Shown: positions 1 through 64,000 of the stretch, piece after piece
Position numbering within the stretch: position 1 is the stretch's first letter
How the letters are laid out: every line of letters starts with the position of its first letter
DNA from: Kineococcus endophyticus
GTDB taxonomy: Bacteria; Actinomycetota; Actinomycetes; Actinomycetales; Kineococcaceae
Assembly: GCF_040796495.1 (NCBI RefSeq)
Contig: NZ_JBFNQN010000007.1
Coordinates: 186,001 to 250,000 of the forward strand
Direction: 5' to 3'
Length of the DNA stretch: 64,000 nucleotides
The notes under the pieces: model-generated
Seen by the model: the letters and a program-made list of their open reading frames with translations, nothing else
Database searches by the model: none
Told to the model about the DNA's origin: nothing
Made by a program: the position numbers and the translations under genes

Positions 1-1409
1 CCGAGCCGTCCCCACAGCGCCAGGATCGCGCCGCGGACGGTGTGGGCGCCGGTGGCCTTCGACCAGTAGATCGCACCGCCGGAGTAGAACCGGTAGGACC
101 CGGCGCCGTTCGGGGTGTCGTTCTCGTCGGTCGTGGGACCGCCGAGGTTCCCGGCACCACCGATGGCGGCGTACTTCGCGGCGATGGCGGTGGTCGTCGC
201 CCCGCCGAGGAGCTGGCCCACGCGGTCGCGGATCGCGTCCATCTTCGTGAACCCGACGTTGCCGGGGCAGGCCGTGTAGCCGACGTCGCGGTGGGCGTTG
301 ATCGTGCGCAGCTTGACGGTCGTGCCGGGGGAGTACTTCGCGGTGCCGCCGCCGGCCGACGTCAGGTACGCGGCGCCGTCGGCGGGCAGGCCGTACATCG
401 ACAGCTTCCACGCGATGACCTGCGCCACGGACTCCAGGCACGCGGCGCTGGGGGCGATCGAGGTGAAGTCGCCCATCATCGAGACACCGAAGGTGTCGGT
501 GTTGAACCCGCCGGCGTGGGCGCCGACGACCGGCAGCGTGATGCCGCCCGCGCGGCCTTCCCAGATGCCGCCGAAGCGGTCGACGACGAAGTTGTAGCCG
601 AGGTCGGACCAGCCGAGGGAGACCGTGTGGTAGCGGTACATGCTGCGGATCACGGACGGCACGTCGGCCTGGTTGTAGGTCCCGCCGTCGGCGGTGTGGT
701 GCACGACGACGGCCTTGATGGTGTCGCTGTAGCCGACCCCGCCGCGGCGCAGGGACTCGTCGGCACCCCACTGGGCGCGGGTCCTGATGGCCGGCTGCGG
801 CAGCACCTTGGGGGAGGCCTTGGTGGCCTGCAGCTGGGCGTCGCGGTCGCTCGAGGCGGGGCTGGACAGCGTCGTGCGGGCCAGGGCGGAGGCCTCGCCG
901 GCGTCGACGACCTGCAGGTGCGCGTCGGCCACGTCGGCCTGCGGGAGGCGGACCTGGACCGTCGCGCCGGTGCCGAGCGCGCCGACCCACATCGGGTCCG
1001 AGGCGGTGACCGAGCGGCGTCCCTCGGCGGTGTCGGGGTCGGGCTCGGAGTCGTTGAGGGGCAGGTCGCTCCACCCGGTCCAGCCGCCGCCGGCGAGGCG
1101 GACGCGGACGGAGATCGTGTCGGTGGAGGCGCCCGAGGGGAAGGTGACGCCGACCATGTGCCCGCCGTCGACGGGAACGCTCACGACGGCCAGGCCGGGG
1201 CCGGCCTCCGCCTGCGCGGACGACAGCAGGGAGGCCGAGCGCTGGGCGCCGAGCGAGAACGCCCGGGTCGAGCCGGTGACCTGCAGGGCCGCGGGGCTGA
1301 GGGCGCTGGCCGAGTCGCTCCCGGCCGCCAGGCAGGCGCCGACGACGCCGGTGCCGACGGCACCCGTCAGCAGGGTGCGGCGGGACAGGGGGGTCTGGAC
1401 GGACCGCAT
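1..1409 (-). CDS. Tat-exported N-acetylmuramoyl-L-alanine amidase (PGRP type) with LGFP repeat, 3' end cut by window edge
   Basis: Predicted peptidoglycan amidase cleaving the bond between muramic acid and the stem peptide outside the membrane. The ATG at 1409 follows an AGAGAGG ribosome-binding site. The first ~36 residues carry a twin-arginine signal (SRRTLL then a hydrophobic Ala-rich stretch). A ~165-residue beta-rich region is followed by the PGRP/Amidase_2 domain from about residue 205: RAQWGADE, then VVHHTADGG (~237), GAHAGGFN and AHRDVGYTACPG (~380), the usual zinc His/His/Cys setting. From ~400 an LGFP repeat begins (GGAIYW) and runs off the window, so 469 residues are visible and more repeats probably follow. 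It is a close paralogue of the amidase at 7451-9088. The family call is firm; the exact substrate is inferred. Confidence 0.9.
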   Translation of the reverse strand, partial: MRSVQTPLSRRTLLTGAVGTGVVGACLAAGSDSASALSPAALQVTGSTRAFSLGAQRSASLLSSAQAEAGPGLAVVSVPVDGGHMVGVTFPSGASTDTISVRVRLAGGGWTGWSDLPLNDSEPDPDTAEGRRSVTASDPMWVGALGTGATVQVRLPQADVADAHLQVVDAGEASALARTTLSSPASSDRDAQLQATKASPKVLPQPAIRTRAQWGADESLRRGGVGYSDTIKAVVVHHTADGGTYNQADVPSVIRSMYRYHTVSLGWSDLGYNFVVDRFGGIWEGRAGGITLPVVGAHAGGFNTDTFGVSMMGDFTSIAPSAACLESVAQVIAWKLSMYGLPADGAAYLTSAGGGTAKYSPGTTVKLRTINAHRDVGYTACPGNVGFTKMDAIRDRVGQLLGGATTTAIAAKYAAIGGAGNLGGPTTDENDTPNGAGSYRFYSGGAIYWSKATGAHTVRGAILALWGRL

Positions 1410-1632
1410 CGGGTTCGTTCCTCTCTGGCGGGGGCGGTGCTCACTGCCGGTGCTCACTACGTGCGGGGACACACCCACACGGGCGAACGCTCGGCCTCGG
1501 CATCGGCGCATCGACTCCCGACCTTGAGCGTGTCGCTCCCGGGCTGTGCCCGGTCCGTCACGCAAAGTAGGGGACGATGCCTGTGGTGTACAAGGTGCTG
1601 GAGTGCACAACCTCGTAACACCTCTGTGGTCA

Positions 1633-1656
1633 CTCGTTTACTCTACGTCACAATCG
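1633..1656 (-). promoter_or_regulatory. Candidate direct-repeat operator upstream of the amidase
   Basis: On the minus strand this reads as GTGAC, GTAAA and GTGAC spaced by a few bases, resembling the GTNAC-type repeats bound by MtrA-like response regulators that control wall hydrolases. The spacing is irregular and the match is loose, so this is a weak suggestion only. Confidence 0.2.
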
Positions 1657-1713
1657 GCGCACGAGTCCCAGAGCTGAAGACACTTCCGGCACAGGTTCCT
1701 CCCTGGAACGACA

Positions 1714-1749
1714 CAGCCCTCCGAGCCCCGCAGGGGGCTCGGAGGGCTG
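1714..1749 (-). terminator. 16-bp perfect hairpin, terminator of the DUF1800-DUF1501 operon
   Basis: The arms 1714-1729 and 1734-1749 are exact reverse complements of 16 bases with a 4-base loop (GCAG). The hairpin lies about 110 bases beyond the DUF1501 stop codon. No real T-tract follows, which is common for actinobacterial terminators. Confidence 0.75.
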
Positions 1750-1861
1750 GTCCGGGGAACGGTCGGGGTGGGTCCAGCAAGCGTCCAGGGTGGTTCCAGA
1801 CGCCGTCCGGGGGACGCCTGCGCGGGTGCGATGTCACTGTCAGTGACGACGCAGCGGAGGG

Positions 1862-3154
1862 TCAGCGCGCGCGCACGACCCCCAGCGGGGAACCCCCGAA
1901 CCCGGGGAAGATCGTCCCCAGGGAACCGGCCCCGCAGCGCTTCTGCAGCACCTCGCCGATGACGCTGCGGTAGTCCGTCGTGCCGGCCAGGTCGCCGTCG
2001 ACGAGGCGGTCCGCGCCCAGGCCCGGCCACACGCCGTGCACGCGGCCACCGACCACGCCGCCGCCCAGCAGCAGGACGGCGTTCCCGTGGCCGTGGTCCA
2101 GGCCGCCGGAGGCGTTCTCGCCCACGCGACGGCCGAACTCCGACAGGGTCACCAGGGTCGTGGAGCCGAAGGCCGACCCCAGGTCGGTCGCGAAGGCCGC
2201 CAGGGCCGAGGACAGCTCGGTGAGCTTGTCGCGCATCCAGCCGCCGTCGACGCGGCCGAGTCCGGCGTGCATGTCCCAGTCGCCGTAGTCCAGGGCGATG
2301 ACCTGCACCGGGGCGCCGGACTTCTTCAGGACGGCGGCCTGGGCCAGCGCCCGCCCGAGGTCGGAGTCGGGGTAGGCCGCGCCGTTGGCGGGCCCGGCCG
2401 TCCGGCCCGGCAGCTTGGCCACGTCCTCCATGGCGCTCAGGAGCGTCGTCGCGGGCGCGGCGACCTCGGGCCGGGCGCCCGTGTGCATGCGGCGCAGCGC
2501 CGCGTGCCAGGTCGGCCGGTCGTCGCCGGGGCCGATGAGGCTGAACCCGTCCAGGGACGTCGTGGTCGTCTTCGGCGCCGGCCCGGCGAAGGAGCGCGGC
2601 TGCTGGTTGGAGATGCCGACGGCGCCCAGCACCGACCCGGTGCCGAGCGAGCCGATCGTCCGGTCGATCCAGCCGGTGCGCACCGAGCTGCCCGGTGCGG
2701 CCGTCTCCATCTGCTCCATGGCCGCGAAGTGCGAGCGCGTCGGGTCGGACTGGCCGACCGCGTGCACGACGCCGAAGGTCCCGTTCTTCCAGAACGGCAC
2801 GAGCGGGGCCATCGCGGGGTGCAGGCCGAACATCTGGTCCAGGCCGAGCAGCGTCGAGCGCGGGACGGCGATCGTCGGCCGTGCCGCGTAGTAGGCGCCG
2901 TCACCGCCGGGGACGACGGCGGACAGGCCGTCGAACCCGCCGTGCAGGCTGAGGACGACGAGCGTCTCGCCGTTCCAGCCGGGTGCGGCGAAGGACACCT
3001 GCGTCGAGACGTCGCCGACGGCGTAGGTGGTGACGCCGGTCGCGGCGGCCGCGAGGGCCGCGCGCAGGACGGTGCGGCGCGAGGTGAGGCGGGACCCCTC
3101 GGCGCAGCCGCAGCGCGGGTCGTTCGCGGTACCGGACGTGCTTGCGGTGCTCAC
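1862..3154 (-). CDS. DUF1501 family protein, Tat-exported
   Basis: 430-residue DUF1501 protein. The family has a sulfatase/alkaline-phosphatase-like fold but no settled biochemical role. The GTG at 3154 has GAGGAG just upstream and lies 8 bases after the DUF1800 stop, so the two are translated from one message. The N-terminus has a twin-arginine motif (TSRRTVLR) followed by an Ala-rich hydrophobic segment, indicating folded export. Typical family blocks are visible: LVVLSLHGGFDGLSAVVPGG near residue 65, SHFAAMEQMET near 140, ALDYGDWDMHAGLG near 295, LSEFGRRVGENASGGLDHGHG near 345. The HGG, DMH and DHG segments are the likely metal-site region, by analogy with the sulfatase fold. DUF1501 genes nearly always sit beside DUF1800 genes, as here. 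Confidence 0.9.
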   Translation of the reverse strand: MSTASTSGTANDPRCGCAEGSRLTSRRTVLRAALAAAATGVTTYAVGDVSTQVSFAAPGWNGETLVVLSLHGGFDGLSAVVPGGDGAYYAARPTIAVPRSTLLGLDQMFGLHPAMAPLVPFWKNGTFGVVHAVGQSDPTRSHFAAMEQMETAAPGSSVRTGWIDRTIGSLGTGSVLGAVGISNQQPRSFAGPAPKTTTTSLDGFSLIGPGDDRPTWHAALRRMHTGARPEVAAPATTLLSAMEDVAKLPGRTAGPANGAAYPDSDLGRALAQAAVLKKSGAPVQVIALDYGDWDMHAGLGRVDGGWMRDKLTELSSALAAFATDLGSAFGSTTLVTLSEFGRRVGENASGGLDHGHGNAVLLLGGGVVGGRVHGVWPGLGADRLVDGDLAGTTDYRSVIGEVLQKRCGAGSLGTIFPGFGGSPLGVVRAR

Positions 3155-3162
3155 GGGGCTCC

Positions 3163-4635
3163 TCAGCGGATCGTGAAGGACGGGGTGTCGAGGGTGAGGG
3201 CGACCAGGTAGCGCAGGTTGTTCTGCACCCACCGGTCCCCGGACGAGCAGGGCGAGCCCTCCGAGCGCCCCGCGTACTGCAGCAGCGCGGCCTTCTCGTC
3301 GGCGTTCAGCCGGCTGCCGGTCAGCCGCACGCCGAGGGCGTCGACGAGCGCGCCGTAGGTCGAGGGGATGCTCGGCAGCAGCTGCAGGGCGGGGGTGAAC
3401 CGCAGCTCCGGCGGGTACCAGCCCGCGGCGAAGTCCATGTGCCGGTTCCAGCGCGACAACGTCAGGCTGGGCGAGGTCCAGGCGGCGGCGACATCGGGGT
3501 AGCCGTTCGGCGCGGGCCACGCCATCGGCGCGTGCCCCTGGTCCAGCACGTGCCAGAAGATCTTGGTGATGCCGCCGACACCGCTGGACTCCATGCCCGT
3601 GCCCAGCGTGCGCAGCGTCGCGACGTAGTCCTCCTGCGGCGTGCGCACCTTCTGCCCCGCCGAGGCCCAGAAGTGGGTGGAGTCGAACATCGTCCGCAGC
3701 ACCGGCACGACCTGACCGCCGGTCTGGACCCAGGTGCGGGCCATCGCGTCGAGCAGCGCGGCGGGCGGGGTGTCGGAGACGAAGCGGGTGGCGAGCTTGG
3801 CGGACAGCCGGCGGGCGGTGACCGGGTGGACCGCCAGCCAGCGCAGGTAGGCGTCGATCCAGCCGTTGCCGTCGGCGGCCGAGTGCGGGGGCACTCCGAA
3901 GCCGTAGATCGAGCGGCCGGCGCCGTCGTGGCGGCCGGCGTCGTAGGTCCCGCCACCGTCGCGGCCGATGGTCAGCCCCGTCAGCAGGCGGGCGGAGTTC
4001 TTCACGTCCGCCTCGGAGTAGCCCGCCTCGACGCCGAGGGTGTGCAGCTCGAGGAGTTCGCGACCGTAGTTCTCGTTGGGCTGCGCGGCGGTCGAGCTCG
4101 TGTTGTCGAGGTACGTCAGCATCGCGGGGTGGCGGGCCGAGGCCACGAGCATGTCGCCGAAGCTGCCGAACGCGTGGCGGCGGACGACGTTCCGGTCGTA
4201 GTCCTGGCGGCTCGCCCAGACCTCCGAGCTCGGGTTCGTGACGTGCAGGACGTTGTTCCAGACGTCCACGACGACCTCGAACAGCTGACGCGTGCTCCAG
4301 ATCTGCCGGGCCAGCGTGAGCCGGCCCGTCTCGAGCATGGCGTTCCACTCCGTCGCGGCGTACCCGCCGGTCCAGAGGTCCTGCGCCGAGCGGCCGTAGA
4401 ACCGCATGCGGCCCGCGAAGGCGTCCACGGCCCCGTCGTCGATCGCCCCGGGGTCCAGCTGCCGGTCCAGCCACGCGGCCGTGCCGAGGCGGGCGACCTC
4501 GGCGAGGGCGTCGGGGGTGGGCCCCCACGTCGCGCGGCGCAGCAGGTGCAGCTGGGCGGCGGCGGTCTCGTGCGCGAAGGGGGCGGTCGCGGCCCGGCGG
4601 CGGCCGCGGGTGAGGGGCGAGGAGGGCACGGCCAC
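3163..4635 (-). CDS. DUF1800 family protein
   Basis: 490-residue DUF1800 protein of unknown biochemical function, first gene of a two-gene operon with the DUF1501 gene. The family signature is clear: HLLRRATWGPTPDAL near residue 30, WNNVLHVT near 127, LNEN-like QPNENYGRELLELHTLG near 185, then FASLATRFV-like KLATRFVSD near 285. No classical signal peptide is evident. The GTG at 4635 touches the 3' edge of a GCCGAGAA promoter-like box (4636-4643). If that box is a true -10, transcription starts inside these first codons and the working start would be the GTG at 4629, as a leaderless message. The two choices differ by two residues. Confidence 0.85.
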   Translation of the reverse strand: MAVPSSPLTRGRRRAATAPFAHETAAAQLHLLRRATWGPTPDALAEVARLGTAAWLDRQLDPGAIDDGAVDAFAGRMRFYGRSAQDLWTGGYAATEWNAMLETGRLTLARQIWSTRQLFEVVVDVWNNVLHVTNPSSEVWASRQDYDRNVVRRHAFGSFGDMLVASARHPAMLTYLDNTSSTAAQPNENYGRELLELHTLGVEAGYSEADVKNSARLLTGLTIGRDGGGTYDAGRHDGAGRSIYGFGVPPHSAADGNGWIDAYLRWLAVHPVTARRLSAKLATRFVSDTPPAALLDAMARTWVQTGGQVVPVLRTMFDSTHFWASAGQKVRTPQEDYVATLRTLGTGMESSGVGGITKIFWHVLDQGHAPMAWPAPNGYPDVAAAWTSPSLTLSRWNRHMDFAAGWYPPELRFTPALQLLPSIPSTYGALVDALGVRLTGSRLNADEKAALLQYAGRSEGSPCSSGDRWVQNNLRYLVALTLDTPSFTIR

Positions 4636-4676
4636 TTCTCGGCAGGGGATCTTGGGAGCTTGAGCCGGACGGGTGA
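4636..4676 (-). promoter_or_regulatory. Flagellar-sigma-like promoter of the DUF1800-DUF1501 operon
   Basis: On the minus strand an 18-base element (4676 to 4659, TCACCCGTCCGGCTCAAG) is followed by exactly 15 bases and then GCCGAGAA (4643 to 4636). FliA/WhiG-type sigma factors recognise a -35 near TAAA or CTCA and a -10 near GCCGATAA with about 15 bases between. The same 18 bases with the same spacing occur upstream of the chemotaxis receptor (6393-6433). The match to the sigma class is inference; the repeat and spacing are seen directly. Confidence 0.55.
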
Positions 4677-4706
4677 CGGGCCCCCGCCCGGTCCCTTGTC
4701 CCGCGT

Positions 4707-4764
4707 GGAAAACACTCTTTCCGCCCTCGGAACGCGTGTTCCGAGGGCGGAAAGAGTGTTTTCC
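4707..4764 (-). terminator. 27-bp perfect palindrome between receptor and DUF1800 genes
   Basis: Arms 4707-4733 and 4738-4764 are exact reverse complements of 27 bases around a 4-base loop (GCGT). The outer part of each arm is AT-rich (GGAAAACACTCTTTCC), so transcripts from either strand would end the stem in a U-rich run. It lies 34 bases beyond the receptor stop codon and probably terminates that gene. The length and perfection exceed a normal terminator. Confidence 0.75.
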
Positions 4765-4798
4765 AAGCGGGGTGGGGACGGGCGGTGACGGGGGGTCG

Positions 4799-6382
4799 TC
4801 AGAGGGTGAAGGCGCCGGTGAGTTGCTTGAGCCGGGCGGCGGCCTGGGAGACCTCGGCGGCCGTGGTGGCCGTCTGCTGCGCGCCGGCCGTCGTCTGGTC
4901 GGCTGCGGCCGCGACGCCGGAGACGTTGAGGGCGATCTCCTGGGAGCCGGTGGAGACCTCGCTGACGTTGCGCACCATCTCGCCCGTCGTCGCCGACTGC
5001 TCCTCCACGGCCGCGGCGATGGTGGCCTGCAGGGCGTCGATGCGCGTGATGACGTCGGTGATCTCGCCGATGGCGCCGGCGGCCTCGTCGACGTCGTGCT
5101 GGGTCGCGGCGACGCGGGCCGTGATCGACTCGGTGGCGCGCGCGGTCTGCTGCGCGAGCTCCTTGACCTCCCCGGCCACGACGGCGAAGCCCTTGCCCAT
5201 CTCCCCGGCCCGGGCCGCCTCGATGGTCGCGTTGAGCGCCAGCAGGTTCGTCTGCTCGGCGATCGAGGTGATGAGCTTGACGACCTCGCCGATCTCCCGG
5301 CTCGAGGCCGACAGGCGCTGCAGGGTCTGGCCCGCGCCGTCGGCGGCGCTGACCGCGGAGGCGGCGGTCGCGGAGGCGTCCGCGGTGGAGGTGGCGATCT
5401 CGCCGATGGCGGCGGTCATCTGCTCGCCGGCGGCCGCGACGGTCCCGATGTTCGCACTGATCTCCTCCGCGGCGGCCGAGACCACCTGCGTCTGGGCGGC
5501 GGACTCCTCGGCGCCGGCCGAGAGCTGGGTCGCGACGGCGGACAGTTCCTCGCTGGAACCGGCCAGCACGTCGGCCGTGGCGGAGATCTGGGTCATCGTC
5601 GTGGACAGCGAGTCCATCGTCTGGTCCAGGGCGAGGGCCAGCTGGCCGATCTCGTCGCCCGCGGTGTAGCGCACGCGCTGGTCCAGGCGCCCGTCGGCCA
5701 TGCCGCGCACGACGGTCGCTGTGCGGGCCAACGGGTTCGTGATGGACCGGGCGACCAGGAAGGCCACGGCGGCGGCCGCGGCGAGGGCGACCACGCCGAG
5801 ACCGATGAGCAGGACCAGCGCCTCGCGGTAGCGGGTGGCGCCCAGGTCGCCCGTCGCGGTCGCGTTGTCCACCTCGGCCTTCTGGATCCGGTCCAGCGTC
5901 GTGTTGATCCGCACGGCGACGGGCGTGGTCTTCGCGTCGCGGACCGAGATGAAGCCGGCGACGTCGTCCGCGGTCGCGAGGGTGACGAGTTCCTGCCGCG
6001 CGCTGCGGTAGGCGGCGAGGTCGGCGGCGAAGGAGTCCCGGTCGGCCTGGGTGGAGACGGGGAACGTGTCGAGGTACACCTCCCACGCCGCGTCGAGCGC
6101 GGTGTCGTCGGTGCGCATGGCGTCCAGGGACGCGGTCGTCGCCTGCGGCCCGGACGCGAGGGCGGCGGAGACGAGGTCGACGCGCGACTGCGCGAAGGCG
6201 TACTTCACCGCCCCGATGCTCTGCACCCCGGGCACGACGACGTCCGACATCGACGCCACCGTGTCCTGCGCCGTGTGGAGCTGCTTGACGCCCAGCCCGA
6301 CGGCTGCGGCCAGCAGCAGGCACACCACGCCGAAGCCGGCGGCGAGCTTGCGGGAGACGCGGAGGTCGCGCAGTCGGGTCAT
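4799..6382 (-). CDS. Methyl-accepting chemotaxis protein
   Basis: 527-residue transmembrane chemoreceptor that signals ligand state to CheA/CheW. Order: short cytoplasmic N-terminus, first membrane helix about 13-33, periplasmic four-helix-type sensor about 34-185, second membrane helix about 188-212, HAMP, then the long coiled-coil signalling domain. The hairpin tip is recognisable around residues 390-410 ([20 protein letters not shown] then [12 protein letters not shown]). No C-terminal methyltransferase-tether pentapeptide is present. ATG at 6382 is preceded directly by an in-frame GTG (6385); both sit a few bases after a promoter-like GTCGATGG, so the message is probably leaderless. Single gene, closed by the palindrome at 4707-4764. 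Confidence 0.93.
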
Positions 6383-6392
6383 CACCCCAGTG

Positions 6393-6433
6393 CCATCGAC
6401 CGCCGCGCCGCCCACCTTGAGCCGGACGGGTGA
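6393..6433 (-). promoter_or_regulatory. Flagellar-sigma-like promoter of the chemoreceptor gene
   Basis: Minus-strand positions 6433 to 6416 repeat exactly the 18 bases found before the DUF1800 gene. Fifteen bases later comes GTCGATGG (6400 to 6393), and the receptor start is about 11 bases beyond. The arrangement fits a FliA-type promoter, which is what a chemoreceptor gene in a motile organism should have. Sequence identity and spacing are direct observations; the sigma assignment is inference. Confidence 0.6.
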
Positions 6434-6437
6434 GGAG

Positions 6438-7451
6438 TCAGTGCAGCCGGACCTGCGCGCCGCCCGCCGCCGTCCACGTGACGACGCCGCCCTGGAACTC
6501 CGAACGCCGGACGCCGTCGCGGGAGTGCTCGTCGCTCGTGGGGAACCCCAGGGCGGACGTCTCCCAGCCGAGCCCGGCCCAGGCCGCGCGGATGGCCCCG
6601 TGCACCTCGTACGCGCCGGTGGACGGGCTCCAGTAGACCGAGCCGGTCTCGAAGTGGTTCGCGCGACCGCCGCGGACCGCGAGCTCGTCCGTCACCGGCA
6701 GGCCGAGGACGTCGACGAGCTCGTCGTCGAAGTACGCGGCCGCGATGGCCCCCGACACGCCCCGGGCCTGCGTGCGGTCCGACCACAGGATCGACCCGTT
6801 CTCGTACGAGCGGGTCCGGGCCCCGGCGTACCGGGAGGGGCCGCCGACGGGGTCGCCGAGCGAGGAGTCACCCGCGCCGAGGGCCACCCAGTGCCCCTCC
6901 ACGGGGTCCGTCCGCCCCGTCCACCACGACGTCTCGCGCGCGCCGCCGCGGTGGGACAACGAGAGGTGGACGTGGTCGGTGTGCGGGCTGGCCCCGGTGT
7001 ACGGCTGCCAGCCCTGCGCTGCGCGGTAGGACTTCCAGACCTGCCCGTCCCAGATGACGTACATGACCCCGAGGCGGCGGGCGTTGCGCGCGTCGTCGGC
7101 GAGCAGCCAGTCGAGGAACTCCCGGGCCGTCGCCGCGTCGGCGGGGTCGCCCGCGTCGAGCATCCAGTCCAGGGCCCGGCCGTCGTGGTGCTCCGAGCTC
7201 ACCGCCCCGGCGGGGCAGGCGCGGTGGGTCCCGATGGTCTGCGCCCCGTACGTCGCCAGGAGCAGGTCGCGCAGCGCGGTCGTCCCGGGCTGGACGTCCG
7301 CGCAGGTCGTGGCGCCCTCGTAGTCGGCGAGGTCGTCGACGGCGGCGGGCAGGTGGGCCGGCGCCGGGGGAGGGGTGGCGGACGCGGAGGGCACGCCGAG
7401 CGCCACGCAGGCCGCACCCGCCAGGACGGCGGCGGGCAGGGAGCGGCGCAT
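6438..7451 (-). CDS. Secreted VanY/ARB_07466-like wall peptidase with LGFP repeats
   Basis: 337-residue exported protein. A signal peptide with an Ala-rich core covers about residues 1-26. The catalytic-type domain shows [10 protein letters not shown] near 85 and [12 protein letters not shown] near 155, the His/Asp metal-ligand pattern of M15-like peptidases related to VanY and the ARB_07466 C-terminal family. From about 180 to the end are three LGFP-type repeats ([23 protein letters not shown]), which are thought to bind the cell wall. Its ATG shares one base with the TGA of the upstream amidase (TGATG at 7449-7453), so the two are translationally coupled. Likely role: trimming wall peptides together with the amidase. 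Confidence 0.8.
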
Positions 7452-9088
7452 CACGCCTCCCGCACCCGGCCGGTGGCCGCGCTCCAGCGCAGCCCCCCGC
7501 CCTCGAAGTCCGAGGCCCGTCCCCCCGGCACGTCGTACTCGTCCGAGACCGGGAACCCGAACCGGGACCGTTCCCAGCCCTGCCCGGCCCACACCGCGCG
7601 CAACGCGCCGAGGACGACGTGCGGCTCGGAGCCGCTGCGGCGGTAGATCGACCCGTGCTCGAAGTGGGTGTAGCTGCCGACCGCCCCGGGCAGGTCCGTG
7701 GTGTCGGCCGTGGGAAACCCCAGGGCCGACCACTCCCACCCGAGCGCGGCGTACTTGGACCGGTGGGTCGCGCGCACGACGTGCGTCCCGGTGTCGGGGT
7801 GGTGGTAGATCGAACCACGTTCGTAGTGCCGGAACCGCCCGCCGCGCAACGCGTCCCCCTCCCCGCTCGTCGGTTCGCCGAGCAGCGCCGGCCCGTCGAC
7901 CTCGGCGTAGCGGCGGGCGATGGCCGACCCTGCGCCCGAGCGGCGGGTCGTCCCCAGACGGGCGGCGACGCGGTCGCGCAGGTCGTCCATGCGCGTGTAG
8001 CCCACGTCGCCGGGGCAGGCGGTGTAGCCGAGGTCGCGGTGCGCGCTGATGGTGGCGACCTCGACGGTGCGGCCCGCCGCCCACCGGGAGGTCCCGCCGC
8101 CGGACGACGTCAGCGTCGTGCGGCCGCGCGCGTCGAGGCCGTGCAGGGAGAACTTCCAGGCGATGACGGCCGCGACGGCGGCCAGGCACTCCTCGGTCGG
8201 CGCGACCGCGGAGAAGTCGCCCATCATCGAGACCCCGAAGGTCCCCGTGTTGAACCCGCCGGCGTGGGCGCCGACGACCGGCCGGGCCACGCCGCCGGCG
8301 CGCCCCTCCCAGATCCCGCCGAAGCGGTCGACGACGACGTTGTACCCCAGGTCGCTCCAGCCCAGCGTCTGCGTGTGGTAGCGGTACATGCCCCGGATCA
8401 CGGCGGGCACCTCGGCGCGGGAGTAGCCGCCGCCGTCGGCGGTGTGGTGGACGACCGCGGCGCGCAGGGTGTCCGCCACGTCGGGGTCGGCGCGGCGCAG
8501 CAACTCGTCCGCGCCCCAGTCCGCGCGCGGCCGGACGACCGGGGCGTCACCGGCGGCGGCCCCGGTCCCACCGCTCAGCGTGCGCGCGGTGCGCGCCGGG
8601 TCCGGGCCGGGATCGACGACCGCGAGCCGAGCCCCCGCCACGGCCTCGCGCGGCAGCCGGACGTCGACCACGGTGCCCACCGGCAGCGCGCCGGTCCAGA
8701 CCGGGTCGGTCGTGCCGTCCTCGATGGACAGCGGCCTCCACGGGCCGGGGTCGGCGCCCGGGCGCGTCACGCGCAGCGCGATCGACGCCGGCGCGGGGCC
8801 GGCGAAGGTCACCCCGAGCATGCTGCCGCCGTCGACGGGCAGCGTCACGACCGCCAGGTCCGAGGACCCGGCGGAGGACAGGAGCGAGCGGACCGGCGGC
8901 AGCGGGATCGCCCGCACCCCGCCGGGCGACCCACCCGGCAGCCGGCGCGCCTGGGCCGGTACGGCCGCGACCGCGGGGTCGGCGCCGAGCGCGGCCACCG
9001 CGGCCAGGGCTCCGCCGGCGCCCGTCAGGGCCGCACGGCGGGACAACGCGAAGCGGGCAGGCACACGGGAGGTCGTGGGCGAGGGCAT
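7451..9088 (-). CDS. Tat-exported N-acetylmuramoyl-L-alanine amidase (PGRP type) with three LGFP repeats
   Basis: 545-residue paralogue of the amidase at 1-1409. The start at 9088 has GGAG 10-11 bases upstream and gives a good Tat signal (LSRRAALTG followed by an Ala-rich helix). The PGRP/Amidase_2 domain runs from about 186 to 370 with RADWGADE, VVHHTADGGG, GAHAGGFNTG and AHRDLGYTACPGD. Three LGFP repeats follow (GSIYHHP, ALGFPTADT, GSIYRRS, RFGFPVSDE, GGGLRWS). It is the first gene of a two-gene wall-remodelling operon with the peptidase whose ATG overlaps its stop. It would act outside the membrane on peptidoglycan. Confidence 0.92.
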   Translation of the reverse strand: MPSPTTSRVPARFALSRRAALTGAGGALAAVAALGADPAVAAVPAQARRLPGGSPGGVRAIPLPPVRSLLSSAGSSDLAVVTLPVDGGSMLGVTFAGPAPASIALRVTRPGADPGPWRPLSIEDGTTDPVWTGALPVGTVVDVRLPREAVAGARLAVVDPGPDPARTARTLSGGTGAAAGDAPVVRPRADWGADELLRRADPDVADTLRAAVVHHTADGGGYSRAEVPAVIRGMYRYHTQTLGWSDLGYNVVVDRFGGIWEGRAGGVARPVVGAHAGGFNTGTFGVSMMGDFSAVAPTEECLAAVAAVIAWKFSLHGLDARGRTTLTSSGGGTSRWAAGRTVEVATISAHRDLGYTACPGDVGYTRMDDLRDRVAARLGTTRRSGAGSAIARRYAEVDGPALLGEPTSGEGDALRGGRFRHYERGSIYHHPDTGTHVVRATHRSKYAALGWEWSALGFPTADTTDLPGAVGSYTHFEHGSIYRRSGSEPHVVLGALRAVWAGQGWERSRFGFPVSDEYDVPGGRASDFEGGGLRWSAATGRVREA

Positions 9089-9173
9089 GGGGTGGTGCGC
9101 TCCGTCCGTCAGGGGATGTGACGGAACGTAGGCGATCTGTGTGTCTGTTGTAAATGGAGTGGTGGGTGGTGCG

Positions 9174-9192
9174 TGTGTGACATCTGTGTGAC
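9174..9192. promoter_or_regulatory. Direct repeat TGTGTGAC x2 upstream of the amidase operon
   Basis: TGTGTGAC occurs at 9174-9181 and 9185-9192, an 11-base period that places both copies on one face of the helix. It lies about 90 bases upstream of the amidase start, next to an AT-richer patch (TTTACAAC on the minus strand, near 9150) that may be the -10 region. It could be an operator; the regulator is unknown. Confidence 0.3.
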
Positions 9193-9277
9193 GCGGCGGG
9201 GTGCTGCGGGCGCCGAGAGGCTGGGGTGGCGGTCGCGCGGTGTCCAGCCTCCTGGGCAACAGCGGGACCGACCGTCG

Positions 9278-10470
9278 TCAGGATTCGTGCTGTCGGCGGA
9301 TGTAGTCGTCCATGTGGGGCACGGTGAACTGGAGGAGGCCCCGGTCGGGGGCGTAGATGAGCCCCTTCTTGATGAGTCCGTCACGGCTCACGCTGAGGTC
9401 GCTGGGCTTCCTCTTGCCCAGTCGGGTGACGAGGTCCGCGATCTGGCTCCTGCCGGAGTCCTCGGCCATGGCTCGCATGAGCGTCTTCTGCGCCGGCGTC
9501 GCCCTGTTCCACCGCGAGTGGAAGAGGCTGTCGTCCAGGACCGACGTCGCCTCGGCGATGGCTACTGCCGCGTCACTGAGGACGATCTCGTCGGGACCAG
9601 GGGCGAGCCGCCACGCCTGGTCGCCGAAGACCTGGACGAAGTAGGGATAGCCCCCGGAGGCCGCCACGAGCCGGTCGAGAGCCGCAGGCTCGTACGTGAC
9701 GCCTTCCTCTGCCGCCGGATCGGCGAAGGCCGCCCGCGCGTCCGCTGCGGACAGGGCGCCGATCTGCACGAAGTGGAACCGCTCGGCGGAGGACCGGACG
9801 TCGGCCAGTCGAGCTGGCACGTTCGGGAGGCCGGCGCCGTAGAGGTGGAACGGCCAGCCGTTCTGCCCGGCTCGGTGCTGGACCGAGATCAGGGCGCTGA
9901 GAGCAGAGGGGGCGAGGTCTTGGATCTCGTCGACGAAGATGCCCAGCCCGGTCCGGCTCTCCTGCAAGGCCGGCACCATGTCGTGGACCAGCTCCTCCAG
10001 GTCCATCTCGGCATCGCCCGTGTCCCCCCGGCCGCGGCTGGGGTCCACGCCGAGGCTCACCTCGACTCCGGTCGCGCCGGCTGCGGCGGAGAAGGAGCTG
10101 ATGGTTCCGAGCGCTCGACGCCACGTGTCGGTCAGCGCCGTGCTGCGCCCCACGGTCCTGCGTGCGGCAGAGACGAGGCCTCGCGCCAGGCGGCGGCGGG
10201 TGTGCTGCTGCTCGGACGCCTCCTGCTTGCCCTCGATCTCGACCGTCAGCCAGCCGGCGGCATCCGCCTGCGTGTGGAGGGCCTTGAGGAGGACGGTCTT
10301 GCCGACCCCGCGCAGGCCGTAGAAGATCGGCGCTGTCGCGGAACGACCCTGCGCCGTTCGGTCGACGACCGTACGGCCTGCGGCGAGCTCGGACTCGCGG
10401 CCGACCAGAGCAGGTGGGGGCTTGCCTGCTCCCGGGGTGTACGGGTTGCGGGTCTGGTCCGCGCGGCCAC
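9278..10470 (-). CDS. AAA ATPase with C-terminal winged helix; no canonical start in frame, possible frameshift or pseudogene
   Basis: The frame encodes an Orc1/Cdc6-like stand-alone ATPase: RNPYTPGAGKPPPALVGRE at the N-terminus, Walker A GLRGVGKT (around 10300), Walker B GLGIFVDEIQDL, and a winged-helix tail (SDLSVSRDGLIKKGLIYAP). Family members normally start shortly before the RNPY...GAG motif. Here no ATG or GTG exists in this frame from upstream of that motif until GTG 10153, which lies beyond the Walker A. A GTG at 10470 with GAGAAAG beside it is in another frame; one base shift would join it to the ATPase frame, hence the coordinates given. Either the gene is damaged, has a sequence error, or uses a non-standard start. 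Confidence 0.55.
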
Positions 10471-10553
10471 CTTTCTCAGGCTGTATAACAGGAGCTGTTA
10501 CACAGGCTGAGACAGCTTGGCGTGCTCTGGTCGGCGCCGGACCGTCGCCGACC

Positions 10554-12041
10554 TCAGCGGACGGCGGCCTGCCCCTGGTCGAGGACGAACAGCTTGACGC
10601 TGAACGCGCGCTTCTCCTCGGTCGAGACGAGCTGGTAGTCCTGGTCGAGCAGGCGCTTGACCTCGCGGTCCTCCGGCGTCTTCGTCACGACGGGCCCGAC
10701 GCCACCGATGACCCAGATCCGCCCGACGCCCGCGACGTGCTTCCACAGCTGCGGGGTCTCGACGGTCGTGCCGACGAGGGTCGAGGACTCCGTCGCCGTC
10801 TGCTCCAGCGCGATGTCGTCGAGCCCGGCGAAGGCCTCGGGGTACAGCTGCGTCAGGACGCGGTAGCGGTACTCCCCGTCGGGCAGGAAGAGCAGACCGT
10901 CGCCGGGACGGGCGTGGGCGGCGACGTAGGCGGCCGTGCCCCGCAGGTCCTCGGCGTGGCCGATGGTGGGGGAGCGGAAGACGAACTGCATGTGCAGCCC
11001 GGTCACCGCCATCACCGCCACGAGCAGGCCCGCGACGCCGGCCACCAGCCGGCGTCGCAGCCCCACGGTGACGACGGCCGCGAGCGCCAGGCACGTGCCG
11101 GGGGCGACGAAGACGAGGTAGCGGGTCGTCCAGAACGGCGAGACCTGCGAGATCGTCCACAGCAGCGGCCAGGGCAGGACGCCCCACAGCAGGCCGACGA
11201 GGACGAGGCGACGGGCCCGGCCGCGCCACACGGCCGCGGTCACGGCGAGCGCCGCGGCGGCGACGGCGATCCAGGAGGAGCCGAGGGCGAACCAGACGTG
11301 CCCGCCCAGCTCGGCGACGGTCGGGCGCTGCAGGAAGGCGACCTGACCGCTCTGGGCGTCCTGCGCCAGCAGCAGCGGGACCGAGACGACCAGGCCCACC
11401 ACGGCGGCCACGGCCCCGCGCACGAAGGTGCCCCGGCCCGCGGCCAGCGCCCAGCCGGCCTGGGCGACGAGGACGAGCGCGGCGACGGTGTTCAGCGCGA
11501 TGAGCACCGGCACGGACGCGGCGTAGGCGATCCACCATCCCCGGCCCGCGCGCGCGCTGCCCGCCCGCACCAGCAGGTACGTCCCCAGCGTCGCGACGAG
11601 CGTCGCCATCGCGTAGGGGCGCGCCTCCTGCGCGTAGCGGCTGACGAACGGCATCGAGACGAACAGCGCGGCCGCCGTGGCCCCGGTGAGCCGGGCGGTC
11701 ACCGGGCCGACGGCAGGTTGGGCCAGCCGGCGGCCGAGGCCGTACAGCAGCGGTGCCGTCAGCGCGGCCGCCACCACGGAGATCCAGCGGGCCTGCACGA
11801 TGTCGACGCCCGGGCCGAACAGGGCGTGGGCCAGGAAGTAGAACGGGGCGTGGACCAGGTCCACCTTCTGCACGAGCGCCCAGATCTGCTCCGTCGTCCG
11901 CGAGGCGACGGCGATGGTGACCGCCTCGTCGCGCCAGGGGCTCGGCGTGCCGATCCGCCACGAGAAGACGACGCCCGCCACGACCGTCGCCACGAGACCG
12001 GCGACCAGGTCCGTCCGCCGTCGCTCACCGCGCCGGACCAC
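10554..12041 (-). CDS. GT-C fold membrane glycosyltransferase (PMT/ArnT-like)
   Basis: 495-residue polytopic membrane protein of the PMT_2/GT39-GT83 type, which moves sugars from polyprenyl-phosphate donors to extracytoplasmic acceptors. The acidic pair in PSPWRDEAVT near residue 37 is the expected catalytic loop, and VSRYAQEARPYAM near 130 is typical of the family. About ten to eleven hydrophobic segments follow and a soluble tail begins near 370. GTG 12041 is the first standard start. A GAGAGG motif at about 12134-12139 followed by CTG at 12128 in the same frame hints that translation may begin earlier. It lies 128 bases downstream of dprE2 on the same strand, so a role in an arabinose-containing wall polymer is possible. 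Confidence 0.8.
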   Translation of the reverse strand: MVRRGERRRTDLVAGLVATVVAGVVFSWRIGTPSPWRDEAVTIAVASRTTEQIWALVQKVDLVHAPFYFLAHALFGPGVDIVQARWISVVAAALTAPLLYGLGRRLAQPAVGPVTARLTGATAAALFVSMPFVSRYAQEARPYAMATLVATLGTYLLVRAGSARAGRGWWIAYAASVPVLIALNTVAALVLVAQAGWALAAGRGTFVRGAVAAVVGLVVSVPLLLAQDAQSGQVAFLQRPTVAELGGHVWFALGSSWIAVAAAALAVTAAVWRGRARRLVLVGLLWGVLPWPLLWTISQVSPFWTTRYLVFVAPGTCLALAAVVTVGLRRRLVAGVAGLLVAVMAVTGLHMQFVFRSPTIGHAEDLRGTAAYVAAHARPGDGLLFLPDGEYRYRVLTQLYPEAFAGLDDIALEQTATESSTLVGTTVETPQLWKHVAGVGRIWVIGGVGPVVTKTPEDREVKRLLDQDYQLVSTEEKRAFSVKLFVLDQGQAAVR

Positions 12042-12169
12042 CGGGGCGGACCCCGGGTCCTGGCCCGGGCGGCGCCGGGCGGCCGGGATGTCGGCCGGAG
12101 CCTCGGGGCGGGCGTGCGTGCTCGACAGGGTGACCTCTCAGATCCGGGAGTGTGCGGGTCGGGCGGGTG

Positions 12170-12925
12170 TCAGATCGGCAGCTTGCGGAACACGGGAGCG
12201 GGCACGTGCCGCAGCGCCGACATCACCCAGCGCATCGGCTCGGGGGCCCAGACGGTCTCCTTCCCGGAACGCACGGCGTCGACCGCGACCTCCGCGACCT
12301 GTTCGGCGGAGACGGACAGAGGGGCCTTGTCCAGCCCTCGGGTCATCTTGGTGGTGACGAAGCCCGGCCGCACGACGACGACGCGCACCCCGCTCGGCCG
12401 CAGGGCCTCGCGCAGCCCGGTGAAGAAGGCGTCGAAACCGGCCTTGGAGGACCCGTAGACGAAGTTGCTGCGGCGGGCGCGCTCGCCGGCGACGCTCGAC
12501 AGCGCGACGAGGACGCCGTGGCCCTGGGCCCGCAGCCGGGTGGCGAGGTGGACGCCGAGGTTCACGGGCGCGGTGTAGTTGACGGTCGCGACGTCGACGG
12601 CGGCGCGGGCGTCCTGCCAGGACACCTCGTTGTCGCCGAGGACGCCGAAGGCGAGGACCGTGACGTCGACGTCACCGGCGGCGAAGGCCTCCTCGAGCAC
12701 GCCCTCGTGGGCGGCGAGGTCGGTCGCCTCGAAGTCGACGGTGCGGACCCGGTGGCCTCGGCGGTGCAGCCGCGCGACGGCCTCCTCGCGGCGGGCGCCG
12801 GGCCGGGCGGCGAGGGTCACCTGCAGCGGACGCTCCGGGCTGAGCCGCTCGACGATGGCCAGGCCGATGTCGGACGTGCCCCCGAGGAGGAGGACGGAGG
12901 AGGGGTTCCCGAGGGCGTCGATCAC
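12170..12925 (-). CDS. dprE2: Decaprenylphosphoryl-2-keto-ribose reductase (DprE2), short-chain dehydrogenase
   Basis: 251-residue SDR enzyme. DprE2 reduces the 2-keto intermediate made by DprE1 to decaprenylphosphoryl-arabinose, the donor for wall arabinan. Diagnostic features resemble mycobacterial Rv3791 along the whole length: start IDALGNPSSVLLLGGTSDIG with the nucleotide-binding glycines, DVDVTVLAFGVLGD, VNYTAPV, the active-site Ser and the YGSSKAG Tyr-Lys pair, and the C-terminal end PVFRKLPI. GTG 12925 gives exactly the family N-terminus. No dprE1 is adjacent, unlike in mycobacteria. A GT-C glycosyltransferase follows, comparable to the order dprE2-aftA. The reaction assignment rests on family similarity. 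Confidence 0.88.
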   Translation of the reverse strand: MIDALGNPSSVLLLGGTSDIGLAIVERLSPERPLQVTLAARPGARREEAVARLHRRGHRVRTVDFEATDLAAHEGVLEEAFAAGDVDVTVLAFGVLGDNEVSWQDARAAVDVATVNYTAPVNLGVHLATRLRAQGHGVLVALSSVAGERARRSNFVYGSSKAGFDAFFTGLREALRPSGVRVVVVRPGFVTTKMTRGLDKAPLSVSAEQVAEVAVDAVRSGKETVWAPEPMRWVMSALRHVPAPVFRKLPI

Positions 12926-13094
12926 GGGGCTCGACCCTAGCAACGCGGTCTGGGGGTCCCCTGCGAACAGGCCCCCGGCGGCGCCGATCGTGAGCCGACC
13001 GTGACCCGGCCCGCTGTCCGGAACGTCCCGGGACCCGGTGCCGGTAGCCTCCTCCGGTGCTCCGAACCCCCTGTCCGCCGTCCCCGGGCAGGCC

Positions 13095-14012
13095 GTGAGC
13101 GGCGTCCTCACCGGCTTCGCCGTCGTCGCGACGCTCGTCGCCGTCGGGTACGTCCTGGGTCGGACCGGGGCGCTCGGACCCTCCGGGCAGGTCGTCGTCT
13201 CCCGGCTCGTCTTCTTCGTCGGCACCCCTGCGCTGCTCGTGCAGACGCTCGCGGGCGCCGACGTGCACGTCCTGCTGTCCGCCCAGCTGCTCGTGACGGC
13301 GGCCGGGGTCGCGGTCGTGCTCGGCCTGTGGCTGCTGCTGGCCCGGTGGCGGCTGCACCTGGGCCGCGACGAGCTCGTCGTCGGGGGGCTGGCCAGCTCC
13401 TTCGTCAACGCGGCGAACATCGGCCTGCCGGTGGCGGCGTACGTCCTGCGGGACCTGACGGCCGTGCTCCCGGCGATGCTGCTGCAGATGGCGGTGCTCA
13501 CCCCGATCGCCCTCGGCGTCCTGGACGTCGGCCGGCACGCGGGGGCCCCGAGCGTCCGGCGCCTGCTCGCACCCCTGGCCAACCCCGTCCTGCTCGCCAG
13601 CGCCGTCGGCATCGCGCTGTCGGTGACGGGGTGGCGGCTGCCGACGGCGCTGTCCCAGCCGCTGGGGCTGCTGGCCGGGCTCGCGGTGCCCGGCGCCCTG
13701 CTGGCGTTCGGGATCTCCCTGCACGGACGCGACGCGCACGGCTGGCGCGCCCCGGAGGTCCTGCTCGCCAGCGCCCTGAAGGCCGTCGTGCAGCCCGCCG
13801 TCACGTACGTGGTGGCGCGGTTCGTGCTCCGGCTGGACGACCAGGCCGTCTTCGCCGCGACCGTGGTGGCGTCGCTGCCGACGGCGCAGAACGTCCTGAC
13901 CTACGCCGTCCGCTACGACGTCGGGCGCGACCTGGCCCGCGACACCGTGCTGGTGACGACGGTCCTGGTCGCACCCGTGCTGCTGCTCGTCAGCGTGCTG
14001 CTGCCGCACTGA
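13095..14012 (+). CDS. AEC-family (auxin efflux carrier-like) transporter
   Basis: 305-residue membrane protein with about ten hydrophobic segments in two five-helix halves, as in AEC permeases, which export or import small organic acids by secondary transport. SSFVNAANIGLPVAAYVL near residue 100 is the conserved N-I-G-LP crossover loop of the first half, and ASLPTAQNVLTYA near 265 matches the second-half crossover. GTG 13095 is preferred because the first helix follows directly. An in-frame GTG at 13038 would add 19 polar residues. The gene diverges from dprE2 and converges on galE. Substrate cannot be read from sequence. Confidence 0.85.
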   Translation: MSGVLTGFAVVATLVAVGYVLGRTGALGPSGQVVVSRLVFFVGTPALLVQTLAGADVHVLLSAQLLVTAAGVAVVLGLWLLLARWRLHLGRDELVVGGLASSFVNAANIGLPVAAYVLRDLTAVLPAMLLQMAVLTPIALGVLDVGRHAGAPSVRRLLAPLANPVLLASAVGIALSVTGWRLPTALSQPLGLLAGLAVPGALLAFGISLHGRDAHGWRAPEVLLASALKAVVQPAVTYVVARFVLRLDDQAVFAATVVASLPTAQNVLTYAVRYDVGRDLARDTVLVTTVLVAPVLLLVSVLLPH

Positions 14013-14030
14013 CCCCGCGGCGCGGGGACT

Positions 14031-14044
14031 GGGGGGGGGGGGGG
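14031..14044. repeat. Run of 14 G residues between convergent genes
   Basis: Fourteen consecutive G (14031-14044) begin 19 bases after the AEC stop and end one base before the galE stop codon. A short GC hairpin (CCCCGCGGCGCGGGG) sits immediately before it. It is the longest single-base run noticed in the window and would be prone to slippage. It lies outside both reading frames. Confidence 0.9.
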
Positions 14045-14045
14045 C

Positions 14046-15008
14046 TCAGCGGCGCCACGCCTCCCAGGCGCTCGTCACGATGTCGCGCAGGCTCTTCGTC
14101 GCGCTCCAGCCGAGCGTTCCGGTGATGCGGCTGACGTCGGCGACGAGCTGCGGCGGGTCGCCCGCCCGGCGCGCGTTGACGACGGGGTCGACGTCCACCC
14201 CGGTGACGGCGCGGACCTCGGCCAGCACCTCGAGCACCGAGGCGCCCGTGCCGGTGCCGACGTTGAAGGTGTCGTACGGCCGGTCGTCGGTGGCGAGGTG
14301 GTCCAGGGCCGCCAGGTGCGCCTGCGCCAGGTCCAGGACGTGGACGTAGTCGCGGATGCAGGTGCCGTCGGGCGTGGGGTAGTCGTCGCCGAAGACGGCG
14401 GGCGCCTGCCCGGCGTCCAGGGCGGAGAAGACGATGGGGATGAGGTTCATGACGGCCGAGTCGCCCAGGTCGTCCCAGCCGGCGCCCGCGACGTTGAAGT
14501 AGCGCAGGTTCGCCGCGCGCAGGCCCCAGGCCACCCCGGCGGCCCGGGTCATCCACTCGCCGACGAGCTTGGTCTGGCCGTAGGGGTTGATGGGCTCGGC
14601 CGGCCCGTCCTCGCGCACGACCGGCGTGGAGGGGGCGCCGTAGGTGGCGGCGGAGGAGGAGAAGACGAGCTTGCCGACGCCCGCGGTCTCCATGGCCTGC
14701 AGCAGGTTCGCCATGCCGCCGACGTTCTGCGACCAGTACCGCGCGGGCTGGGCGACGGACTCGCCGACCTGCTTGCGCGCGGCGAAGTGGATGACGGCGT
14801 CGACGTCGTGCTCGGCGAACGCGCGCGCCAGGGCGGGGGTCGCGGCGTCGGTGCCGAGGTCGACCTCCACGACGGGTGCGTCCCCGACGCGCTCGGTGCG
14901 GCCGTTGGACAGGTCGTCGACCACCACGACGTCGGTGCCGCGCTGCTGCAGCAGCCGCACCACGTGGGACCCGATGTAGCCGGCACCGCCCGTCACGAGA
15001 ACGCTCAT
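14046..15008 (-). CDS. galE: UDP-glucose 4-epimerase
   Basis: 320-residue extended SDR that interconverts UDP-glucose and UDP-galactose in the cytoplasm. N-terminal GGAGYIGSHV binds NAD; VVDDLSNGR, KLVFSSSAATYG (catalytic Ser) and NPYGQTKLVGEWM (Tyr and Lys) are in the expected places, and NLRYFNVAGA and NVGTGTGASVLEV complete the family pattern. Full length. ATG at 15008. It is divergent from manA with a 53-base gap, so the two sugar-nucleotide genes share a promoter region. UDP-galactose would feed galactan or exopolysaccharide synthesis. Confidence 0.95.
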   Translation of the reverse strand: MSVLVTGGAGYIGSHVVRLLQQRGTDVVVVDDLSNGRTERVGDAPVVEVDLGTDAATPALARAFAEHDVDAVIHFAARKQVGESVAQPARYWSQNVGGMANLLQAMETAGVGKLVFSSSAATYGAPSTPVVREDGPAEPINPYGQTKLVGEWMTRAAGVAWGLRAANLRYFNVAGAGWDDLGDSAVMNLIPIVFSALDAGQAPAVFGDDYPTPDGTCIRDYVHVLDLAQAHLAALDHLATDDRPYDTFNVGTGTGASVLEVLAEVRAVTGVDVDPVVNARRAGDPPQLVADVSRITGTLGWSATKSLRDIVTSAWEAWRR

Positions 15009-15061
15009 GCCAGCGACCGTACTGGACCCCGCGCCACCGCCGGTGTGGCAGCCTGCCCGGT

Positions 15062-16252
15062 GTGCTGAGACTGACCAACACCGTCCAGCCCTACGCCTGG
15101 GGCTCCACGACGGCCATCCCGCGGCTGCTGGGCCGCGAGCCCGACGGCCGCCCGCAGGCCGAGATGTGGATCGGCGCCCACCCGGGGGCGCCGTCGCTGG
15201 CCGACGGTGAGCGGCTCGACGAGCGCATCGCGCAGGCTCCGGCGGAGTTCCTCGGCGCGGACGGTGGGGACCGCCTCGGGTTCCTGCTCAAGGTCCTCGC
15301 CGCGGGCGCGCCGTTGTCGCTGCAGGCGCACCCCGACAGCGCGACGGCGGCCCGCCGCTACGCGCAGGAGGAGGCGGCCGGCGTGCCGGCGGACGCGCCG
15401 CACCGCCTCTACAAGGACACCTCGCACAAGCCCGAGCTGCTCTACGCGCTCGAGCCCTTCGCCGCCATGGCCGGGTTCCGCTCGCCCGCCGACGCGCACG
15501 CGCTGCTGGCCGGGCTCGAGCTGCCCGCGTTGCCGCCGGACGCGCGGGAGGTGTTCGACGGTCTGCTCGGGGTGCTCGTGGGGCCGGACGCCTCGGCCGC
15601 GCTCAAGGAGGCGACGCGGCTGCTGCTGACGGCGCCCGCCGAGGCCGTCGCCCCGCTCGTCGAGGCCGTCGCCACCGCGTGCGCCGGGCTCGACGACCCG
15701 TCCGCCGAGTGCGTCGTGGAGCTCGCCGGCCACTACCCGGGCGACGCCGGGGTGCTGGTCTCGGTGCTGCTGAACCAGGTCCGGCTGGCGGCGGGGGAGG
15801 TGCTGTACCTGCCCGCGGGCAACGTGCACGCCTACCTGTCCGGCACGGGCGTGGAGCTCATGGCCAGCTCCGACAACGTCCTGCGCGGGGGGCTGACGCC
15901 CAAGCACGTCGACGTCCCCGAACTGCTGGACGTGCTGGACTTCCGCGAGCTGCCGCCGCCGCTGCTGCCGCCCCTGCCGTCCTCCGACCCTGACGAGCAG
16001 GTGTTCTCGCCGCTGCCCGACTTCGCCCTCACGGTCGTGCGGCTCGGGACCGAGCGCCGCTGGGAGCGCCCGGTCCCGCGGGCCGTGCTCGTGCTGGAGG
16101 GGATGGTCACGCTGTCCTCGGCGGCCGGCTCCCTGGAGCTGGGTCAGGGGGAGACGGCGTTCGTCACGGCCGCCGAGCACCCTCTGACGCTGAGCGGGTC
16201 AGGTCGACTCGCTGCTGCGTCCCCCGGGGACCCCGCGACGCCCCACCGCTGA
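15062..16252 (+). CDS. manA: Mannose-6-phosphate isomerase, class I
   Basis: 396-residue type I phosphomannose isomerase (fructose-6-P to mannose-6-P), first committed step to GDP-mannose. Zinc ligands are visible: Gln and His in LSLQAHPDSA near residue 95, Glu in SHKPELLYAL near 125, His in GNVHAYLSGTGVELMASSDN near 265. GTG 15062 gives the normal N-terminus (LRLTNTVQPYAWGS). In mycobacteria manA sits beside manB. Here manB is 34 kb away, at 49000, and manA pairs with galE instead. The last 89 bases overlap the end of the convergent permease gene. Confidence 0.95.
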   Translation: MLRLTNTVQPYAWGSTTAIPRLLGREPDGRPQAEMWIGAHPGAPSLADGERLDERIAQAPAEFLGADGGDRLGFLLKVLAAGAPLSLQAHPDSATAARRYAQEEAAGVPADAPHRLYKDTSHKPELLYALEPFAAMAGFRSPADAHALLAGLELPALPPDAREVFDGLLGVLVGPDASAALKEATRLLLTAPAEAVAPLVEAVATACAGLDDPSAECVVELAGHYPGDAGVLVSVLLNQVRLAAGEVLYLPAGNVHAYLSGTGVELMASSDNVLRGGLTPKHVDVPELLDVLDFRELPPPLLPPLPSSDPDEQVFSPLPDFALTVVRLGTERRWERPVPRAVLVLEGMVTLSSAAGSLELGQGETAFVTAAEHPLTLSGSGRLAAASPGDPATPHR

Positions 16253-17549
16253 TCCTGCGCGTGAGCGCGTGGAGCACGACCCCGATCGCGAGCAGGACGG
16301 CCGCGCGCAACCACACGCCGGCCTCCTGCTGGGTCAGCAGCGCCACGGAGGCGAGCACGCCGAGCACGGGCAGGACCGTCGGGGCGCGGAAGTGCCGGTG
16401 CTCCACCCGGTCCTTGCGCAGCACCAGCACGGCGACGTTGGTGCTGATGAAGACGATGAGCAGCAGCAGCACGACGGTGGCGGCGAGGGTGGCGAGGTCG
16501 CCGCTGAGCACGAGCGCCATCGAGACGAGCGTCGTGACGACGATCGCCACCCACGGGGTGCGCCGGCCGGGCAGCACGCGCGCCAGCACGGGCGGCAGCA
16601 GTCCCTCCGCCGCCATGCCGTAGGTGAGGCGGCTGCACATGATCGCCGTCAGCAGCGCGCCGTTGGCGACGGCGATGAGGGCGACGAGGGAGTACAGCCA
16701 GCTCGGCAGCCCCACGTCGGCCACGCGCACGACCTCCAGCAGCGGCCCGTCGGAACCGGCGATCTGCGCCGGGGCGACGGCGGTGGACACGGCGAGGCCG
16801 ACGAGGACGTAGACGACCCCGGCCACGGCGAGCCCGCCGAACAGCGCCCGCGGGTACGTGCGGCTCGGCTCCACGGCCTCCTCGGCCACGTTGGCCGACG
16901 TCTCGAACCCGACGAAGGAGTAGAAGGCCAGGACGGCCGCGGCGAGGATGCCCGCGACGGGGGAGTGGTCGGGGGAGAACTCCAGGACGCGGCCGGGGGA
17001 GCCGTCGCCGCGGCCCAGGACGACGGCGGCGAGGGCGACGACGAGCAGCAGCCCGCCGACCTCGACGACGGTCATGACGACGTTGGCCCGCAGGGAGTCC
17101 TTGATGCCCCGGGCGTTGAGCAGGGCGACGAGGACGAGGAACACCAGCGCGGCGGGCAGGGCCGGCACGTCCAGCAGGGCGCCGAGGTAGTCGCCGGAGA
17201 ACGCCAGCGCCAGGCCCGCGACGCTCGTCACGCCGGCCGCCAGCATGGAGAACCCGACGAGGAACGAGACGAGCGGGCGGCGGAACGCGCGCTGCGCGAA
17301 CACCGCGGCGCCGCCGGCCTTCGGGTACTTCGTGACGAGTTCGGCGTAGGAGGACGCCGTCAGCATCGCCATGACGAGGGCGACGGCCAGCGGCACCCAG
17401 ATCGCCCCGCCCACTTCCCCGGCGAGTTCCCCGACGAGGGCGTAGATGCCCGCGCCGAGGACGTCGCCGAGGATGAACAGGAACAGCAGCTTGCCGGTGA
17501 TCGCCCTCTTCAGGGGCGTGTCGGCCGGCGCCGACGTCGCAGTGCTCAC
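16164..17549 (-). CDS. APC superfamily amino-acid permease
   Basis: 461-residue integral membrane transporter with about twelve helices. The first helix has the family signature FILGDVLGAGIYALVG (unwound G-x-G-I-Y binding motif), helix 6 has AFYSFVGFETSANVAEE, and GTYPRAL-like SRTYPRALFGG follows. The hydrophilic C-terminal tail of about 35 residues is encoded on top of the manA 3' end. GTG 17549 lies 9 bases after the flotillin-like gene's stop, suggesting co-transcription with the NfeD-flotillin pair. Likely a cation-coupled amino-acid importer; substrate unknown. Confidence 0.9.
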   Translation of the reverse strand: MSTATSAPADTPLKRAITGKLLFLFILGDVLGAGIYALVGELAGEVGGAIWVPLAVALVMAMLTASSYAELVTKYPKAGGAAVFAQRAFRRPLVSFLVGFSMLAAGVTSVAGLALAFSGDYLGALLDVPALPAALVFLVLVALLNARGIKDSLRANVVMTVVEVGGLLLVVALAAVVLGRGDGSPGRVLEFSPDHSPVAGILAAAVLAFYSFVGFETSANVAEEAVEPSRTYPRALFGGLAVAGVVYVLVGLAVSTAVAPAQIAGSDGPLLEVVRVADVGLPSWLYSLVALIAVANGALLTAIMCSRLTYGMAAEGLLPPVLARVLPGRRTPWVAIVVTTLVSMALVLSGDLATLAATVVLLLLIVFISTNVAVLVLRKDRVEHRHFRAPTVLPVLGVLASVALLTQQEAGVWLRAAVLLAIGVVLHALTRRISGGASRGPRGTQQRVDLTRSASEGARRP

Positions 17550-17558
17550 CCAGGCGAA

Positions 17559-19112
17559 CTACCCCGCGTCGGGCGTCACAACCGTCCCGGGCTGCACGGT
17601 GCCCTGCGCGGGCTGCGGGGTGGCCTTCGGCTGCCCCGGCTGGCCGGTGAGGTTGCGCAGGAGTTCGGTGACGTCGACACCGGTCGTCCGCTTGACCACC
17701 TCGAGCGTCTCGCTGAGGTTCGACCCGACCTGCCGGGACAGCTGGGAGGCGCCGTCGGTGGAGATGACGGTGAGGTCGGAGATCGCGGACATCGGCGCGG
17801 CGAGTTCGTGGGCGACGCGGGGCAGGACGTCGACGACCATCTGCGCGACGGCGGCCTCCCCGTACTGCTCGAACGCCTCGGCGCGCAGCCGCATGGTCTC
17901 CGCCTCGGCCTCACCGCGGGCGCGGATGGCCGCACCCTCCGCCTCACCCTCCAGGCGGGTCGCGTTCGCGAGCGCCGTGCGCCGGTCGAGTTCGGCCTGA
18001 CCGGCCAGGCGCACGCGCTGGGCGTCGGCCTCGGCGGCGAGCTTGATGCGGTTCGACTCCGCCGTCGCCGACAGTTCCACGCGCCGGGCGTCGGCCTCGG
18101 CGTTGGCGATGTCGGACGCCTTCTTCGCCTCGGCCTCGTAGATCTCGGAGTTCCGCCGGGCCTGGGCCTGCTGCTCGGCGTCGTAGCGGCGCGCGTCGGC
18201 GGGCTTGCGGACCTCGGTGTCGAGCTGGCGTTCGGTCAGGGCCGCCTGGCGTTCGGCGACGCGTTCCTGCTCGAGCAGGACCTCCTGGTCGCGGGCGGCC
18301 TTGGCCAGCACCCCGGCCGCGGCGGCGCGGGCCTGGGCGGTGTCCGTCTCGGCCTTGAACTCCGCCTGCCGCAGCGACAGGTCGCGCTGGGCGGCGGAGA
18401 CCTTCTCCTGCGCACGGGCCTCGGCCTGCTGGGACTCCTGCAGCGAGTTCGCCTCGGCGATGGCCGCGTTCTGCGCCGCGATGGCGGCCTCGGGCCGGCC
18501 GAGGTCGCGCAGGTAGTTCACGTCGTCGGAGACGTCCTGGATCTGGAACGTGTCGAGGACGAGGCCCTGGTTCGTCAGGGACGTCTCGGCCTCCTCCGCC
18601 ACGCGGGAGGCGAACGCGGCGCGGTCGCGGATGATCTCGTCGACGGTCAGCGTGCCCACGATGGAGCGCAGCGACCCGGCGAGGACCTCCTGGGTGAACG
18701 ACTCGATCTCGTCCTGCTGGTGCAGGAAGCGCTGCGCCGCAGCGCGGACGGAGTCCTCGGTGCCGCCGACCTTGATGATGGCGACGCCGTCGAGGTTCAG
18801 CCGGATGCCCTTGGCCGAGACGGCCCCGCGGATCTGCACGGAGATGCGGCGCGAGGCCAGTGACAGCGAGTACGCCTGCTGCACGAACGGCAGGACGAAG
18901 ATGCCGCCGCCCATGACGACCTTCTGGCCGGACAGGTCGGTCGAGACCTTGCCGGTCTCGGGGTTGGTGACGGGTCTGCCCTTCTGGCCCGTCACGACGA
19001 ACGCCTCGCTGGGCCCGGCGATGCGGTACCGGCGGACGATCGCGACGGCCAGCAGCAGCACGACGACGACGGCCGCCGCGATGAGGATGACGGCAGGGGT
19101 CAGGAACTCCAC
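17559..19112 (-). CDS. Flotillin-like SPFH/band-7 protein
   Basis: 517-residue membrane-anchored scaffold protein. One N-terminal transmembrane helix (about 4-27), an SPFH domain (about 30-215), then a long Ala/Glu/Arg-rich coiled coil (about 225-430) with the AEAEA repeats characteristic of flotillins, and a Pro/Gln-rich tail. Flotillins organise ordered membrane domains and usually travel with an NfeD protein, as here (19190-19699). GTG 19112 is preceded by AGGAGAGG, which fixes the start. The downstream amino-acid permease begins 9 bases after the stop and may be a client or simply co-expressed. Confidence 0.92.
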   Translation of the reverse strand: MEFLTPAVILIAAAVVVVLLLAVAIVRRYRIAGPSEAFVVTGQKGRPVTNPETGKVSTDLSGQKVVMGGGIFVLPFVQQAYSLSLASRRISVQIRGAVSAKGIRLNLDGVAIIKVGGTEDSVRAAAQRFLHQQDEIESFTQEVLAGSLRSIVGTLTVDEIIRDRAAFASRVAEEAETSLTNQGLVLDTFQIQDVSDDVNYLRDLGRPEAAIAAQNAAIAEANSLQESQQAEARAQEKVSAAQRDLSLRQAEFKAETDTAQARAAAAGVLAKAARDQEVLLEQERVAERQAALTERQLDTEVRKPADARRYDAEQQAQARRNSEIYEAEAKKASDIANAEADARRVELSATAESNRIKLAAEADAQRVRLAGQAELDRRTALANATRLEGEAEGAAIRARGEAEAETMRLRAEAFEQYGEAAVAQMVVDVLPRVAHELAAPMSAISDLTVISTDGASQLSRQVGSNLSETLEVVKRTTGVDVTELLRNLTGQPGQPKATPQPAQGTVQPGTVVTPDAG

Positions 19113-19189
19113 GAGCGGTCCTCTCCTAGGTGGTGCAGGGACTTTCGGGTTCTGCGGGACGTCCGGCGGGGGACGTCCGGCGGGGGGCG

Positions 19190-19699
19190 TCAGGCGAGGG
19201 GCGTGACGCGGACCGCGGTGGCGGACACCTCGGCGACGACCTCGACCGCGGCGCCGCGGGTGAGGGGGGCGTCGCTGACGGCGCTGCGCTTCACGGTGGT
19301 GCCGTGCAGCCGCAGGTTCACCTCGCCGTAGGACCCGGGGTTCGCGGCGGGGGTGGTGACGACCCCCCGGGCACCGAGGATCGAGGCGTGGACCTCGGGT
19401 TCCTCGCGCCGCAGGGTGCGCACGAGACCGCCGACCCCGGCCATCGTCGCCAGCCCGACGGCCGCGCCGAAACCGGTGGCCTGCAGCGTGGTCCACCCGA
19501 AGGAGGTCTGGGCGAGGGTCGCCGCGAGGCCGAACAGGGCCAGGCCGCCGGACAGCGACGTCAGGGACAGGAACCCGCCCGCGATGTCGACCTCGAACGC
19601 CTCGAACACGCCGTCGAAGACGAAGGACACGAGGCAGACGACGAAACCCACGACCGCGAGCACGACGAACACCGTCACTCCGACGCCGTTCACGGTCAT
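19190..19699 (-). CDS. NfeD-like membrane protein
   Basis: 169-residue protein with two to three transmembrane helices in the first ~95 residues and a C-terminal OB-fold-like soluble domain (ILGARGVVTT, GSYGEVNL, GAAVEVVAEV), the layout of short NfeD proteins that partner flotillins. ATG at 19699. The flotillin-like gene follows 77 bases downstream on the same strand. Function is membrane-domain organisation by family association. Confidence 0.85.
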   Translation of the reverse strand: MTVNGVGVTVFVVLAVVGFVVCLVSFVFDGVFEAFEVDIAGGFLSLTSLSGGLALFGLAATLAQTSFGWTTLQATGFGAAVGLATMAGVGGLVRTLRREEPEVHASILGARGVVTTPAANPGSYGEVNLRLHGTTVKRSAVSDAPLTRGAAVEVVAEVSATAVRVTPLA

Positions 19700-19744
19700 G
19701 GTCGACCACCCCTGCCCCGGACCCTAACAGGGTCTGGTGCCGGA

Positions 19745-20779
19745 TCAGCGGTTGCGGGACAGGGCCTTGGCCAGCACCGGCGCGGCGAGCAGCATGACGA
19801 GCAACCGCAGCACCTGCACCGAGAGCACGAAGGTCGCGTCCGCTCCCGAACCCACGGCCGCGGCCAGCACCGCGTACAACCCGCCCGGCGTCGTGGCCAG
19901 GTACGTGTCGAGCGCGGGCAGTCCCGTCGCCCGCGAGAGCGCGACGCCGAGCGCAGCGCTGCCCGCGACCCCGACGACGATGAGGACGAACGCGGCGGGC
20001 AGCACGCGAGCGACGGCGGCGAGGCTGGACCGCGTGAAGCGCAACCCGATCTGCAGACCGATGAGGGCGTAGGCCACCTGCTGCAGGAGCTCGGGCACCT
20101 GCGCACCGCCGGTCACGCCGCTGAGGGAGAACGCGGCGGTCAGCAGCAGGGGCCCGAGGAGGGTCGCCGCCGGGAGGTGGGCGCGCCGCCCGAGCCAGGG
20201 CCCCGCGAGACCGCAGACGACCACCAGCGCCACCCCGGTCCAGGGGTTCCCCGCGGCGCCGCCCCCGGCGGGCCCGACCGCGCGGACGTCGAACACGACG
20301 TTCAGCACGACGGGCAGCGACAGCACGACGAGCAGCACCCGGACGTACTGCACGACGGCCACGACGCGTTCGTCGGCGCCGAGCTGGCGGGCGATGACGA
20401 CGAGGCCGCTGGCCCCGCCGGCGACGAGCGCGAACGCCCCGGTGACGGCGTCGACGTCGCGGTGCCGTCCCAGGAGCCAGCCCGTGCCGAGGCTCAGCGC
20501 GAGCGTGCCGACAGTCACGGCGAGGACCGGCAACCAGTGCTCCCCGAGGGCGGCGAGGGTCGAGACCTGCACGAGGGTGCCGATGGTGACGCCCACGACG
20601 GCCTGACCGGCCAGCCCTGCGCGGGGCGGCAGCCGCACCGCCCGCCGGGCGAGCAGCGCGTCGACGAGGCCGACGGCCAGCCCGGCGAACAGGGCGGGGG
20701 AGGGCAGACCGAGACGGCCGAGCAGCAGGGTCGCGACGACGGTGGCGGCGACCAGTGCGAGGACGTGGGCGGCCCGCAC
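19745..20779 (-). CDS. AbrB-family membrane protein (PF05145)
   Basis: 344-residue polytopic membrane protein with two internally similar halves, matching the AbrB/'ammonia monooxygenase' family of putative transporters. Typical blocks are FAGLAVGLVDALLARR, GQAVVGVTIGT and, in the second half, LIGLQIGLRFTR and LATTPGGLYAVLAAAVGSGADATFV. GTG 20779 is one base after the stop of the TIGR03089 gene, so it is translationally coupled. No substrate is established for the family. Confidence 0.85.
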   Translation of the reverse strand: MRAAHVLALVAATVVATLLLGRLGLPSPALFAGLAVGLVDALLARRAVRLPPRAGLAGQAVVGVTIGTLVQVSTLAALGEHWLPVLAVTVGTLALSLGTGWLLGRHRDVDAVTGAFALVAGGASGLVVIARQLGADERVVAVVQYVRVLLVVLSLPVVLNVVFDVRAVGPAGGGAAGNPWTGVALVVVCGLAGPWLGRRAHLPAATLLGPLLLTAAFSLSGVTGGAQVPELLQQVAYALIGLQIGLRFTRSSLAAVARVLPAAFVLIVVGVAGSAALGVALSRATGLPALDTYLATTPGGLYAVLAAAVGSGADATFVLSVQVLRLLVMLLAAPVLAKALSRNR

Positions 20780-20780
20780 C

Positions 20781-21500
20781 CTAGGACGCGAGACGGGTGC
20801 GCAGGAGCGCCGTCGTGCGCTCGGAGCCCACGACGCGCTCGGCCAGCGCGTCGAGGTCCGGCGTCAGGACGACGGATCCCGTCCGCGCCCACGCCGCGAG
20901 CGGCCCGCGGACGACGTCGCCCGGGCCCGCGTCCGTCAGCAGCCGGACCCCGGCGGGCCAGTCCGCCCCGAGGGTCTGCGCCTCGGGCAGGAGGCGCCCG
21001 TGCGTCAGCGGCGGCGTCTCCAGGGCGGGGTCGTCCGGAGCCGCCTCCGCCAGCGCGACGTGCGTGTCGCCGTACCCGGTGACCACGCGCGCGTAGTCCA
21101 GGACGCCCGGCGGCAGGTCGGTGCCGAAGCTCGTCGCGAGCGGGGCCAGGGAGACGGCGATCCGGTCCTGGACCGTGCTGCGCCGCAACGTCTCCGGCGA
21201 GGACGAGACGAGCACGTCCGCGGGACCGTCCGCGCCGTGGCGCACCGCGGCCCCGGCCGACCACGCCGCGAGCTGGAACACCGGCGTCCGCCAGTGGGTG
21301 GGCAGGTCGAGCGCCACGACGGAGCCCGGACCCACCTCGAACTCCTCCTCCAGCAGGTTCGCGGTCTTGGCGACCCACGTCGCCAGCACCCGCGCCGACA
21401 GCTCGATGCGTTCCCCGGAGGTGGCGTGGTCCGCGGCGTACCAGGTCAGCCGCGGCGCGGTCGGGTCGTCGTCCAGCAGGCGGCGCAGCAGGGGGAGCAC
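20781..21500 (-). CDS. TIGR03089 family protein
   Basis: 239-residue actinobacterial protein of the TIGR03089 family. It resembles the N-terminal part of acyl-CoA synthetase/AMP-ligase enzymes (LTWYAADHATSGERIELSARVLATWVAKTANLL) but lacks the C-terminal lid and an obvious adenylate-forming P-loop, so it is unlikely to be a working ligase. No function is established. Coupled to the downstream AbrB-family gene by a 1-base gap. Confidence 0.8.
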   Translation of the reverse strand: MLPLLRRLLDDDPTAPRLTWYAADHATSGERIELSARVLATWVAKTANLLEEEFEVGPGSVVALDLPTHWRTPVFQLAAWSAGAAVRHGADGPADVLVSSSPETLRRSTVQDRIAVSLAPLATSFGTDLPPGVLDYARVVTGYGDTHVALAEAAPDDPALETPPLTHGRLLPEAQTLGADWPAGVRLLTDAGPGDVVRGPLAAWARTGSVVLTPDLDALAERVVGSERTTALLRTRLAS

Positions 21501-21560
21501 GCCGTCACGGTACGCCGGGCCAGCGACCCCTCCTCGCGCCCTCCGGGGGAGGGATCGTCG

Positions 21561-22043
21561 TCACGTCGTGCTCGTAGGTCGAGCCCGTCGCGTCGACGAT
21601 CCCCCCTCGGCGACCGCCCGCAGGTGCTCGGCGCGCTCCCGCAGCAGCCGGCGCAGGTACGGCTCGGCCACGAGCCGGACGGCGAGCGCGCCGAGCGCAC
21701 CACCGGGCAGCGCGACCTCCATCCGGTCGCTCATCCGCGTCCCGCGCGGGCCGGGTGCGAACACGTGCTCGTGGCGCATCCGCCGGAACGGGCCGCGGAC
21801 CTGCTCGTCGACGATCCGGTGCGGGCGAGCGACCGTGGTGACGCGGCTCGTCATCGTCCACCGCACCCCGAGGTGCCGGGCGCGGAACGTCACCTCGTCA
21901 CCCTCGGCCAGCGTCCGCCGTCCCGTGCTCGTCGTGGCGCTCTCCCCGCTGCCGCGCAACGACTCCGCGTGCACGTCCACGTCGAGGACCAGGTCGTGCA
22001 GCACGTGCGCGGGGGCCGCCACGTCCGTCACGACGACGATCAC
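21561..22043 (-). CDS. SRPBCC (polyketide cyclase/dehydrase-like) protein
   Basis: 160-residue protein of the START/SRPBCC fold: an N-terminal strand (IVVVTDVAAPAHVLHDLVLD), then RHLGVRWTMTSRVTTVARPHRIVDEQVRGPF and the F-x-P-G-x-x-G-T pattern near 115. Such proteins bind hydrophobic ligands. GTG 22043 has GGGGAC just upstream. It is divergent from the GT-C membrane gene with a 30-base gap. The specific ligand is unknown. Confidence 0.75.
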   Translation of the reverse strand: MIVVVTDVAAPAHVLHDLVLDVDVHAESLRGSGESATTSTGRRTLAEGDEVTFRARHLGVRWTMTSRVTTVARPHRIVDEQVRGPFRRMRHEHVFAPGPRGTRMSDRMEVALPGGALGALAVRLVAEPYLRRLLRERAEHLRAVAEGGSSTRRARPTSTT

Positions 22044-22073
22044 GTCCCCAGTCTGCCGGTAGGTTCTCGCGGC

Positions 22074-24143
22074 GTGAGCAGCACCGGGACGACCGCCGCA
22101 GGAACCCTTCTGACGCGGGTCCCCGTCGTCCTGGCGGCCGCCGTCGCCGCGCTCACCGCCGTGGCCGCACCCCTCGTGCTCCTCGACCTGTGGACGCCGG
22201 CCGTCGCCGTGCCCGTCGGGCTCGTCGTCGCCGTCCTCGCCGGTCGCCTGGCGTGGGGCGTCCCCGGCGTCGCCGCGGGGTGGTGGTCGGCGGGCGGCAG
22301 CGCCGCGATCGCCGTCGCCGCCGGTGTCTGGGCCGCCCTCACCCACGCCGAGCACATCGTCCTGCGCCGCGACGCCGGGTCGATGGCCCTCTACGCCCAC
22401 CACCTCGCGACCCACCACGGGTTGCCCGTCGACGCGTCCGTGGCCGCCCTCGGCGGTGCGGCGGCGCTCGCGGACCCCAACGTCAGCCTCGCCTCGCCCG
22501 CGTTCTACCAGGTCGGGGACCACGTGGTCCCGCAGTTCCTCCTCGGCGCTCCGGCGCTGTACTCGCTGGGGGACTGGGCCGGCGGCTGGACCGGGATGTT
22601 CGTCGTCCCCGGGATCCTCGGCGCGTTCGGGGTCCTGGCCGTGGCCGGGTTCACGGCCCGCGTCGTCGGCCCCCGCTGGGCCCCGCTGGCCGCGGCCACG
22701 CTCGCGATCGCCCAGCCCGTCCTGCACGCGAACCGCTCCACCTACTCCGAACCGCCCGCGCTGCTCGTCCTGTTCGGGGCCGCGACCCTCCTCGTCGCGC
22801 TGCTGCCCGCGACCGGCCGGACGGCTGCGCGGCTCGGCGGCGGGGCCGGGTTGCTCGTCGGCGCGTGCGGGTTCGTGCGCATCGACTTCCTGCGCGAGGT
22901 CGCCGTCCTCGTCCCCGTCCTGGCCGTCCTGGTCGTCGTCCGGCACCCCGGCGCCCGCGCGCTGCTGGCCGGAACGGGCATCGCCTCGGCGCTCGCCGTC
23001 GCCTCGGCCCTGCTCACCTCGCGCCCCTACCTGGGGACCATCTCGGGGTCGCTGCTGCCGCTCGTCGCGGGGCTGGTGTTCCTGACGGTCGCGAGCGCCG
23101 TCGTCGTCCAGCTGGCGCGCCGCGGGGTCCTGGCCCGTCGGGCGTGGCTGACCAGCGAGCGCCTGCCGACCGTCCTGGCGGTGGCGCTCGCGGTGGTGCT
23201 GGCCGTGCTCGCGAGCCGGCCGCTGTGGCTCGTCGTGCGCCAGGACCCGGAGGACTCCGGCAGCAAGCTCGTCGCGGGTCTGCAACTGGCGCAGGGACTC
23301 CCGGTCGACGGCGGCCGCACGTACGCCGAGCACTCGATCGACTGGATCGCCTGGTACCTGGGGTGGCCCGCGGTCGCCCTCGCGGGGGCCGCGGCGGTCG
23401 TGGCGCTGCCGCGGGTGGTGCGGGCCGTCCAGGGGCGCGGCGACCTGCCGTCCTGGACCGCGCCGTACGTCGTGGCGCTCGGGTCCACGCTCCTGACGCT
23501 GTACCGCCCGGGCATCACGCCCGACCACCCGTGGGCCGACCGCCGGTTCGTCGTCGTGGTGCTGCCGGCCGTGGTCGTGCTGTCCGTGGCGGCGTGCCGC
23601 TGGGTCGTCGTCCGGTACTCGGGGCAGCGCCTGACGTGGCTGCGGGTCGCGATCGCCGTCGTCCTGCTCGTGGGGCCCGCCGTCTGGGGCACGCTGCCCG
23701 TCGCCACCCAGCGGACCGAGGTCGGCGAACCCGCGGCCGTGGCCCGGGCCTGCGCGAGCTTCGCCCCCGGCGACGTCGCCCTCGCGGTCGACCCCCGCTC
23801 GCGCAACGAGTGGCCCCAGCTGCTGCGCGGGACGTGCGACGTCCCGGCGGCCTCGATCGTCGTCCCGACCGCGCAGGGCCGCCCGGGCACGGAGGAGTAC
23901 TGGACGACGCTGCGCGCGGCGGTGGACCGCGAGGCCGCGCGCATCCGGCAGGCCGGGGGGAACCCCGTCCTCGTCGCCGCCGGCGGCGACACCGACCCCG
24001 TCGAGGTGCTGGTGCGCCTCGGCGTCGACGCCCCGCGCGTCGTGGTGAGCCGGCGGACGACGGAGGACGAGCGCGTCCTGACCCGCCGCCCCGACGGTGT
24101 GCAGCGCATCGACGTCCGGCTCGTGACGGGCACCGCCCCCTGA
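22074..24143 (+). CDS. Large polytopic membrane protein, probable GT-C glycosyltransferase
   Basis: 689-residue membrane protein with roughly twelve to fourteen hydrophobic segments and a soluble C-terminal ~170 residues. The first extracytoplasmic loop carries RRDAGSMALYAHHLATHHG near residue 100, matching the D-x-G-x-Y-x2-A loop of GT-C glycosyltransferases, and HANRSTYSEPPALL near 220 is also typical. The long tail (DPRSRNEWPQLLRGTC) resembles soluble domains seen in actinobacterial wall-glycan enzymes. Starting GTG 22074 gives a short N-terminus before helix 1. A polyprenyl-phosphate sugar donor made by the GT2 gene at 26223 would fit, but this is inference. Confidence 0.65.
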   Translation: MSSTGTTAAGTLLTRVPVVLAAAVAALTAVAAPLVLLDLWTPAVAVPVGLVVAVLAGRLAWGVPGVAAGWWSAGGSAAIAVAAGVWAALTHAEHIVLRRDAGSMALYAHHLATHHGLPVDASVAALGGAAALADPNVSLASPAFYQVGDHVVPQFLLGAPALYSLGDWAGGWTGMFVVPGILGAFGVLAVAGFTARVVGPRWAPLAAATLAIAQPVLHANRSTYSEPPALLVLFGAATLLVALLPATGRTAARLGGGAGLLVGACGFVRIDFLREVAVLVPVLAVLVVVRHPGARALLAGTGIASALAVASALLTSRPYLGTISGSLLPLVAGLVFLTVASAVVVQLARRGVLARRAWLTSERLPTVLAVALAVVLAVLASRPLWLVVRQDPEDSGSKLVAGLQLAQGLPVDGGRTYAEHSIDWIAWYLGWPAVALAGAAAVVALPRVVRAVQGRGDLPSWTAPYVVALGSTLLTLYRPGITPDHPWADRRFVVVVLPAVVVLSVAACRWVVVRYSGQRLTWLRVAIAVVLLVGPAVWGTLPVATQRTEVGEPAAVARACASFAPGDVALAVDPRSRNEWPQLLRGTCDVPAASIVVPTAQGRPGTEEYWTTLRAAVDREAARIRQAGGNPVLVAAGGDTDPVEVLVRLGVDAPRVVVSRRTTEDERVLTRRPDGVQRIDVRLVTGTAP

Positions 24144-24220
24144 CTCCTGGTCCTGCCCCTGGACCTGCCCGGGTGCCGGTGCGATCCTGGTCGGCTGCCC
24201 GTCGACGACCGGAGGACCCC

Positions 24221-24352
24221 GTGACCCGCCCGAGTGCCGGAGCTCTGCCCTCCTCACCCCGCCCACCGTGGCGGGGACGGACCACGGGAGGAAGAGATGT
24301 CCAGGACCGACCGCCACCGCCCCCAGCGGGTGCAGGTGGCCGACCCGGCTGA
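24221..24352 (+). CDS. Possible 43-residue leader ORF
   Basis: GTG 24221 is preceded by GGAGGACCCC, an excellent ribosome-binding site with normal spacing, and opens a 43-codon Pro/Arg-rich frame that overlaps the first 19 codons of the next gene in another frame. It might be a leader peptide coupling translation. Its composition (runs of Pro and Gly) is equally what random high-GC sequence gives, so it may be chance. Confidence 0.2.
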   Translation: MTRPSAGALPSSPRPPWRGRTTGGRDVQDRPPPPPAGAGGRPG

Positions 24353-24518
24353 ACCGCACCGCGTGCAGGGGTCGGCCGACCACGTGTGGCTGCTGCACCG
24401 CGCCTGCGGTCACCCCGGCTGCAGCCTGCGCCCGGAGTCCCGGCGCGCCAACCGGCGGGAGCGTCGCGCCGCCCGCCAGGCTGCCCGCGCCGTCGTGGAG
24501 GGCCTCGGCGACGCCTGA
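24297..24518 (+). CDS. Small basic protein of unknown function
   Basis: 73 residues, start ATG 24297 with a very strong GGGAGGAAGAG ribosome-binding site. Two Cys and two His lie together in the middle (LLHRACGHPGCSL), a possible small metal site, followed by an Arg/Ala-rich helix (RRANRRERRAARQAARAV). I do not recognise the family. It ends just before the palindrome at 24552-24614. Confidence 0.6.
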   Translation: MSRTDRHRPQRVQVADPAEPHRVQGSADHVWLLHRACGHPGCSLRPESRRANRRERRAARQAARAVVEGLGDA

Positions 24519-24551
24519 CCCCCTCACCCTCCGTCACCGCGGGGCTGGGTC

Positions 24552-24614
24552 GGGTCGAGCTCGTTGACGCAACAGGCCGCTAGGTTCGGCCCGTAGCGTC
24601 AACGAGCTCGACCC
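24552..24614. terminator. 19-bp palindrome between convergent genes (bidirectional terminator or REP-like element)
   Basis: Arms 24552-24570 and 24596-24614 are exact 19-base reverse complements. The 25-base interior contains a second stem (GGCCG 24575-24579 with CGGCC 24587-24591). It lies between the small gene ending at 24518 and the GNAT gene ending at 24633. The arm contains CAACGAGCTC, shared with the palindrome group at 35671-35793. Confidence 0.7.
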
Positions 24615-24632
24615 CGCAGGCGCCGCGGTGAC

Positions 24633-25091
24633 TCAGGGTGAGGGCGGGGATGGTGGGCGGCGGTAGGTCGCGTCGGGCTCGCGCTCCTCGTTCCCGCTCC
24701 CGTCGCCGGTCGCGATGAGCACGAACCCGTGCCGCTCGTAGAACCGCCGGGCGCCGGTGTTGCGCTGGAACACGTGCAACGACAGCGCGCCGTCGTGCCC
24801 GGCCAGCACGTGCTCGAGCAGGGCGGTGCCGACCCCGCGGCCCCACGCGCTCGGTGTGACGTAGAGGTGCTCCAGCCAGGCCCCGTCCACGGCGGCGAAC
24901 CCCAGCACCGCGCCGTCGTCGTCGAGCGCGAGGTGCACGTCCTGCCGGGGGAGGACCACGTCGGCGACGAACCCGCGGGTCTCGTCGTCGGTGTGCAGGT
25001 CGGGCAGGTACGTCATGGTCGCGCGGGCGGCGAGGAAGACGTCGGCGACGGCCGGGGCGTCGGCGGGGGTCGCCGGGACGATGCGGGGCAC
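24633..25091 (-). CDS. GNAT family N-acetyltransferase
   Basis: 152-residue GCN5-type acetyltransferase using acetyl-CoA. The acetyl-CoA motif A is clear: LEHLYVTPSAWGRGVGTALLEHV (pyrophosphate loop W-G-R-G-V-G), followed by SLHVFQRNTGARRFYERHGF, the usual motif B. The GTG at 25091 gives a standard N-terminus (PRIVPATPADAPAVADVF). The last ~15 residues are polar and rich in Pro. Substrate unknown. Confidence 0.85.
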   Translation of the reverse strand: MPRIVPATPADAPAVADVFLAARATMTYLPDLHTDDETRGFVADVVLPRQDVHLALDDDGAVLGFAAVDGAWLEHLYVTPSAWGRGVGTALLEHVLAGHDGALSLHVFQRNTGARRFYERHGFVLIATGDGSGNEEREPDATYRRPPSPPSP

Positions 25092-25153
25092 GGCCCCATC
25101 GTCGGTGACCTCGCCGGCGGTGCCCACAGGTTTCCCGTGGGCACCCCCTTGTC

Positions 25154-25355
25154 GGACCGGGTGTGGGACCGGCACCGGCGTCGTCAGCACGACCGGCAGG
25201 CCGGTCCCACGCCTGCATCGACGAGGGACCGGACGTAGGACCGGGTGTGGGATCACCGATGGGTGTCCCGAGCCGGTCGCCCGGACGCCACCGCGGGACA
25301 CCCACACGTCACTCCACGTCGGTGCGACCCGTGGTGACACCGATGGGTGTCCCGA
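25154..25355. repeat. Short direct repeats with 84-base period and nested hairpins
   Basis: GGACCGGGTGTGGGA occurs at 25154-25168 and 25238-25252, and CACCGATGGGTGTCCCGA at 25254-25271 and 25338-25355; both pairs are exactly 84 bases apart. Hairpins are nested inside (GTGGGACCGG 25163-25172 with CCGGTCCCAC 25201-25210; GGGTGTCCCG 25261-25270 with CGGGACACCC 25294-25303). The block fills the 286-base gap between two minus-strand genes. No coding sense seen. Confidence 0.7.
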
Positions 25356-25377
25356 TCACGTCGCGCGGGGCCGGCGG

Positions 25378-26154
25378 TCAGGCGGGCAGCGTCGCCCGCG
25401 AGCACCGCGTGACGTACTCCAGCGCCAGCGTCCCGGTGCGGCGCAACCGCTCCTCGGCCTGCGCCCGCACGTCGGCGAGCACCTCCTCGCGCCGCGCGTC
25501 GTCCAGGGCGATGACCCAGCTGCGCGACCGCGTCAGGTCCAGCAGGGACTCCACGCTCACGGGGTCGGACCAGCGGACGTCGTAGCGCTCCACGGGACCG
25601 AAGGGCGGGCCGACGCGGGGGGCGAGGCTGCCGAGCTGCTCCTCGCCGGGGCCGGGCAGCAGCCGGTCCAGCCGGGCGATCCACTCCACGCCCGCGTCGC
25701 GGACGTTCCACAGCAGGCCGAGCCGGCCGCCGGGGCGCAGGACGCGGGCGACCTCGGGAGCCGCGGTGTCCGGGTCGACCCAGTGCCACGCCTGGGCCAT
25801 GAGCACGGCGTCGACGGAGCCGTCCGCCAGCGGGATGGACTCGCCCGTGCCGTCGAGCACCTCGACGTCCGGCAGCACGCGGGAGAACGTCTCGCGCATG
25901 CCCGGCGTGGGTTCGACCGCCACGACGTCGAGGCCGCGCGCCACGAGCGAGCGGGTCAGCTTCCCCGTGCCGGCGCCCAGGTCCACCACGCGCAGGGGGC
26001 GGTCGGCCGGCGCCACCGGCAGCAGCCAGTCGAGCGCCTCGTCGGGGTAGCTCGGGCGCGCGCGGTCGTAGACGTCGGCGACGGCGCCGAAGGACCGCGC
26101 TCGCTCGGCGGCGCGGTCCCGCGCGGGTTCTGCGGAGGACCCGTGGTGGCTCAC
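25378..26154 (-). CDS. Class I SAM-dependent methyltransferase
   Basis: 258-residue cytoplasmic methyltransferase of the UbiE/type 11 kind. Motif I is LRVVDLGAGTGKLTRSL near residue 55, the acidic end of strand 2 is VVAVEPTPGMRE, and AQAWHWVDPDTAAPEVARVL with GGRLGLLWNVRD marks motifs post-II and III. GTG 26154. It is divergent from the GT2 gene (68-base gap), so it might belong to glycan or lipid modification, but methyltransferases of this type act on many substrates. Confidence 0.85.
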   Translation of the reverse strand: MSHHGSSAEPARDRAAERARSFGAVADVYDRARPSYPDEALDWLLPVAPADRPLRVVDLGAGTGKLTRSLVARGLDVVAVEPTPGMRETFSRVLPDVEVLDGTGESIPLADGSVDAVLMAQAWHWVDPDTAAPEVARVLRPGGRLGLLWNVRDAGVEWIARLDRLLPGPGEEQLGSLAPRVGPPFGPVERYDVRWSDPVSVESLLDLTRSRSWVIALDDARREEVLADVRAQAEERLRRTGTLALEYVTRCSRATLPA

Positions 26155-26222
26155 GGGGTCATCGTGCCGCCCCGCGCCGGCGTCCCGGGAACCGCCCCGT
26201 TCGTAGGTAAGCTCACCCCGCC

Positions 26223-27149
26223 ATGCCTGTCGAAGATGAGGTCCAGCCCCTGAGCGGACCGGCGCCCGTCGCCACGATCGTGCTGCCCTGCTACAACGAG
26301 GAGGCGCACGTCCTGCTGGAGGTCCAGCGCATCACCAAGGTGATGGACGACGACGGCATGCCGTACGAGCTGCTGGCCGTCGACGACTGCTCCACCGACG
26401 ACACGCTGAAGGTGCTGCGCTCGGTCGAGCACGAGTACCCGAACCTGCGCGTCGTCGCGTTCCGCCGCAACGGCGGTTCGGGCACGGTCCGCCGCATCGG
26501 CACCCAGATGGCCCGCGGCGAGATCGTCGTGTGGACCGACGCCGACATGTCCTACGAGAACGAGCGCATCCCCGAGCTCATCCGGGTCCTGCTCGAGGAC
26601 GACTCCTACGACCAGGTCGTCGGCGCGCGCACGACGGAGGAGGGCTCGCACAAGGCCCTGCGGGTGCCCGCGAAGTTCGTCATCCGCAAGGTCGCCGAAG
26701 TGCTTGCGCGCCAGCGCATCCCCGACCTGAACTCCGGTCTGCGCGCCTTCCGCAAGTCCGTGTCATTGCCGTACCTGCGGCTGCTGCCCGCCGGGTTCTC
26801 GTGCGTCACGACGATCACGCTGTCGTTCCTGTGCAACCAGCACGACATCAAGTACGTGCCGACGAGCTACGCCAAGCGCGCGGGGAAGTCGAAGTTCCAC
26901 TTCACCAAGGACGCCTACCGGTACATCCTCCAGGTGCTGCGGATGATCATGTACTTCGAGCCGCTGCGCGTGCTCATGCCGGTCGCGCTGTTCCTCTTCG
27001 GCCTCGGGTTCGTCAAGGGCATCACGGACATGTTCCGGCACGCCTTCTACTTCCCGGCCAACACCGTCCTGCTGCTCGTCTCCGGGCTGCTCATCGGCGC
27101 CGTCGCGCTGCTCGCCGACCTCGTCGTGCGCTCGCGGGACAGCGCGTGA
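26223..27149 (+). CDS. GT2 glycosyltransferase, dolichol-phosphate-mannose-synthase-like
   Basis: 308-residue glycosyltransferase that would put a sugar on a polyprenyl phosphate on the inner membrane face. GT-A fold motifs: TIVLPCYNEEAHV near 20, LAVDDCSTDDTL, and the metal-binding VWTDADMSYENE near 105. Two C-terminal transmembrane helices (about 245-270 and 280-300) resemble GtrB/DPM-type enzymes. ATG 26223. First gene of a tight three-gene operon: the next gene overlaps it by 4 bases (GTGA at 27146). Confidence 0.88.
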   Translation: MPVEDEVQPLSGPAPVATIVLPCYNEEAHVLLEVQRITKVMDDDGMPYELLAVDDCSTDDTLKVLRSVEHEYPNLRVVAFRRNGGSGTVRRIGTQMARGEIVVWTDADMSYENERIPELIRVLLEDDSYDQVVGARTTEEGSHKALRVPAKFVIRKVAEVLARQRIPDLNSGLRAFRKSVSLPYLRLLPAGFSCVTTITLSFLCNQHDIKYVPTSYAKRAGKSKFHFTKDAYRYILQVLRMIMYFEPLRVLMPVALFLFGLGFVKGITDMFRHAFYFPANTVLLLVSGLLIGAVALLADLVVRSRDSA

Positions 27150-29140
27150 GCGCCCCCGGGCGGCGACGGGTCGTCGTCCTCGGACCGGCGCACCCGAGCA
27201 AGGGCGGCATCGCGGTCCACACGACCGAACTGGCCCGGCACCTGGCGCAGGCGCCGGACGCCGACGTCAAGCTCGTCTCCTGGGCCAAGCTGTACCCCGA
27301 GCTGCTGTACCCCGGGGAGGTCGCGCTGCCCGACGCGACGCCGGAGGTGCCGGAGTTCACCCCGACGCTGCGGCCGCTGTCCTGGTCCTCGCCGGCGTCC
27401 TGGTGGCGCACCGGCCGCCGCGTCGCGCAGGCCGACCTCGTCGTCATCGCGCACGTCGTCCCGCTGCAGGTGCCCGCGCTGCTGACGGTCCTCGCCGCGA
27501 TGCGCGCGGCGCACTCGACCGCCCGCACCGTCGTCGTCGCGCACAACGTGCTGCCGCACGAGCCGAACCCGGGCGACGAGCTGCTCGTGTCCCGGCTGTT
27601 CGCCGCCGTCGACGGCGTCGTCGTCCACTCCGACGCGCAGGCCGCGCTGGCCCACGCCCACGGCGCCCGCCGCGTCGTGACGGCCGACCTGCCCCCGCAC
27701 CTGCCCGGCGGCCCGAGGCTCGCCGGTGAGGCCGGTTCGCGGGTGCCGCGCGACGGCGGCGTCCGACTGCTCAGCCTGGGCGTCGTCCGCGAGTACAAGG
27801 GCCTGGACCTGCTGCTCGAGGCGCTGCGCGAGGTGCACCAGCGCGGTTTCGACGCCCGGCTCACGATCGCCGGCGAGCTGTGGGGCGCGGCGGGTCGGCG
27901 CGTCCGTGAGCTCGCGACGGGCCCCGGCATGCGCGGGCACGTCGACCTGCGCGAGGGGTACGTCCCCGCGGCCCGCATCCCCGAGCTCATGGCCGCCCAC
28001 GACGCCGTCGTGCTGCCCTACCGCTCCGGCACCGCCTCGCAGAACGCGCTGCTCGCCTTCGCCCACGGCCTGCCCGTCCTGGCCACCCGCGTCGGCTCGT
28101 TCCCGGCCCAGGTGCGCGACGGCGTCGACGGCGTCCTCGTCGAACCGGGCAGCGCCGCGGCCCTGGCCGACGGTCTGCTGCGCCTCGCCGACGGCGGGCT
28201 GAAGACGTTGCGGGACAACGTCGAAGCACCTGACCTCGAGGCCCCCTGGGACGCCTACCTCGGCGCCGTCGACGAGGCCGCCAAGGGCGGGACGGCCGCC
28301 GCCCCGCCCGGCGGGAAGGCCCTGGCCGTCGCCAAGCGCGGCGCCGAGCACGCGCTGTGGGCCCGCGTCGGCGTCCAGCGCCGGGTGGGGGAGCAGCTCG
28401 CCGCCCGCAAGCTCACCGCCGCCCCCGCCGCGCGGCCCGTGCCCTCGGGCGTCCCGCGCACGGGCGTCCTGCACGACGCCGCCGAGGTCGCCGACGCGGT
28501 CGCGCAGACCAAGCGGCTGCACCTGCCCGCGCACCCGGACTCCCCGAAGAACTGGGACGCCCTCGGCGCCGTGGCGGCCGTCCTCACCCTCGCCGACGAC
28601 GGCTCCCGCACGGCTCGCGTCCTGGACGCCGGGTCCGCGCGGTACTCGCCGGTCCTGCCGTGGCTGCGCCTGTACGGCCTGGGCCGCACCCGTGGCGACC
28701 TCGCCGGGATCAACCTGGAGTTCGGCGCGACCGTGCACCGCGACGGGGTGGAGTTCCGCCGCGGCGACGTCACCGACACCGGCCTGCCCGACGGCTCCCT
28801 CGACGCCGTGACCTGCATGTCCGTCATCGAGCACGGCGTCCCGATCGCCGGGTTCCTCACCGAGACGGCCCGCATCCTGCGCCCCGGCGGTGTGCTCGCG
28901 CTGTCCACGGACTACGACCAGGATCCGCCGGACACGACGGGCGTCACGGCGTACGGGGCGCCGGTGAAGATCTTCTCCCCGGCCGACCTGCGCGACCTCG
29001 TCGCGCTCGCCGACCGCGTCGGGCTCGACCTCGTCGGCGAGCTGACGGACGACGTCCTGGCCCACCCCGAACGCCCCGTGCACTGGAAGCGGACCGGCCT
29101 GGACTACACGTTCGTGCTGCTCACCTTCGTGCGGCGCTGA
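27146..29140 (+). CDS. Fused GT4 glycosyltransferase and SAM-dependent methyltransferase
   Basis: 664-residue two-domain protein. Residues ~5-370 form a GT-B retaining glycosyltransferase: N-terminal VVVLGPAHPSKGGIAVHTTEL, then RLLSLGVVREYKGLDLLLEA and the nucleotide-sugar loop VLPYRSGTASQNALLAFAHG. Residues ~440-664 form a methyltransferase: VLDAGSARYSPVL, LPDGSLDAVTCMSVIEHGV, LRPGGVLALSTDYDQDP. A ~60-residue Ala/Pro-rich linker joins them. GTG 27146 overlaps the GT2 stop. The fusion suggests a sugar is added and then O-methylated, or the acceptor capped, by one polypeptide. The methyltransferase site lacks the canonical triple-glycine motif I, so activity is not certain. Confidence 0.82.
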   Translation: MSAPGRRRVVVLGPAHPSKGGIAVHTTELARHLAQAPDADVKLVSWAKLYPELLYPGEVALPDATPEVPEFTPTLRPLSWSSPASWWRTGRRVAQADLVVIAHVVPLQVPALLTVLAAMRAAHSTARTVVVAHNVLPHEPNPGDELLVSRLFAAVDGVVVHSDAQAALAHAHGARRVVTADLPPHLPGGPRLAGEAGSRVPRDGGVRLLSLGVVREYKGLDLLLEALREVHQRGFDARLTIAGELWGAAGRRVRELATGPGMRGHVDLREGYVPAARIPELMAAHDAVVLPYRSGTASQNALLAFAHGLPVLATRVGSFPAQVRDGVDGVLVEPGSAAALADGLLRLADGGLKTLRDNVEAPDLEAPWDAYLGAVDEAAKGGTAAAPPGGKALAVAKRGAEHALWARVGVQRRVGEQLAARKLTAAPAARPVPSGVPRTGVLHDAAEVADAVAQTKRLHLPAHPDSPKNWDALGAVAAVLTLADDGSRTARVLDAGSARYSPVLPWLRLYGLGRTRGDLAGINLEFGATVHRDGVEFRRGDVTDTGLPDGSLDAVTCMSVIEHGVPIAGFLTETARILRPGGVLALSTDYDQDPPDTTGVTAYGAPVKIFSPADLRDLVALADRVGLDLVGELTDDVLAHPERPVHWKRTGLDYTFVLLTFVRR

Positions 29141-29143
29141 GGG

Positions 29144-30112
29144 GTGCTGTCCCGACTCCTGCGGGTCCTGCGCTCACCCGTCGTCCGGGTGGGGTTCCTC
29201 CTCGTCGCGCTCGGCCTCGCCGTCGTGTACGTCGTGCGGGACCGCGCCGCGATCGCCGACGCCTGGTCGCGGCTCGACGCGTGGTCGGTCGCGCTCGCGT
29301 TCGTGCTGTCGCTGGCCAACGTCGCCCTGTCGGGGGCGTCGTGGCGCGCGGTCCTGGCCGACCTCGGGTCCCGGTTGCCCGTGGGCGCGGCCGCCAGGGT
29401 GTTCTTCGTCGGCCAGCTGGGCCGGTACATCCCCGGCACGGTCTTCCAGTTCGTCGCCCAGGCCGAGCTCGCCCGCGACCACGGGGTTCCCCGTCGCCGC
29501 ACCGGCTCGGCGCTCGCCGTCGCGCTGCTGGTGTCCATGACGACGGCGTCGCTGCTGGTCACGGGCGTGCTGCCGCTCGCGCTGCGCGGCCGCGACATCG
29601 CCGGCTGGGAGTGGACCGGCTGGTTGCGGTGGGCGACCCCGCTGCTGCTCGTCCTGCTCGTGCCGCAGGTCATCAACCCGCTGCTGCGCGTGCTGCTGAG
29701 GCTGGCCCGGCAGGAACCGCTGGAGCACCGCATCACCCTGCGCGGCCTGCTCGCCTCCGCCGGCTGGGCGCTCGCCTCGTGGGTCGCGGTGGGGTTGCAG
29801 GTGTTCGTGCTGGCCCGTGCGGTCGGCGTCGACTGGTCCACCGGGTCGACCCTGGCGCTCGCCGTCGGCGGGTACGCGGTGGCGTGGATGGTCGGGTTCC
29901 TCGTGGTGCTCGCCCCGGCCGGGGCCGGGGCGCGCGAGCTCGTGCTGGGCGCGGTCGTCGCCCTCGCGACCGGGTCCGGCGGCGCCGCCGTCGTCGTCCT
30001 GGGGTCCCGCGTCCTGCTGACGGTGTCGGACCTCGTGCTCGCGTTCGCCGCGCTGGCGGGGCACCGGGCCGAGCTCGTGGCGAAGGCCAGGGCGGCCCGC
30101 TCGGGGAAGTGA
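29144..30112 (+). CDS. Flippase-like membrane protein (LPG synthase TM domain/UPF0104)
   Basis: 322-residue protein with about eight transmembrane helices of the lysylphosphatidylglycerol-synthase membrane-domain family (UPF0104). The conserved pattern VFFVGQLGRYIPGTVFQFVAQ near residue 85 and the later GYAVAWMVGFLVVLAPAGAGARE identify it. GTG 29144 begins 3 bases after the fusion-gene stop. In glycan clusters such proteins are proposed to help flip lipid-linked sugars; that role here is inference from context. Confidence 0.82.
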   Translation: MLSRLLRVLRSPVVRVGFLLVALGLAVVYVVRDRAAIADAWSRLDAWSVALAFVLSLANVALSGASWRAVLADLGSRLPVGAAARVFFVGQLGRYIPGTVFQFVAQAELARDHGVPRRRTGSALAVALLVSMTTASLLVTGVLPLALRGRDIAGWEWTGWLRWATPLLLVLLVPQVINPLLRVLLRLARQEPLEHRITLRGLLASAGWALASWVAVGLQVFVLARAVGVDWSTGSTLALAVGGYAVAWMVGFLVVLAPAGAGARELVLGAVVALATGSGGAAVVVLGSRVLLTVSDLVLAFAALAGHRAELVAKARAARSGK

Positions 30113-30240
30113 TCGGCGCAGGTGTCGATCTGGTCACGAAAGGGACCGGACCGTCGTCAGGATTGGTGTTCGAGGCCACTTCTCGGCAGGGTGAGGCGCC
30201 GGCACGCGTCCTGACCCCGACCCCTCGTAGGTGATCGAAC
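30113..30240 (+). promoter_or_regulatory. Intergenic leader of the oligopeptide importer operon
   Basis: The 128 bases between the glycan operon and the ABC operon presumably hold the importer promoter. The start ATG 30241 is preceded by TAGGTGA at a spacing of about 6 bases. I could not pick a confident -35/-10 pair and see no strong hairpin to terminate the upstream operon, so some read-through is possible. Confidence 0.35.
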
Positions 30241-31791
30241 ATGCGCCGCAGAGCCCTCCTGGCCGCCCTGACCGCGTCCCCTCTCGTCGCCGCGAGCGCC
30301 GGCTGCAGCGTCGGGGAGAGCGTCGACACCGGGAACGGGAACGCCGCCGGTCCCGCCGGTGGTGGCGCGTTCGTCGCCGCCATCAGCGCCCAGCCGGACC
30401 AGCTCGACCCGCACAAGACGACGGCCTACGCCAGCTTCCAGGTGCTCGAGAACGTCTACGACACCCTCGTCGTCCCCAACGGGAAGACCCTCGAGATGGA
30501 ACCCTCGCTGGCGACGCAGTGGGACACCAGCCCGGACGGGCTGACGTGGACGTTCCGCCTCGTCGAGGGCGTCACGTTCCACGACGGCACCCCGTTCACC
30601 GCGGCCGACGTCGTCTTCTCCTACCGGCGCATCATCGACCAGGAACTGGCGAACTCGGCGCGGTTCGCGACCGTGGCCGACGTCACGGCCCCCGACGACC
30701 GGACCGTCGTCATCACCTTGAAGCGCCCGACGCCGAACCTGCTCTCGCGCATCGGCGCGTTCAAGGGCATGGCGATCCTGTCCAAGGACGTCGACGAGTC
30801 CACGCTGGCGACGAAGGCCAACGGCACCGGGCCGTTCGCGTTGCAGGGTTCCTCGGCGAGCGAGATCTCGCTCGAGCGGTTCGACGACTACTGGTCGCGG
30901 GCGCCCAAGCTCGGCGGGGTCACGTTCCAGTTCCTGCCCGAACCGGCCGCGGCCCTCACGGCGCTCACCACCGACCAGGTGCAGTGGACCGACAACGTGC
31001 CGCCGCAGCGGGTGGCCTCGTTCGAGGACGACGAGTCGGTCGACCTGGGTCGGGTCGCCAGCGTCGACTACTGGTACCTGGCGATGAACTGCGCGAAGGC
31101 GCCGTTCGACCGCGTCGAGGTCCGCCGTGCCGTCGCGTTCGCCGTCGACCGCGACGCCCTGACCGAGGCCGCGAAGTTCGGCACGGCCCGTCCGAACCAG
31201 ACGGCGATCCCGCAGGGCAGCGAGTGGTACTACGACTACGCGCCCTTCCGCACCGACCTCGACGAGGCGAAGCGGTTGCTGCAGCAGGCGGGCGTGTCCA
31301 CCCCGTTGACGATGGGCGTCATGGTCACGTCGGACTACCCCGAGACGGTCACCGCGGCGCAGGTCCTCGCCAGCCAGCTCGAACCCCTCGGAATCACGGT
31401 GAAGATCGAGACCGAGGACTTCGCCACGTGGCTGGACCGGCAGGGGCGCGGGGACTTCGACGCGTTCATGCTCGGGTGGCTGGGGAACGTCGACCCGGCC
31501 GACTTCTACGAGGAGCAGCACCGCACGGGCGGGGCGAACAACTACCAGAAGTACTCCAACCCGACGACGGACGACCTCCTCGACCGCGCCGCCGTCGAAC
31601 CCGACAAGACCGCCCGCAAGACGCTGTACGAGCAGGCGGCGCAGCAGATCGTCGACGACGTCTCCTACCTCTTCCTCTACAACCCCGACGCCGTGCAGGT
31701 CTGGAAGAAGGGCATCACGGGCTACGAGGTGCGCGTCGACAAGGCGGTGGACTTCGACACCCTGGCGCTGCCGACGCGGGGCGACTCGTGA
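30241..31791 (+). CDS. Oligopeptide ABC importer, substrate-binding lipoprotein (family 5)
   Basis: 516-residue extracytoplasmic solute-binding protein. The signal peptide ends in a lipobox (VAASAGC near residue 22), so it is lipid-anchored to the outer membrane face. SBP family 5 features: SAQPDQLDPHKTTAYASFQV, EPSLATQWDTSPDGLTWTFRL, GVTFHDGTPFTAADVVFSYRR, and FDAFMLGWLGNVDPADFYEE near 410. It binds peptides or similar solutes and hands them to the two permeases. First of five genes joined by GTGA overlaps. Confidence 0.93.
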   Translation: MRRRALLAALTASPLVAASAGCSVGESVDTGNGNAAGPAGGGAFVAAISAQPDQLDPHKTTAYASFQVLENVYDTLVVPNGKTLEMEPSLATQWDTSPDGLTWTFRLVEGVTFHDGTPFTAADVVFSYRRIIDQELANSARFATVADVTAPDDRTVVITLKRPTPNLLSRIGAFKGMAILSKDVDESTLATKANGTGPFALQGSSASEISLERFDDYWSRAPKLGGVTFQFLPEPAAALTALTTDQVQWTDNVPPQRVASFEDDESVDLGRVASVDYWYLAMNCAKAPFDRVEVRRAVAFAVDRDALTEAAKFGTARPNQTAIPQGSEWYYDYAPFRTDLDEAKRLLQQAGVSTPLTMGVMVTSDYPETVTAAQVLASQLEPLGITVKIETEDFATWLDRQGRGDFDAFMLGWLGNVDPADFYEEQHRTGGANNYQKYSNPTTDDLLDRAAVEPDKTARKTLYEQAAQQIVDDVSYLFLYNPDAVQVWKKGITGYEVRVDKAVDFDTLALPTRGDS

Positions 31792-32729
31792 CGGGACTGG
31801 CCGTCCGGCGCACGCTGCAGGCCCTCGTCGTGCTCGTCGGGGTCAGCATCGCGACGTTCGCGCTCGTCCACCTCGTACCCGGCGACCCCGTGCGGCTGGC
31901 CCTGGGGACCCGGTTCGACCAGGGGACCTACGACGCGCTGCGCGCCCGGGCCGGCCTCGACCAGCCGCTCGTGGCGCAGTACTTCTCCTGGTTCGGTCAC
32001 GCCCTGACCGGCGACCTCGGGGTGAGCTTCCGGTCCGGTGACCCGGTGACGCTGCTCATCCTGGAACGGCTGCCCGCCACGGCGTCCCTGGCCGGGGCCT
32101 CGATCCTCGTCGCGCTGCTCATCGCGGTCCCGCTCGGCACCGCCTCGGCGCTGCGACCCCGCTCGGTCCTCGACGGGGCCGGCACGGTGCTGTCCCAGAT
32201 CGGCATCTCCGTGCCGGAGTTCTGGATGGGCATCATGCTCATCCTCGTGTTCGCCGGAACCCTCGGCTGGTTCCCCGCGGGCGGGTACGTGCCGCTGAGC
32301 GAGGACCCCGTCGGCTGGGTGCGGTCCCTCGTCCTGCCGGCCGTGACGACGGGGCTGGTCTCGGGCAGCGTCCTGACGCGGTTCACCCGGTCCAGCGTCC
32401 TGGAGGCGCTGTCGGCCGAGCACGTCCGCACCGCCCGGGCCAAGGGTCTCGGTGCTCGCGCCGTCCTGAACTGGCACGTCCTGCGGAACGCGCTGCTGCC
32501 GCTGGTGACCGTGACGGGGGTGCAGCTGGCGTACCTGCTGTCCGGTGTCGTCGTCGTCGAGATCGTGTTCGCCTGGCCCGGGCTGGGGCAGCTGGCCCTG
32601 CAGTCGGTCCAGGCCCGCGACTACCCCGTCCTGCAGGGGGCCGTGCTGCTCTTCGCCCTCGTGTTCCTCGTCCTGAACCTGGTGGTGGACCTGTTGTACT
32701 CCGCGCTCGACCCGAGGATCAGCGCGTGA
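31788..32729 (+). CDS. Oligopeptide ABC importer, DppB/OppB-like permease
   Basis: 313-residue permease with six helices. N-terminal RTLQALVVLVGVSIATFALVH and LVPGDPVR are typical of DppB/OppB. The EAA loop that contacts the ATPases is AEHVRTARAKGLGARAVLNWHVLRNALLP. GTG 31788 overlaps the preceding stop by 4 bases. Forms the pore with the 32726 protein. Confidence 0.93.
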   Translation: MTGLAVRRTLQALVVLVGVSIATFALVHLVPGDPVRLALGTRFDQGTYDALRARAGLDQPLVAQYFSWFGHALTGDLGVSFRSGDPVTLLILERLPATASLAGASILVALLIAVPLGTASALRPRSVLDGAGTVLSQIGISVPEFWMGIMLILVFAGTLGWFPAGGYVPLSEDPVGWVRSLVLPAVTTGLVSGSVLTRFTRSSVLEALSAEHVRTARAKGLGARAVLNWHVLRNALLPLVTVTGVQLAYLLSGVVVVEIVFAWPGLGQLALQSVQARDYPVLQGAVLLFALVFLVLNLVVDLLYSALDPRISA

Positions 32730-33658
32730 GCGCCCCGGCCGTGGACGCCGTGAGCGTGCGCCCCCGGGAACGCCGGTCCGCGGAGGGGTTGCGGTTGCTG
32801 CTGTCGTCCCCGCCGTCGGTGTTCGCCGCGTTCGTGCTGCTCGCCGTCGTCGTGGTCGCGGTGTTCGACGACCAGATCGCCCCGCAGGGGGCGAACGAGG
32901 TCGACGTGACCCAGCGGCTGCAGGCGCCGAGCGGGGCCCACTGGTTCGGCACCGACGACCTCGGGCGGGACGTGCTGTCCCGCGTCGTGCTGGGGGCCAA
33001 GGTGTCGCTGCAGGTCGGCGCCGTCGCGGTGGGGTTCTCGCTCGTCGCGGGGGTCCTCGTCGGGTTGTTCGCGGGGTTCTACGGCCGCTGGGTGGACACC
33101 GTTCTCATGCGGCTCATGGACGTCCTCTTCGCGTTCCCCGCGATCCTGCTGGCGATCGCCGTCATCGCGGTGCTCGGGCCGGGGACGACGAACGCGATGA
33201 TCGCCATCGGCATCACCTACACGCCGGTGTTCGCGCGGGTGACGCGTTCGGCCGTGCTGGGCGTCCGGGAGACGGTGTACGTCCGGGCCTCCCGGTCCGT
33301 CGGGGCCTCGGACATGCGGCTGCTGTTCCGGCACGTCCTGCCGAACGCGGCGCCGCCCGTCATCGTGCAGACGTCGGTGAGCCTGGCGTTCGCCGTCCTC
33401 GCCGAGGCCGCCCTGTCGTTCATCGGGTTGGGGACCCAGCCGCCGGATCCGAGCTGGGGACGGATGCTGTCCGAGGGCCGCGGGTACATCGACCTCGCCT
33501 GGTGGATCGCGGTGTTCCCCGGTCTCGCGATCGTGCTGCTCGTGCTGGCGTTCAACCTGCTCGGCGACGGGTTGCGCGACGTCCTCGACCCGCAGCAGCG
33601 CAGCGCGTTGCAGGCCGGGCGACGAACGTTCGGCGGTCGGCGCAGGAGGTCGGTGTGA
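32726..33658 (+). CDS. Oligopeptide ABC importer, DppC/OppC-like permease
   Basis: 310-residue permease. The family block [20 protein letters not shown] near residue 73 is present, followed by five helices and the EAA loop ([23 protein letters not shown]) and [23 protein letters not shown] 32726 overlaps the DppB stop by 4 bases. The C-terminal tail is strongly basic ([12 protein letters not shown]). Confidence 0.93.
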
Positions 33659-34632
33659 GCGTCCTGGAGGTCCGCGACCTGCGGGTCGAGCTCGACACCC
33701 CGCGCGGGACGGCACACGTCGTCAACGGCCTGGACTACACCGTCGACGCGGGCGAGACCGTCGCGATCGTCGGGGAGTCCGGCAGCGGCAAGAGCGTGTC
33801 CGTCATGGCGTTGCTGGGTCTGCTGCCCGGCCACGCCCGGGTCACCGGGTCCGCCCGGTTCGACGGCCGCGAACTCGTCGGGTCGTCCGAGGCGGAGCTG
33901 CGCACCGTGCGCGGCAACGGGATCGGCATGGTGTTCCAGGACCCCATGACGTCGCTGAACCCCGTCCTGACGATCGGTCGGCAGGTGGGGGAGGGGTTGC
34001 TCGCGCACCGCCTCGTCCCGTCGAAGAAGGCGGCGCGGGAACGGGCCGCCGAACTCCTGGCCGACGTCGGGCTGCCGGACCCGCGCGGCGTTCTGGACCG
34101 GTACCCGCACCAGTTGTCCGGCGGGATGCGCCAGCGCGTCGTCATCGCGATCGCCCTGGCGGGGAACCCGCGGTTGCTCATCGCCGACGAGGCGACGACG
34201 GCGCTGGACGTGACGGTGCAGGCGCAGATCCTCGACCTCGTGGCGCGGTTGCAGGACGAGCACGGCACGGCGGTCGTGTGGATCTCCCACGACCTCGGCG
34301 TCGTCGCCGGGACCGCCGACCGGGTGCTCGTGATGTACGGCGGGCGCTGCGTGGAGGACGGCCGGGTGGAGGAGGTGTTCGAGGCCCCCGCGCACCCCTA
34401 CACGCGCGGGTTGCTGGGGTCCCTGCCGTCGCTGGAGCACCCCACCGAGGACCTCGTGGCGATCCCGGGAACGCCGCCCCCGCCGACGGACCTGCCGCCG
34501 GGGTGCGTCTTCCACCCGCGCTGTCCCGTGCGCGGCGATGCCCGCTGCGCCACCGAGCAACCGCCGCTCGTGCCCGTCCGGGGTTCCGGCACGCACCGTG
34601 CGGCGACGTTCTACGGGTTGGAGGACGCGTGA
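33655..34632 (+). CDS. Oligopeptide ABC importer, DppD/OppD-like ATPase
   Basis: 325-residue ATP-hydrolysing subunit. Walker A GESGSGKS near residue 40, Q-loop [11 protein letters not shown], signature [12 protein letters not shown], Walker [13 protein letters not shown] and switch His in WISHDLGVV are all intact. The C-terminal oligopeptide-transporter extension with its iron-sulphur-type cysteine cluster is present ([15 protein letters not shown]). GTG 33655 overlaps the DppC stop. Confidence 0.93.
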
Positions 34633-35636
34633 CGACCGACGTGCTGGTGCGAGCCAGGGACCTGCAGGTGCACTTCCCCGTGCGCTCGAAGGGGCTGCGG
34701 CGCAAGACGACCGGGGCCGTGCGCGCCGTCGACGGCGTCGACCTCGACGTGTACCGGGGCGAGACCCTGGGGTTGGTGGGGGAGTCCGGCTGCGGGAAGT
34801 CCACGCTGGGGAACGCGCTGCTGCGCCTCGTGGAACCCACGGGCGGAACCGTCGAGTTCGACGGCACCGACGTGACGGGGTTGTCGCAGCGCGACCTGCG
34901 CGCGCTGCGGCGTCGCGCCGTCATGGTGTTCCAGGACCCGTACGCGAGCCTGGACCCGCGGATGACGGTGGGCCAGACGGTCGCCGAACCGCTGCAGGTG
35001 CACGGGTTGCACCGGGGTGCCGCCGCCCGCGCGGCCCGCGTCGCGGAACTGCTCGACCTCGTCGGCCTCGACCCGGCCGTCGCGTCGAGGTACCCGCACG
35101 AGTTCTCCGGCGGTCAGCGCCAGCGCGTCGGCATCGCCCGGGCGCTGGCGGGGGAACCCGACTTCGTCGTGTGCGACGAGGCGATCGCCTCCCTCGACGT
35201 CAGCGTGCAGGCGCAGGTCCTGAACCTGCTGCGGTCGTTGCAGCGCACGTTGGGCCTGACGCTGCTGTTCGTCTCGCACGACCTCGCCGCCGTCCGGCAC
35301 CTGTCCGACCGCATCGCCGTGATGTACCTCGGCCGGGTCGTCGAGGTGGCCTCGGCCGCCGACCTCGCCGCGGACCCGCAGCACCCGTACACGCAAGCGC
35401 TGTTGTCCGCCGTCCCCGTGCCCTCCCCGGCGCGGGAACGTCGGCGGGAGCGGATCGTGCTGACCGGCGACGTGCCGTCGGCCGCGCGGGTGCCGTCGGG
35501 GTGCCGGTTCCGGACGCGGTGTCCGCAGGCGTTCGACCCCTGCGCGACGGTGGACCCGGCGCTGCAACCCGTGGGTGCCGCCGGCGCGCACGTGGCGGCC
35601 TGCCACCTGCACGGTCTGGTGCCCGCCGCCGACTGA
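34629..35636 (+). CDS. Oligopeptide ABC importer, DppF/OppF-like ATPase
   Basis: 335-residue second ATPase of the importer. Walker [11 protein letters not shown]-loop [11 protein letters not shown], signature [15 protein letters not shown], Walker [13 protein letters not shown] and FVSHDLAAV are intact; the C-terminal cysteine cluster is [17 protein letters not shown] 34629 overlaps the DppD stop. Last gene of the operon; the palindromes at 35671-35793 lie just after it and probably terminate it. Confidence 0.93.
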
Positions 35637-35670
35637 CCGTCCCCCCTGCGCGCCGCCCCCGGTTGGGGCG

Positions 35671-35793
35671 CGTTGCCTCCCCGAGGTCGATCACCGGCCT
35701 CGGTGAGGCAACGAGCTCAACCGGCCGGGCGCGCGGCCGGCAGGTGGCCGCGGTGGCCCACCGCGGACGGTGACCGACCTCGGGGAGGCAACG
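35671..35793. terminator. Cluster of near-perfect palindromes between convergent transcripts
   Basis: A 25-base arm (35671-35695) is repeated inverted at 35769-35793 with one mismatch, and a third half-copy (35698-35713) forms a tighter hairpin with 35671-35686 (16 bp, one mismatch, 11-base loop). The shared core is GAGGCAACG. The block sits between the importer operon and the convergent gene at 35827, so it can terminate both. The CAACGAGCTC string is shared with 24552-24614. Confidence 0.7.
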
Positions 35794-35826
35794 AGGCCGT
35801 CACCGGACCGAGGCGAAGGGCGGTCC

Positions 35827-36339
35827 TCAGACGGGTCCGGCGGCCCGGGCCTCCCGCACCCCGGCGAGGGCGCTGCGCAGCTGCTCGATCCACTCCTGCT
35901 GGTGCTGCCCGACGAGCCGCACGCACCAGGCGAGCGCCTCGGACCGGGTCCGGGCGACGCCGGCGTCGACGAGCGTGTCGAGCACCTGGCGCTGCGGCTG
36001 GCGCAGCCGGGTCATGACGGGGGTCGCGAGGTTGGTGAAGAGTTCCTCGCTCTCCCCGCAGGCCGCGCCCCAGGCGACCTTGCGGCCGAAGAGGGACTCG
36101 GCCTCGTCGGCGATGCGCATGCGGGCCCCGCGGGTCTCCTCGCGGAACCGCGCGATCCGGCCCGCCTCGCCGCGGCGGGCGGCGGCGGCCCCGCCCTCGG
36201 CGGGCACCTCGGTGGGAAGGGGGAGCCGCCCGGTGACCACGATCTCCTCGCGGTCGACGGAGACCGACGGGGCGGTCTCGAACCAGTCCTGCGGCAGCCG
36301 GCCGGTGAACCAGGCTGCGATGTCTGCCGTGTCGCTCAT
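35827..36339 (-). CDS. Conserved actinobacterial protein of unknown function
   Basis: 170 residues, ATG 36339. The first half has IAAWFTGRLPQDWF and VSVDREEIVVTGRLPLP; the middle is Arg/Glu-rich; the C-terminal ~45 residues (RQVLDTLVDAGVARTRSEAL onward) look like a short helical ribbon-helix-helix-type segment, in which a strand is followed by two helices. No enzyme motif is visible. I do not recognise a named family. It is a single gene, upstream of an AT-rich promoter-like patch (36341-36358). Confidence 0.65.
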   Translation of the reverse strand: MSDTADIAAWFTGRLPQDWFETAPSVSVDREEIVVTGRLPLPTEVPAEGGAAAARRGEAGRIARFREETRGARMRIADEAESLFGRKVAWGAACGESEELFTNLATPVMTRLRQPQRQVLDTLVDAGVARTRSEALAWCVRLVGQHQQEWIEQLRSALAGVREARAAGPV

Positions 36340-36340
36340 G

Positions 36341-36358
36341 CAGCAATTACAGGATTAC
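36341..36358 (-). promoter_or_regulatory. AT-rich patch with direct repeat ATTAC
   Basis: ATTAC at 36346-36350 and 36354-36358 (read GTAATCCTGTAAT on the minus strand) lies immediately upstream of ATG 36339 in an otherwise GC-rich stretch. It may be the -10 region or an operator for the downstream gene. The distance to the ATG would give a nearly leaderless message. Confidence 0.35.
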
Positions 36359-36420
36359 GCGGTTGCAGCGTCAAGGCGTGGGAGGGGGCGTTCGCTGACG
36401 GCGTGCCCCACGATGGACCG

Positions 36421-36984
36421 GTGTCCGCGGTCCACCCCGACCTGCCGCCCGTGCCGGACCGGCTCCCGGCCGGACCGGTCGCCCTGCGCCCCTTCCGTGA
36501 CGGCGACGTCGCGATGGCCGTCGAGCTGGCGACGGACCCCTACGTCCCCCTCACCGGGTCGCTGCCGGCCCACGCGGACGCGGACGAGGCGCTCGCCTGG
36601 GTGCGGCGGCAGCGGGGACGCTTCGCGGAGGGGGTGGGGTACGCCCTCGCGATCGCCGACCACGCCACCGACGAGGCCCTCGGGCAGATCGGGTTGTGGG
36701 TCCGTGACCTCGACGAGGGCCGGTTGTCCGTCGGGTACGCCGTGGCGCCCTCGGCGCGCGGGCGCGGTGTCGCAGCCGCCGCCCTCACGGCGCTCACCTC
36801 CTTCGCCTGGACCGTGCCCGGTGCCCACCGCGTCGAACTGCGCGTCGAACCGTGGAACGAGGCGTCGGTCCGCTCGGCGGAGCGGGCGGGCTACCGCCGT
36901 GAGGGACTGCTCCGCGGTCACCAGGAGATCGGCGGCCGGCGTCGGGACCTGCTGCTGTACGCGACGGTCCGCGGGGACCGCTGA
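36421..36984 (+). CDS. GNAT family acetyltransferase, RimJ/RimL type
   Basis: 187-residue acetyltransferase of the ribosomal-protein-alanine type. LRPFRDGDVAMAVELATD at the N-terminus, GYAVAPSARGRGVAAAALTAL near 105 (acetyl-CoA loop) and RVELRVEPWNEASVRSAERA then GYRREG are typical. GTG 36421 is chosen. GTG 36403, with GGAGGGGG about 12 bases upstream, would add 6 residues and is possible. The substrate may be an N-terminal amine or a small molecule. Confidence 0.85.
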   Translation: MSAVHPDLPPVPDRLPAGPVALRPFRDGDVAMAVELATDPYVPLTGSLPAHADADEALAWVRRQRGRFAEGVGYALAIADHATDEALGQIGLWVRDLDEGRLSVGYAVAPSARGRGVAAAALTALTSFAWTVPGAHRVELRVEPWNEASVRSAERAGYRREGLLRGHQEIGGRRRDLLLYATVRGDR

Positions 36985-37055
36985 CCCGTTCCGGGCCCCG
37001 CGAACGACCAGCCCTACGGGGTGGTCGTCGCCGTGGTCGCCCCCGTCCGAGTCCC

Positions 37056-37997
37056 TCACCCGACCCCGTCCGGCCGCGCTGCCGCGACCTGCCGGAACGC
37101 CTCGAGCACCGCGGCCGTCGGCGCGTCCGTCCCGCGTCCGGCGCGCGTGGCCGCGTAGATCGACCGGGCCGGTGGCTGGCCCGTCAACGGGACCACCCGC
37201 AACCCGTCCGGGCGCAGCGGGTGCGCCAGCCGCGGGACGAGGGCGACGCCGGCTCCCGCGGCGACGAGGGCGGCCAGGGCGTCGTACTCGGAGGTGTGGT
37301 GCCGCACGTCGGGGGAGAACCCGGCGGCGGCGCACGCGCCCGCGGTGATCTGCGCGCACGCGTCGTCGGTCGCGGCCGCCACCCACTCCTCGTGCGCGAG
37401 CGCGGCGAGGTCCAGCTCGTCCCGGTCGGCCAAGGGGTGGCCGGCGGGCAGCAGGACGTCGAGGACGTCGGTGAGCAGGTCGACCCGGTCGTAGCGGGCG
37501 TCGTCGCGCCGCGGGCCCGCCGGGTGGTCGACCGTGACGACGATGTCGAGGTCCCCGGCGTCCAGCCCGGCGACGGCGTCGACCGGTTCCCGTTCGCGCA
37601 CGAGCAGCCGCACGCCCGGACGGTCGGCGCGCAGGGTCCGCAACGCGGGGCCGACGACGGCGTAGACGGCGCTCGCCATCGTCCCCACGCGGACCTCCCC
37701 GACCAGTCCGGCGTCGAAGGCGAGCAGGTCGGCGCGTGCACGTTCCAGCTGTGCCGCAACGGTGTCCGCGTGGGCGAGGAGCACCCGCGCCTGGCCGGTG
37801 AGGCGGACGCCCCGGCCCTGCCGCTCCAGGAGGGGGACGTCGAGGTCGCGGGCCAGGCCGGCCAGCTGCTGCGACACGGCCGACGGGGTCAGGTGCAGGG
37901 CGGCGGCCGTGGCTGCGACGGTGCCGCGGCGTTCCACCTCGCGCAGGAGACGCAGCCGCCGCAAGTCGATCGTGAAGTCCTCGCTGTCGAGACTCAT
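37056..37997 (-). CDS. LysR-family transcriptional regulator
   Basis: 313-residue regulator. The N-terminal winged helix-turn-helix is DLRRLRLLREVERRGTVAAT and ALHLTPSAVSQQLAGLARDL; a periplasmic-binding-protein-like effector domain fills residues ~95-300. ATG 37997 lies 50 bases from the divergent EamA transporter start, the classic LysR arrangement, so it probably controls that gene in response to a small molecule. The gap contains a short partly palindromic AACTCTAGCTGGACTGAACG that could hold the operator. Confidence 0.9.
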   Translation of the reverse strand: MSLDSEDFTIDLRRLRLLREVERRGTVAATAAALHLTPSAVSQQLAGLARDLDVPLLERQGRGVRLTGQARVLLAHADTVAAQLERARADLLAFDAGLVGEVRVGTMASAVYAVVGPALRTLRADRPGVRLLVREREPVDAVAGLDAGDLDIVVTVDHPAGPRRDDARYDRVDLLTDVLDVLLPAGHPLADRDELDLAALAHEEWVAAATDDACAQITAGACAAAGFSPDVRHHTSEYDALAALVAAGAGVALVPRLAHPLRPDGLRVVPLTGQPPARSIYAATRAGRGTDAPTAAVLEAFRQVAAARPDGVG

Positions 37998-38047
37998 GCG
38001 GAAACTCTAGCTGGACTGAACGGTGTCGGGGGCGCGACGATCGGGGG

Positions 38048-38962
38048 GTGACCCGCCGTGCCGCTCTGCTCTTCGCCGCCCTCGGCCTCGCCTGGGGCAT
38101 CCCGTACCTGCTCATCAAGATCGCCGGCGAGGAGCTGGCCCCGTCCACCCTCGTCCTCGCCCGCACCGCCCTGGCGGCCGTCGTCCTCGCCCCGTTCGCG
38201 CTGGCCCGTCGCGAGGTCCGCGAGGCGCTGCCCGCGCTGGCGCGCCGGTGGAAGGCCGTCGCCGCCTACACCGGGTTCGAGATCGTCGGCCCGTGGCTCT
38301 TCCTGGCCCGCGCCGAGCACGACCTGCCCAGCTCGACGACGGCCGTCGTCATCTCCGCCGTCCCGGTCGTCGGCGTCCTGGTGGCCCTCGCCTCGCGCCG
38401 TGCCGAGCACCTCGGCGCGGTGGGGTGGACCGGGCTCGCCCTCGGCACCCTCGGGGTGGCGACGCTCGTGGGCTTCGACCTGCAGCCCGGGCAGTTCGGG
38501 GCCGTCGCCGAGCTCGCCGTCGTCGTCGTGGGCTACGCGATCGGGCCGGCCGTGCTGGCCCGGCACCTCGGCGACCTGCCGGGGACGGCCGTCGTGCTGG
38601 CCAGCCTCGTGCTGTCCGCCCTCGTCTACGTGCCGGTCGTCGCCCTCGGTCCGGGCCTGCCGGCGACGGTCCCCTCCGGCGGGGTCATCGCCTCCGTCGC
38701 GGTGCTCGCCCTCGTCTGCACCGCAGGGGCGTTCCTGCTGCTCTTCGCCCTCGTCGGCGAGATCGGCCCCGTCCGGGCCACGGCGATCGTCTACGTCAAC
38801 CCGGTCGTCGCGGTGGTGGCCGGGGCGGTCGTGCTGGGGGAGCGCATCACCGCCACGACGATCGCCGGTTTCGCCCTCGTCCTGGCCGGTTCGTACCTGG
38901 CCACCCGCCGTCCCGCGAGCCGTCCCGACCAGGCCGCCCCGGCGCTTACCGTGGAGGCATGA
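38048..38962 (+). CDS. EamA-family (DMT superfamily) transporter
   Basis: 304-residue drug/metabolite exporter-type protein with ten helices in two EamA repeats (first from LLFAALGLAWGIPYLLIKIA, second from VVVVGYAIGPAVLARHL). ARTALAAVVLAPFAL and the final ERITATTIAGFALVLAGSYL are typical. GTG 38048. Probably an exporter controlled by the divergent LysR gene. Its stop overlaps the ATG of the following DNA-glycosylase gene (ATGA at 38959). Confidence 0.88.
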   Translation: MTRRAALLFAALGLAWGIPYLLIKIAGEELAPSTLVLARTALAAVVLAPFALARREVREALPALARRWKAVAAYTGFEIVGPWLFLARAEHDLPSSTTAVVISAVPVVGVLVALASRRAEHLGAVGWTGLALGTLGVATLVGFDLQPGQFGAVAELAVVVVGYAIGPAVLARHLGDLPGTAVVLASLVLSALVYVPVVALGPGLPATVPSGGVIASVAVLALVCTAGAFLLLFALVGEIGPVRATAIVYVNPVVAVVAGAVVLGERITATTIAGFALVLAGSYLATRRPASRPDQAAPALTVEA

Positions 38963-39900
38963 GTCCGGACGGGGAGCTGCACTGGGCCCCCGGCCGGCCC
39001 GTCCCCGTCACCGCGATGCTGCGGCCGCTGCGCCGCGGCGGGGGCGACCCGACCTACCGGCAGGACGCCGACGGCTCCGTCTGGCGGGCCACCCGCACCC
39101 CGGACGGACCCGTCGTCCTGCGTGTGCGGGCCCGGCCGGCGGACGCCTCGGTGCACGCCCAGGCGTGGGGACCGGGGGCGGACTGGGCGCTGGACGGGGT
39201 GCCCGAGCTGCTCGGCGCCGCCGACGACACGTGGGACGAGTTCGTGCCGCGCCCCGAGCACACCGTCCTCGTCGAGTCCTGGCGCGCGCACCCGCACTGG
39301 CGGGTGGGCCGCAACCGCGCCGTCTTCGAGGCCCTGTCGGCCTCGGCCCTGGAGCAGGTCGTGACGGGCGTCGAGGCGTTCGCAGCCTAGCGCCGCCTCG
39401 TCCACCGCTTCGGCGAACCCGCGCCGGGTCCGGCGGGGCTGCTCCTGCCGCCGACCCCGCAGCAGTGGCTGCGCATCCCCTCCTGGGAGTGGTTGCAGGC
39501 CGGGGTCGAGCTGCGCCGTCGCAAGGTGACGATCCTCGCGGCCCCGCGCGCGGCCGGTCTGGAACGCACGCTGTCCCTGGGCCCCGACGAGGCCGACCGG
39601 GCCCTGCGCTCGCTGCCGGGGGTCGGGGTGTGGACGTCGGCCGAGGTCCGCCAGCGCGCCCACGGCCACGCCGACGCGTTCAGCTTCGGCGACTACCACG
39701 TCGCCAAGAACGTCTCGTGGGCGCTGACCGGGGAGGTCCTCGACGACGCCGGCTGCGCCGAGGTCATCGAGTGCTACCGCGGCCACCGGTTCCGGGTGCA
39801 ACGGCTCCTGGAGTTCGCGGGCGCGTACCGGCCGCGCCGGGGGCCGAAGATGACCCTCCCGACGCACACCCCGAACCGCGCGGTCCGCGCCGCGCGCTGA
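38959..39900 (+). pseudogene. DNA-3-methyladenine glycosylase (HhH-GPD) interrupted by in-frame TAG
   Basis: A single reading frame of 313 sense codons encodes an AlkA-like base-excision glycosylase but has TAG at 39388-39390 (codon 144). The N-terminal part (HWAPGRPVPVTAMLRPLRRG) and the C-terminal part stay in register, with no frame change. The helix-hairpin-helix and catalytic region lie after the stop: LPGVGVWTSAEV, then HADAFSFGDYHVAKNV with the expected catalytic Asp. Relatives have a Trp where the stop falls (F-x-x-W-R-R-L-V), so one G-to-A change (TGG to TAG) explains it. The truncated 143-residue product would lack the active site. It may be a true null allele, a sequence error or, less likely, read-through. 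Confidence 0.85.
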
Positions 39901-39901
39901 A

Positions 39902-40537
39902 CTACGCCAGGGCGCGCGCGACGGCCCGCACGGGCGACCCGTCCCCAGCGGTCAGGGCCCACCCGAACGCGGCGAACTCCACCCGCCGCGGCAGGTCCCC
40001 CAGCCCCCGCAGGTTCTCCACGACGACGCCCGGGTCGGCCCGGTCCCCGAGCAGCACCCGGTGCGCGGCGAGGGTTCCGGGGCCGTCGACGCTCGCCGCG
40101 TCGATGCCGACCGTCCGCACGCCGACGGACCGCAGGAACCGCGCCGCCGCGACCGTCAGGTGGGGGTGGTCGAACTCCTCAGGGGTTCCGGAGTGCTCGT
40201 CCCACCCGGTGCGCAGCAACGCGATCCGCGCGTCGGACGTCCAGGGTCCGAGGAGTTCCGGACCCACCGCTGCGGCCCCGCGGACGTCGAGCACGACGGC
40301 CGGCCCGGCGAACAGGTCGAGGGGGAGTTCCTCGACCGTCGGGCCGTCGGGGACGACGTGGGCGGGGGCGTCGACGTGGGTTCCCGTGTGGGTCCCCAAG
40401 GACAGGGAACTCACGCGGCAGAACTCACCGTCGACCGTCGGCAGCGGGTGCGCGGCGAACTCCGGGTCTCCCGGGTACACGGGCATCCCCGGCCGCACGG
40501 GCCGGGACAGGTCGACCCAGCCCGCCCCCGACGCCAC
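39902..40537 (-). CDS. Cyclase family protein (kynurenine-formamidase-like metal hydrolase)
   Basis: 211-residue PF04199 enzyme. The metal-binding signature is HTGTHVDAPAH near residue 50, preceded by DLSRPVRPGMPVYPGDP. Members hydrolyse formyl-kynurenine or related amides. GTG 40537 starts 3 bases after the fbiB stop on the same strand, so it is the last gene of the fbiA-fbiB operon. The substrate is not determinable from sequence; being beside F420 genes does not by itself imply a role in F420. Confidence 0.82.
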   Translation of the reverse strand: MASGAGWVDLSRPVRPGMPVYPGDPEFAAHPLPTVDGEFCRVSSLSLGTHTGTHVDAPAHVVPDGPTVEELPLDLFAGPAVVLDVRGAAAVGPELLGPWTSDARIALLRTGWDEHSGTPEEFDHPHLTVAAARFLRSVGVRTVGIDAASVDGPGTLAAHRVLLGDRADPGVVVENLRGLGDLPRRVEFAAFGWALTAGDGSPVRAVARALA

Positions 40538-40540
40538 GGC

Positions 40541-41593
40541 TCAGCGCGGGAGTTCGACGGTGCGGACGAGGACGGCGAGGGGTTCCCGGTCCGCGTCCCT
40601 GTCCACGAGCCCCACGAGGAACTCCGTCCACAGCGCCGCCAGCACGCGCTGGGTCAGCGCCCCGAGGGAGAACTCGTCGGCGGCCTCGACGCGCAGGGCC
40701 GGGCCTTCGCGGCGCACGACCCCGCCCGTCACGGGACCGGCGGCGAGGGCGACCGCGGCGGCCCGGTCGAGCCGTTCGGTGAGGGTTCCGGGCACGACGG
40801 GCGGGGGTTCGACACCACCGGCCCCCAGCGCGGCCCGCACGGCCTCGACGTGGCCGAGGCGGAACCAGTCGCTCGCCCCCGACCGCACGAGCGAGCGGGC
40901 GCCGGGACCGGGGTCGTCCAGCGGGAGGACGAGGTCGGCGAGCCCGCGGAACAGCGCGGCCGGAACCCCCTCGGCCTTGCCCTTGACGAGGTCCGCGGCC
41001 GCGGCCAGCTCGTCGACGACGGCGCGCGCCGTCACCGACAGCTCCCGTCCGGAGGTGTCGAGGCTGCCGCGCAGGTCCTCCACCGCGTCGATCCCGGCGG
41101 CGCCGAGGGCGAAGTCGGTCTGCCCGGCCCGCCACGGCCGCCCCGCGGTGTCGGTGACCACGACGCCGACGACGGCGCCGGTCAGCTCGTGCAGCCGGGC
41201 GCGCAGCTCGCGGGCCGCGGCGTCGGGGTCGTGCGGCAGCGTGAGGACGACGTCGCCCTCGACGTTGGAGGCGTCGACGCCGGCGGCCGCCATGACGGGT
41301 CCGGCGGCCGACTCCACGATCCGCGCGACACCCGTGGGGGTGCGGCGCGCGGCCACGAGCCGGCGGGACTCGCGCAGGACGACCTCGTCGCGGTCGACGG
41401 CCGCCGCGGCGAGGCCGGCGGCCTTGCTGACGACCTTGCTCGAGACCGCGATGACGTCGCCGTCGGACAGGGAGGCGCGCTGGGCGTGCAGGGCGTCGAC
41501 GACGAGCGCGGCGACGTCGTCGCCGTCGTGGACCTCGCCGATGCCCGTGAGCCCGACGACCTGCAGGTGCCCGGGACCGTGGTGGGCGCTCAC
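40541..41593 (-). CDS. fbiB: Coenzyme F420-0:L-glutamate ligase, short FbiB/CofE
   Basis: 350 residues. Residues ~1-245 are the CofE ligase that adds glutamates to F420-0 (VVGLTGIGEVHDGDDVAALV, VIAVSSKVVSKAAG, VVVTDTAGRPWRAGQTDFALGAAG). Mycobacterial FbiB is about 450 residues with a second, FMN-binding nitroreductase-like domain that reduces dehydro-F420. Here the remaining ~100 residues do not show that domain (TLTERLDRAAAVAL, EFSLGALTQRVL). GTG 41593 overlaps the fbiA stop by 4 bases. The reductase step must then be supplied elsewhere, if this pathway uses it. Confidence 0.88.
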   Translation of the reverse strand: MSAHHGPGHLQVVGLTGIGEVHDGDDVAALVVDALHAQRASLSDGDVIAVSSKVVSKAAGLAAAAVDRDEVVLRESRRLVAARRTPTGVARIVESAAGPVMAAAGVDASNVEGDVVLTLPHDPDAAARELRARLHELTGAVVGVVVTDTAGRPWRAGQTDFALGAAGIDAVEDLRGSLDTSGRELSVTARAVVDELAAAADLVKGKAEGVPAALFRGLADLVLPLDDPGPGARSLVRSGASDWFRLGHVEAVRAALGAGGVEPPPVVPGTLTERLDRAAAVALAAGPVTGGVVRREGPALRVEAADEFSLGALTQRVLAALWTEFLVGLVDRDADREPLAVLVRTVELPR

Positions 41594-42618
41594 GCGGCGC
41601 GTTCCCGTCCGGCGAGCTCCAGCGCCAGGTCGAGGGCGGCACCGGCGAGCTCGGCCGTCGCGGTGGGCGAGCTCATGAGCAGCGGACGGCGGCGCACGAC
41701 GAGACCGGGGCGGGTGGGGGCCTCGTCGCCCGCGGCGATGAGCCAGCCGTCGAGGAAGTCGGCGTAGAGGCCGGCGACCGCGGCGGCCGTCGTCGGCACG
41801 CCGATCGCGGCCAGGCACGCGTCGGCCATCCCGCGCACGGGGGCGCCGGCGATGACGGGGGAGACCCCCACGACGGGCGCGGCCGTCTCGACGATCGCCC
41901 GCCGGATCCCCGGGACCTGCAGGACGGTGCCGATGGACACGACGGGGTTGCTCGGCGGCAGGACGACGACGTCGGCCTCGCGCAGCGCGTCGAGGACGCC
42001 GGGGGCGGGGGAGGCCTGCTCGGCGCCCACGGCCTCGATGCGGACGGCGGGGACGGCGGCGTGCAGGCGGACCCACCACTCCTGGAAGTGGACGCGGCGC
42101 TCGGCCCCGTCGGGACCGTCGGCGAGGTCGACGTGCGTCTCGACGACGTCGTCGGTCATCGGCAGCAGGCGGACACCGGGGGCCCACCGCGCGCACAGGT
42201 GCGCCGTGACCTCCGACAGGGTCGCGCCCTCGGCGAGCATCCGCGTCCGCACGAGGTGCGTGGCGATGTCCTTGTCCCCGAGCGTGAACCACGAGGGCTC
42301 GGCGCCGTAGGCGGCCAGCTCGTCGGCGACCCCGGACGACTCCTGCGCGCGGCCCCAGCCGCGGACCTCGTCGATGCCGCCGCCGAGGGTGTACATGACG
42401 GAGTCGAGGTCGGGGGAGATCCGCAGACCGTGGAAGGTGACGTCGTCGGCCGTGTTGCTGACGACCGTGACCTGCGCCTCGCGCCGCGCGGGGTCGGGGG
42501 AGGCCGCCAGGTGCGCCAGCAGCCCGCGCAGGAACCGCGCCCCGCCGACACCGCCGGCGAGGGCCGTGATCCGCAGGGGTCGGCCGGGTCCGTTCACGTC
42601 GCTCACGGTCGTCATCAT
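41590..42618 (-). CDS. fbiA: 2-phospho-L-lactate/phosphoenolpyruvate transferase FbiA (CofD)
   Basis: 342-residue CofD enzyme joining the activated three-carbon phosphate to the deazaflavin FO. N-terminal ITALAGGVGGARFLRGL is diagnostic; VVSNTADDVTFHGLRISPDLD, WFTLGDKDIATHLVRT, LLPMTDD and VVLPPSNPVVSIGTVL follow in order. Two ATGs in tandem (42618 and 42615) follow GGAGGG; the first is taken. It heads the operon fbiA-fbiB-cyclase and is divergent from whiB, as in mycobacteria. Confidence 0.95.
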   Translation of the reverse strand: MMTTVSDVNGPGRPLRITALAGGVGGARFLRGLLAHLAASPDPARREAQVTVVSNTADDVTFHGLRISPDLDSVMYTLGGGIDEVRGWGRAQESSGVADELAAYGAEPSWFTLGDKDIATHLVRTRMLAEGATLSEVTAHLCARWAPGVRLLPMTDDVVETHVDLADGPDGAERRVHFQEWWVRLHAAVPAVRIEAVGAEQASPAPGVLDALREADVVVLPPSNPVVSIGTVLQVPGIRRAIVETAAPVVGVSPVIAGAPVRGMADACLAAIGVPTTAAAVAGLYADFLDGWLIAAGDEAPTRPGLVVRRRPLLMSSPTATAELAGAALDLALELAGRERAA

Positions 42619-42747
42619 CCCCTGTCGCCCTCCCGGACCCTCCGCGTCACCCGGTCGGACGCACCCTCGGACGTGTGCGCTCGTGTGCCTGGAGTGACGG
42701 ATGTGGTCAGGGTCTTCGCAAGTGCAGCACGGGATACCACGGCGGGC

Positions 42748-42776
42748 TTGACTCTCCGGGACGACACGCGTGTAAT
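42748..42776 (+). promoter_or_regulatory. Housekeeping-type promoter of the whiB gene
   Basis: TTGACT (42748-42753), a 17-base spacer and TGTAAT (42771-42776) form a near-consensus vegetative promoter, unusual in such GC-rich DNA. The predicted start near 42783 leaves a leader of about 65 bases before GTG 42849. It lies in the 230-base gap shared with the divergent fbiA gene. Confidence 0.7.
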
Positions 42777-42848
42777 TCCCCCAGTGGTGGTCGCAGGGTG
42801 ACTGGCACATCACGGGGAGTGACAGGACCGAGGCTGTGGGGGCCACCA

Positions 42849-43244
42849 GTGAGTGACGACGTCGAATACCTCGAACTCGAGACCGAGGACACGATCTCCG
42901 ACGAGGCTGTCGACGCGGCCCTGGCCGAGCGTTCCGCGCTGGGGTTGAGCGCCGACGGGCGCCCCGAGCTGACGCTCGTGGAGATGACCGGCGGGCTCAC
43001 GGGCCTGTCGGGCCTGACGCCGGAGGACCCGGGCTGGCAGGAGCTGGCCCTGTGCGCGCAGACCGACCCCGAGGCGTTCTTCCCGGAGAAGGGTGGCTCG
43101 ACGCGGGAGGCCAAGCGGGTCTGCCAGTCCTGCGAGGTCCGCCAGGAGTGCCTGGAGTACGCGCTCGGCAACGACGAGCGCTTCGGCATCTGGGGCGGTC
43201 TGAGCGAGCGCGAGCGCCGCCGCCTCAAGCGCCGCATCAGCTGA
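42849..43244 (+). CDS. whiB2: WhiB-family iron-sulphur transcriptional regulator (WhiB2/WhmD-like)
   Basis: 131-residue WhiB protein. The four iron-sulphur cysteines are in order (LCAQTDP, then RVCQSCEVRQEC), followed by the turn FGIWGGLSERERRRLKRRIS. The Asp/Glu-rich N-terminus of ~75 residues is typical of the WhiB/WhmD subgroup that controls septation and sporulation with BldM- or sigma-A-type partners. Synteny with fbiA and manB supports the whiB2 assignment. GTG 42849 is chosen; an upstream GTG at 42798 would extend it by 17 residues. Confidence 0.9.
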   Translation: MSDDVEYLELETEDTISDEAVDAALAERSALGLSADGRPELTLVEMTGGLTGLSGLTPEDPGWQELALCAQTDPEAFFPEKGGSTREAKRVCQSCEVRQECLEYALGNDERFGIWGGLSERERRRLKRRIS

Positions 43245-43388
43245 CCCACCGCGCGGCGCACCGCTGACCGGGTGTCCTTCCCGGGCGCCCGGGCGGTGGT
43301 GGCGCGACCCTGCTGAAGTCGGGGCCCCGACGTGCCGAGAAGACAGGTCGGGGTGGACCGCCGGTCCGCCGAGCACGGGAGGGAAGCG

Positions 43389-43763
43389 ATGAACCAGTCG
43401 ATCTGGGAGCGACGCCAAGCCGTCGCCTCCCGCCTCGAGGGCCACGTCCGCCAGGAGCGCCAGGTGCGCGACGAGTTCGAGACGGCCCTGGCCGCGGCTT
43501 CGCTCGACGCCCACGACGTCGACCCGGACGGGCACCTGGGGCGCGCGGTGATGGCCGTCGCCCACCTCGCCGCCGACACCCCCGGCTTCGACGTCCTCCT
43601 CGGACTGTCCTCCGGCGGGCACGGTGTCCGCGTGCACGCCGGCCCGGACGGTCTGGCGCAGGTGCAGGTCGTCGAGCTGACGACGCGGGAGTCCGAGGCG
43701 GGCGCGGACCCCGCCCCGGCAGCGGTCGCCTCCGAGCTGGCCGCCCTCCTCTGGCAGCGCTGA
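43389..43763 (+). CDS. Hypothetical protein between whiB and the conservon
   Basis: 124 residues, ATG 43389 with GGGAGGGAAGCG as ribosome-binding site. N-terminal helix rich in Gln and Arg (NQSIWERRQAVASRLEGHVR), then SLDAHDVDPDGHLGRAVMAV and LLGLSSGGHGVRVH. No known motif is recognised. GC content and codon use match the neighbours. It is probably a single-gene transcript or follows whiB; a GC-rich palindrome (CCCGGGCGCCCGGG at 43280-43293) lies between them. Confidence 0.6.
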   Translation: MNQSIWERRQAVASRLEGHVRQERQVRDEFETALAAASLDAHDVDPDGHLGRAVMAVAHLAADTPGFDVLLGLSSGGHGVRVHAGPDGLAQVQVVELTTRESEAGADPAPAAVASELAALLWQR

Positions 43764-43782
43764 CCGGCCCGCTCCGAACGCC

Positions 43783-43844
43783 GATCTTCTAGAAAAAACG
43801 ATTCACGAATCATCCGTTCGGCGGCTGAAGGCCCCTAGAAGATC
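43783..43844. promoter_or_regulatory. AT-rich inverted repeat upstream of the conservon
   Basis: GATCTTCTAG (43783-43792) is repeated inverted as CTAGAAGATC (43835-43844). Between them lies AGAAAAAACG and a second palindrome GATTCACGAATC (43800-43811). This is the most AT-rich patch noticed in the window and lies about 100 bases before the conservon start, so it may hold its promoter and operators. Confidence 0.55.
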
Positions 43845-43942
43845 CGACGATCACTCATCCAGCGCCGGTTCCCCGGCGAGCACGTCATCGACGACTGTCC
43901 GGTGCGCCTCGTCCGAGGACGCCCGCTGGAAGAGGAGCAAGG

Positions 43943-46102
43943 ATGACCTTCTTGTTGCGTCGCGTCCGGGTGGGCGCACGCTTCGCCATCGCGTTCGGGG
44001 TGATCCTGGCGCTGACCCTGCTCACCGGCGTGGTCGCCTACGTCGGGAACCAGGCCCAGACCGAGGCCGTGGAGCAGACCCGCAACACCGCCAAGGTGGT
44101 GGCGTACGCGAGCCAGCAGAAGTTCTGGGGCGCCGACGTCTCCGGCTGGCAGACCGGCTTGGCGCTCGACACCTACCGCAAGGGCACGCAGGCTGCGCTG
44201 GACCCGGCCTCCCCGAGCCTCGTCGGCCTGGAGAAGGACAAGGCGGGCCTGCGGCTGGACCTGCTCACCGCCCCGCTCAGCATCATGACCCCGTCCGAGC
44301 AGGCCATGAACAAGCAGCTCATCCTGCTGTGGGACAACTGGATCGACGCCAACAACCGCGCGCAGATCGCCTACCGCGACAACCGCGTCGCCGACGCCGA
44401 GGGCTACCTGCAGAACGGCCTCGACACCTTCGCCAAGATCGTCACGCTGACCGACCAGCTGAAGGCGTCCGTCGAGGCGCGCGACGCCGCCGCCCAGGCC
44501 TCCGCCGCGCACACCGCGCGCCTGGCCCAGGGCTTCATCGTCGGCTTCGCCGTCCTGGCCGTCGTGCTCGTGGCCCTCATGCTGCTGGCCCTGATCCGCA
44601 CCGTCGTCGTCCCGCTGCGCGCGCTCACCGCCCGCGCCGACGAGGTCGCCTCCCAGCGCCTGCCCGAGGCCATCACCGCGGTCCGCGCGCTGCCGGCCGA
44701 CGCGACGCCGCCCACGCTGCCCGCGTTCTCCGTCACCACCAAGGACGAGCTGGCCGACCTGGCCGTCGCGTTCAACCACGTGCAGGACAGCGCCCTCGAC
44801 CTCGCCGTCGAGCAGCACCGCGCCGACCGCGCCGCCGCCGAGATGCTCGTCAACCTCGGCCGCCGCAACCAGAACCTCCTGAGCCGCACCCTGGCCTTCC
44901 TGGCCGACCTGGAGCGCAACGAGCGGGACCCGCAGGTCCTCGACAAGCTGTTCAAGCTCGACCACCTCTCCACCCGCGTCCGCCGCAACGCCGAGTCGAT
45001 GCTCGTCCTGGCCGGTGCGGAGCAGACCCGCGCGAAGACCCGTCCGGTCAAGGTCGCCAGCGTCGTCCGCGCCTCGCTGGCCGAGATCGAGGACTACTCC
45101 CGCGTCGACCTGTCCACCCTCGACGACGTCACGCTGCACGGCAGCGCCGCCGCCGACACCACGCACCTCCTGGCCGAGCTGCTGGAGAACGCCACCGCCT
45201 TCTCCGCCGGCAGCACCCGCGTCGTCGTCACCGGCACCGCCACCCTCGAGGGCGGCTACCGCATCGCCATCGCCGACGCCGGCATCGGCATGAGCGCCGA
45301 GGAGCTCGAGGAGGCCAACAGCCGCATCGCCTACGCGGCGCTGACCCGTCCGGACTCCCGCCTCCTCGGTCACCACGTCGTCGGTCTGCTGGCCGACCGC
45401 TGGTCGATGGGCGTCGTCCTGTCCGCCGGTGCGAGCGCCGGCATCGTCGCGACCGTCACCCTGCCGCCGTCGCTCCTCGTCGAGGCCCCGGCTGGTGCCC
45501 CGGTCGAGGCCCCCGTCGAGGCCGCTGCCGCGGTCGCCCCGGTGACCGCGCCGGTCGTCCCGGTCGCCGAGCCCGCGCTCGTCGCCGCCGTCGCGGCGGT
45601 CCAGGCCGCCCCGGTCGTCGAGGCCCCCGTGGCCCCGGCTGCTCCGGTCGCCGCTCCGGTCGCCGCTCCGGTCGCCCACGTGGCGCCCGTCGCCCCGGCC
45701 GCTCCCGTCGCCCCGGCCGCTCCCGTCGCGGCGCCCGCCCCGGTCCCGGCCCCCGCGCCGGCTCCGGTCCAGGAGTCGGCCCCGGCCGTCCCCTCGGCCC
45801 GCGTCCGCGGTGCCCAGCTCGGCGAGCTCGGCCGTGACCTCGGCCGCACCGCCGACACCGGGTCGGGCCCCGTCGTGGCCTCCCTGCCCGTCGAGGTGCC
45901 GGCCCCGGCCGCGCCGGTCGTGCCGACCCGCGTCCGCGGCGCCCAGCTGCCGGACACCGGGGAGGACGCCGCCGCGACGGCGACCACGTCCCGTTCCGCC
46001 GAGCAGGTCCGCCGCGGCCTGTCCGGCCTGCAGAGCGGTGTCTCCCGCGCCCGTCGCGAGAGCGCCGAGCAGTCCTCCGACGCGTCCCCCGAGAGCGAGT
46101 GA
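43943..46102 (+). CDS. cvnA: Conservon sensor histidine kinase (CvnA-like) with Ala/Pro/Val-rich tail
   Basis: 719-residue membrane kinase-like protein. Two helices (about 12-34 and 190-213) enclose a ~155-residue extracellular nitrate-sensor-like domain; then a HAMP-type linker, an LFKLDHLSTRVRRNAESML block near 340, and an HATPase domain with N box LLAELLENATAFS and GIGMSAEELEEAN. Residues ~515-650 are almost only Ala, Pro and Val. Two copies of RVRGAQL follow near 617 and 660. ATG 43943 has GAGGAGCAAGG. First of four genes cvnABCD. In conservons the proteins form a membrane complex that resembles eukaryotic G-protein-coupled signalling. Confidence 0.88.
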   Translation: MTFLLRRVRVGARFAIAFGVILALTLLTGVVAYVGNQAQTEAVEQTRNTAKVVAYASQQKFWGADVSGWQTGLALDTYRKGTQAALDPASPSLVGLEKDKAGLRLDLLTAPLSIMTPSEQAMNKQLILLWDNWIDANNRAQIAYRDNRVADAEGYLQNGLDTFAKIVTLTDQLKASVEARDAAAQASAAHTARLAQGFIVGFAVLAVVLVALMLLALIRTVVVPLRALTARADEVASQRLPEAITAVRALPADATPPTLPAFSVTTKDELADLAVAFNHVQDSALDLAVEQHRADRAAAEMLVNLGRRNQNLLSRTLAFLADLERNERDPQVLDKLFKLDHLSTRVRRNAESMLVLAGAEQTRAKTRPVKVASVVRASLAEIEDYSRVDLSTLDDVTLHGSAAADTTHLLAELLENATAFSAGSTRVVVTGTATLEGGYRIAIADAGIGMSAEELEEANSRIAYAALTRPDSRLLGHHVVGLLADRWSMGVVLSAGASAGIVATVTLPPSLLVEAPAGAPVEAPVEAAAAVAPVTAPVVPVAEPALVAAVAAVQAAPVVEAPVAPAAPVAAPVAAPVAHVAPVAPAAPVAPAAPVAAPAPVPAPAPAPVQESAPAVPSARVRGAQLGELGRDLGRTADTGSGPVVASLPVEVPAPAAPVVPTRVRGAQLPDTGEDAAATATTSRSAEQVRRGLSGLQSGVSRARRESAEQSSDASPESE

Positions 46103-46104
46103 CC

Positions 46105-46542
46105 ATGTCCGTCAGCACCGTCAGCACCGTCAGCCAGAACGCGCAGGACGTCAACTTCCTGCTCGAGCGCTTCGTCGCCCAGACCCCCGGCGTGGAACAG
46201 GCCATCGGGGTGTCCTCGGACGGGCTGCTCATGACGATGCGGGCCGACCTGGTCCGCGCCGACGCCGACAAGCTCGCCGCCACGGTGTCGGGCCTGACGA
46301 CGCTGGCCGTCTCGGCCTCCCGCCTGCTGTCCAAGGGCCCGCTGAGCCAGGTCATCACCGAGTTCGGCTCGGGGTACCTGCTGGTGTCCTCGATCGCCGG
46401 GCGCGCCTGCCTCGGTGTCGTCACCTCCGCCGACTGCGACCTCGGGCTCGTCGGCTACGAGACGACGATGCTCGTCGAGCGCGTCGGCTCGCTGCTCACG
46501 CCCGAGCTCGTCACCGAGCTGAAGACGTCCCTGCAGCTGTGA
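46105..46542 (+). CDS. cvnB: Roadblock/LC7-domain protein (CvnB-like)
   Basis: 145-residue roadblock/LC7 protein that probably regulates the CvnD GTPase. Core features: LLERFVAQTPGVEQAIGVSSDGLL, LAATVSGLTTLAVSASRLL and QVITEFGSGYLLVSSI. ATG 46105 is used (GAGAG 9 bases upstream); GTG 46099 overlapping the cvnA stop is an alternative. The next gene overlaps its stop (GTGA at 46539). Confidence 0.92.
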   Translation: MSVSTVSTVSQNAQDVNFLLERFVAQTPGVEQAIGVSSDGLLMTMRADLVRADADKLAATVSGLTTLAVSASRLLSKGPLSQVITEFGSGYLLVSSIAGRACLGVVTSADCDLGLVGYETTMLVERVGSLLTPELVTELKTSLQL

Positions 46543-47018
46543 ACCCCGACGAGTTCGCGGAGTTCGACGACTTCGACGAGTTCGACCGCCCGTTCCTCGG
46601 TGCCGGGGCACCCGCCCCCACCACCGCTCCGGCCGCCGGGCACCCGGAGGCCGGGCCGGCCGAGGAGCCGGGGGAGGCGCACGATGAGGTCCGCGCCTAC
46701 CTCCTGACGGGCGGTCGCACGGGCGGCGGCACGGCCGGGATCGCCATGGAGACCACCGCCGTCCTGACCCCGCAGGGGGAGCAGGCGGTGGCCTCCGGTG
46801 CCCTCGCCTTCGAACCCGGCCAGGTCCTGCAGGTCTGCGCGCAGGCGCGGTCGGTCGCCGAGGTGGCCGCCCTCGTCGGCATCCCCCTGGGCGTCGCCCA
46901 GGTCCTGGTCGGCGACCTCGTCGGCCGTGAACTGCTCATCACGACGTCCACCGCGAAGTCCCTCGCGTTCGACGTCTCGTTCATCGAGAGGTTGATCAAC
47001 GGTGTCGCTGCCCTCTGA
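46539..47018 (+). CDS. cvnC: DUF742 protein (CvnC-like)
   Basis: 159-residue protein. A Phe/Asp-rich start (FAEFDDFDEFDRPF) and Pro/Ala linker lead to the DUF742 winged-helix-like region from ~50 (VRAYLLTGGRTGGG, VLQVCAQARSVAEVAALVGI, VLVGDLVGRELL). It is the third conservon member. GTG 46539 overlaps the cvnB stop by 4 bases and its own end overlaps cvnD by 17 bases, so all four are tightly coupled. Confidence 0.9.
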   Translation: MNPDEFAEFDDFDEFDRPFLGAGAPAPTTAPAAGHPEAGPAEEPGEAHDEVRAYLLTGGRTGGGTAGIAMETTAVLTPQGEQAVASGALAFEPGQVLQVCAQARSVAEVAALVGIPLGVAQVLVGDLVGRELLITTSTAKSLAFDVSFIERLINGVAAL

Positions 47019-47601
47019 CGTCCGGCCGTCCGCTCCCGTCGCCGTGAAACGACCGCCCATCCCGGTGAAGATCCTGGTCTCCGGCGGGTTCGGGGTCGGC
47101 AAGACCACGACCGTCGGCGCGCTGTCGGAGATCGAGCCGCTGAGCACCGAGGCCGCCATGACCTCGGCCTCGCTCGGCGTCGACTACGCCGGGGAGGGCA
47201 GCCAGAAGACGACGACGACGGTGGCCATGGACTTCGGCCGCGTCACCATCGACGACAGCATCATCCTGTACATGTTCGGCACCCCCGGGCAGGACCGGTT
47301 CGGCTTCATGTGGAACGACCTCGCGGACGGGGCCCTCGGCGGCATCGTCCTGGTCGACCCCAGCCGCATCGACGACTGCTTCGTGGCGCTGGACTACTTC
47401 GAGAAGATCGGCCTGCCGTTCGTGCTGGCCGTCAACTCCTTCGCGGGCCGCGACCAGCTGACGCTGGACCAGGTCCGCGCCGCCGCCAACGTCGACCCCG
47501 CGGTCCCGGTCGTCGCCCTCGACGCCCGCAGCCGCGAGGACGTCAAGCGCGCCGTCCTCACCCTGCTGCAGCTCATCCTGTCGCGGGCCAAGGCGGCCTG
47601 A
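47002..47601 (+). CDS. cvnD: Conservon small GTPase (CvnD-like)
   Basis: 199-residue Ras-like GTPase. P-loop GGFGVGKTT near residue 28, switch II FGTPGQDRF near 93, then the base-specificity region VLAVNSFAGRD, where the usual N-K-x-D is changed, as is normal in CvnD proteins. It would be the switch controlled by CvnB/CvnA. GTG 47002. It converges on the metallopeptidase-like gene with only a 20-base gap and no clear terminator. Confidence 0.93.
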   Translation: MSLPSDVRPSAPVAVKRPPIPVKILVSGGFGVGKTTTVGALSEIEPLSTEAAMTSASLGVDYAGEGSQKTTTTVAMDFGRVTIDDSIILYMFGTPGQDRFGFMWNDLADGALGGIVLVDPSRIDDCFVALDYFEKIGLPFVLAVNSFAGRDQLTLDQVRAAANVDPAVPVVALDARSREDVKRAVLTLLQLILSRAKAA

Positions 47602-47621
47602 CCGGCTCGACACCCGAGGGC

Positions 47622-48056
47622 TCACTCGCCGTAGCGGGGGTCCACGTCCTCGGGCGGCAGGTCCAGCAGGTGCGCCACCTGCTCGACCACGACGTCGGCG
47701 ACGAGGTCGTCGAGGTCGTCGCCGTCGGCCCGCGTCTCCAGCGGCCGGCGGTAGAGCACGACACGGGCGGGACGCTGCCCCTGGGCCGGGAACAACCGGC
47801 CCAGGGGCACGACGTCGTCCTCCCAGGGGGCCGGGTCCGACGGGGGCACGTCCTCCACGGCGAACTCCACGCCCGCCAGCTGCTCGGCCCAGCGCCGCTC
47901 CAGCAGCTCCACGGCGTCCAGGACGAGGTCGTCGAAGCGCTCGGCCCGCGTCCGCGCGGCGGGCAGGGACGCAGGCAGCAGCGGCCCGCGCAGGCCGCGA
48001 CCGTGGCGGTCACGGCGTCGGCGGGGGCGCGTCTGCGCCCGGCGTCGGAGGACCAC
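47622..48056 (-). CDS. Metallopeptidase-family protein with degenerate zinc motif
   Basis: 144-residue protein of the small actinobacterial zincin-like family found beside DUF3499. ERFDDLVLDAVELLERRWAE near 45 and RVVLYRRPLETRA near 100 are typical. In active members the C-terminal helix carries HExxHH; here it reads VVVEQVAHLLDL, so the two zinc histidines of HExxH are missing and only the Glu and a later His remain. Peptidase activity is therefore doubtful. GTG 48056; divergent from the DUF3499 gene. Confidence 0.75.
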   Translation of the reverse strand: MVLRRRAQTRPRRRRDRHGRGLRGPLLPASLPAARTRAERFDDLVLDAVELLERRWAEQLAGVEFAVEDVPPSDPAPWEDDVVPLGRLFPAQGQRPARVVLYRRPLETRADGDDLDDLVADVVVEQVAHLLDLPPEDVDPRYGE

Positions 48057-48144
48057 CGGGCGAGAGTACCCGCGACCGTCCCCCGCGACGCGCCCTCCCG
48101 ACGGTGCACAGCAACCGCCCCGGGTGCGGGGTAGCGTGCCGCGC

Positions 48145-48561
48145 GTGACCACCCGCACCCCAGGAACGAACGCCTCCCGCCCGGGAGCCGGCCGATCCAC
48201 CGCACCCAGCGCCCGGCGCTGCTCGCGGACCGCCTGCGGGGGCACCGCCGTGGCGACCCTGACCTACGTCTACAGCGACTCCACCGCCGTCCTGGGTCCG
48301 CTCGCCACGTTCGCCGAACCGCACACCTACGACCTGTGCGCCGTCCACGCCGAGCGCCTGACGGCCCCCCGCGGCTGGGAGGTCGTCCGCCTCGCCCCGG
48401 AGCTGCTCGAGGCGGCCAAGCACCACGACGACCTCGACGCGCTCGTGGACGCCGTCCGCGACCGTCCCCTCGCCGGCCGCGGCGCCCGGGCCATCGACCC
48501 CGACGCCCCCGCGGTCCGCCGCGGGCACCTGCGGGTCATCGGGGACCGCGACCAGGTCTGA
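48145..48561 (+). CDS. DUF3499 family protein
   Basis: 138-residue actinobacterial protein similar to mycobacterial Rv3258c. It has a zinc-finger-like pair: RRCSRTACGG near 30 and YDLCAVHAERL near 70, and TLTYVYSDSTAVLGPLAT between them. GTG 48145 is used; an in-frame GTG 21 bases earlier is possible. Function unknown. Sits in the conserved whiB2-manB neighbourhood. Confidence 0.85.
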   Translation: MTTRTPGTNASRPGAGRSTAPSARRCSRTACGGTAVATLTYVYSDSTAVLGPLATFAEPHTYDLCAVHAERLTAPRGWEVVRLAPELLEAAKHHDDLDALVDAVRDRPLAGRGARAIDPDAPAVRRGHLRVIGDRDQV

Positions 48562-48597
48562 GACCCTCCCGGCGCCGCCGGGGCCGGTTCCCTCGCG

Positions 48598-48641
48598 TCA
48601 CCCGGTCGGAGGACTCAACCCGGCGGGCACCCTGCCGATGG
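48598..48641 (+). promoter_or_regulatory. Possible third flagellar-sigma-like promoter
   Basis: TCACCCGGTCGG (48598-48609), CTCAAC (48614-48619), 14 bases, then GCCGATGG (48634-48641) and GTG 48648 six bases later. It resembles the element at 4636-4676 and 6393-6433 but has four extra bases before CTCAA and one base less in the spacer. A normal GGAG ribosome-binding site also precedes the GTG, so this reading is weaker. Confidence 0.3.
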
Positions 48642-48647
48642 AGTCCC

Positions 48648-48917
48648 GTGCCCGCCGCCAACGCGCCCCGCGCCTCCCGCCGTCCCCGTGCCGCCCGCAC
48701 CGCCCCGCCGCTGGGCTCGCTGACCCAGGCGGCCCACCGCGAGACCGCCGTGTGCGCGCACTGCGGCAGCGAGCGCGTCACCCAGCTGTCGATGTCCCTC
48801 ACCGACGGCACCCCCGTGCAGTTCGTGTCCTGCCACGTCTGCGAGGAGCGCAGCTGGATGTCCGCCGCCGGCCCCATCACCGTCGACGGCGTCCTGGAAC
48901 GGTCGCGCAAGCGCTGA
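48648..48917 (+). CDS. Small zinc-ribbon protein
   Basis: 89 residues. An Arg/Pro/Ala-rich N-terminus is followed by a CxxC...CxxC ribbon (VCAHCGSERV near 36, SCHVCEERSW near 60) and SLTDGTPVQFV between. GTG 48648 with GGAG six bases upstream. It is typical of the short conserved gene between DUF3499 and manB in actinobacteria; function unknown. Confidence 0.75.
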   Translation: MPAANAPRASRRPRAARTAPPLGSLTQAAHRETAVCAHCGSERVTQLSMSLTDGTPVQFVSCHVCEERSWMSAAGPITVDGVLERSRKR

Positions 48918-48999
48918 GAGCACCCGGGACCACCCGGCCGGGGCAGCGCGGGGCTCCACGACAGGGGCGCTGCGGGGTGTCGCTTGTAGGCTCCCGAGC

Positions 49000-50469
49000 G
49001 TGACCGCCCCGACCGTGAACCTGTCGTCCGTCATCAAGGCCTACGACGTCCGGGGCACCGTCCCCGACCAGCTCGACGCCCGCGTCGTGCGCGCCATCGG
49101 CGCCGCCTTCGCCGAGGTCGTCGTCCTGCCCGAGACGCCCGCGGGCCAGGGCGCCAAGGCCGTCGTCGGGTACGACATGCGGCCCTCCTCCCCGGAGCTG
49201 TCCGCCGCGTTCGCCGACGGGGTCGCCTCCCGCGGGGTCGACGTCACCGTCATCGGCCTCTGCTCCACCGACGGCCTGTACTTCGCCAGCGGGTTCCTGC
49301 AGGTCCCCGGCGCCATGTTCACGGCCAGCCACAACCCCGCCCAGTACAACGGCATCAAGCTCTGCCGCGCGGGCGCCAAGCCCGTCGGCCAGGACACCGG
49401 CCTGTCCGCCGTGCGCGAGCTGGCCCAGAGCTGGCTCGACTCCGGCGAGGTCCCCGACGGCACCGGCGCCGTCGGGACCGTCGACGAGCAGGACCTGCTG
49501 AAGGCCTACGCCGCGCACCTGCGCTCCCTCGTCGACCTCACCGGGGGCCGCCGCCTCAAGGTCGTCGTCGACGCCGGCAACGGGATGGGCGGGTTCACCG
49601 CTCCCGCCGTCCTCGGCGACGACGCCGGGCTGCCCGCCCTGCCGCTGGACGTCGTCCCGATGTACTTCGAGCTCGACGGGACGTTCCCCAACCACGAGGC
49701 GAACCCCCTGGACCCGGCGAACCTCGTCGACCTCCAGCGGGCCGTCCCCGCCGAGGGCGCCGACATCGGCCTGGCCTTCGACGGCGACGCCGACCGCTGC
49801 TTCGTGATCGACGAGAAGGGCGACCCCGTCAGCCCCAGCGCCGTCACCGCGATGGTCGCCCGGCGCGAGATCGCCAAGGAACTGCGCGCCGGCCGCCAGC
49901 CCGTCGTGATCCACAACCTCATCACCTCCCGGGCCGTGCCGGAGATCATCACCGCCGACGGCGGAACCCCCGTCCGCACGCGTGTCGGGCACTCCTTCAT
50001 CAAGCAGCGCATGGCCGAGGAGGGGGCCGTCTTCGGCGGCGAGCACTCCGCGCACTACTACTTCCGCGAGTTCTGGTCGGCCGACACCGGCATGCTCGCG
50101 GCGATGCACGTCCTGGCCGCGCTCGCCGAGCAGGACCGGCCGCTGTCCGAGCTCGCCGCGGAGTACGAGCTGTACGCCGCCAGCGGGGAGATCAACTCCA
50201 CCGTCGACGACGCGGCCGCCGTCACCGAGGCCGTCGTCGAGGCGGTCACGGCGACCGCCGCGGCCGAGGGGGAGACGCTCGAGGTCGACCGGCTCGACGG
50301 GGTGACGGTGTTCCACCCGGCGTCGCAGGCGCAACCGATGTGGTGGTTCAACCTGCGGGCCTCCAACACCGAACCCCTGCTGCGGCTGAACGCCGAGGGC
50401 GCCGACGAGGCCACCATGGCCGTGATCCGCGACCGGGTGCTCGCGATCGTCCGCGGGGAGTCGGCGTGA
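49000..50469 (+). CDS. manB: Phosphomannomutase/phosphoglucomutase
   Basis: 489-residue alpha-D-phosphohexomutase converting mannose-6-P to mannose-1-P (possibly also glucose phosphates). Active-site serine loop TASHNPAQYNG near 108, metal loop DGDADRC near 263, sugar loop GEHSAHYYF near 350 and phosphate-binding RASNTEPLLR near 453 are intact. Provides precursors for GDP-mannose with ManA. GTG 49000. Followed with 4-base overlaps by a Trm112-like gene and a SIS-domain gene. Confidence 0.93.
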   Translation: MTAPTVNLSSVIKAYDVRGTVPDQLDARVVRAIGAAFAEVVVLPETPAGQGAKAVVGYDMRPSSPELSAAFADGVASRGVDVTVIGLCSTDGLYFASGFLQVPGAMFTASHNPAQYNGIKLCRAGAKPVGQDTGLSAVRELAQSWLDSGEVPDGTGAVGTVDEQDLLKAYAAHLRSLVDLTGGRRLKVVVDAGNGMGGFTAPAVLGDDAGLPALPLDVVPMYFELDGTFPNHEANPLDPANLVDLQRAVPAEGADIGLAFDGDADRCFVIDEKGDPVSPSAVTAMVARREIAKELRAGRQPVVIHNLITSRAVPEIITADGGTPVRTRVGHSFIKQRMAEEGAVFGGEHSAHYYFREFWSADTGMLAAMHVLAALAEQDRPLSELAAEYELYAASGEINSTVDDAAAVTEAVVEAVTATAAAEGETLEVDRLDGVTVFHPASQAQPMWWFNLRASNTEPLLRLNAEGADEATMAVIRDRVLAIVRGESA

Positions 50470-50690
50470 GCGCCCCGCAGGAGTCCGCCGAGGTTTCGAA
50501 GGCGACCGACTGGGTCCTGGAGCTCCTGCGCTGCCCGCTGACGGGTCAGCCGCTGCACCCCGTGACCGTCGACGGCGCGCCGTTCCTCGCCACCGCTGAC
50601 GGCATCCGCTACCCCGTCGTGGACGGCGTCCCCGTGCTGCTGGCCGACGCCGCCCTCGACGTCCCCGGGACTGCCGGGGAGGCGTCGTGA
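50466..50690 (+). CDS. Trm112-family small protein
   Basis: 74 residues with the Trm112 pattern LLRCPLTGQPLHPV and GIRYPVVDGVPVLL. Eukaryotic Trm112 activates methyltransferases; bacterial forms are usually of unknown role. Only one Cys of the usual zinc set is present. GTG 50466 overlaps the manB stop and its stop overlaps the SIS gene start. Confidence 0.85.
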   Translation: MSAPQESAEVSKATDWVLELLRCPLTGQPLHPVTVDGAPFLATADGIRYPVVDGVPVLLADAALDVPGTAGEAS

Positions 50691-51847
50691 CCGCCCTGGA
50701 CGAGACGCTGCTGGCCGACGGCGACGCCCTCGCCGCGGCCGACGTCGGCGGTGTCCTGCGGGCCCTGGCCAGCGCCGGGGCCCAGGTCCGCGAGGCGCTC
50801 GACCTCTCTGCCGAGGCCGGGGTCGCGCGCCTGGCCGACGACGACCGGCCCCGCGCCGTCGTCGTCGCCGCGCTCGCGGGCAGCTCCGCCGTCGCCGACG
50901 TGCTCCTGGCCCTCGCCGGCCGGAACTGCCCCGTCCCGGTCGTCGTCCGGCACGGCGGCCCGCTGCCCAGCTGGGTCGGACCACTGGACCTCGTCATCGC
51001 CGTCTCGCTGTCCGGGCGCGCGCCCGGCCCGGTGGCGCTCGCGGTGGAGGCCTCGCGCCGCGGGGCCCGCGTCGTCACGGTCGCGGGGGAGGGCTCCCCG
51101 CTGGCCGAGGTCGGCGCGCGGAACGGCAACGTGCAGGTCCGGCCCGCCCGCGGCGTCCGCGCCGACGGCGGCGACCCGCGGTCCTCGCGCGTGGCGCTGT
51201 GGTCGCTCCTGACCCCCGTCCTCCTCGCCTGCGACGCCATGACGCTGCTGAAGGCCTCCCCGGCCGACCTCGCCGGGGTGGCCGACCGCCTCGACGCCGA
51301 GGCCGAGGCGTCCCGTCCGTGGACCGAGACCTTCGTCAACCCGGCCAAGAACCTCGCGCTGGAGCTGTCCGGCGCCGTCCCGGTCGTCCTGGCCGACGGC
51401 GACCTCACGGCCGCCGCGGCCCGGCGCGCCGCGTCGATGCTGGCCCGCACCGCCCGCGTGCCCGCCGTCAGCGGGGCGCTGCCGGACGACGCCAGCGAGG
51501 TCGTCGCGACGTTCGGCGGCCCCTTCGCCACGGGCGGCGTCGACGACGTCTTCGCCGACCCGTTCCTCGACGGGCCGAGCGGCCCGCGGCAGCGGCTCGT
51601 CGTCCTGCGCGACGCCCCCGGTGCCGTGCGCGACGAGGACCGCCGCCTCGCCGACGCCGTCACCCAGACCGCCTCCGACGCGGGAGTGCGGACCTCGGAG
51701 GTCGTCGCCGACGACGGGACCCCGCCCCAGCGGCTCGCCCAGCTCATCGCCCGCACCGACTTCGCCGCGGCCTACCTGGCGCTCGCGTCGGGGACGGACC
51801 CGGCCGTCTCGCCGCAGGTCGCCGACCTCAAGGACCGGCTGGGCTGA
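50687..51847 (+). CDS. SIS-domain protein (TobH/Rv3256c-like)
   Basis: 386-residue protein with two sugar-isomerase (SIS) folds; VVVAALAGSSAVADVLLAL and DLVIAVSLSGRAPGPVALAV in the first, ELSGAVPVVLADGDLTAAAA in the second. It corresponds to the Rv3256c/TobH gene that follows manB in many actinobacteria and may be a phosphosugar isomerase or binder. GTG 50687. Confidence 0.85.
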   Translation: MTALDETLLADGDALAAADVGGVLRALASAGAQVREALDLSAEAGVARLADDDRPRAVVVAALAGSSAVADVLLALAGRNCPVPVVVRHGGPLPSWVGPLDLVIAVSLSGRAPGPVALAVEASRRGARVVTVAGEGSPLAEVGARNGNVQVRPARGVRADGGDPRSSRVALWSLLTPVLLACDAMTLLKASPADLAGVADRLDAEAEASRPWTETFVNPAKNLALELSGAVPVVLADGDLTAAAARRAASMLARTARVPAVSGALPDDASEVVATFGGPFATGGVDDVFADPFLDGPSGPRQRLVVLRDAPGAVRDEDRRLADAVTQTASDAGVRTSEVVADDGTPPQRLAQLIARTDFAAAYLALASGTDPAVSPQVADLKDRLG

Positions 51848-52030
51848 CAGCGCGGCCCCGCCAGGTCCGGCCTGCGCAGCGTTCCGGGTGGCCCACAGCA
51901 CACCGGACCGGGCAGGTCGGGGACGTCCACGCCGCGTAGTCTGGAGGACGCTCCGGCGCGCGGGGATGCCGCACGAGGCCCAGAGGGGCCGTGCCGGGGG
52001 AACGTCACGAACCGTCACGAGAGGACGAGA
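51848..52030 (+). promoter_or_regulatory. Leader region of sahH
   Basis: 183 bases between the SIS gene and sahH. It contains a hairpin (GCAC 51971-51974 and GGCCC 51977-51981 pairing with GGGCC 51986-51990 and GTGC 51991-51994) and two copies of CGTCACGA ten bases apart (52003-52010, 52013-52020) just before the GAGAGGACGAG ribosome-binding site. The paired repeats could be an operator. I could not match it to the known SAH riboswitch consensus. Confidence 0.35.
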
Positions 52031-53497
52031 ATGTCTTTCGAGTACCAGGTCCGGGACCTCTCCCTGGCCGAGGCCGGACGTCACGAGCTGCGTCTGGCCG
52101 AGCACGAGATGCCCGGGCTCATGGCGCTGCGCGCCGAGTTCGGCGAGTCCCAGCCGCTGGCCGGCGCCCGCATCGCCGGCTCCCTGCACATGACGGTGCA
52201 GACCGCCGTCCTCATCGAGACCCTCGTCGCCCTGGGCGCGCAAGTCCGCTGGGCCAGCTGCAACATCTTCTCCACCCAGGACCAGGCCGCCGCGGCCGTC
52301 GTCGTCGGTTCCGGCACCCCCGAGGCGCCCGCGGGCGTCCCCGTCTTCGCCTGGAAGGGCGAGACGCTCGAGGAGTACTGGGCGCTGGCCGAGCGCATCT
52401 TCGACTGGGGCACCGACGCCGAGGGCCACCGCGTCGGCCCGAACATGATCCTCGACGACGGCGGCGACGCCACCATGCTCGTCCTGGAGGGCAAGCGCTT
52501 CGAGGCCGCGGGCGCCGTCCCGGCGACGACCCCGGACGACTCCGAGGAGTACGCCGTCGTCCTCGAACTGCTGCGGAAGAGCCTCACCGAGGACCCGCAG
52601 CGCTGGACGCGCGTCGCCGACGGCATCCGCGGCGTCACCGAGGAGACGACGACGGGGGTGCACCGCCTCGCCGAGTACCACCGCAACGGCGTGCTGCCCT
52701 TCCCGGCCATCAACGTCAACGACTCGGTGACGAAGTCGAAGTTCGACAACAAGTACGGCACGCGGCACTCCCTCATCGACGGGATCAACCGCGGCACCGA
52801 CATCCTCATCGGCGGCAAGACGGCCGTCGTGTTCGGCTACGGCGACGTCGGCAAGGGCTGCGCGGAGTCGCTGCGCGGCCAGGGCGCCCGCGTCGTCGTC
52901 ACCGAGGTCGACCCCATCAACGCCCTGCAGGCCGCGATGGACGGCTACCAGGTCGTCCGCCTCGAGGACGTCGTGCGCACCGCCGACATCTTCATCACCG
53001 CGACGGGCAACAAGGACGTCATCATGGCGGCCGACATCGCGAAGATGAAGCACCAGGCGCTCGTGGGGAACATCGGCCACTTCGACAACGAGATCGACAT
53101 GCTCGGCCTGTCCCGCATCCCGGGCGTCGAGAAGGTCGAGATCAAGCCGCAGGTGCACGAGTGGCGCATCCCCGCCGGGGCGGACGGCGTCGAGGCGCAC
53201 AGCGTCATCGTGCTGTCCGAGGGCCGCCTGCTGAACCTGGGCAACGCGACGGGGCACCCGAGCTTCGTCATGTCGAACTCGTTCGCCAACCAGGTCGTGG
53301 CGCAGATCGAGGTGTTCACCAAGCCGGACGAGTACCCGGTCGGCGTGCACCGCCTCTCCAAGAAGCTCGACGAGAAGGTCGCGCGCCTGCACCTCGACGC
53401 GCTCGGGGTCCGGCTCACCGAGCTCACGAAGTCGCAGGCCGAGTACATCGGCATCAACGTCGAGGGTCCGTACAAGCCGGAGCACTACCGCTACTGA
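52031..53497 (+). CDS. sahH: S-adenosylhomocysteine hydrolase
   Basis: 488-residue AdoHcyase, splitting SAH into homocysteine and adenosine in the methyl cycle. Visible signatures: [16 protein letters not shown] near 75, catalytic region [20 protein letters not shown] near 235, NAD-binding [20 protein letters not shown] near 270, and the C-terminal KPEHYRY that reaches the neighbouring subunit. ATG 52031. The length and the ~40-residue insert near 155-190 match the actinobacterial form. Followed by a strong terminator. Confidence 0.97.
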
Positions 53498-53516
53498 GCG
53501 CTCCCGCCCCACGCCT

Positions 53517-53556
53517 GACGACGCCCGGCACCCCACTCGGGGTGCCGGGCGTCGTC
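53517..53556 (+). terminator. 18-bp perfect hairpin, sahH terminator
   Basis: Arms 53517-53534 and 53539-53556 are exact 18-base complements with loop ACTC. It starts 19 bases after the sahH stop codon and ends 20 bases before the next gene. No long T-tract follows, only GTCC. Confidence 0.85.
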
Positions 53557-53576
53557 GTCCCTGGTCGACTGGTCAG

Positions 53577-54188
53577 GTGTCGTCCGAAACCCTCCGGTTG
53601 TCCCTCTTCGGCGACTCCCTCGCAGCAGGCGTGGGGGCGAGCTCGACGGCGGACACCCTGGGGCCCTTGCTGATCGCCGACCTCGCCGCCGCCGGTGTCG
53701 CGGCCGAGCACCGGGTCTTCGCGGTGTCCGGGGCGCGCAGTTCGGCGCTCGCGGGACAGGTCGCGGCGGCGGGGGCGTGGCCCCAGGTGGCCGTCGTCGT
53801 CGTCGGTGCCAACGACCTCACCCACGCCGTCCCGGCGGGCCAGGCGGTCGCGGAACTCACCGCCGCGCTGCGGAGCCTGCGCGGGGCCGGGGTCGAGGTC
53901 GTCCTCGTGCCGGCCCCGGACCTCGCCGTCGTCGCCCACGTCCCGCCGGCGCTGCGGGAGTTCGCCCGCACCGCCAGCGCGGACCTCCGCGCGGCGCAGA
54001 CCCGCGCGGCGGTCGAGCTGGGTGTGGCGGTGGCGGACACCTCCGGCGCGTCGGTGGAGTTCGCCCGCGACCCCTCGATGTTCTCGGCCGACCGCTTCCA
54101 CCCCTCCTCCGCCGGGTACCGGCGCATCGCCGCCGACGTGGCACCGCTCGTGCGGGCCGCGGCGCGCGCTGTCCACGGACCGCGGTGA
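53577..54188 (+). CDS. SGNH/GDSL-family hydrolase
   Basis: 203-residue esterase/lipase-type hydrolase. Block I is LSLFGDSLAAGVGA (nucleophile Ser), block III is VVVVGANDLTH, block V is DRFHPSSAGY (Asp and His). No signal peptide, so probably cytoplasmic. GTG 53577. The natural ester substrate is unknown. Confidence 0.88.
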   Translation: MSSETLRLSLFGDSLAAGVGASSTADTLGPLLIADLAAAGVAAEHRVFAVSGARSSALAGQVAAAGAWPQVAVVVVGANDLTHAVPAGQAVAELTAALRSLRGAGVEVVLVPAPDLAVVAHVPPALREFARTASADLRAAQTRAAVELGVAVADTSGASVEFARDPSMFSADRFHPSSAGYRRIAADVAPLVRAAARAVHGPR

Positions 54189-54213
54189 GGGCCCCGTCTG
54201 GGACCATGGCCCG

Positions 54214-54456
54214 ATGAGCTTGGAGGACGCCGCGTCGTGGGCCACGATCGCCGGTGGTGTCGCGGTGCTCGCCGCGTTCCTGCGCGGCTGCGTCCTCGTC
54301 GCGATGAAGTACCACCACCGCGAACAGCGCCGCTGGGAACGGACCGAGCAGGGGCTCGACTCGGGCCGGTTGCGGTGGTTCACGTGGGTGCGGGCCCGGT
54401 GGCGTCTGCTGTGGGCCACGGGGCGGTTGCGCACCCGCCGGGAGGAACGCGGCTGA
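54214..54456 (+). CDS. Small single-pass membrane protein
   Basis: 80 residues: one N-terminal hydrophobic helix (ATIAGGVAVLAAFLRGCVLV) followed by a strongly basic, Arg/Trp-rich tail (YHHREQRRWERTEQGLD, VRARWRLLWATGRLR). ATG 54214; ribosome-binding site weak. Not a recognised family. It lies 25 bases after the SGNH hydrolase gene and may be co-transcribed with it. Confidence 0.5.
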   Translation: MSLEDAASWATIAGGVAVLAAFLRGCVLVAMKYHHREQRRWERTEQGLDSGRLRWFTWVRARWRLLWATGRLRTRREERG

Positions 54457-54499
54457 CCTCCGGCGCGCGGACGGCTCGAACTGCCCGCAGGATCGGACG

Positions 54500-56509
<2,010 letters not shown>

Positions 56510-56540
56510 CGCGTCTCGTGCGGGCTGGCACGATCGTGGG

Positions 56541-57026
56541 GTGCTGAGACCCCACCGCTGGCCGCCCGCCGCCGAACCCGAGGACCTCGGGGCCGTCGTC
56601 CACGGCCCCGTGGTCCTCGCTCGCGCTCCCGGCATCGTCGCGGCCCTGCGCTGCGTCTTCGCCCACTCCGAAGGGTTGTCACTGCCCTTCGTCCTGCGCG
56701 CCGAGGGGGTCCAGGCCGAGGCGGCGTCGCGGCAGAGCCAGTGGGGTGCGGTCGACGAGGACGGACCGCAGGGGTGGTCCGAACCGGTGGTGGTCGTGCG
56801 CGTGGGCAAGCACGAGGGGTTCGCCGACCCCGCCCAGGCCCGGGGCTCGGCCGGGGACGACGCCTACGACCTCGACGCGAACTTCTGGATCGACGTCCTG
56901 CCGGACGAGCTGTCCGGGAACCGCCTGGAGCTCACGGTGTCCTGGCCGCAGGCCGGGTTGCCCGAGACGACGACGGTGCTGACGCTGCGGCCGTGGACCC
57001 CCGAGGAGGTCCTGCGGCTGCTCTGA
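56541..57026 (+). CDS. Hypothetical protein
   Basis: 161 residues, GTG 56541, 31 bases after glgX. Beta-rich pattern with APGIVAALRCVFAHSEGLSL near 30, VVVVRVGKHEGFADP near 85 and LDANFWIDVLPDELSGNRLE near 115. No motif I recognise. It is soluble by composition, with Trp-rich segments. Probably co-transcribed with glgX; convergent with the RDD gene. Confidence 0.6.
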   Translation: MLRPHRWPPAAEPEDLGAVVHGPVVLARAPGIVAALRCVFAHSEGLSLPFVLRAEGVQAEAASRQSQWGAVDEDGPQGWSEPVVVVRVGKHEGFADPAQARGSAGDDAYDLDANFWIDVLPDELSGNRLELTVSWPQAGLPETTTVLTLRPWTPEEVLRLL

Positions 57027-57047
57027 GTCGGAGGCCACCGGGTGGCG

Positions 57048-57944
57048 TCAGAGCCGCCCGATCGTCCGTTCCAGCTCGCGGGTCCGGTTCTCGCGGCGTT
57101 CCATCCGGGCGTGCTCGCGGTCCCGGCGCTCCACCAGCACGGCGACGAGGAACCGCTCGGGGTCGGTGCCGGGCGGCGGCGCGGGGGAGACGTGCGGCAG
57201 CAGGGCGTCGGCGAGCTGCACGCGCAGGGCTTCTCGGGACGCGGGGTTCAGCGTCCCGGTGCGGGCGAGGAACTGCCGGGCCGCCGTGGTCGTCGCCAGC
57301 GGCAGCCGCCCGATGTCGGCGGACCGGGCCCAGCCGGCGAGCTCCGGGGGCATGGGCGGCAGCGGCCGGTGGCGGGCCGCGGTCCGCTCGCGGACGACGT
57401 AGGTCCCCGCGAGGAGGTCCCCGAGGCGCTTGCCGCGCGCGTTGACGAGCGAGCAGATGATCGCGGGGCTGCCCGCCAGGGCCCACAGCTCGAAGAACCC
57501 CGTGACGGCGCGGACGAGGCAGTGCCGGAAGCGCACCGGCCCCCCGTCGTCCCGGACGGCCCGCACCCCGAGCACGAGCTTGCCGACGGACCGCCCGCGC
57601 GTCGCGGTCTCGACGGCCGTCGGGATGCCCACCAGGCACAGCACCGTGACGCTCAGCCCCAGCGCCGCCGTCGTGGCCTCGCTGCTGTCGCTCAGCAAGG
57701 AGGTCGACCCGACGACGGCCGCCAGGAGGACGATCCCGACGAGGACGGCGTCGAGGACGGCGGCCAGGATGCGGGAGGCGAACGAGGCCGCGCGCAGCCC
57801 GAGGACGACCGCTTCCCCCGTGACGATCTCCCCGACGGGCTCACCGACGATCCCAGCGACGGGCAACCCGACGGGTTCCCCGGCCGGCGGCGCGACGGCC
57901 GGGGCGGCCTGGTCGTCGACGGGCGGCGGGGCGGGGGTGCTCAC
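57048..57944 (-). CDS. RDD-family membrane protein
   Basis: 298 residues. A Pro/Ala/Val-rich N-terminal ~45 residues precede the RDD domain: SFASRILAAVLDAVLVGIVLL (Arg and Asp of the RDD signature), GRSVGKLVLGVRAVRDDGGP, and RLGDLLAGTYVV, with three to four helices. The soluble C-terminus (about 190-298) ends in a charged helix (ERRDREHARMERRENRTREL). GTG 57944. RDD genes often pair with SpoIIM-like genes; one lies at 62051. Function unknown. Confidence 0.85.
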   Translation of the reverse strand: MSTPAPPPVDDQAAPAVAPPAGEPVGLPVAGIVGEPVGEIVTGEAVVLGLRAASFASRILAAVLDAVLVGIVLLAAVVGSTSLLSDSSEATTAALGLSVTVLCLVGIPTAVETATRGRSVGKLVLGVRAVRDDGGPVRFRHCLVRAVTGFFELWALAGSPAIICSLVNARGKRLGDLLAGTYVVRERTAARHRPLPPMPPELAGWARSADIGRLPLATTTAARQFLARTGTLNPASREALRVQLADALLPHVSPAPPPGTDPERFLVAVLVERRDREHARMERRENRTRELERTIGRL

Positions 57945-58006
57945 GCGTCCACGGTACCGACGCAGGCCCGCGGGGAGCGTGGTGCGGCCGGGGCTACGGT
58001 GGGTCG

Positions 58007-59968
58007 GTGGACTCCCACGGAGCGTGGACCTCACCGGTGCAGGCCGCCGACGTCGCCGCGGCCGGCCTGCGGTTCTCCGGCGTCGCCGTCGAGGCGGACG
58101 GCACCGTCTGGTGGGCCGAGGGCCGCCCGGCCGAGGGCGGCCGCGTCGCCGTCCTGCGCCGTGCCCCGGACGTGGACGCGGACTCGATCGAGGAGTTCGC
58201 CCCCGACCTCGACGCCCGCACCCGCGTCCACGAGTACGGCGGGGGTTCCTGGTCGCCCGTGCCCGGGGGCGGACTCGTGCTGGCCTCCGCCACCGACCAG
58301 CGGTGGTTCCACGTCGCGGCTCCCGGCGCCGCACCCCGCGCCCTCGTGCCGGCCGACGGCGTCCGCTACGCCGATGCCGTGCCCTGGGGCGACGGCGTCC
58401 TCCTCGTCGCCGAGGAGCAGGACGCGACCGGCCGCGGCGGTGCGCTGCGGCGCAGCCTCGTCCACGTCCCCCTGGACGGGTCCGCGGTCACCGCCGGTCC
58501 CTCCGAGCTCTTCACCGGGCCGGGCTTCCTCGCCGCCCCGCGCGTCTCGCCGGACGGCCGCCGGCTCGTGTGGACCAGCTGGGACCACCCGGACATGCCG
58601 TGGCAGCGGACGCAGTTGTGGACGGCGGAGCTGTCGTCCGGCCCCGACGGCCCGCGGCTGCGGGACGCCCGCGTCCTGACCGGCGAGGGAGGTCGAGAGT
58701 CCCTCGTCCACCCGGGCTTCGCCCCCGACGGCACCGTGCTCGTGGTGAGCGACCGCAGTGGGTTCTGGAACCTGTGCGAGGTCGGGGAGGGCGGGGACCT
58801 GCGGGCCCTGCTGCCCGAGGACGCCGAGCAGGGTTTCCCGCCGTGGACGTTCGGGACCACGTCGTGGGCCGCCCTGGGCGACGGACCGGACGACGACCGG
58901 GTCGCCCTGCTACACGCCGCGACCGGGGAAGGTGTCGGGTACCGGCTCGACGTCCTGCACCGTCGCAGCGGCCGCCTCGACGTGCTGGACCTGCCGTTCA
59001 CGGCGTACCTGCCCGCGGTGTCCGCCGCCGGGGGCTGGATCGGGGCGGTCGCCGCGTCCCCGGAACTGTCGGCGCGGGTCGTCCGCACCGGGGTGGACGA
59101 CGGGGCGGTCCTCACCGTCCGGACGGCCGGGCCGTCGCCGGACCCGGCCTACCTGCCGGTGCCGCAGTTCCTCACCGTCCCCAGCGAGGGCGGCCGGTCG
59201 GTGCACGCGTACCGGTACCCGCCCACGCACCCCGACCACGCCGAGGCGGGTCCCGCCCCGCACGTGCTGTTCGTGCACGGCGGGCCCACGGCCCAGTCGC
59301 TCGCGGCGTACTCGCCGGAGGTCGCGTTCTTCACCTCCCGCGGCATCGGCGTGGTCGACGTCCAGTACGGCGGGTCGACGGGGTACGGCCGCGCCTACCG
59401 CGAGGCGCTGGACGGGAACTGGGGCATCGTCGACGTCGGGGACTGCGCGGCGGTCGCCCGGTACCTCGTCGCCGAGGGCCTGGCCGCGCCGGGGAAGGTC
59501 GGGATCCGCGGCGGCAGCGCCGGGGGTTTCACCGTCCTGGCCGCCCTCACCGGCACGGACGCGTTCTCCGCGGGGACGTCGTACTACGGCGTCGCCGACC
59601 TGCGGGCGCTGGCCGAGGACACCCACGACTTCGAGTCCCGCTACCTGGACTCCCTCGTCGGGCCGCTGCCGGAGGCCGCCGACGTTTACGCGCAGCGCGC
59701 ACCGCTGCACCACGTCGACGGGCTGATGTGCCCCGTCCTGCTGCTGCAGGGGGCCGACGACCCGGTCGTCCCCCGGCAGCAGGCCGAGGTCTTCGCCGAC
59801 GCGCTGCACCGCAAGGGGTTGCCGCACGCGCTCGTCGTGTTCCCCGGCGAGCAGCACGGGTTCCGGCGGGCCGAGAACGTCATCGCCAGCCTGGAGGCCG
59901 AACTGTCGTTCTACGGGCAGGTCTGGGGTTTCGACCCGCCGGGGATCCCGCGGCTCAGCCTGCGCTGA
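58007..59968 (+). CDS. S9-family prolyl-oligopeptidase-like peptidase
   Basis: 653 residues. N-terminal beta-propeller-like half (~1-385) and C-terminal alpha/beta hydrolase: HVLFVHGGPTAQSLAAYSPE, nucleophile GIRGGSAGGFTVLAAL near 507, Asp in LLLQGADDPVVPRQQAEVFA near 585 and His in FPGEQHGFR near 617. Matches dipeptidyl aminopeptidase/acylaminoacyl-peptidase type enzymes. No signal peptide. GTG 58007. Its end overlaps the convergent gap gene by 14 bases. Confidence 0.9.
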   Translation: MDSHGAWTSPVQAADVAAAGLRFSGVAVEADGTVWWAEGRPAEGGRVAVLRRAPDVDADSIEEFAPDLDARTRVHEYGGGSWSPVPGGGLVLASATDQRWFHVAAPGAAPRALVPADGVRYADAVPWGDGVLLVAEEQDATGRGGALRRSLVHVPLDGSAVTAGPSELFTGPGFLAAPRVSPDGRRLVWTSWDHPDMPWQRTQLWTAELSSGPDGPRLRDARVLTGEGGRESLVHPGFAPDGTVLVVSDRSGFWNLCEVGEGGDLRALLPEDAEQGFPPWTFGTTSWAALGDGPDDDRVALLHAATGEGVGYRLDVLHRRSGRLDVLDLPFTAYLPAVSAAGGWIGAVAASPELSARVVRTGVDDGAVLTVRTAGPSPDPAYLPVPQFLTVPSEGGRSVHAYRYPPTHPDHAEAGPAPHVLFVHGGPTAQSLAAYSPEVAFFTSRGIGVVDVQYGGSTGYGRAYREALDGNWGIVDVGDCAAVARYLVAEGLAAPGKVGIRGGSAGGFTVLAALTGTDAFSAGTSYYGVADLRALAEDTHDFESRYLDSLVGPLPEAADVYAQRAPLHHVDGLMCPVLLLQGADDPVVPRQQAEVFADALHRKGLPHALVVFPGEQHGFRRAENVIASLEAELSFYGQVWGFDPPGIPRLSLR

Positions 59969-60965
59969 GCAGCCGCAGGGTGTCGACGACGCGGTTCGAG
60001 AACCCCCACTCGTTGTCGTACCAGGCGACGACCTTGACGTGGCGGCCGTCGACGCGGGTCAGGGCCGAGTCGAACACCGAGGAGTGCGGGTTGCCCGTGA
60101 TGTCGCTGGAGACCAGGGGTTCGGCGGAGAACTCCAGGACGCCGCGCAGCGGACCGTCGGCCGCCGCGCGGTAGGCGGCCAGGACGTCCTCGCGGGTGAC
60201 GTCGCGGGCGACGACGGTGTTCAGCTCGACGATCGAGCCGACCGGCACCGGGACGCGGATCGAGTCGCCCGACAGCTTCCCGTCCAGCTGCGGCAGCACG
60301 AGCCCGATGGCCTTGGCGGCGCCCGTGCTCGTCGGGACGATGTTCACGCCGGCGGCGCGCGCCCGGCGCAGGTCGCGGTGCGGGCCGTCCTGGAGGTTCT
60401 GCTCCTGGGTGTACGCGTGGACCGTCGTCATGAACCCGTGCTCGATGCCGGCGAGGTCGTCGAGGACCTTCGAGAGCGGGGCGAGGGCGTTCGTCGTGCA
60501 CGAGGCGTTCGAGACGACGACGTGCCGCTCCGGGTCGTACGCGTCGGTGTTCACGCCGAAGGCCAGCGTGACGTCCGCGCCGTCGGCCGGGGCCGAGACG
60601 AGGACCTTGCGCGCCCCCGCCGCGACGTGGGCCTTGGCCGCGTCGGCCGACGTGAACCGCCCGGTGGACTCCAGGACGAGGTCGACGTCCAGCTCGGCCC
60701 ACGGCAGGTTCGCCGGGTCGCGTTCGGCGAGCACGCGGATGCGGTGCCCGTCGACGACGAGGTGGTCCCCGTCGACCTCGACGGTGCCAGCGAAGCGGCC
60801 GAGCGTGGAGTCCCAGCGCAGCAGGTGGGCGAGGGCCTCGGGAGCGGTGAGGTCGTTGACCGCGACGACCTCCAGGCCGGTCGGGGTCACGGCGTCGCGG
60901 GCCAGGAGCGCGCGGAGCGAGGAGCGGCCGATGCGGCCGAAGCCGTTGATGGCGATGCGGGTCAT
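59955..60965 (-). CDS. gap: Glyceraldehyde-3-phosphate dehydrogenase, type I
   Basis: 336 residues. ATG 60965 begins RIAINGFGRIGRSSLRALL; VVAVNDLT has the Asp that favours NAD; the catalytic Cys is in VSNASCTTNALAPL near 155, His in TVHAYTQEQNLQDGPHRDLR, and VVAWYDNEWGFSNRVVDTL closes the protein. Complete enzyme. No pgk or tpi gene is adjacent, so this is a lone gap copy rather than the glycolytic operon; a second copy elsewhere is likely. Confidence 0.93.
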   Translation of the reverse strand: MTRIAINGFGRIGRSSLRALLARDAVTPTGLEVVAVNDLTAPEALAHLLRWDSTLGRFAGTVEVDGDHLVVDGHRIRVLAERDPANLPWAELDVDLVLESTGRFTSADAAKAHVAAGARKVLVSAPADGADVTLAFGVNTDAYDPERHVVVSNASCTTNALAPLSKVLDDLAGIEHGFMTTVHAYTQEQNLQDGPHRDLRRARAAGVNIVPTSTGAAKAIGLVLPQLDGKLSGDSIRVPVPVGSIVELNTVVARDVTREDVLAAYRAAADGPLRGVLEFSAEPLVSSDITGNPHSSVFDSALTRVDGRHVKVVAWYDNEWGFSNRVVDTLRLLSAG

Positions 60966-61046
60966 GGCTCCACGATCGGCGGCGCGGAGGCGCCCGACCA
61001 GTGGCGAGACAGCCGTCGTCCGCAAGCTTCTCGCCACCTGAGCCCC

Positions 61047-61061
61047 CCGGAGGGCCTCCGG
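61047..61061 (-). terminator. Short hairpin after the GlxA-type gene
   Basis: CCGGAG (61047-61052) pairs with CTCCGG (61056-61061) over a 3-base loop, 4 bases beyond the regulator's stop codon. Small and without a T-tract, so only a tentative terminator. Confidence 0.35.
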
Positions 61062-61065
61062 AGGG

Positions 61066-62028
61066 TCAGGGGGCGAAGGTGTGGCGGTAGTCGCTGGGCG
61101 AGGTCCCGAGGATCCGGGAGAAGTGCAGGCGCAGGTTCGCGCCCGTCCCGAGGCCGACGCGGGAGGCGACCTGCTCGACGCCGAGGTCGGTGCGCTCCAG
61201 CAGCTCGCGGGCCGCGTCGACGCGGGCCCGCAGCACCCACTGCATCGGCGTGTAGCCGGTGTTCTCCACGAAGCGGCGCGAGAACGTCCGCGTCGACACC
61301 CGCGCGTGCCGGGCGAGGTCGGCCAGGGTCAGCGGTTCCCCGAGGCGCGCCAGCGCCCACTCGCGGGTGCCCGCGAACACCTCCCCGACACCCTCGGGCA
61401 CGCTGCGGGGCACGTACTGCGCCTGCCCGCCGCTGCGGTAGGGCGCGGCGACGAGGCGGCGGGCGACGTGGTTGGCGTGAGCGACGCCCTGGTCGCGGCG
61501 CAGCAGGTGCAGGCACAGGTCGAGGCCCGAGGCGGCCCCCGCGGACGTCAGCACGTCCCCGGCGTCGACGAAGAGGACGTTCTCGTCGACCTGGACCGAG
61601 GGGAAGCGCTGGGCGAGGGCCCGGGTGTAGTGCCAGTGCGTCGTGGCGCGGCGGCCGTCGAGCACCCCCGCCGCGGCGAGGGCGAAGGCGCCCGTCGAGA
61701 TGGCGGCGAGCCGGGTGCCGCGGTCGTGCGCCGCGCGCAGCGCCTGGACGACGGCGGCGGGCGGTTCCGTCGTGGCGGGTTCGCGGTAGCCGGGGACGAA
61801 CACCGTCTGCGCCCACGCCAGCGTCTCGAGCCCGGACTCCACCGAGTACGCCAGTCCCTCGCCGCCGCGGACGAGCCCGGGCGCGGCGCCGCACACGCGC
61901 AGCTCGTACGGCATCGAGGGCCGCCGGGAGAAGACCTGGGCCGGGATGCCCACGTCGAGCGGTTTGGCGCCGTCGAGGACGAGGACCGCGACCCGGTGCA
62001 GCGGTGCGGGCGACGCCTCCGGACCCAT
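61066..62028 (-). CDS. GlxA-family transcriptional regulator (DJ-1/PfpI plus AraC)
   Basis: 320 residues. Residues ~10-180 form a DJ-1/PfpI-like domain (VAVLVLDGAKPLDVGIPAQVF; AISTGAFALAAAGVLDGR). The usual nucleophile Cys before TGAF is Ser here, so the domain probably senses rather than catalyses. Two AraC helix-turn-helices occupy ~215-315 (LTLADLARHARVSTRTFSRR; VEQVASRVGLGTGANLRLHF). ATG 62028, divergent from the SpoIIM-like gene (22-base gap). Target unknown. Confidence 0.9.
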   Translation of the reverse strand: MGPEASPAPLHRVAVLVLDGAKPLDVGIPAQVFSRRPSMPYELRVCGAAPGLVRGGEGLAYSVESGLETLAWAQTVFVPGYREPATTEPPAAVVQALRAAHDRGTRLAAISTGAFALAAAGVLDGRRATTHWHYTRALAQRFPSVQVDENVLFVDAGDVLTSAGAASGLDLCLHLLRRDQGVAHANHVARRLVAAPYRSGGQAQYVPRSVPEGVGEVFAGTREWALARLGEPLTLADLARHARVSTRTFSRRFVENTGYTPMQWVLRARVDAARELLERTDLGVEQVASRVGLGTGANLRLHFSRILGTSPSDYRHTFAP

Positions 62029-62050
62029 GCCCGGACGTTAGCCTGCCGGG

Positions 62051-63049
62051 GTGGACGTCGACGCCTTCCGAGCGGTGCACGAGCACGAGTGGTCGCGGTT
62101 GCGCCGCCTCGTCGCGCGCCGGCGCCTCGACGGGGCCGAGGCCGACGAGCTCGTCGTGCTCTACCAGCGCACCGCGACCCACCTGTCGGCCCTCCGGTCG
62201 GCGCAGTCCGAACCCGTGCTGCTCGACGAGCTGTCCACGCTGCTCGTCCGCGCGCGGGCCCGCCTCACCGGGTCCCGGTACACGGCCTGGCGCCAGCTGG
62301 TGCACTACGCGACGCGCGGGCTGCCCGCGGCGTTGTGGCGGCTGCGGTGGTGGACGACCGGCGCCTTCGTCTTCACCACGGTCATCGCCGTCGCCGCGGG
62401 GGTGTGGATCGCCGGGAACCCGGCGGCGCAGGCGAGCCTGTTCGGGTCCGACGAGAACATCCGTCAGCTCGTGTACTCCGACTTCGAGAACTACTACAGC
62501 GAGTACAGCAGCGCCGCGTTCTCCGGCCGGGTCTGGACGAACAACGCCTGGGTCGCCGCGACGTGCATCGCCCTGGGCATCACCGGTCTGCCCGTCCTCG
62601 CCGCGCTGGCCAGCAACGCCGTCAACGTGGGCCTGCAGGGCGGTCTGCTCATCGAGAACGGGCGCGGGGAGGTGTTCTTCGGCCTCATCCTCCCGCACGG
62701 GATCCTCGAACTGACGGCGGTCTTCGTCGCCGCCGGAGCCGGTCTGAAGCTGTTCTGGGCGTGGGTCGCACCAGGACCCCGGAGCCGGTCGAGTTCGCTG
62801 GCGACCGAGGGCCGCGCGATGTTCGGCGTGGCCCTCGGTCTCGTCGTCGTGCTGTTCGTCTCCGGGATCATCGAGGGTTTCGTGACGCCCTCGGGGTTGC
62901 CGACGTGGGCGCGCATCGGCATCGGTGTCCTGGCCGAACTCGTGTTCTGGACGTACTGCCTCGTCCTGGGCCGGCCCGCCGCCCGCGCGGGGGAGACGGG
63001 CGACCTCGAGGAGCGCTACGCGGGCGACTCCCTGCCCACGGCCGGCTGA
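62051..63049 (+). CDS. Stage II sporulation protein M-like membrane protein
   Basis: 332 residues. An N-terminal soluble helical part (about 1-100, VDAFRAVHEHEWSRLRRLVAR) precedes five to six helices of the SpoIIM/DUF95 fold (GAFVFTTVIAVAAGVWIAG; NNAWVAATCIALGITGLPVL; ILPHGILELTAVFVAAGAGL). In non-sporulating actinobacteria this protein is widespread, usually with RDD and MoxR/DUF58 genes, and has no proven sporulation role. GTG 62051. The end overlaps the convergent ATPase by 34 bases. Confidence 0.88.
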   Translation: MDVDAFRAVHEHEWSRLRRLVARRRLDGAEADELVVLYQRTATHLSALRSAQSEPVLLDELSTLLVRARARLTGSRYTAWRQLVHYATRGLPAALWRLRWWTTGAFVFTTVIAVAAGVWIAGNPAAQASLFGSDENIRQLVYSDFENYYSEYSSAAFSGRVWTNNAWVAATCIALGITGLPVLAALASNAVNVGLQGGLLIENGRGEVFFGLILPHGILELTAVFVAAGAGLKLFWAWVAPGPRSRSSSLATEGRAMFGVALGLVVVLFVSGIIEGFVTPSGLPTWARIGIGVLAELVFWTYCLVLGRPAARAGETGDLEERYAGDSLPTAG

Positions 63050-64000
63050 CCCGCACTGCCCAGGAGACTGCGGGTGAGTTCCTCGGCGTCGGACAGCAGT
63101 TCGTCGAGCGCGGAACGGACGTCGTCGTCGGTGACGTCGTGCCCGGCCTCGGCCCCGACGAGCACGGCCCGGCGCAGGAGTTCGCGGGCGAAGCTCGCCG
63201 TCACGCCCTCGGTGCGGTCCGCGGCCTCCTCCAGCACCGCCTCCGACAGCGGCAGGTCCCGCGCGTAGAGGCGGAACAGCGCGCTGCGGGCCGCCCGGTC
63301 CGGCAGCGGCACCTGCACCGCGAGGTCGACGCGGCCGGGCCGTTGCGCCAGGGCGCGTTCGAGCAGGTCGACGCGGTTCGTGGTCAGCAGGAACGCGACG
63401 TCGGCGTCCCCGTCGAGCCCTTCCATGGCGTCGAGCAGCTGGAACAGCAGCGGCCGCTGACCGGGGTCGAACCCGCGGTCCTCGGCGACGAGGTCGCAGT
63501 CCTCCAGCACGACGACGGCGGGTTGCATGGCGCGGGCCAGGTGCGCCGCCGTCGTGACGTGCGCGAGGGACTCCCCGGCGAGCAGGACGACGGTGGTGCC
63601 CTCCGCGCGGGCGACGAGGTGGCGGACCGTGAGCGTCTTGCCGGTCCCGGGCGGCCCGTAGAGCAGCACCCCGCGCTTGAGGTGCTGACCGGCGCCCGAC
63701 AGTCGCGCCGCGTGCGCACCGACCCCGACGACGTGCCGGGCGATGCGGTCCAGGGACCCCGGCGGCAGCACGACGTCCTCGGCCGCGACCTGCGGCCGGT
63801 GCAGGAACGTGATCCCCGCGTTCTGGGGTTCGAACGGCGACCCCGAGAACGACAGGACCTGCCCCCGCAGCACGCTGTGCTCCACCATGAGCCGGCGGAC
63901 CTCGGTGATGAACTCGGCGACGACGGCCTCGTCGGGGCAGACGACCTCGAAGCAGCTGGGTTGCCCGAACTGCCGCTGCGCCGCGCGCTGCAGCAGCGCG
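63016..64000 (-). CDS. AAA ATPase, 5' end beyond window
   Basis: The frame stays open to the window edge, so only the C-terminal ~327 residues are seen. Walker A LLYGPPGTGKTLTVRHL, Walker B AVVVLEDCDLVAEDR, and the second-region-of-homology segment FLLTTNRVDLLERALAQRPG then RVD mark a classical AAA (FtsH/Cdc48-like) module; a lid of helices ends the protein. An ATG at 63888 is internal: codons upstream (QPSCFEVVCPDEAVVAEF) continue a plausible N-terminal domain. Role unknown. Confidence 0.88.
   Translation of the reverse strand, partial: ALLQRAAQRQFGQPSCFEVVCPDEAVVAEFITEVRRLMVEHSVLRGQVLSFSGSPFEPQNAGITFLHRPQVAAEDVVLPPGSLDRIARHVVGVGAHAARLSGAGQHLKRGVLLYGPPGTGKTLTVRHLVARAEGTTVVLLAGESLAHVTTAAHLARAMQPAVVVLEDCDLVAEDRGFDPGQRPLLFQLLDAMEGLDGDADVAFLLTTNRVDLLERALAQRPGRVDLAVQVPLPDRAARSALFRLYARDLPLSEAVLEEAADRTEGVTASFARELLRRAVLVGAEAGHDVTDDDVRSALDELLSDAEELTRSLLGSAGQPAVGRESPA

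Follow-up and report, generated by a model that had tools for sequence, protein, structure and literature searches.

Candidate flagellar-type promoters in front of a chemoreceptor gene and a DUF1800-DUF1501 gene pair in Kineococcus endophyticus

We have analyzed a stretch of 64,000 nucleotides from Kineococcus endophyticus (C7:186001-250000), here called the window, together with the whole genome of 5,038,552 bases in 46 contigs. Near the beginning of the window four genes lie on the minus strand. They encode a methyl-accepting chemotaxis protein, a DUF1800 protein, a DUF1501 protein and a protein with Amidase_2 and LGFP domains. The features of this region are the following.

3-1409, minus strand: Amidase_2/LGFP gene, cut by the start of the window (PF01510, 65.2 bits; PF08310, 63.3 bits); twin-arginine-like N-terminus
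1503-1528, minus strand: CTCAAG-N15-GCCGA site, 93 nt 5' of the Amidase_2/LGFP gene
1862-3154, minus strand: DUF1501 gene (PF07394, 91.9 bits), 8 bases past the DUF1800 gene; twin-arginine-like N-terminus
3163-4629, minus strand: DUF1800 gene (PF08811, 394.7 bits), likely leaderless from GTG 4629; start of the longest frame at 4635
4639-4643, minus strand: -10-like box GCCGA of the putative DUF1800 promoter; G[CT]CGA at exactly N15 is kept at 10 of 10 loci in the genus
4659-4676, minus strand: 18-bp element 5' of DUF1800, consisting of the block TCACCCGTCCGG and the -35-like CTCAAG (4664-4659)
4706-4765, minus strand: hairpin with perfect arms of 28 base pairs and a loop of 4 bases, located past the receptor stop codon and before the putative DUF1800 promoter
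4799-6385, minus strand: methyl-accepting chemotaxis protein gene (MCPsignal, HAMP, 4HB_MCP_1, TarH), likely leaderless from GTG 6385, with ATG 6382 following
6396-6400, minus strand: -10-like box GTCGA of the putative chemoreceptor promoter, read from the sequence
6416-6433, minus strand: 18-bp element 5' of the chemoreceptor gene, with the -35-like CTCAAG at 6421-6416

The DUF1800 and DUF1501 genes are adjacent and co-oriented, both score above the curated Pfam cut-offs, and we presume that they form one operon. The N-termini of DUF1501 (SRRTVLRAALAAAA) and of the amidase (SRRTLLTG) are both twin-arginine-like as judged by eye, not by a signal predictor. The DUF1800 protein has no N-terminus of this type. 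Its structure was predicted with confidence (pLDDT 87.5, pTM 0.89) and consists largely of helices. A Foldseek search with this model found no match in the PDB at E<=0.001, which does not prove a new fold; VIA-align against 701 chains returned no Z of 5 or more, and the DUF1800 sequence profile had no PDB match at E<=1. The DUF1501 sequence had no match in the PDB, and its model is poor (pLDDT 56.7). Between the receptor and the DUF1800 gene, the hairpin folds with -75.9 kcal/mol for 96 nt (z -13.1) and coincides with terminator-like matches on both strands (2 found in 1-9500, 1.1 expected). It is a probable terminator, so that the DUF1800 gene would need a promoter of its own. A search for RNA families near the module gave 3 matches with E values of 1 or less; each of them paired this long hairpin with an animal RNA model, at a score far under the gathering threshold. 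Upstream of the DUF1800 promoter the window holds the receptor gene and two LGFP genes. At 43943-47601 of the window, three small genes come after the gene for a HAMP/HATPase protein, and the third of them matches ATP_bind_1; the set resembles an actinobacterial conservon.

A preliminary description of this DNA had drawn attention to an 18-bp element, TCACCCGTCCGGCTCAAG, that is repeated without mismatch on the minus strand. A scan of the window located both copies at the reported places (4676-4659 and 6433-6416) and found no third one even when 3 mismatches were allowed (0.15 matches expected). Two or more matches occurred in only 1 of 100 shuffled windows. Over all 5,038,552 bases the two copies in the window are the only exact ones; 18 near-matches elsewhere in the genome carry 2 or 3 mismatches, three of them 2. 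One of these closest relatives, at C14:132476, again belongs to a putative promoter of the CTCAAG-N15/16-GYCGA kind and lies 5' of an EAL gene. At both copies in the window, exactly 15 bases separate CTCAAG from GCCGA (4643-4639) or GTCGA (6400-6396), just as had been described; the sequences of the two spacers differ. The site in front of the Amidase_2/LGFP gene is new to the present analysis.

The genome search proposed earlier, for CTCAAG-N15/16-G[CT]CGA, was carried out and yielded 60 matches versus 23 for the reversed pattern. At a wrong spacing of 19-20 the same two words occur 6 times (the corresponding reversed pattern 20 times), and none of these 6 sites is promoter-like, by which we mean intergenic and situated at most 260 nt 5' of a co-oriented gene. 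With the proper spacing, 32 of the 60 sites are intergenic and 31 are promoter-like, where 2.4 would be expected from the background rate in the window of 722 in 17,716 positions (binomial P ~3e-27). The two sites that defined the motif are counted among the 31; without them the ratio is 29 of 58. Genes were called by a simple, purpose-written codon-usage caller, which makes the starts approximate. At the promoter-like sites the -10-like box reads GCCGA 24 times and GTCGA 7 times, and the second base after the box is a G at 25 of the 31. The 28 of the 60 matches that are not intergenic lie within genes, and this would suit a resemblance that arose by chance or from coding sequence, given the high GC content of the genome. 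We consider such an explanation highly improbable; it is contradicted by the enrichment 5' of genes, by a peak of start codons at a fixed distance and by conservation at 10 of 10 loci, both described below.

In the FliA/WhiG class, transcription begins about 8-11 nt past GYCGA by the usual numbering of the -10 box. An in-frame start codon is found at exactly this distance at 17 of the 31 promoter-like sites (at 10 it is the called start, at 7 an in-frame alternative to it), while no 4-nt window with its first base at 12 to 99 nt contains such a codon for more than 7 of the 31 sites. Thus, near-leaderless messages appear to be a property of the regulon. The peak can also be used to correct start codons, for instance that of DUF1800. 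This gene likely starts at the second GTG (4629), 9 nt past GCCGA, and not at the first at 4635, and the receptor gene likely starts at GTG 6385, 10 nt past GTCGA. We prefer both starts because of the genome-wide peak and of the conservation in the genus. The claim that start codons lie close behind both boxes is thereby refined, and the sequence agrees with the view that both messages would be nearly leaderless.

The genes directly behind the 31 sites were classified with Pfam on proteins taken from 3-kb loci, some of which are cut by the locus ends. As the preliminary description had anticipated, the motif stands before flagellar and chemotaxis genes. The flagellar first genes encode a FlgB-type rod protein, FliQ, FlhA and the FliA-family sigma factor itself, and the signalling first genes encode four MCPsignal chemoreceptors, six GGDEF/EAL proteins and two PAS proteins. 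One further first gene encodes a T2SSE ATPase (L062, C13:23434) that we read as PilT-like, and pili may therefore be co-controlled with flagella. Altogether 17 of the 31 first genes are flagellar, chemotaxis, PAS, GGDEF/EAL, sigma or PilT-like genes, which is a plain count without a gene-class background. Three encode wall or surface proteins (Malectin/GH26, CWB2 and Amidase_2/LGFP) and one is the DUF1800 gene. Five belong to other families (EamA, class-V aminotransferase, MtN3, MmeI and MarR), and five have no Pfam match. The MmeI-type restriction-modification gene (L070, C26:7629) has an in-frame start 10 nt past its motif copy, which could be chance.

Two genes of the genome are strong candidates for the sigma factor. 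The FliA_WhiG profile matches C5:214481-215161 with 281.9 bits and C8:31596-32252 with 188.4 bits, just under the cut-off of 189.6; seven other sigma genes match with 113.1 bits or less. The gene on C8 is probably FliA, because it adjoins flgN and has the motif in front. Downstream of it, the flagellar region contains a partial Mutator-family transposase (L179:3164-3610). The gene on C5 adjoins a tyrosine recombinase and is, as we assume from its neighbourhood, a WhiG. Since two members of the family are encoded, the "FliA" of our reading could be WhiG. If the WhiG-like factor on C5 reads the sites, the module would be tied to the developmental or c-di-GMP state and not to flagellar assembly, a possibility that we regard as real, although the less likely one. 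The C5 gene has the higher profile score of the two, and promoter specificity is common to WhiG and the flagellar sigma factors; in Rubrobacter, WhiG is predicted over type IV pilus and GGDEF/EAL genes (PMC8325347), and the Kineococcus set also includes the T2SSE ATPase and the six GGDEF/EAL genes. However, it is the C8 gene that carries a site and adjoins flgN, and the same motif is present at flagellar structural genes, even though WhiG could act upstream of all of these. We infer binding by a sigma factor of this family and favour FliA rather than WhiG as the acting one.

Conservation was followed in a genus set of 11 genomes and a family set of 12. FlhA is present in 12 of the 12 family genomes and DUF1800 in 9, with 10 loci that all belong to Kineococcus. 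With the DUF1800 alignment of the genus as query, records of Kineococcus vitellinus, K. rubinsiae, K. siccus and Kineococcus sp. TRM81007 were found at 56-72 percent identity; two of them are identical in every letter to contigs of the genus set (G010:C239 and G008:C20). The site is found 5' of DUF1800 at every one of the 10 loci in the 9 genomes, always with N15 and followed after 9-10 nt by a GTG that is in frame and open; this includes the second locus of one genome (G003), whose protein has 47 percent identity to that of the window. Mean column identity over the 10 loci is 0.98 for the 11 core bases, 0.84 for the 12 bases upstream, 0.69 for the spacer and 0.57 further upstream. The DNA just upstream of the promoter varies from genome to genome (L169-L176). 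A DUF1501 homolog follows DUF1800 at 9 of the 10 loci, that is, at all whose contig extends far enough. The Amidase_2/LGFP gene is preceded by its site at 8 of 8 testable loci, the window included; this count leaves out one locus at a contig end (L176) and the second G003 locus (L177), which has no such gene adjacent. The Amidase_2 domain is found in the window gene and in 6 of the 7 counterparts; in the remaining one (L171) the contig ends ahead of the domain. The core does not vary among the amidase genes, and the leader behind it has a mean identity of 0.91 over 25 bases. This leader (window 1410-1545, L169-L175) contains the conserved GCCGATGCC...GAGCGTT, with ACTTTGCGTGACG upstream at 6 of the 8 loci, and its window part has no Rfam match.

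Ten of the 11 genus genomes contain the longer sequence CACCCGNNCGGCTCAAG, with 19 copies in all, versus 0 for the reversed controls. Of these copies 18 continue with N15/16-GYCGA, and 9 of the 18 stand before DUF1800. In several genomes the block CACCCGNNCGG is also present 5' of CTCAAG at other promoters, among them that of an EAL gene (L064/L166). We have considered a possible link between the upstream CACCCG and the direct repeat GCA(A/C)CCG that forms the TcrA box in Actinoplanes (PMC12691653).

The chemoreceptor gene is the exception to this conservation, as the genus yielded no clear ortholog that has this promoter as well. Of 26 relatives of the receptor gene with a gene call, 6 have a site at <=1 mismatch, and of these 6 two are own-genome genes already counted and one has its site inside a called gene. 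The set comprised 30 loci, of which 4 were dropped because they had no gene call; two of the relatives have little upstream DNA (L206, L224) and one is probably in the wrong frame (L202). It is a real possibility, although the less likely one, that the identity of the 18 bp goes back to a recent local copy. The receptor gene would then have moved in between the DUF1800 promoter and the former neighbour of that promoter and taken a duplicate of it, and one promoter would be seen twice, not two independent members of a regulon. The restriction of the 18-mer to these two places in the genome fits such an event, as do the nine other loci, where no receptor lies beside DUF1800 and the upstream DNA varies, and the receptor relatives that mostly lack the site. 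Yet the identity ends at 18 bp, the spacers differ, and the recurrence of CACCCGNNCGG before CTCAAG at other promoters in several genomes means that selection alone could give the 18-bp match.

Outside Kineococcus, the nearest resemblance is in Pseudokineococcus, where CTCAAG-N15-GACGA (one mismatch), with an ATG 10 nt on, lies 5' of a DUF1800-DUF1501 pair; none of the matches listed in a literature search on motility in Pseudokineococcus was relevant. The DUF1800 locus of Quadrisphaera has no such site. We scanned the 29 DUF1800 loci from the 20 other flagellated genomes with DUF1800 in a sample of the class and 40 hand-chosen loci from non-flagellated ones, with <=1 mismatch and a spacing of 14-17. 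Any match was found at 7 of 29 flagellated versus 5 of 40 non-flagellated loci (opposite strand, 1 of 29 versus 0 of 40), where shuffling gives rates of 2.7 and 2.0 percent, respectively. The exact N15 site near the DUF1800 start was present at 1 of the 29 (G104, L126) and at 0 of the 40. Its absence is partly uninformative in flagellated genomes with a lower ratio of motif to reversed control, as the local motif may differ; this ratio ranges from 0.8 to 5.4 in the 20 genomes and reaches at least the 2.6 of K. endophyticus in 5 of them. In these five equally enriched genomes (G324, G039, G074, G306, G353) the N15 site stood at 0 of 6 DUF1800 loci. Among 394 genomes sampled from the class, DUF1800 occurs in 117, FlhA in 51 and both in 21, a weak co-occurrence that is not significant (odds ratio 1.8, P 0.07, kinship ignored). 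A flagellar-type promoter is thus not a general trait of the DUF1800/DUF1501 pair. The suggestion that the pair is co-expressed with motility finds support as a sequence trait of Kineococcus (10 of 10 loci) and does not hold as a general rule, 28 of the 29 other flagellated loci being without the exact site. Since the DUF1800 genes of other flagellated genomes mostly lack the site, the motility link would be a trait of Kineococcus, perhaps shared by its nearest relatives.

Taken together, we hold it to be the best explanation, at a probability of roughly 85 percent, that the two elements are promoters of the FliA/WhiG (sigma-28) class that make leaderless messages and that the DUF1800-DUF1501 genes and the amidase gene form a module switched on with the flagella. 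The promoter reading had been put forward in the preliminary description. It is supported by the -10 core and the spacing of the -35 word, the enrichment in the genome, the flagellar and chemotaxis neighbours, the peak of start codons, a family sigma factor in the genome and, except for the receptor, the conservation in the genus. The Kineococcus consensus would be CTCAAG-N15-G[CT]CGA, mostly followed by one base and a G. A holoenzyme carrying the sigma factor would start transcription about 9-10 nt past GCCGA, on or beside the start codon, so that the DUF1800 and chemoreceptor messages would be leaderless. The DUF1800-DUF1501 operon and the Amidase_2/LGFP gene, the latter from its own site, would be expressed at the same time as the flagella, the chemoreceptors and the enzymes of c-di-GMP. 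This suggests that DUF1800, DUF1501 and the neighbouring cell-wall enzyme gene are active when Kineococcus cells turn into swimmers, and we infer that the module serves a change of envelope or matrix as clustered cells become motile zoospores. More speculatively, a large and partly leaderless flagellar-sigma regulon might have recruited a secreted DUF1800-DUF1501-amidase module whose products remodel the wall or the cluster matrix and let the motile zoospores leave. If this is true, the DUF1800/DUF1501 pair would have a role that is open to experiment.

The element itself is of an ordinary kind and had been recognised correctly from the beginning. For its conserved set of targets we found no description in the literature searched. 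DUF1800, with its wide occurrence in the class sample, and DUF1501 are widespread and little studied. A conserved promoter of a known class tells when, and with which other genes, they should be on, so that mutants can be examined in the appropriate state, that of motile zoospores. The 31 sites also provide a candidate regulon for motility in Kineococcus. In Kineococcus radiotolerans a FliA homolog is present, a thick matrix keeps the cells together in clusters, and the spores swim under some conditions only; the authors of the genome paper were unable to work out fully how its motility island is regulated (PMC2587704).

Promoters of the flagellar type (sigma-28, FliA/WhiG) have been described before, with a consensus of TAAA at -35 and GCCGATAA at -10, and in Rubrobacter such promoters are in use and were checked against transcription start sites (PMC8325347). 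The Kineococcus sites share with this class the GCCGA core, a distance of 15-16 bp to the -35 word and a position before flagellar, chemotaxis, pilus-type and GGDEF/EAL genes. However, their -35 word is CTCAAG and not TAAA, the -10 box is without the TAA of GCCGATAA, 17 of the 31 sites are near enough to an in-frame start for a leaderless message, and the upstream CACCCGNNCGG recurs. The WhiG regulon predicted for Rubrobacter radiotolerans agrees in sigma class and in its GGDEF/EAL and pilus targets; type IV pilus and DGC/PDE genes are those named there (PMC8325347), and Kineococcus would add flagella, chemoreceptors and the DUF1800-DUF1501-amidase module. In the zoospore-forming actinomycete Actinoplanes missouriensis the family sigma factors FliA1-3 act in sporangium formation and dehiscence (PMC13293333, PMC11064477), and a leaderless gene, atsA, has been reported from Actinoplanes (PMC11064477). 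Unlike those of Kineococcus, two Actinoplanes DUF1800 homologs (L191, L195) have GCCGA 10 nt before the start without a -35 word of the CTCAAG type. The DUF1800-DUF1501 genes, both referred to as domains of unknown function, have also been found adjoining bacterial chitin synthases, with a twin-arginine signal on DUF1501 (PMC5122149). Kineococcus has the same gene pair with a twin-arginine-like DUF1501. In contrast to the chitin synthase loci, no chitin synthase was seen among the Pfam-scanned window genes next to the pair, and its neighbour is instead an Amidase_2/LGFP gene under putative flagellar-type control.
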